DNA of 20,116 bases from a virus. A program made the translations under genes and the position numbers. The notes below the pieces were generated by a model. It searched no databases. It was not told the origin of the DNA and saw only the letters and a program-made list of their open reading frames with translations. The stretch is from positions 1-20,116 of IMG/VR virus record IMGVR_UViG_3300018415_000056. The stretch is one strand, 5' to 3'. Shown here one piece after another: positions 1-20,116 of this stretch (position 1 is the stretch's first letter; each line of letters begins with the position of its first letter).

Positions 1-1523
1 AATAAAATATTGTTGTGCAGACGGATGTCGCCCGATTTCCACAAATATGGCTGAGCTGAGCCTCGCTCATATTTCTTGAGATCAGTCCCTTCAACTAAAT
101 ACAACACATCATCATCTGGGTTAAAAAAACCAGCTTCAGCGTAATAGGACAGGTTAGTGAAACGACCTGTTGCTAGATCAAAAACAAACCCACCGCTCGC
201 TGTTCCATCTGCGCTTTTATAGAAACCGATATACTTTTGATCAACGACATAGGCATGAATTGATTCAGGATGATAGTCAGCCCACTGCTCACGATTGAAG
301 TGCTTTTCCGTCGCGATCTGCGCAGTTTGGCCATTGACTAGAACAAGTCCTTCAAAGCTTGCAAACACCACCGCCCCACCGATCTCAACCATGGAGCGAG
401 CCGACGCACAAGGTTGTTCGCTTTCTAATGGGTAAATGTCCATACTTTCAGCGCTAGAACCAGACAAGATGTACGGCTTACGTTTTGTGCCGACAACAAC
501 GCCACCGGCATAGACACAAATACCAACCACGTCTGACGGCGCAGTAATCTGATTGTTGGGATTCCAAGCATGAGGCAAATACGGTTCAGAGAAACACAGG
601 GTCCGGCCCGTGTGACCAATCAAGAATCCTTGCGGATGCAACACTAAACTTTGCAACGGTCCAGATGGATTGACGCTAGTGTCGTCATTTGGCGGCGGGT
701 AATAGTTAGTGCTAGTAATCGGCTCCGCCAGTCGAGAATCTAACGTCGTATCAGTGTATGAGGTAACCGAGTAATCGACCTCAGCGACAAATAAATACTC
801 ACTGCTTTGTGATCCAGTTGCGACACGATAAATGCGTTTTTTCCCGTTTGAAATTGCAATCCCTGATTCTGCGTTACTGGGTAATGAGATCGTCTTGGTT
901 TGACCGTCGTAATACTCTTTGATGTCACTGACAGGGCTCGGCGCAGACTCTTCGCCGTAATCTGTGACAAAGGTATACACATAAGCTGTCGCGACCTTTA
1001 CCAAGTTTGCACTTAGCCAATTTGCTATCGATTGGCTTTCAGTAAGCTCAATTTCAACGCCAAGCAGTGTTTCAACATCCGCTTCAGCAGCCGGAATTGC
1101 ATTTACAGTCACCGTAGGAGCTGTTGTAGGCGCTTTCAGACCAAGACGATAAGTCGTTGAAGGCATACGCGCCATGGCATCAATATCTGAGCCTGCAGAC
1201 CATCCTGAGTAGCCCGTGTCGTCAGCGGCATAAACAGGATAATCGCCGCCTGCGATGTACACACGGCCATGAGCATCTTGTACTACTGGAGAGTCGACAT
1301 ACGAAAGCTCGTCTGATGATGTCAGCCAATACTTATCGCGCAATTTGAAGATGGAGTTGGTATTGCTAGCGACGTTATCGACATCAAGACGCCCACGAAC
1401 CGAATTAATCCGGCCAGTATCAAAAGATACGTTGCTGGCAATTGCTGCCGCGCCTAATGGCAAACGCGTCTTGCCCTGCCTTGGGAAGATCCCTGTAAAA
1501 GTGTCGAACGTCAGTTTTGCCAT
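1..1523 (-). CDS. Tail protein, nozzle/stabilisation-like (3' end outside window)
   Basis: Reading the minus strand from the ATG at 1523 gives 507 codons with no stop before the window edge, so the C-terminus is missing. The start is one base after the lysozyme stop, with GAGG inside the lysozyme end. The opening (KLTFDTFTGIFPRQGKTRLP, then GAAAIASNVSFDTGRINSVR) resembles nozzle-type tail proteins such as T7 gp12 and P22 gp10, whose N-termini carry a similar 'LP...A..A.NV....G.I..VRG' pattern. Residues ~179-215 resemble a fibronectin-III strand set (VYTFVTDYGEESAPSPVSDI). A CFSEPYLPHAWNP motif at 311-322 and repeated beta units after it suggest a propeller-like body. Tail attachment is inferred. 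Confidence 0.75.
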   Translation of the reverse strand, partial: MAKLTFDTFTGIFPRQGKTRLPLGAAAIASNVSFDTGRINSVRGRLDVDNVASNTNSIFKLRDKYWLTSSDELSYVDSPVVQDAHGRVYIAGGDYPVYAADDTGYSGWSAGSDIDAMARMPSTTYRLGLKAPTTAPTVTVNAIPAAEADVETLLGVEIELTESQSIANWLSANLVKVATAYVYTFVTDYGEESAPSPVSDIKEYYDGQTKTISLPSNAESGIAISNGKKRIYRVATGSQSSEYLFVAEVDYSVTSYTDTTLDSRLAEPITSTNYYPPPNDDTSVNPSGPLQSLVLHPQGFLIGHTGRTLCFSEPYLPHAWNPNNQITAPSDVVGICVYAGGVVVGTKRKPYILSGSSAESMDIYPLESEQPCASARSMVEIGGAVVFASFEGLVLVNGQTAQIATEKHFNREQWADYHPESIHAYVVDQKYIGFYKSADGTASGGFVFDLATGRFTNLSYYAEAGFFNPDDDVLYLVEGTDLKKYERGSAQPYLWKSGDIRLHNNIL

Positions 1524-1524
1524 T

Positions 1525-1950
1525 TCACACCTCGACTAATATGTCGTCATGCATTGCTTTTGCTAGACGCTGAGCTCGCGCACCCACTTGATCTGCCCAT
1601 CGCGAATCAAGCATTTCTCGATAACCATCTTCCCATCGCCCGTCCTGTATCGCGGCAAGAAAATTTTTAAACTGCAGAAAACGACTGATTCCAAGGTTAA
1701 AGCACATATCCAGCAACACGTTTTGACGCGCTTCAGACAGGCTCCGCCACCATGAAACGTTGCTATCAAGCTCTACTTCAACGCGCTTCAAATCATTGGC
1801 CAAGAGGTACATCGCTTCGTCTTTTGTAATACCAAGCGTTTGAATATTTCTGCCAACGCCAATCGTCCAGTAACCTTCGCTACATTGATATGCGTGAGCT
1901 TCCATACCTTCGTGCATGATGAGTTGATTCAATAAATGTTCTGATGCCAC
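1525..1950 (-). CDS. Endolysin, GH24 T4-type lysozyme with Cys at the Asp20 position
   Basis: A 141-aa protein counted from the GTG at 1950. It hydrolyses the beta-1,4 bond of peptidoglycan after holin action. The GH24 active-site block is E14-x8-C23-x5-T29 (MHEGMEAHAYQCSEGYWTIG), matching Glu11, Asp20 and Thr26 of T4 lysozyme in spacing, with Cys replacing Asp. Other family features are VGRN, a helix EAMYLLANDLKRVEVEL, LDMCFNLGI with a following FLQFKNFLAAI, and SRWADQVGARAQRLA near the end. There is no signal peptide, consistent with holin-dependent release. In T4, the laboratory change Asp20 to Cys is reported to keep nearly full activity, so this enzyme is probably active. Confidence 0.88.
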   Translation of the reverse strand: MASEHLLNQLIMHEGMEAHAYQCSEGYWTIGVGRNIQTLGITKDEAMYLLANDLKRVEVELDSNVSWWRSLSEARQNVLLDMCFNLGISRFLQFKNFLAAIQDGRWEDGYREMLDSRWADQVGARAQRLAKAMHDDILVEV

Positions 1951-2258
1951 TACACAGTGCCTCCGATAAACCCAGTGACCAAGACGGCCACAGCAGAACC
2001 TAAAACTAACCAAAACAGTTTATTTACCGCGTGACTCGTCCTTGCGTTGTCGTTGACTGTCTTCGCGAGATCGCTAATTGAGTCATTCAACTTATCCATT
2101 TTTTTCATGGCTTGAGCCTCGAAATTGTTTTGCTTATTCTGCAAATCCATTAACTGTTTTCGATCTGCAAGCTGGCGCTCTTCCACGCGCGCTAATTGCG
2201 CGACAACCTCGGTCAATTTGTCGAGTTTTGATTCAATTCTTGTCTGCCAGCTTTCCAT
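1950..2258 (-). CDS. Coiled-coil protein with C-terminal membrane segment (holin/XhlA-like)
   Basis: A 102-aa protein. Residues ~3-75 form a long charged heptad-like helix (RIESKLDKLTEVVAQLARVE onward to KMDKLNDSISDLAKTVND). A single C-terminal membrane segment at ~80-98 (LFWLVLGSAVAVLVTGFIGG) follows, with a tiny tail. This soluble coiled coil plus tail-anchor plan is seen in XhlA-like accessory lysis proteins and in some phage spanin or antiholin candidates. I see no lipobox, so it is not an o-spanin. It sits between the holin and the lysozyme. Its last bases contain the lysozyme ribosome site and its stop overlaps the lysozyme GTG. Confidence 0.68.
   Translation of the reverse strand: MESWQTRIESKLDKLTEVVAQLARVEERQLADRKQLMDLQNKQNNFEAQAMKKMDKLNDSISDLAKTVNDNARTSHAVNKLFWLVLGSAVAVLVTGFIGGTV
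1960..1964 (-). promoter_or_regulatory. Ribosome binding site GGAGG deciding lysozyme start
   Basis: GGAGG on the minus strand lies nine bases before the GTG at 1950, which overlaps the preceding stop as TAGTG. No comparable site serves the upstream TTG at 2013. The preferred lysozyme start is therefore 1950, removing 21 residues that do not resemble a lysozyme. Confidence 0.75.
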
Positions 2259-2288
2259 TAGAAAAAAACACCATAAAGTTTCATAGAT

Positions 2289-2314
2289 TTTACATGTAAA
2301 CTACTAAAAGTAGT
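2289..2314. repeat. Adjacent inverted repeats in holin/coiled-coil gap
   Basis: The 57-base gap contains a perfect 12-base palindrome TTTACATGTAAA (2289-2300) abutting a six-pair hairpin ACTACT-AAA-AGTAGT (2300-2314). The hairpin starts just after the holin stop. It is AT-rich and followed on the minus strand by only three T residues, so terminator strength is weak. It may be an operator, a weak terminator or chance. Confidence 0.4.
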
Positions 2315-2315
2315 A

Positions 2316-2684
2316 TTACTTGACGCCCTTGTGCTTTTCAAAGGTGCGCAATCCGCCCAAACCGAGCATGCCCATCAGGACTGGAAGCATGACCGATGTG
2401 TCTGCCTGTGGTATCACAACGCCAAATCCAGCAGCTAAGGGAGCGATTAAAAAATTGACAGCAAAACCAGCGACGCAAACCCAGCCAGTCGCCGGCCTCC
2501 AACCGCCACGAAACCAGCCACCCTTAGCTTCTTCTTTGTTGACTGCAATTTGCGCGAGCATGATTTCTTGATGATGTTTTTCTGACATCGTCGCTATTTC
2601 ATGCGCAAGTTTGGCTTTTGCGTCAGCATCAGGAATAAACTTATCGAGCAAACTCGATACCGGTCCAATCAGAGCTTGCAACAT
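2316..2684 (-). CDS. Holin, 3TM gene-transfer-agent type
   Basis: A 122-aa protein with an excellent ribosome site (GGAGGTAACTG before the ATG) and a TGATG overlap with the preceding gene. The N-terminal amphipathic part (LIGPVSSLLDKFIPDADAKA) leads to the diagnostic FRGGWRPATGWVCVAGFAVN strand, a membrane segment (~68-90), a second (~97-113), and the closing LGLGGLRTFEKHKGVK. A 'GGWRP..GWV' with 'LGLGGLRT.EK..G' is the pattern of the 3TM holin family (PF11351). Holins permeabilise the inner membrane to release the endolysin. The lysozyme is two genes downstream. Confidence 0.85.
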   Translation of the reverse strand: MLQALIGPVSSLLDKFIPDADAKAKLAHEIATMSEKHHQEIMLAQIAVNKEEAKGGWFRGGWRPATGWVCVAGFAVNFLIAPLAAGFGVVIPQADTSVMLPVLMGMLGLGGLRTFEKHKGVK

Positions 2685-3019
2685 CAGTTACCTCCAGTTT
2701 TCTTTGTAATAAATGCCTCTGCCGCAAAAAACGAACCAATGATCGCTGACGTTGAGACAAAAAATGTTGGCGCGAGATCGCCTAAAATTTGTGCCGCTGT
2801 GTTTAAACGTACAAAATCGCAAAACACCACCAAAGCTGGGTATAACAAAACCCCAAAAAGGGTGAACCAGCACATTGCTCTCTTGGCGATTTCACGTTGG
2901 TGTAAATCTCTGATTTGATGCGCTCGATTTGCCATTTCCAGCTCTTTATCGGTGATGATGCCGTCATTATTAGCGTCAAACTCAGCGTATTCGGTGTCCT
3001 TTTCAAAACGTTTGTTCAT
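2684..3019 (-). CDS. EF-hand protein with two membrane segments
   Basis: A 111-aa protein. Residues 15-26 form a canonical EF-hand calcium loop: D15, N17, D19, G20, I22 and E26, in a D-x-N-x-D-G-x-I-x3-E arrangement, flanked by helices FEKDTEYAEF and LEMANRAHQIRDLHQREIAK. Two membrane segments follow, ~48-70 (MCWFTLFGVLLYPALVVFCD) and ~82-104 (LAPTFFVSTSAIIGSFFAAE), with a KKTGGN tail. The calcium loop would lie on the N-terminal side of the membrane. AAGGA precedes the ATG, and its start overlaps the previous stop by four bases. Related-looking proteins occur in marine T4-like phages. Function is unknown. The place just before the holin hints at a holin-like or regulatory membrane role. Confidence 0.72.
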   Translation of the reverse strand: MNKRFEKDTEYAEFDANNDGIITDKELEMANRAHQIRDLHQREIAKRAMCWFTLFGVLLYPALVVFCDFVRLNTAAQILGDLAPTFFVSTSAIIGSFFAAEAFITKKTGGN

Positions 3020-3498
3020 GAAAAATTTCCTTTTGAGTTAATTAACCAAATGAACAGCAATAAAGCGCCTACAGCAGTGAGAACAGCACAAGTAATGATG
3101 ATTCCGTCGATCCATTGCTGCGCGCGACGCTTTTTTGCATAAATTTGACGATCTCTTTGAGCTGCAATTTTTTTGCGCGTCGCAATCATTTCGCGATAAG
3201 ACGCCATTCCGAATCGATACAGCCACATTTCGCGCAGCTGCGTCTCCATTTCGCGATGTTTTTCTTTGGCTAATTGGATATTGATTGCTTGCTGTTCGAC
3301 CGATTCCGAACTTTGCAGCATTTTTTTCAGTGCGCGCGGGTTTTCAGCCTCTTCAATTGACGCTTTCAGATCGGATGCTGCTTTAAACCAAGTCCCGATC
3401 TGGGATGTCACGTCCTGCACTTCACGGCCTGCTTCAACCAGTTTTTTAACTGTTGTAAACGCTGTTGTTGCAGCAGCGAGGCAAGTGATCGGGTCCAC
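3016..3498 (-). CDS. Coiled-coil protein with C-terminal membrane segment
   Basis: The start is GTG at 3498, two bases after the preceding stop. I see no clear ribosome site, so coupled translation is likely. The 160-aa product has an N-terminal DPITCLAAATTAFTTVKKLV helix, an 'EVQDV...IGTWFKAASDL' part, a long charged helix at ~45-130 (EQQAINIQLAKEKHREMETQ), and a single membrane segment at ~131-154 (GIIITCAVLTAVGALLLFIW) with a short basic tail. The 'MDPI...A..A...IKK....GR.V' opening is common in marine phage genomes near the tail or lysis genes. Function is unknown. It may be an internal virion protein ejected into the membrane, or a lysis accessory. The stop overlaps the next start (ATGA). 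Confidence 0.68.
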   Translation of the reverse strand: MDPITCLAAATTAFTTVKKLVEAGREVQDVTSQIGTWFKAASDLKASIEEAENPRALKKMLQSSESVEQQAINIQLAKEKHREMETQLREMWLYRFGMASYREMIATRKKIAAQRDRQIYAKKRRAQQWIDGIIITCAVLTAVGALLLFIWLINSKGNFS

Positions 3499-3500
3499 AG

Positions 3501-3776
3501 CTAACGTGTCGCCACAACCAATTTAAATACCCGAGAGTCTTTGAGCGGAGATCCGCCGGTCGTTTCAATAATGTTCTTGATGATGTATGTCTCGCCTTCC
3601 GTGCCGCCGCTAAAAATGATGCTCGTTTGCGGCGAATCAAGAGCGGTCGAGACAGCTGTCAGGTCATCGCTGTACTCCCATGTCGACGAATCGATGGTCA
3701 AACCAGTAGGCAGCCAAGCAGACCAGTCAACGATATAATCCAACCTCGCTTCTGGTGTTTTTTCAAAAATATCCAT
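3501..3776 (-). CDS. Phage fibre-tail adaptor
   Basis: A 91-aa protein two bases after the giant fibre, with GGGAG upstream of its ATG. It follows the family plan I associate with short phage fibre-tail adaptor proteins: 'DY.VDWS.WL' (residues 13-22), an Ig-like strand set (TIDSSTWEYSDDLT), then FSGGTEGETYIIKNIIETTG and a closing FKLVVATR strand. In that family a small immunoglobulin-like domain joins a fibre to the tail or stabilises the fibre root. Gene order right after the largest fibre supports the call. There is no signal or membrane segment. Confidence 0.75.
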   Translation of the reverse strand: MDIFEKTPEARLDYIVDWSAWLPTGLTIDSSTWEYSDDLTAVSTALDSPQTSIIFSGGTEGETYIIKNIIETTGGSPLKDSRVFKLVVATR

Positions 3777-3778
3777 CG

Positions 3779-6700
3779 TTAATCTCCCATGATGAATGTG
3801 ATGCGAATTTCGCTTGCGATTGTTGTGATTCGCCTATCAGAAGGCACAAAGAGAATTCGATTTTCTTCATCAACACTGACAATCCGAGGGGCATCTGGAT
3901 CTGCTCTGAAAACGATTCCAGCGCCATCAATGTCTGTAGTCACCGTTGGGAAATCGACACCAAATGCCTGACTGAGTTGAGTAATTGTTGCTGCTGGATC
4001 TTCGATGCTGACCGTTGGTAGTGAGACAAAGACTTCGCCGTTAACAAGCGTTCGTGCCTCTGGCGCTGCGACAACAATACTGCCCACTTGCGCAGTTTCA
4101 AATTCTCGACCAAGCGACAATAAAGGATCAATAACATCGACGGTAACTGTCGTTAACGACACGTCTACTGAATTACTAATGCCACCTCTGAAAATCGGCA
4201 GATCGATCGATACAGATGTCATATCGACCAAGGCGCTGACCGTCGTTGTCGTTTCGATCGTCGGCAGCGTGATCGTCAGATCGCCTGCACTGGTATTTGA
4301 TATGACTTGCGTTGCAACGAGTGGTTGTGTGATCGAGACTGCTTGGAAGTTGGTTTCTGGTGCAGCAGGTCCAGACGCCTCGCCAATTGGAACGCCTACT
4401 GCAACCGAATGTGTGACCGAGGCGGTTGCGCTCCCCTTCGCTGTGCTGAGCGGCGGATCGACGCTGAGGCTAATGGGTATCGGGAACTCTGTTGGATTCT
4501 CAATCGTCGATGCTTGAGTAATATCAACTGTCGTGAAATTAATGTCTGCTGTGACAGACGTCGCCGCGACTGCAGGGCTAACGGTCACACTGATCGGTGT
4601 CGGGACTTCGGTTACGTTTTCTTGACTAATTAAGACCGGCGTAATGTCAATCGATGTCAAATCGACTGTAGTCGTCAGTGCGATCTCAGCAACAGCCGGT
4701 GTAACACTGATGTCTCCAAAATCAGTCAGTGTCAGTCTTTGGTCTGCTTGTACGCTGACGGCAAGCGAAACGGCCTGCTCTGGGAATGCAACATCTGGCG
4801 CGACTGAAACATCAGACCCAGCAATAGGCGAATCGATATTTACACTGGTTAAATCTGTGGTTACAGCGATCGATGTGCTTGTGACTGGTGCCGTGCTGTC
4901 AACACTGATCGCTGTGACTGCTGCGTTCGAACTTGCGTTGACTAAGACTGCAGGCGCAACACTTGCGATTGACAAGCTGTTTAGCGGGAATTGCACCTCT
5001 TGGTCGACTTGTCCGACCAGATAGGCTGCATTTGCTGTCAGATTTTCGCTGTATCGATCATCTGTATTGATACCGACGTCAATCCGAGATCCTGAGCTAA
5101 CATGCGGTGCAAACCATGTGTGGCGATTAGATGCATCACTGGACTGATCTGTAACGAGCCGACGGACGTCACCTGAACTGCCTGATAACAGTGGGTTTTC
5201 GAGGACCCCGTACTGTTCTCCAACGTCTTGGTATACTCCGGAACTGATCTCTGTACGACGACGTAAAAGACCTAAGCCAAAAATCTCATCGTCGAGAACA
5301 TAGCCTTCTAGTACTTTTGGTGTGCCATAAGTGCTGGGGGAGTAGGTATCAGACTCAGCGGTGACTCGACCTTCTTGATTGAGTGATCCATCATGCTCCC
5401 ACAAATCATCTGTGTTTGGATCGGCATCATTGAAAGTGTCGTTGGCGTAACTCGATCCATACGATGATTTAAACCGTGAATCACTAACGAGATCATCGTA
5501 CTGGTCTGAGGTCGCCCAGAACAGCGCTGTTGCTTGTGCCTGTCTCGCTGTCGTGCTGTCGTACCGCGCATCCGCATACAAAATTGGCAACGCATGATCG
5601 GCAATGTAATGTCCTGTCTTCCCCTGTGAACTTAAGTTTGGCGAGCTAACAAGGAACGGATGACTAAACCACGTTGGATTGCTGCTAGCCACATTGTTTG
5701 ACGCGGAATGTCGAACTCCAGCAAGCGCTGCTGTACTTGCCTTAACCGTTGCCCAATTATCACTGAACCAGACCATTGGAGGACCAACAGAGCCATCGTT
5801 ATGAACCGGCATGAATGATGGCAAATAGTTGACGTTATGTTCGTCATCCGCGACAGCGCCTGTATAGAACATCGTCAAGCGATCAAGCTTGTCGTCCTCA
5901 AGGTTCATGATCGCTGGTGGCTGGTAAACGATTTCGCCGTTGCTATTGGTTACAGAAGTGATTTGTCGATACGTTCCAGAATCATCGATCGCGAACGCTC
6001 TCTGCTGGAACACTGAGTAGCGGTCCATGAAATAAGTCTGACCGTTAACCGTGCCGCCTCGGTTCCATCCGCCAAGGAACGTGGATTCTGGTTTATGTAT
6101 CCAAGTGTCTTCACCGGCTATAAGTGCATTCGGGTTAAGGACGTGAACAATACCAACAAAGAAATCTTCGATATCGACAGAGTCGTATGATGAGCCATTC
6201 CAAAACCGGAACGTCGTGCTTTCAGCAGGGACAAAGGAAATATGCACTACACGGCCAGAGCGCAGTTCATTTTGTGGCGTGGTGTAATCACTGGCGTGAC
6301 GCACATGATAATACGGCGTGCCACTGGCCTTTAGCTGAATGCGACCGTCTTTATTCCAATGCGGACCCCAAGTAACAACCGAATATCCAGCACCAGTATC
6401 AGATCCAAGTTTGATACCGCCATTCCATGTGCCATTGGTATTAACGGGTGCGTTAAACCAGCTTGAAGGCAGCGCCGGACGGTTGTTGTCATTAACTGTG
6501 AACGTTGTCGCCGCACTGGTCGTCTCAGTTGTAATGATGTTCAGATTCGATGCGCGACCGAGCGGACTTGTAACGTCAATATCCGATGGCCCAGAAACCG
6601 TTGCTGTGATGTCGTTCTTTACAACAAGGGTCGGCAGGGTAACGGACACGCTATGAGTGACATCAGCGGACGCACCACCAGATACACTCAGGGTCGGTGC

Positions 6701-8134
6701 TGTGACCTCCATGATCGGCACATCGATCGTTGGAAACTCAGTGACTGTGACACCGATCTGGGTGACACCGATCGTATCGCCAATCGTATCTGCGTCGACA
6801 CTGACAGACGCGCCAGCACCGATTCCTACTACAAACGGATCAATTGCAGGACCAGTGAATGTAAGAGCGACAGAACCGCCAGCTTGAATAGCAATAACGG
6901 GGGTTGAGATCGATACAGAGTGCGTGACATCGACGACAGAGCCAGCGCTGACTGAAGATACTGGTGTATCGATATCTGGCGCTGTGAAGTCTGCTGAGAA
7001 GCTTGATCCAGCGGAGTTGCTAGACAAGAAAGTTGAAATGGTGGGCGTTGTGAATTGAGTTGCTTGAGTGGATCCGGCTGAAACGCTGGCCGCGATCGCT
7101 GTTGTCGCCTCGATCAATGTCACAAACGCTTGCGCGCTTCCAGCACTGACGCTTGCTTCTGCAGTCGTAATTTCAACCGCTATCGCCGTGCTAAACGAAA
7201 TTGCACTGCCAGCAGTCGCTGTTGCCGCTGGGCTGGTAATGTCAATTGCTACTGCATTGGAGCCAAAGCTTGCGCCACCAGATTGTGTTGTCGTTGGGAC
7301 TGTGATGTCAGGCGCTGTGAAATCAACACTGATTGATGCGTTAACACCGGCTGACCCCAATGCCGAATCGATCGTAATTGCAGCAAACAAGACATCTGCT
7401 GATGCGCCTGCTGTGACCGTCGTCGTCGGAATACTCAATACCATGACAAACGGAACTTGATCGAATTGCTCACTGAACGCGATTGATCCACCCATGCCTG
7501 AGTGGTTGCCACAGTAGTAATACAGGTCTGGAGTCGACGTGGTGACAACGATTTCTAGGTACGCACCCGCCTGTCCTGCTGTACCAGAGGTTGTAACGCC
7601 TGTGGTGTACGCTGACCCGCTGCTATGTGTTCCGTCAGAGGTTGTGCTCAAGGCAAACGGATGACCGCTCAGAGACGAGTCTGATAAGTCGAACCGGTAA
7701 GTTCCCTCTTCGTGCAATGACAGCGATGCTTGCTTTGTGCCATCGATGTAGTACTTGTTGCCCGAGCCGTCGTTCGAAACGGTCGCAGTAAAGGTTTTGC
7801 TTGCTTTCCCTGCATCAACAGCGATCGACGCGCTACCTGAACCCGCTCCAATAGCAGCCGCGACCGTAATCGATCCAAAAGCAGACACATCTGCGTTAGT
7901 GACCGCTTGCGCCGTTGCTAAAGCTTGTGTAATTGCGAGCGTTGTAAAGCTAACGTTTTGTGTTGCGTCTACCGAGTCGCCAACAGCTTGTTGAGCAACA
8001 ACACCAGTTTCACCAATGCCTAACTGACCAAGAACACCGGCACCAAGGGTTCCTTCATTGCCAATAGTGGTTGTTGTCTGTTGCTCTTGTTCTGCTGAGA
8101 ACGGAGCTTCAGAAAAAGCATTAAAGCCAAGCAT
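3779..8134 (-). CDS. Giant tail fibre with cupredoxin domain
   Basis: A 1451-aa protein whose ATG overlaps the preceding stop (TAATG). Residues 1-50 (LGFNAFSEAPFSAEQ and a Gly-rich part) resemble openings of marine phage fibres. Residues ~112-222 form a cupredoxin-like beta domain with H158 (SGHPF) and C208-x2-H211-x2-M214, the pattern of a type 1 copper site. Residues ~222-545 are a Ser/Thr/Ala-rich beta repeat stalk. Residues ~546-1045 are a globular region of different composition, rich in Trp, Tyr, Asp and His, which I do not recognise. Residues ~1046-1390 are a second stalk of the same repeat type. A C-terminal cap (ADPDAPRIVSVDEENRILFV) ends the protein. The length is typical of side or central fibres. 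A receptor-binding or spacer role is inferred. Confidence 0.82.
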   Translation of the reverse strand: MLGFNAFSEAPFSAEQEQQTTTTIGNEGTLGAGVLGQLGIGETGVVAQQAVGDSVDATQNVSFTTLAITQALATAQAVTNADVSAFGSITVAAAIGAGSGSASIAVDAGKASKTFTATVSNDGSGNKYYIDGTKQASLSLHEEGTYRFDLSDSSLSGHPFALSTTSDGTHSSGSAYTTGVTTSGTAGQAGAYLEIVVTTSTPDLYYYCGNHSGMGGSIAFSEQFDQVPFVMVLSIPTTTVTAGASADVLFAAITIDSALGSAGVNASISVDFTAPDITVPTTTQSGGASFGSNAVAIDITSPAATATAGSAISFSTAIAVEITTAEASVSAGSAQAFVTLIEATTAIAASVSAGSTQATQFTTPTISTFLSSNSAGSSFSADFTAPDIDTPVSSVSAGSVVDVTHSVSISTPVIAIQAGGSVALTFTGPAIDPFVVGIGAGASVSVDADTIGDTIGVTQIGVTVTEFPTIDVPIMEVTAPTLSVSGGASADVTHSVSVTLPTLVVKNDITATVSGPSDIDVTSPLGRASNLNIITTETTSAATTFTVNDNNRPALPSSWFNAPVNTNGTWNGGIKLGSDTGAGYSVVTWGPHWNKDGRIQLKASGTPYYHVRHASDYTTPQNELRSGRVVHISFVPAESTTFRFWNGSSYDSVDIEDFFVGIVHVLNPNALIAGEDTWIHKPESTFLGGWNRGGTVNGQTYFMDRYSVFQQRAFAIDDSGTYRQITSVTNSNGEIVYQPPAIMNLEDDKLDRLTMFYTGAVADDEHNVNYLPSFMPVHNDGSVGPPMVWFSDNWATVKASTAALAGVRHSASNNVASSNPTWFSHPFLVSSPNLSSQGKTGHYIADHALPILYADARYDSTTARQAQATALFWATSDQYDDLVSDSRFKSSYGSSYANDTFNDADPNTDDLWEHDGSLNQEGRVTAESDTYSPSTYGTPKVLEGYVLDDEIFGLGLLRRRTEISSGVYQDVGEQYGVLENPLLSGSSGDVRRLVTDQSSDASNRHTWFAPHVSSGSRIDVGINTDDRYSENLTANAAYLVGQVDQEVQFPLNSLSIASVAPAVLVNASSNAAVTAISVDSTAPVTSTSIAVTTDLTSVNIDSPIAGSDVSVAPDVAFPEQAVSLAVSVQADQRLTLTDFGDISVTPAVAEIALTTTVDLTSIDITPVLISQENVTEVPTPISVTVSPAVAATSVTADINFTTVDITQASTIENPTEFPIPISLSVDPPLSTAKGSATASVTHSVAVGVPIGEASGPAAPETNFQAVSITQPLVATQVISNTSAGDLTITLPTIETTTTVSALVDMTSVSIDLPIFRGGISNSVDVSLTTVTVDVIDPLLSLGREFETAQVGSIVVAAPEARTLVNGEVFVSLPTVSIEDPAATITQLSQAFGVDFPTVTTDIDGAGIVFRADPDAPRIVSVDEENRILFVPSDRRITTIASEIRITFIMGD

Positions 8135-10812
8135 TAATCTTCAGCCTGAAATATTCTTCCCTGCTCAGCGGTAGGAGCAGTGAAGTTAGAAGTGTATTTA
8201 GCAACGCCGTTTAGAATCTGCAGATTATCTAGGTAGCCAGTAAAGTAACCATTAGCACCAATGTCGTAGCCAATTCTAGTGCCAAGATTTGCACTGCCCT
8301 GCTCAAATGTTTCAGCTCCAGTGTATGAAGTTCCAACCTCTGTCCCATCGACGAACATTTTAGTGGTTGATCCAGAACGACATACCGCTAAATGCACCCA
8401 TTGATTTCGTGGCAGATCTCCAGCGGCACTTTGGATTCTGAAAGTAGTGTGAAAAAAGTTAACGGTCTCGCTACCTTGCGTTGAATAAATCGTCCATCCA
8501 TTTGACCCAGATCCATTGCCACCAATAATTGTCTGGTTCGCCGTTGTAGCTGTGCCAGTCGAATACACCCACATCTCAACCGTGAAATCCCCGTGAAAAT
8601 CAAAACGGTTGTCATCAGGAATCGTAACGTAATCGCCAGTCCCATCAAAATACATGGCCGTCGACCCAAATTTATATTGTGTTGTTGACGTTGCCGCATT
8701 TCCTTCAGGTTCTAAACGGAAATTTCCTGTCCTATCAAAGATGCCTGCGTTGTCCATAGGGAGGTACAGGTCTGCATTAGTATTACCAACTGGAGACGTT
8801 GGTGGTGTGAACGCTGATGTATAAACAGCATTGCCGACATCATATTTTAAATCAGCAACATATCCTTGGAAGTTTCGACCCAAAGTCCCCATATCGCCAA
8901 TTAACATGTCAACTGTATTGTTTAAATTATCACTGGCAGTGAATGATATTTCTTGCTCGCCATCAACGAATACCTTGTTAGCACTCCCGCTTCGTGTCCA
9001 TGCGATGTGATGCCATCCGTTATCCATGACATTTTTTGTGCCAGTGCCTAATACTGAAGTGCTGAAGCCAACTTGTAGCACACCGCTAAGTGGCTGTAAC
9101 CATATCCCACCTGCGCCGCCGCTGTATTTTGAAACAAGCCCTTTATAGGACGCATTATCACCACTAGATGCATACACCCAAAACTGTAAGCAGAAGTCAC
9201 CTGTTCCTGCACTGATTGCAGAATCATGGGAAATGACAACCTCATCACCAGTTGCTAAATAAACAGACCCTTTATTCGCACCAACGTCATACTCAGAATC
9301 TTGTGCATAGGGGTTGAAAGCATCTATTCTTAGTATCCGTGTCGATGTTTCAACAGCAGTGATGTCTCTGTTATTGCTACTCGTGTCTTTCCAATTTTTC
9401 CCATTCCACATAAAAATCGTATTAGTAATTTCGGTCAAAGGCTCTGTCGGAGGTGTGAATGCTGATGTGTAGACCGCCGTACCATTAACAATTCTTATAT
9501 CAGCTAATCTACTTCCTTTATTCAAGGCGTATCCACCTGCCCTATCTACGGCGCCGAATACAATGTCTCCTAAGTTAATGTCTGCGGTGTTACTGCCTGA
9601 TGCCGCAAGTTCACCGTCAATAAAAAGACGGAGAGTTCCGCTTTCTCTAGCTAAAGCAATGTGATGCCATTTATCTAAATCTGTATCTGATGATTTGTAA
9701 CCCGAACCGTTTAGCCCAGCAAATGTACCTTTTAATTCAAATACACTATTTCCCCATGTCTCTAATGCGTTAGACGCACCGCTTTCAATGCTTATTGGGC
9801 GGCAATACAATTCTTCAGTATATTGACGATAAAACCATAGTTCTGCTGTCCAATCTCCACTAGTGCCAGTTTGACTTGTGTAGTTTGTGTAAAAATACCC
9901 ACCTGCCCGACTTGCTCCTTTATGGAAAGACCCCCAATTATTTAGATATGGATGGAAAGCTGTTTGAAGGGGATCGTTAGTTGACGTAACAGTTAACGCG
10001 TTACTTGACCGGTCAATGAATGTCTCATTGTCTAAACTATTTGTATCTGATGTTCCAATAGAAAGAGTAACGTCAGGCCAAAGGGCTGCAACAAAATTCA
10101 GCGTGAATGTTGAATTTGCTGTGCCAGTGTTAACACCATCACTAGCGGCAAATGTGACCGTCATTGTGCCACCAGATCCACTAGTGACTGGGGTAACAGT
10201 AAACACGTTATCGACATTAGTTGTTGTTGCAATGCCCGTGTCACCTGACTCAGTGGCAGACCAAGTCAATGCGAATCCTTCAGGGTCTGTACCGGTCATT
10301 GTGACGACTGTCGCCGTGCCATCAGTTGCTAGCTCGTATGTGGCACTGTTTCCTGAGACGGTAGGAGTTTGGTTCACTGTCGCAATTCTATACCAGCCTG
10401 AGCCGCTCCATATGTACAGATTGTTATTAGCAGTCACAAACGCCTGATCGCCAACTTGGTTCGCAGTCAGGGGCAAATCTGATGTGGCGCTATATGATGT
10501 AGTACCACTGACCTTTTCTGCAGGCATGACAATAAATACATCTTTCGATCCAGCGCCCCAATTAACAGCACTATTGCTGTTAGACGACTCAAATATCGTC
10601 GTGCGAGCAAGTGTTCCTGCTGTTTCATCCCATGTGCCCAGACCAATTTCCCAGTCTGTACCATCGGTGAGCTGATAGTAGGTTGTATCCCCATCCGCTA
10701 ATGCAGACGCAAACGTCTGGAATCCTGTTGGCGCTGTTCCGCTGACAGTAATCGTTCCTGTGCCAGTCGTTGTCGTTGTCTCTTTGACACGGTTTTTCAG
10801 TCTAAGCGCCAT
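8134..10812 (-). CDS. Tail fibre with three LamG/concanavalin-like domains
   Basis: An 892-aa protein. Residues 1-101 are the same N-terminal anchor module as the 511-aa fibre. Residues ~108-146 are a short 'GDQAFVTANNNLYIWSGSGW' unit. Residues ~148-241 are a cadherin/Ig-like domain (TDPEGFALTWSA, then TVTFAASDGVNTG). Three LamG/concanavalin-like jelly rolls follow at ~247-465, ~478-680 and ~681-880. Each shows the 'W.A/F.V E.WVY' strand (TAELWFYRQ, CLQFWVYAS, TVEMWVYST), a 'WHHIA/WVHLA...R' strand and an 'LFIDG/VFVDG/MFVDG' strand, and closes with a 'YTS(A/N)FT(P/A)PT' repeat. Such domains bind carbohydrates in other proteins. Glycan binding on the host is inferred. GGAG precedes the ATG. 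Confidence 0.85.
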   Translation of the reverse strand: MALRLKNRVKETTTTTGTGTITVSGTAPTGFQTFASALADGDTTYYQLTDGTDWEIGLGTWDETAGTLARTTIFESSNSNSAVNWGAGSKDVFIVMPAEKVSGTTSYSATSDLPLTANQVGDQAFVTANNNLYIWSGSGWYRIATVNQTPTVSGNSATYELATDGTATVVTMTGTDPEGFALTWSATESGDTGIATTTNVDNVFTVTPVTSGSGGTMTVTFAASDGVNTGTANSTFTLNFVAALWPDVTLSIGTSDTNSLDNETFIDRSSNALTVTSTNDPLQTAFHPYLNNWGSFHKGASRAGGYFYTNYTSQTGTSGDWTAELWFYRQYTEELYCRPISIESGASNALETWGNSVFELKGTFAGLNGSGYKSSDTDLDKWHHIALARESGTLRLFIDGELAASGSNTADINLGDIVFGAVDRAGGYALNKGSRLADIRIVNGTAVYTSAFTPPTEPLTEITNTIFMWNGKNWKDTSSNNRDITAVETSTRILRIDAFNPYAQDSEYDVGANKGSVYLATGDEVVISHDSAISAGTGDFCLQFWVYASSGDNASYKGLVSKYSGGAGGIWLQPLSGVLQVGFSTSVLGTGTKNVMDNGWHHIAWTRSGSANKVFVDGEQEISFTASDNLNNTVDMLIGDMGTLGRNFQGYVADLKYDVGNAVYTSAFTPPTSPVGNTNADLYLPMDNAGIFDRTGNFRLEPEGNAATSTTQYKFGSTAMYFDGTGDYVTIPDDNRFDFHGDFTVEMWVYSTGTATTANQTIIGGNGSGSNGWTIYSTQGSETVNFFHTTFRIQSAAGDLPRNQWVHLAVCRSGSTTKMFVDGTEVGTSYTGAETFEQGSANLGTRIGYDIGANGYFTGYLDNLQILNGVAKYTSNFTAPTAEQGRIFQAED
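10510..10812 (-). repeat. Fibre N-terminal anchor module, copy 2
   Basis: The first 101 residues of the LamG fibre repeat the anchor at 13672-13971 with conservative changes and a one-residue insertion near residue 28 (APTG against AVDG). Identity falls away abruptly after this module, as expected for a swapped receptor-binding domain behind a fixed dock. Confidence 0.8.
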
Positions 10813-11170
10813 CGTCTACTCCATCCCAAGACAGTGTTGATTCATTCCAGATATACATATTGTCGTCGTTGGGCTGTGTTACAGGAGCTTCCCAATTACA
10901 AGTTGTGTTATTGAGCACCCAAGACGAGTAAGGCTGAGGAGGAATAAATGCATCCCTTGCCGCGTCATAGGTGTATCCAGTTGCCGCAAAGTTTTTTCGG
11001 ATCGTGTCGTTGTAGCTTGTCTGTAACCAAGTCCCGCCAAACAAGTCTCTACAAAAATTAACGCCAAGTTGTTCTGACTCATTGCCATCGGCATCCGTCA
11101 GTACGTTGTTATTAACAACGATAACTCGCACAACGGTATTGTTTAATCCTATTTCTGCAAAGTGAGCCAT
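10802..11170 (-). CDS. 122-aa fibre-module protein of unknown function
   Basis: The ATG overlaps the preceding stop as TAATG. The sequence (FAEIGLNNTVVRVIVVNNNV, then GVNFCRDLFGGTWLQTSYN, then GYTYDAARDAFIPPQPYSSW, then VLNNTTCNWEAPV) matches a small protein I recognise from many marine phage genomes, always near fibre or virion genes. It has two short beta/aromatic units of the 'Y..D..RDAFIPP.P..SWVL...TC.W.AP' kind. The final 'YIWNESTLSWDGV' repeats that style, resembling carbohydrate-facing fibre tips. Function is not established. Its stop lies inside the start region of the LamG fibre, an 11-base overlap. Confidence 0.72.
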   Translation of the reverse strand: MAHFAEIGLNNTVVRVIVVNNNVLTDADGNESEQLGVNFCRDLFGGTWLQTSYNDTIRKNFAATGYTYDAARDAFIPPQPYSSWVLNNTTCNWEAPVTQPNDDNMYIWNESTLSWDGVDDGA

Positions 11171-12081
11171 TACGCTGTAAAACTCCCCGATCCAGTGAAT
11201 TCATAAATGTTGTAACCATTGACGGTATAAGTATTTGGGCTTCCAGTCGTGGTGAGAGGGGTTGCGGATCTCACCAAAACTACGCCACTTCCACCCACGC
11301 CAGAATCGCCAGTGTACCAATCACCACCACCGCCTCCGCCGGTATTTGCTAAGCCATCGCCGGTTTCGCCTGTTGGATATACTTCGTTATAATCTTCTCC
11401 ATAGCCTCCTCCGCCTGCTCCGCCTGCTCCAGCGGCGGCAGTAGATGACCCGCCTCCGCCACCAGCTACATAGCCATTATCACCAATACTGGTTCCAAAA
11501 TTTGTTGATAAATCAGGGCCGTCTCCGCCAACACCTGAATAAGCACCGCCACCGCCACCGCCACCAATGCCGTCACTACCGCCAGCGTTGCCTCCAGAAG
11601 CTCCTCCATCATTTCCTTGGGAGCCGTGGCTAGCGGTTCCTGCCGCATATGAGTCAGACCCGCCGCCGCCAGTCGCAAGGCTAGCTCCTGCATATGAACC
11701 AGCGCCGTATCCACCACCGTAGGCCGTAGTTGTTACGCCGCTTACCGTCATTGTTGTACTGCCACCGTTATTACCGGCGGTTGCACTATGGCCTACTCCA
11801 GCGCCGCCTGCTCCAATGCTGACTGTAGCTGTAGCAGAAAGATCATAATTAGTAAGCTGTACGACGCCACCGCCGCCGCCGCCCGCTCCACGATAACCGC
11901 CGCCACCGCCACCACCGCCAACAAGTACGATATCTACAAAATTTGGATTGCCGATAGGCCATTCGTCACTCGCCCTTTCGACAGCTATTTCATTTAAAGT
12001 CCACACACCGGATGCAGTATTTGAAGCTTTGTTTGGTGAATTTCTAGCAGTCGTCAGTCTGCCGCCATTGAAAATAGGCAT
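11170..12081 (-). CDS. Glycine-rich tail fibre/adhesin protein
   Basis: I start this at the ATG at 12081, forming TAATG with the preceding stop; an eight-codon longer version from a TTG at 12105 is less likely. The 303-aa product has an N-terminal PIFNGGRLTTARNSPNKAS, then a VDIVLVGGGGGGGGYRG strand, and long Gly-rich stretches to ~residue 270 (runs of up to eight glycines, with GGGGGSSTAAAGAGGAGGGG and GGGGGGDWYTGDSG). It ends with a beta segment including VNGYNIYEFTGSGSFTA. A 'VxxxLVGGGGGGG' opening with a 'Y.FT.SG.F..' end is the plan of Gly-rich phage fibre tips, which can form polyglycine-II sandwiches as in the S16-type gp38 adhesin. Host recognition is inferred. Confidence 0.75.
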   Translation of the reverse strand: MPIFNGGRLTTARNSPNKASNTASGVWTLNEIAVERASDEWPIGNPNFVDIVLVGGGGGGGGYRGAGGGGGGVVQLTNYDLSATATVSIGAGGAGVGHSATAGNNGGSTTMTVSGVTTTAYGGGYGAGSYAGASLATGGGGSDSYAAGTASHGSQGNDGGASGGNAGGSDGIGGGGGGGAYSGVGGDGPDLSTNFGTSIGDNGYVAGGGGGSSTAAAGAGGAGGGGYGEDYNEVYPTGETGDGLANTGGGGGGDWYTGDSGVGGSGVVLVRSATPLTTTGSPNTYTVNGYNIYEFTGSGSFTA

Positions 12082-12434
12082 TACGAGATGTCCTCGTATG
12101 AACAAACGGCTTCTAAATCAGATGCGGCAGACGCTGTTAATCGCAGAGAGTCGCCTTCTTCTAAGTAAATTGGCTTTGAGATCAGATCAATTGTCGCATC
12201 AGCAGGAACTGAGATTGTCTTTGCAATATGGTACGCAGTCGATGATCGATAAATGTCTACATTGACATCTGCGTTGTTCGTACCATCAACATTTGACACA
12301 TACAGTGCGTTCACTTTAAGAGCCTTGCCACTACCGGTTCCGTTGGTGACAATCGCCGTTGCTGATGTGCCAATCGCCTGAACTGCTGTTTTGCCAGTAA
12401 TCGTCGTTGCATTAATTAAGTTTGGTGCCGCCAC
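12081..12434 (-). CDS. 117-aa virion-associated beta protein
   Basis: The start is GTG at 12434, with GGAG eight bases upstream and the preceding stop one base before. The protein is beta-rich: NATTITGKTAVQAIGTSATA, then LKVNALYVSNVDGTNNADVN, then a VDIYRSSTAYHIAKTISVPA strand set and IYLEEGDSLRLTASAASDLE near the end. Nearly identical-looking small proteins ('ITGKTAV...VSNVDGTNNADV...Y...AY.I...VPA..T') are common beside fibre genes in marine myo- and podoviruses. They are usually left as structural or fibre-associated proteins of unknown role. No signal or membrane segment is visible. Its stop overlaps the next start as TAATG. Confidence 0.75.
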   Translation of the reverse strand: MAAPNLINATTITGKTAVQAIGTSATAIVTNGTGSGKALKVNALYVSNVDGTNNADVNVDIYRSSTAYHIAKTISVPADATIDLISKPIYLEEGDSLRLTASAASDLEAVCSYEDIS

Positions 12435-12435
12435 A

Positions 12436-13971
12436 TTAATCTCCGTAAATCATGGACAACCCAAACGCTCTTGCTGGGTTGTTGTTGTGGAAAAGTTTGT
12501 TTGCTCCGCTGATATTTGATGCAGTTAAAGTGAAGGTGACGTAGTCATTTACTGCCGGACCTACTAGCGGGCCGTTTAAAATATCTGCGCTGAAGCTAGT
12601 TAGAGGCAATGTTGTGTTAATTGCGGAGTCTGGTATCCACATTAAAAACACGTTGTCGTCACCGTCAGTAACATGAACTGCTAATTTGCCATCTAATGCC
12701 CACCTAATTGAGCTAGGCCAAGAATCACTGTAATCGCCACCAACTGGTGTCACTGCGTCAAAAGACAATGAATTTGAAGTCGTTGAACTCACAGACGACA
12801 GATCATATGCAGTGTTTAAAAAAATCGTTTCTAAATACTCATCCGCCTTAGTTTGATACAACGCAGTGCCGTCATTGTTAAACCCAATTCCACGGAGATC
12901 GATGTTTGTCGGCGTAAAGGTATGTGTCGGCGTTGAACCTAGCGTGGTGATGTCATACGCAGTGGATGCTGTGAAGGTGTAAATTTTACCTAACGTGCGA
13001 TCAGCAAAGAAAAATTTAGTGCCGTCAGGACTCACCTCAAGGCCAAGAATAAATGTGAAAGTAATGTTTGAATTCGCTGTCAGATCGTAGCTATCGATAT
13101 CATTCGCATCGTAGGTGCTTAGGTTATAAGGGGTTGAACATTTGAACCGCTTCAAAACACCGTCATGGGTCACTAAAATTAGACTTGATCCACTGTCTGT
13201 CCAACGGATATCTCCCTCATTATTTGGGCTACCGTAATCTGTTTCATCAATAACTTCTGATCCAGAGGCAATGCTAAAATAACCTCCGTAGGCAGGGGAG
13301 TTATTCATCACATACTCATTGATGCCTAAACTTCGATTCATGATGACTAATCGAGTCGCATCTGGGCTGATTTCAACCCCGTAAGCCAACGCCGGTTCCG
13401 GACTCAATTCATCGTTTGAATTTTTAGGTTGGCCGATCATTGTATCTATATTGGCGACATTATATGCGCCAGTAACAACCGACTCTCCCTTCAGCGTAAA
13501 CGTAAAATCGCCCACTGCAGGGATGTTAGAAAACAAAATATCTGTTGTCTGTTGATTGCTGTTAGGTACAACGGTGCCGGTGAAGTGCGTTCCAGAAGAT
13601 AAGTCAAAGGTCAAACTATTTGGTGCGCCAGAGCTTGAGCTTCCTGCGCTGGCCGCTCCACTCTCTGTGATGACTCGTGACGCAGGCAGAGTAATGAAAA
13701 CATCTTTAGTGCCAGCACCCCAGTCAACCGCTGATCCAGAGTTAGAGCTTTCGTAGACAGTAGTGCGAGCTAATACAGCGCCAGACTCAGTCCAAGTACC
13801 TAAACCAGTTTCCCAGTCTGTACCGTCCTCAATGACATAGTACGTTGTGTCGCCGTCCGCTAGTGCACTAGTGAAACTTTGAAATCCATCGACCGCGCCA
13901 GCAAGCGTGAAACTGCCGGTGCCGGTTGTTGTCGAGGTTTCTTTGACACGATCTTTCAGAACTAAAGCCAT
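12436..13971 (-). CDS. Tail fibre/receptor-binding protein, beta-propeller-like
   Basis: A 511-aa protein. Residues 1-100 are an N-terminal anchor module (LKDRVKETSTTTGTGSFTLA, then SALADGDTTYY, then GAGTKDVFITLPA) that recurs at the start of many phage fibres and is shared with the LamG fibre in this window. Residues ~101-118 are a Ser/Gly linker. Residues ~195-450 contain repeated blade-like units of the form 'SPD(A/G)T(R/K)', with ISPDATRLVIMNRSLGINEY, VSPDGTKFFFADRTLGKIYT and FNNDGTALYQTKADEYLETI, plus recurring 'TAYDITT/TAYDLSS' ends. This suggests a beta-propeller, probably the sugar- or protein-binding head. The C-terminus (~450-511) is another beta domain. GGAG lies before the ATG, immediately after the terminator. 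Receptor binding is inferred. Confidence 0.78.
   Translation of the reverse strand: MALVLKDRVKETSTTTGTGSFTLAGAVDGFQSFTSALADGDTTYYVIEDGTDWETGLGTWTESGAVLARTTVYESSNSGSAVDWGAGTKDVFITLPASRVITESGAASAGSSSSGAPNSLTFDLSSGTHFTGTVVPNSNQQTTDILFSNIPAVGDFTFTLKGESVVTGAYNVANIDTMIGQPKNSNDELSPEPALAYGVEISPDATRLVIMNRSLGINEYVMNNSPAYGGYFSIASGSEVIDETDYGSPNNEGDIRWTDSGSSLILVTHDGVLKRFKCSTPYNLSTYDANDIDSYDLTANSNITFTFILGLEVSPDGTKFFFADRTLGKIYTFTASTAYDITTLGSTPTHTFTPTNIDLRGIGFNNDGTALYQTKADEYLETIFLNTAYDLSSVSSTTSNSLSFDAVTPVGGDYSDSWPSSIRWALDGKLAVHVTDGDDNVFLMWIPDSAINTTLPLTSFSADILNGPLVGPAVNDYVTFTLTASNISGANKLFHNNNPARAFGLSMIYGD
13672..13971 (-). repeat. Fibre N-terminal anchor module, copy 1
   Basis: This part of the 511-aa fibre codes a ~100-residue module closely alike to the one at 10510-10812. 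Shared blocks include SALADGDTTYY, DGTDWE, GLGTW, LARTT, ESSNS and KDVFI. It is a within-genome paralogous module and probably docks both fibres to the same tail site. Confidence 0.8.
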
Positions 13972-13983
13972 TTACTACTCCAT

Positions 13984-14006
13984 AAAAAAGCGCCCCGTAG
14001 GGCGCT
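13984..14006 (-). terminator. Rho-independent terminator with UACG tetraloop
   Basis: Read on the minus strand there is a perfect seven-pair stem AGCGCCC / GGGCGCT closed by a C(UACG)G loop, a member of the very stable UNCG tetraloops, followed by T residues (plus-strand A run 13984-13989, whose last A pairs at the stem base). It begins five bases after the stop of the 161-aa gene and ends just before the ribosome site of the next gene. Confidence 0.9.
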
Positions 14007-14011
14007 CTGTA

Positions 14012-14497
14012 TTAGGTCGATGGATCATTGTTGATTGTCAACGGCGTGCTTACAGTGACCTGATAAGTACCATCGGTCGATTGCACAGTCCCTCCAAAAT
14101 CCAAATACGCTAATAGCTGCGATGTGCCATCAGTTCCCGTATCTCGATACACTACTGCTGCAGTTGCAGCGACAGTTGCACTAGTCCATGAGACCGATGA
14201 AAACGAAATCTCGATATCGTGATTTGTTCCATCGACAGTAACAGTTGGCGTCGTTTCCTTGCCTCCTGCCTCATATCCTTCGTTTTCTGGTGGACTTCCG
14301 GTATCGGCAGCCTCGTACCCAGACCCTCCGCTAATCGTTGAGTAATACTCGTCGGACCCCTGAGATGGTGTGTACGACGATGTCACCAATACCATGTTAA
14401 AGGTATGTTGAGTGCTATCAGTCGCCGCATCATCACTGAAATCCATGTTTCCCGCGAGGATGTGTTTCCACGCGTTATCATAGACAAAAGAAGCCAT
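14012..14497 (-). CDS. 161-aa virion structural protein
   Basis: Starts at an ATG with CGGAGAAAG upstream. The opening (SFVYDNAWKHILAGNMDFSD) followed by an FNMVLVTSSYTPSQGSDEYY stretch is a widespread opening of small marine phage structural proteins. The remainder is beta-rich with Ser/Thr/Gly: a TVDGTNHDIEISFSSVSW strand pair, AAVVYRDTGTDGTSQLLAYL, and a final QVTVSTPLTINND strand. No membrane segment or enzyme motif is visible. It is the last gene before a strong terminator, so it closes the head unit. It may be a head decoration, tail or fibre-attachment protein. I cannot choose among these from sequence alone. Confidence 0.7.
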   Translation of the reverse strand: MASFVYDNAWKHILAGNMDFSDDAATDSTQHTFNMVLVTSSYTPSQGSDEYYSTISGGSGYEAADTGSPPENEGYEAGGKETTPTVTVDGTNHDIEISFSSVSWTSATVAATAAVVYRDTGTDGTSQLLAYLDFGGTVQSTDGTYQVTVSTPLTINNDPST

Positions 14498-14549
14498 GTT
14501 GCTTTCTCCGTTAATTAGTGAATAGATTTACCGTTGAACACTGACGGCT

Positions 14550-15161
14550 TTAATAGCCAAGACGGCGGTATTGCGTCGTAAGACGAGCGCCTACTTGTCC
14601 TTGGAGACCACGCTTGCGAGCATCTCCAAGTAACTTCTGGTACTGCTGGAAATGCGCTGCAGCGAGGTTTGGTTGACCCCACTCTTCCGTCAATTGACGT
14701 CGGAGTTTGCTCAGCGCACCTTCGCGCAACAGATCTGACTCCCGAGCAACGAGATTGTCGGGGACATCTGTCAGGCTTTGCGGCACTAACACCGCATACA
14801 CCTCAAAGGTTTTCACAACATTCGGAATCGGATCGATGAACACTTTCAACCCGTCCGTCCAGAAATATTTTGGGTAACCTTCTTTGGCTTGAGTTCGCAC
14901 ATAAGATGGTTGTAAATAAACAGTCGCGTTGTTTTCCGTGCTATACACGCTGTATATGCGCTGGATCAACGCTCCACTAGGGACAGTTAAATCATAAGAT
15001 CCTGTACCGCTAACCGTAGTGATAGAGCTCAGCTCTGAGGTATACAAAGGCGTCGTGCGACAGGCTTCTTGCGCCGTCAATAACAGAGCCCTCTCGATCG
15101 CTGGCTGTGGACACCCAATCAATTCACTGATGATGTCATTCGTAATATTAGAAATCGTCAT
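14550..15161 (-). CDS. Head-tail adaptor-type protein 2
   Basis: A 203-aa protein whose ATG overlaps the stop of the preceding adaptor. It has a similar plan: N-terminal helices (IISELIGCPQPAIERALLLT), a beta segment (TGSYDLTVPSGALIQRIYSV), a KYFWTDGLKVFIDPIP strand equivalent to the YVYPKP strand of its neighbour, and C-terminal helices (DNLVARESDLLREGALSKLR onward to HFQQYQKLLGDARKRGLQG). This is the pattern of a second connector or nozzle-adaptor ring protein. P22- and SU10-type phages need two completion proteins between portal and tail tip. The role is inferred from pattern and position. Confidence 0.7.
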   Translation of the reverse strand: MTISNITNDIISELIGCPQPAIERALLLTAQEACRTTPLYTSELSSITTVSGTGSYDLTVPSGALIQRIYSVYSTENNATVYLQPSYVRTQAKEGYPKYFWTDGLKVFIDPIPNVVKTFEVYAVLVPQSLTDVPDNLVARESDLLREGALSKLRRQLTEEWGQPNLAAAHFQQYQKLLGDARKRGLQGQVGARLTTQYRRLGY

Positions 15162-15793
15162 GTACGAACCTCAACCTCATTTGCTTGTGGGCTATTCGAC
15201 GCATCAGCACCACTGATAATCTTCATTCTGTCCATTGCACTTTGTTTTAAAGCGCCGGCTTTATTGAAGCTCGCGGAAGACGACTCTTTCTCTAAAGCTC
15301 TGCTGGCCGTCAGATCAACAACAGATGCCACATATGAATCATCGACAGATAACGTTCCTGTGAGGCTGACACTGTTCGCAGGAGTAGCTGACACCAGCAC
15401 TCGCAAGGTCGCATCTGATGTTGGTTTTGGGTAAACGTACAGCCGACTCGGGTCGCGATCTTCGTAAATGTAATGCTTGATCTTGGCTCCAGATTCAGTT
15501 CGCCATGCCGGCGCATGACGATCGATCACTGACATTTTTACATTTGTCACAGTGTCGCCCGCTGAAGTGCCAAGCACATCAAGCACGCGGCGTGACGAAC
15601 TAGGAAGCGTTGCAAAAAACTCACCCGCTGACACAACCAAATCCACTACAGTGGACGTCGAATCAGGACGCACATTGGCCACAAACTGCTGCGCCTCAGC
15701 AATAGCATTTAGCAGCTCAGTATCGCTCCATCGAATACCTGTCGGATCTTGTAGTAAAACCCTGACCCGATCGATGACTCCTGCAACGTTCAT
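15158..15793 (-). CDS. Head-tail adaptor-type protein 1
   Basis: A 211-aa protein. The N-terminus (VIDRVRVLLQDPTGIRWSDT, then ELLNAIAEAQQFVANVRPD) is the typical opening of phage adaptor proteins that form the ring under the portal (gp6/gp4-like, 'W.D.EL...I..A' pattern). The middle (AGEFFATLPSSSRRVLDVLG, then the DPSRLYVYPKP strand) is the beta domain, followed by helix VASVVDLTASRALEKESSSA. The order of helical opening, beta 'YVYPKP' strand and a late helix resembles the SU10/DUF6682-type adaptors as I recall them. A ribosome site AGAGGT precedes the ATG. The stop overlaps the next start by four bases (ATGA), suggesting coupled, stoichiometric expression with adaptor 2. Confidence 0.75.
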   Translation of the reverse strand: MNVAGVIDRVRVLLQDPTGIRWSDTELLNAIAEAQQFVANVRPDSTSTVVDLVVSAGEFFATLPSSSRRVLDVLGTSAGDTVTNVKMSVIDRHAPAWRTESGAKIKHYIYEDRDPSRLYVYPKPTSDATLRVLVSATPANSVSLTGTLSVDDSYVASVVDLTASRALEKESSSASFNKAGALKQSAMDRMKIISGADASNSPQANEVEVRT

Positions 15794-15802
15794 AAATTAC
15801 CT

Positions 15803-16009
15803 CTAAATCAAACCAGCTAGCTTCGCGGTCTTTCTGCTGAACTTAATCCCATTTGGAGCAACGACAACGTCGTCAGCGACAGTCGGCTGCACTTCTTCGC
15901 GCGTATAAAACATCAGCATCTCATTTAATTGCGCTTTGGTTGCATTGGCGTTCGCCTTGATACCTTTATTGGCGAGCTGCTGCATGATTTCTGCTTTGGT
16001 GAGTTGCAT
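15803..16009 (-). CDS. Small HeH/SAP-like protein
   Basis: A 68-aa protein with GAGGA seven bases before its ATG. The first ~33 residues (TKAEIMQQLANKGIKANANA, then TKAQLNEMLMFY) form a helix-extended loop-helix pattern typical of HeH/LEM/SAP-like motifs found in small phage head and tail proteins and in nucleic-acid-binding proteins. The rest is a short linker and a basic end (KFSRKTAKLAGLI). Its first 85 bases overlap the preceding gene in another frame. It lies 9 bases before the first adaptor gene. A minor head or DNA-end-binding role is possible but unproven. Confidence 0.62.
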   Translation of the reverse strand: MQLTKAEIMQQLANKGIKANANATKAQLNEMLMFYTREEVQPTVADDVVVAPNGIKFSRKTAKLAGLI

Positions 16010-16341
16010 ATATCCTCGATGATCTTGACGGGGATCTTCCTAGCACGGCTTTTTACGCCTTCAAAAAATGATCCATGTAGTTCAATAAACACCTGTTGAA
16101 CAGGCAAAAACGCCAAGTAAATATCGACGGGACCATTACCATTAGGCGACCCTGACTTTGATATCGCCCAGCCTCTGTCCCAATATGCTTTCTTTACGTT
16201 GACTGTTTTTATCTCGCCATCTTCATCGATCGCGAAATCGTAATCCTTGTTATCGATCAGAGGTGTCAATACACGACACCCCTTCTCGATATAGAACGCG
16301 AGACCAAGAGCCTCAACTGTTTGCCATCTTAATGACGACAT
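15925..16341 (-). CDS. PD-(D/E)XK nuclease-like protein
   Basis: A 138-aa protein between the coat and head-completion genes. Residues 1-90 follow the order of the PDDEXK_5 type (group I intron endonuclease-like): a first helix with E10, the KGCRVLTPLID strand, YDFAIDEDGE carrying D35, then IKTVNVKKAYW with K50, and a later DIYLAFLPVQQVFIEL strand pair. In the active-site pattern D-x(n)-[E/Q]-x-K the visible residues are D35 and N48-V-K50, so Asn stands where Glu or Gln is usual. The C-terminal ~28 residues are Ser/Lys/Arg-rich and overlap the next gene. It might cleave branched DNA, act as a homing or packaging-linked nuclease, or be an inactive relative. The fold is an inference from pattern. 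Confidence 0.62.
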   Translation of the reverse strand: MSSLRWQTVEALGLAFYIEKGCRVLTPLIDNKDYDFAIDEDGEIKTVNVKKAYWDRGWAISKSGSPNGNGPVDIYLAFLPVQQVFIELHGSFFEGVKSRARKIPVKIIEDICNSPKQKSCSSSPIKVSRRTPMQPKRN

Positions 16342-16368
16342 CGTTGTCGACTCTTAGTCCCGTCCTAC

Positions 16369-17235
16369 TTAGGCTCCGTCTCCGAGGCCGATAGCAACAC
16401 CTGCGTCTGGGTGAACAGCCTTGAAGCCGTACACTTGCAGACCGCGCACGCCGTCACCGAACTGAGATTCCAGACGGATTGTCTCTGTCTTCACGAACTG
16501 TGATGCAAAGCTCATGAACGCTTTCGTGCCAGCAATCGCAACTTTTTCAGATTGCGCGTTGGTTGAAAGATTGTTAGAGCTGTACACAGTGAAGCGATCG
16601 ATCTGACCAACACGTCCATTACGCAAGATTGACTGAGCGTCACCTGCTAATGAAGCGTCTTTCAAATCAGATGACTTGAGCGCTGTGATTGCTGATGGAG
16701 GAAGAACAATGTAACGACCAGTTTCTGGCACGTTAAGTTCATCCAGCTTTTGACCGGCAAGCAAGATCAGATCCAAGATATTTGTCTTATTGACAGTTGT
16801 ATCTGAACCCAAATTAGACAGGTCGATAGATGTAGTCGCTGCAGTTGCCATTCCGGCCAACACTTGCGTGTCGATTGCGATTTTCATCTTCTCAGCCGCG
16901 TCTTGCGTTGCTGCGTTGATCAAGTTGATGTCTGACTGAGCACCAAGTACATCATCGACTTTGAACGCATAGCTTTTCGCTTTGTCGACCAAAAGTTCGA
17001 TAATGTTTTCACCCAGAGTCTCATAAGAGATTGAAGGTGACATTGGATTGTAGTCAGCAATTGTAATTGCTGGGGGAACACGGATGTTCACTTTGTCGCC
17101 AGCATTACGGATTTCGCCTTCATAGTCATTGTTCGTGACTTCTGAAAGCACGGTAGACGCATAAAAACGCGTCTGCAATTTTTTGGACCAAATTTCAGGT
17201 ACGAAATTGGCCATGGTTCCTGTGATTAAAGCCAT
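16369..17235 (-). CDS. Major capsid protein
   Basis: A 288-aa coat protein 22 bases after the scaffold gene, with a strong GGGAG ribosome site. The N-terminus (FVPEIWSKKLQTRFYAST, then NDYEGEIRNAGDKVNIRVPP) and the following ISYETLGENIIELLVDKAKS with a VDDVLGAQSD segment match the pattern of HK97-fold coats related to P22 gp5: an 'F.PE.W' opening, 'GEI...GD.V.I' strands, and 'FKVDDV..AQ'. The C-terminal ~70 residues carry the usual beta-rich axial domain with the TKAFMSFASQFVKTE and VRGLQVYGFKAVHPD segments. The length is short for P22 (430 aa), so there is no large inserted domain. Expected in hundreds of copies per head. Confidence 0.9.
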   Translation of the reverse strand: MALITGTMANFVPEIWSKKLQTRFYASTVLSEVTNNDYEGEIRNAGDKVNIRVPPAITIADYNPMSPSISYETLGENIIELLVDKAKSYAFKVDDVLGAQSDINLINAATQDAAEKMKIAIDTQVLAGMATAATTSIDLSNLGSDTTVNKTNILDLILLAGQKLDELNVPETGRYIVLPPSAITALKSSDLKDASLAGDAQSILRNGRVGQIDRFTVYSSNNLSTNAQSEKVAIAGTKAFMSFASQFVKTETIRLESQFGDGVRGLQVYGFKAVHPDAGVAIGLGDGA

Positions 17236-17257
17236 TGGTTAGTCTCCCAAATACAGG

Positions 17258-18244
17258 CTAGATGACACGTCCCTCTTTTAAAGCTTGATCAATTTCAAGC
17301 TCATGTTTGAGGTACTCGGTAGGTGACATCGCATCAATTTCCGCACGGCTCCAATTCTTCCTGCCTTCCGGTTTTGGCTTTGTAGATCGAGTCTTGGGCT
17401 CAGCGATTTCTCGCGCTTGCTCAAGGGTCTGCGTCACCGGTTTCGGTTTGACTAAGGTGTCCTTGTAACTGTTTAGAAGATCGACGACATCCTCGGATGA
17501 TCCCTTCTCAACCACTTGTCGCATATACGACGGCTGGGCATCCAACCACTCCCTAAATGACTCGGTCTGTGCAACTTCAAAAGCATCCGGATGGACAGCC
17601 AAAATCGCATTCTGGTGTTCAAGCTTCGCGCGCTCTTGAGCGTCAACTTGAGAGTGATTTCTCATCTCATTAGCTTGGCTCTTGAACCCTTCAAGCTCAG
17701 ATTGCAGACGATGAATTTGTCCAAGCAACGGCTTCGCAAGATCAGGGTATTCCTCCGTCAACCGTGCAAGATCTGCATCGGTCGCGGCTGGAGCCATGAC
17801 TTGCGTTTTTAAAGTTGCGACCTCGCCAGCAAGATCAGTCACGCGCTGTCTAAGAGTGTCGTTTTCACGCCTCAAAGAAGCCGTTTCTTGAGTGGCCTTG
17901 GTCATACGACGTTGAGCGTCTTTGATTCGTTTTTCAGCGTTCTGGATGGTTAACTGATCCGTTTCCGCTGACTTCGAGTCCTGCTCTGTCTCAGCTTCAG
18001 TTTCTTCAGTCTCATCTTTGCCAGATTCTTCCGCCTGTGGTTGTTCGGCTTCGGTCTCGGGTTGGGTCTCTTCATCGACAGTATCCTCTTCAATAGCCTC
18101 TTCAACCGTTTCAGCATCTGCTGTGGCTTCCGGCTTTTGTTCGGGTGTCTCTGATTTGTCCTTCTGTGCATATAATTCAGCGTGTAGGCGATCTGCCTCT
18201 GCTTCCATATCTGCCAGCTTACTGTTTGCGAATTCTTCGCTCAT
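17258..18244 (-). CDS. Capsid scaffolding protein
   Basis: A 328-aa protein directly upstream of the major capsid gene. Residues ~28-96 are extremely acidic (Glu/Asp/Thr/Gln, low complexity). Residues ~100-150 form a charged coiled coil (KRIKDAQRRMTKATQETASL onward). Residues ~180-220 hold further helices. The C-terminal ~60 residues are basic (KPKPEGRKNWSRAEIDAM) and end in a helical tail. An acidic disordered start, central coiled coil and basic coat-binding C-terminal helix is the usual scaffold plan, as in P22 gp8. Scaffolds direct coat assembly and leave the procapsid. The start ATG has AGGAGAG upstream. The call rests on architecture and gene position, not on a diagnostic motif. Confidence 0.85.
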   Translation of the reverse strand: MSEEFANSKLADMEAEADRLHAELYAQKDKSETPEQKPEATADAETVEEAIEEDTVDEETQPETEAEQPQAEESGKDETEETEAETEQDSKSAETDQLTIQNAEKRIKDAQRRMTKATQETASLRRENDTLRQRVTDLAGEVATLKTQVMAPAATDADLARLTEEYPDLAKPLLGQIHRLQSELEGFKSQANEMRNHSQVDAQERAKLEHQNAILAVHPDAFEVAQTESFREWLDAQPSYMRQVVEKGSSEDVVDLLNSYKDTLVKPKPVTQTLEQAREIAEPKTRSTKPKPEGRKNWSRAEIDAMSPTEYLKHELEIDQALKEGRVI

Positions 18245-18282
18245 ACGTCTCTCCTGTGTGGGACGGTTGTCCGTGAGTCCAC

Positions 18283-18306
18283 AAAAAAAGGCCGCGACCA
18301 GCGACC
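18283..18306 (-). terminator. Rho-independent terminator before scaffold gene
   Basis: Read on the minus strand there is a six-pair stem GGTCGC / GCGGCC (one G-U pair) with a five-base loop, followed at once by seven T residues. Plus-strand arms are 18290-18295 and 18301-18306, and the A run is 18283-18289. It sits 17 bases after the 60-aa gene and 39 bases before the scaffold start. Orientation fits only the minus-strand genes. Confidence 0.75.
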
Positions 18307-18322
18307 CTCTTTGCTACTGCTT

Positions 18323-18505
18323 TTACGCAGATTCTGCTTGGTCTGTAAGAATACAAACCGCTTCATAATTTACTTTTGGGCTCGGTGCTGTCTGAAGAAA
18401 AAACTCTCTTGCTTCAAAGCACTTCGCCATTGTCGTGTAAATGCTTACCGGCATGACTTTGATTTCTTGGTTGATAATCAACACAGCAACCAAGACCCAG
18501 CTCAT
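18323..18505 (-). CDS. 60-aa hypothetical protein, hydrophobic N-terminus
   Basis: This frame starts at an ATG three bases after the stop of the preceding gene, with a GAGAAG ribosome site inside that gene's end. The product begins with a short hydrophobic stretch (SWVLVAVLII) and has two cysteines, C29 and C51, with a C-x3-R helix-like segment between them. Similar short proteins with a leading hydrophobic strand and paired cysteines recur near portal genes of marine phages, but I know no function. It ends 17 bases before a terminator hairpin, so it closes the portal transcription unit. It could be a secreted or virion-surface peptide, or simply unknown. Confidence 0.6.
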   Translation of the reverse strand: MSWVLVAVLIINQEIKVMPVSIYTTMAKCFEAREFFLQTAPSPKVNYEAVCILTDQAESA

Positions 18506-18508
18506 GAC

Positions 18509-18787
18509 TTACTTCTCTGCCAACTTTCTTAATCGGCTACGCAGTTCTAGCACTTCACGCAACACTTCACATCGGCCCTGCGCTTTCTGGACCGCTGACG
18601 GCTCCATCTGTTCCAGCCGGTCCCGCTCCACCTCCAAGCAATTCAGGAGGTATGCTTCCATTTCCGCCCATTGCGGGTTCTGCACCAAGTTGAGGAGCCT
18701 GCGGCCCCATTCCTCCGTTAGCTTGTTGCTGTTGGAGTAAAGCTTCTTGTAATCCAGCGAGTTGTTGCTGCTCAAGTTGTTGCTCAT
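18509..18787 (-). CDS. Small conserved phage protein overprinted on portal 3' end
   Basis: A 92-aa, mostly helical protein. I start it at the ATG at 18787; one codon upstream is a TTG that could extend it, but the ATG has an AAGG about 9 bases ahead. The first ~25 residues are Asn/Ser-rich, followed by a patterned helical core: EEWGRRLLNLVQNPQWAEME, then YLLNCLEVERDRLEQ, then GRCEVLREVLELRSRLRKL. The 'NPxW...L...E..R..LE' pattern resembles small uncharacterised proteins often coded just after the portal in marine podoviruses. That is recollection, not a search. About 221 bases of the gene overlap the portal frame. Function is unknown. A role in head assembly is inferred from position only. 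The ordered amphipathic pattern inside the overlap, against the low-complexity portal frame, argues that this frame is real. Confidence 0.72.
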   Translation of the reverse strand: MSNNLSSNNSLDYKKLYSNSNKLTEEWGRRLLNLVQNPQWAEMEAYLLNCLEVERDRLEQMEPSAVQKAQGRCEVLREVLELRSRLRKLAEK

Positions 18788-20116
18788 CAATCAATACCTT
18801 ATCCGCTTCTAGATCTAACGATCCGGCGATTTGTGACAGCAACTCACGGCGGTCAACCAGATTCATGTCGACCTGATTAGTCGTCATCTGGAGGAACTGC
18901 ATGAGGCGCTGCGAACGAATTTCTTTTGCAATCAGAGCACTCGATCCACGGGCATACACTTGCATGTCCCCTTTGACAGAATCGTCGTAACCAAACTGCA
19001 TAATGAAGTTGTAATAGCTAGTCAGCAGCGGCGATGTCAGGAAGTCGTCAATATTCTTTACGACAGACTTCAACACAGTGTTCGCTGCGCTGAACAACAT
19101 CGACATTCCTGCCGCTGTTTTGTTTAAGCCTTGGCTCTGCTGACCATGGGTATAAGATGGCAACGATGTCTCTTCATCGGCAAACCGGCGCATCATATCA
19201 ATCAGTGTCGCTAACCCCTGACCGACCGCGTTTGGCTGATAGAACCTCAGCAAGGGCTGTGAAGGGTCGCCACCTGATCGCAACCATGTCTTCCATGGAG
19301 CTAAATCCGTTGGATCCTCGCCCTCGGTCAGCAGATCAAGGTTGACCTCAACCTGTGGCGTCGATGCTAACGCAGAGTTATCAATGTACATCCGCACAGC
19401 AGCATTTAACGTCTCTTGTGAGTCGCGCATCATGCGAGCAATGCCAACACCCCAAAAACGGTGCGGGACTCGCTCAAACGGTACAGCTTGGTAAGGAATC
19501 TGTTGGACAGAGTTGTATGGGTTAAGACGGGCCATCAACACCCGACCCTCACATACCCAGACCTGAGCATAATGCTCCATGGTTGGGTTTTCCATCTGCA
19601 CGCCAGCCTGCTCAAGCATGTCGCCGTCAATGACTCCCCAATACTCAAGCACCTCAAACCGACCTGACTCCGGATCAGTATCGATTCCGGCCAAGCGTCT
19701 ACGCTCAATCTCATGTTCTAATAACGTGTGATTGCCGGTCTCATAAGTGCTGATCAATGTTTCAATGACGTCCTGAGAGAAACGCGGATTATCTCTATGC
19801 AAATCACGCAGCTGCTGACGGGTCAACGTATGCCGCTGAAAAACGCCCTGACAATCTTTAATTGATGTCGCGTATGGGTCTGGGTAGAAATCAAAGATCG
19901 AGACGAACTCTGAATGCGGACATGGCGTTTCTTCCGTCATGTGCGTCCAGCCATTCTCAGTCTGACCCCAACGCTCTTGACGCTTGATGTGCATGACAGC
20001 ACCCTTCATCACGCCACTGCCGAACAAACACATCTCTAGCAGCAAAGATTTCACTTCGCCTTCAACGTTCTGCTCGACCATATAATCTTCGATGACTTCC
20101 GTCATCTTCTCGGCTG
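18567..20116 (-). CDS. Portal protein (5' end outside window)
   Basis: Dodecameric portal rings occupy one capsid vertex, form the DNA packaging channel and connect head to tail. The frame is open to the window edge: three codons (Ala-Glu-Lys) precede the first visible Met at 20105, so that Met is internal and the true start lies upstream. Portal-type hallmarks are a DFYPDPYATSIKD segment, then a stretch with ERVPHRFWGVGIARMMRDSQ followed by LNAAVRMYIDNSALAS and a P-Q-V-E-V strand. This matches the helix and strand order of P22/T7-type portals, whose wing and stem region carries a 'GxGxxxxxxDxQ...LN' pattern. The last ~70 residues are Gln-, Gly-, Pro- and Ala-rich and probably disordered. That tail shares its DNA with the next gene in another frame. 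Position upstream of scaffold and coat fits. The family call is from recognition by eye. The exact portal subfamily is uncertain. Confidence 0.88.
   Translation of the reverse strand, partial: AEKMTEVIEDYMVEQNVEGEVKSLLLEMCLFGSGVMKGAVMHIKRQERWGQTENGWTHMTEETPCPHSEFVSIFDFYPDPYATSIKDCQGVFQRHTLTRQQLRDLHRDNPRFSQDVIETLISTYETGNHTLLEHEIERRRLAGIDTDPESGRFEVLEYWGVIDGDMLEQAGVQMENPTMEHYAQVWVCEGRVLMARLNPYNSVQQIPYQAVPFERVPHRFWGVGIARMMRDSQETLNAAVRMYIDNSALASTPQVEVNLDLLTEGEDPTDLAPWKTWLRSGGDPSQPLLRFYQPNAVGQGLATLIDMMRRFADEETSLPSYTHGQQSQGLNKTAAGMSMLFSAANTVLKSVVKNIDDFLTSPLLTSYYNFIMQFGYDDSVKGDMQVYARGSSALIAKEIRSQRLMQFLQMTTNQVDMNLVDRRELLSQIAGSLDLEADKVLIDEQQLEQQQLAGLQEALLQQQQANGGMGPQAPQLGAEPAMGGNGSIPPELLGGGAGPAGTDGAVSGPESAGPM

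Follow-up and report, generated by a model that had tools for sequence, protein, structure and literature searches.

A predicted cupredoxin domain with a type 1-like copper ligand set in a putative tail fibre and other structural proteins of marine phages

Cupredoxins dock their partners via the ligand-loop end of their beta sandwich, and in the absence of copper their sites can take Zn(II) or Hg(II). Here we describe a viral domain that resembles the plastocyanin/azurin family (PF00127, which includes amicyanin) in its predicted cupredoxin fold and in a His followed by Cys-x2-His-x2-Met, the loop being of the length found in amicyanin (CTPHPFM). As a modular beta-sandwich insert in virion proteins it is also comparable to the Ig-like and LamG modules of phage fibres, which, unlike this domain, carry no such metal-ligand set and differ in fold topology. 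A search of literature outside subscription on cupredoxins, plastocyanin-like domains or type 1 copper together with phage fibres, tails or cyanophages returned no description of such a case, which is weak evidence that a cupredoxin domain in phages is new.

Ligand residues, fibre gene and predicted fold

The sequence is an IMG/VR virus record, and the window is the whole stretch analysed (20,116 bases). A preliminary description had placed H158, C208, H211 and M214 within amino acids 112-222 of a phage tail fibre. Direct reading of the translation recovers all four residues with the spacing claimed, on a CDS that lies on the minus strand, a detail the description did not give. The features are as follows.

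3779..8134, minus strand: CDS for the fibre-like protein of 1451 aa in which the domain lies (open reading frame)
7469..7801, minus strand: cupredoxin-like domain, aa 112-222 (fold prediction, profile match to a plastocyanin-like family, relatives)
7661..7663, minus strand: codon of H158, putative first ligand, in SGHPF (read directly; 76/77 in the ligand-blind set described below)
7511..7513, minus strand: codon of C208, putative thiolate ligand and sole Cys of the protein (read directly; 77/77)
7502..7504, minus strand: codon of H211, putative second His ligand (read directly; 77/77)
7493..7495, minus strand: codon of M214, putative thioether (axial) ligand (read directly; 76/77)

The residues follow the order His...Cys-x(n)-His-x(n)-Met, here H-x49-C-x2-H-x2-M, and this pattern is beyond chance. 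C208 is the single Cys in 1451 aa and therefore no internal disulfide is possible. H170 (DGTH), a possible additional ligand, was ruled out, as intact relatives have Trp at that place.

Phage-type genes of the record encode a portal/adaptor, a major head protein, structural proteins, a LamG protein and an internal virion protein. The domain-bearing protein lies in this structural cluster and is long, beta-rich and repetitive, with Thr/Val/Ala-rich repeats. Its earlier naming as a phage tail fibre rests on gene neighbourhood and repeat structure, which are our grounds for calling it a putative tail fibre. Matches to the PHROG tail fibre families 30742 and 693 cover aa 43-220 only, essentially the domain itself, and no homology to known fibres was found outside the domain, either among the isolate matches listed (aa 111-269) or in PHROG (aa 43-220).

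Two further observations concern the fibre and its neighbours. Between two repetitive stretches of the fibre lies a non-repetitive block of ~500 aa (aa 555-1050, ~4985-6472, minus strand), for which Pfam, PHROG and PDB sequence searches gave no match and which could be a receptor-binding or enzymatic domain. Adjoining the fibre gene is that of an 892-aa protein (8134-10812, minus strand) with three LamG/concanavalin-like domains (PF13385, E 1.2e-37), whose first ~20 aa (MALRLKNRVKETTTTTGTG) are near-identical to those of the protein at 12436-13971, minus strand (MALVLKDRVKETSTTTGTG); this common start is probably an attachment module. On a Pelagibacteraceae contig, a protein beginning MALIVNDRVKETSTTTGTG holds the cupredoxin-like domain, and therefore this start seems able to take different passengers.

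An AlphaFold2 model computed from the fibre domain and 32 relatives (33 sequences) is an all-beta sandwich with a pLDDT of 92.5 and a pTM of 0.86. Foldseek comparison of this model with the PDB ranked rusticyanin first (E 6e-4, probability 1.00). Azurins, amicyanins, multicopper oxidases and copper nitrite reductases make up most of the top 50, and azurin variants with plastocyanin and amicyanin loops are among the matches. The non-copper Shewanella protein SO1698 is also in the top 50, and antibodies or immunoglobulin domains appear from rank 19 down. TM-scores to solved cupredoxins are modest (0.43-0.55), and rusticyanin is only 12-15% identical to the domain. Among viral models, the matches were cyanophage fibre and structural proteins, including those of P-SSM2, P-TIM68 and S-TIM5. 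The predicted structure has the Greek-key beta sandwich of a cupredoxin. Both the confidence of this model and the cupredoxins at the head of the PDB matches back the fold first proposed from sequence, and on this modelling aa 112-222 very probably adopt it. Antibody chains came up in PDB sequence searches too (E ~0.5-1), driven by a 'YYC' motif. We rejected an immunoglobulin domain because the structure ranks cupredoxins first, there is one Cys only, and relatives match Copper-bind.

Family membership and spread of the domain

The fibre domain sequence matched no model in Pfam or NCBIfam, and did not itself reach the curated cut-off of PF00127 (Copper-bind). A phmmer search of the PDB gave pseudoazurin as the best match, which was not significant (E 0.91). 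Relatives of the domain carry the link further. PF00127 is touched by 6 of the 33, the best phage relative at E 0.0062, and a Woeseiaceae lipoprotein of the domain family scores 24.9 bits against the family cut-off of 21.2. The domain in this lipoprotein was reached in two independent ways on the same DNA, as a relative of our domain and as a PF00127 match, and by phmmer it matches plastocyanin 2PLT at E 8e-4. In that alignment its first His is shifted by two residues, as would be expected from a missed short gap, but this is not proof. Domains from flavobacteria that have SHPF and C-x2-H-x2-M reach 30.0 bits against the same cut-off. Moreover, hhalign aligns the phage family to flavobacterial plastocyanin-like domains with H, C, H and M all in register (E 4e-5, the value for one comparison). 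Compared directly with true pseudoazurins, the family profile matches weakly, with a probability of 22% and the first His not in register.

The profile relationship that the preliminary description had proposed to look for was absent in Pfam for the fibre domain itself and present by hhalign, where the ligands fall in register. Judged from these alignments, homology to the Copper-bind family runs through intermediates, with a firm link via the cellular relatives, and the domain most likely constitutes a cupredoxin family absent so far from Pfam and NCBIfam. We rejected as weak or one-off the matches to FlgK_2nd (PF21159, E 0.13), CBM_4_9 (best E 0.0067, in 4 relatives) and Purple acid phosphatase N (E 0.0015, in one relative).

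Annotated phage records with the domain number 213, all of them marine going by their names, and come from phages whose host groups include Synechococcus, Prochlorococcus, Pelagibacter and Methylophilales. These records, together with the PHROG families, support the earlier expectation that such domains occur in marine phage structural proteins. Its position varies among the carrier proteins. When the full fibre was used, every isolate-phage match listed begins between aa 111 and 126 and stops between aa 215 and 269, and in two relatives that align over more of the fibre the domain is 79-85% identical against 19-42% elsewhere. Cellular and phage copies are interleaved on the tree, suggesting more than one transfer between phage and cell. 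Taken together, these data point to a mobile module shared among unrelated marine phage structural proteins and marine bacterial surface lipoproteins.

Within genome contigs, a simple motif rule assigns a lipoprotein signal to 24 of the 63 complete ORFs, and some of the carriers resemble phage genes inside MAGs or single-cell genomes. Copies on contigs filed under Euryarchaeota, Maricaulis and Epulopiscium genomes are closest to phage ones; these may be phage or contaminating contigs. Cellvibrionales contigs encode a secreted protein with two or three tandem copies of the domain, which ends in a C-terminal membrane segment and a basic tail and is apparently a cell-surface protein with several such sites.

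Conservation and loss of the ligands

Our first viral and genome scans were set aside as biased because some of the retrieval patterns contained the ligand loop. They were replaced by ligand-blind scans, in which only the stretch between the ligands served as query, and by isolate phages from plain tblastn. The ligand-blind search gave 77 distinct viral copies, with H in 76, C and H in all 77, and M in 76. All four ligands are kept in 76 of them, and the single exception has lost both the first H (to D) and the M (to L). A scan aimed at a divergent cyanophage form gave 60 distinct copies that have neither a ligand at H158 nor C-x2-H-x2-M, and the isolate phages split into the same two classes, intact and ligand-free.

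Intermediate states are rare. Among copies at no more than 75% identity (n=127, a set that still takes in pattern-selected rows), 104 have 4/4 ligands, 21 have 0/4 and 2 have 1/4, with none at 2 or 3. The isolate rows alone comprise 17 with 4/4, 8 with 0/4, counting the second domains of S-RIM44 and S-RIM32 which are covered only in part, and 2 with 1/4. Partial decay is seen in S-SZBM1, where the first H is kept and C, H and M are lost, and in PSS2, where only M is kept. In Synechococcus phage ACG-2014e, the domain is split by inserted sequence that separates the first His from the Cys loop, and aligns as two pieces that jointly hold all four ligands.

On the tree of the 127 copies, four positions show ligand loss: a clade with full support that includes S-RIM2, S-RIM8, Syn30 and others; S-SZBM1, adjoining the intact S-H38; PSS2, adjoining an intact contig; and the second domains of S-RIM44 and S-RIM32. 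The alignment has few columns, most inner forks are weak and the clade counts do not stand for independent events; the program itself arrives at three label changes, and the starred branches alone force at least 2. Four separate losses is a reasonable reading, not a proof. The joint loss of ligands across a 50-residue gap matches the prediction of a shared, selected metal site, and from this sequence pattern it is likely that the domain holds a functional one. The metal would most likely be copper, one ion per chain.

The ligand-free form sits in cyanophage structural or tail fibre proteins of ~490 aa, and most of its copies have an insertion (GPDG..DDG) near the DGTH loop. That one large cyanophage clade retains the domain with none of the ligands means that the metal is dispensable in a fibre. 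This abundant clade is also what speaks for the cupredoxin fold being a purely structural or adhesive beta-sandwich module, whose ligands pack the loop end or bind metal by chance. However, packing does not account for a Cys, two His and a Met, spread across a 50-residue gap, being retained or dropped together in four separate places. Moreover, the ligands survive at 35-40% identity while their neighbours change, for example the Pro after the first His. The clade itself is an imperfect witness, since with its insertion and its poor AlphaFold model (pLDDT 54) its fold may differ. We therefore regard a purely structural module as unlikely.

Proposed role and comparison with known systems

The reading we prefer, at a rough probability of 0.6, is that of a cupredoxin with a complete type 1-like site on an amicyanin-length loop, acting as a copper-stabilised docking module in the fibre. 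Bound copper would clamp together the loops that bear the ligands, and the end of the beta sandwich held in this way would form the exposed docking face of the fibre domain, and this face would contact a host-surface component or a neighbouring virion subunit. Metal binding, copper as the metal, any redox activity and a role in adsorption are what we infer. The preliminary description had gone further, suggesting that a metal-binding shaft domain beside a presumed N-terminal anchor might stabilise a fibre trimer, or might sense or react to the cell surface. Phage virions may carry bound copper because the domain recurs in marine phages and its ligands are nearly always kept or lost together. 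As to what the copper would do, a docking or stabilising role rather than electron transfer is a tentative choice that we hold at below even odds; it is favoured because the fibre offers no obvious redox partner and one clade manages without ligands.

A bolder picture is of a large, undescribed marine phage family with redox-active blue-copper centres on the adsorption apparatus, of a kind common to the surface cupredoxin lipoproteins of the surrounding bacteria, where copper state or copper-dependent docking recognises hosts or times attachment. We consider this quite improbable. A redox-active site, in which virion Cu(II) is reduced at the host surface so that the docking face changes and adsorption is triggered or tuned, would make use of a ligand set that is complete and type 1-like. 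Possible partners or competitors would be the related domains found on surface lipoproteins of bacteria, and true pseudoazurins are encoded by many of the marine bacterial genomes that have the domain. However, the domain has no known partner and no second redox centre, and the ligand-free clade does without the site, making such a mechanism very improbable. Another soft metal such as Zn(II), which copper-free cupredoxin sites do bind, as they do Hg(II), or the single Cys of the fibre as a redox-active or adduct-forming thiol, is hardly probable given that the pattern, with its axial Met and its His-Cys-His-Met order, is that of copper and that homologues exceed the plastocyanin/azurin family cut-off.

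If copper is bound to the docking module we favour, a large group of marine phages has a metal in its attachment machinery and adsorption is tied to trace-metal chemistry. Existing isolates are suited to a direct test (Baldr, HTVC028P, Mosig, Melnitz, P-SSM2 and Bellamy), with the ligand-free clade as a natural control. Moreover, many marine proteins now called hypothetical gain a recognisable domain.

In comparison with described systems, the domain is contained in PHROG families 30742 and 693 (tail fibre), 677 (baseplate wedge-fibre connector), 708 and 6005, which differ from it in being clusters of whole structural proteins that carry neither domain-level nor metal annotation. It shares with the PF00127 family the marine lipoprotein relatives that exceed the family cut-off. 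In contrast to that family, the fibre domain itself scores below detection, has an extra Gly/Thr-rich stretch of ~45 residues (STTSDGTH..YTTGVTT..GAY) and lies inside a virion protein with no known electron-transfer partner. Rusticyanin, unlike the fibre domain, carries electrons as a soluble periplasmic protein and has a longer Cys-His-Met loop; it is nevertheless the top structural match of the domain model, and we take the His motif GHPF of the domain to resemble the GHSF of rusticyanin.
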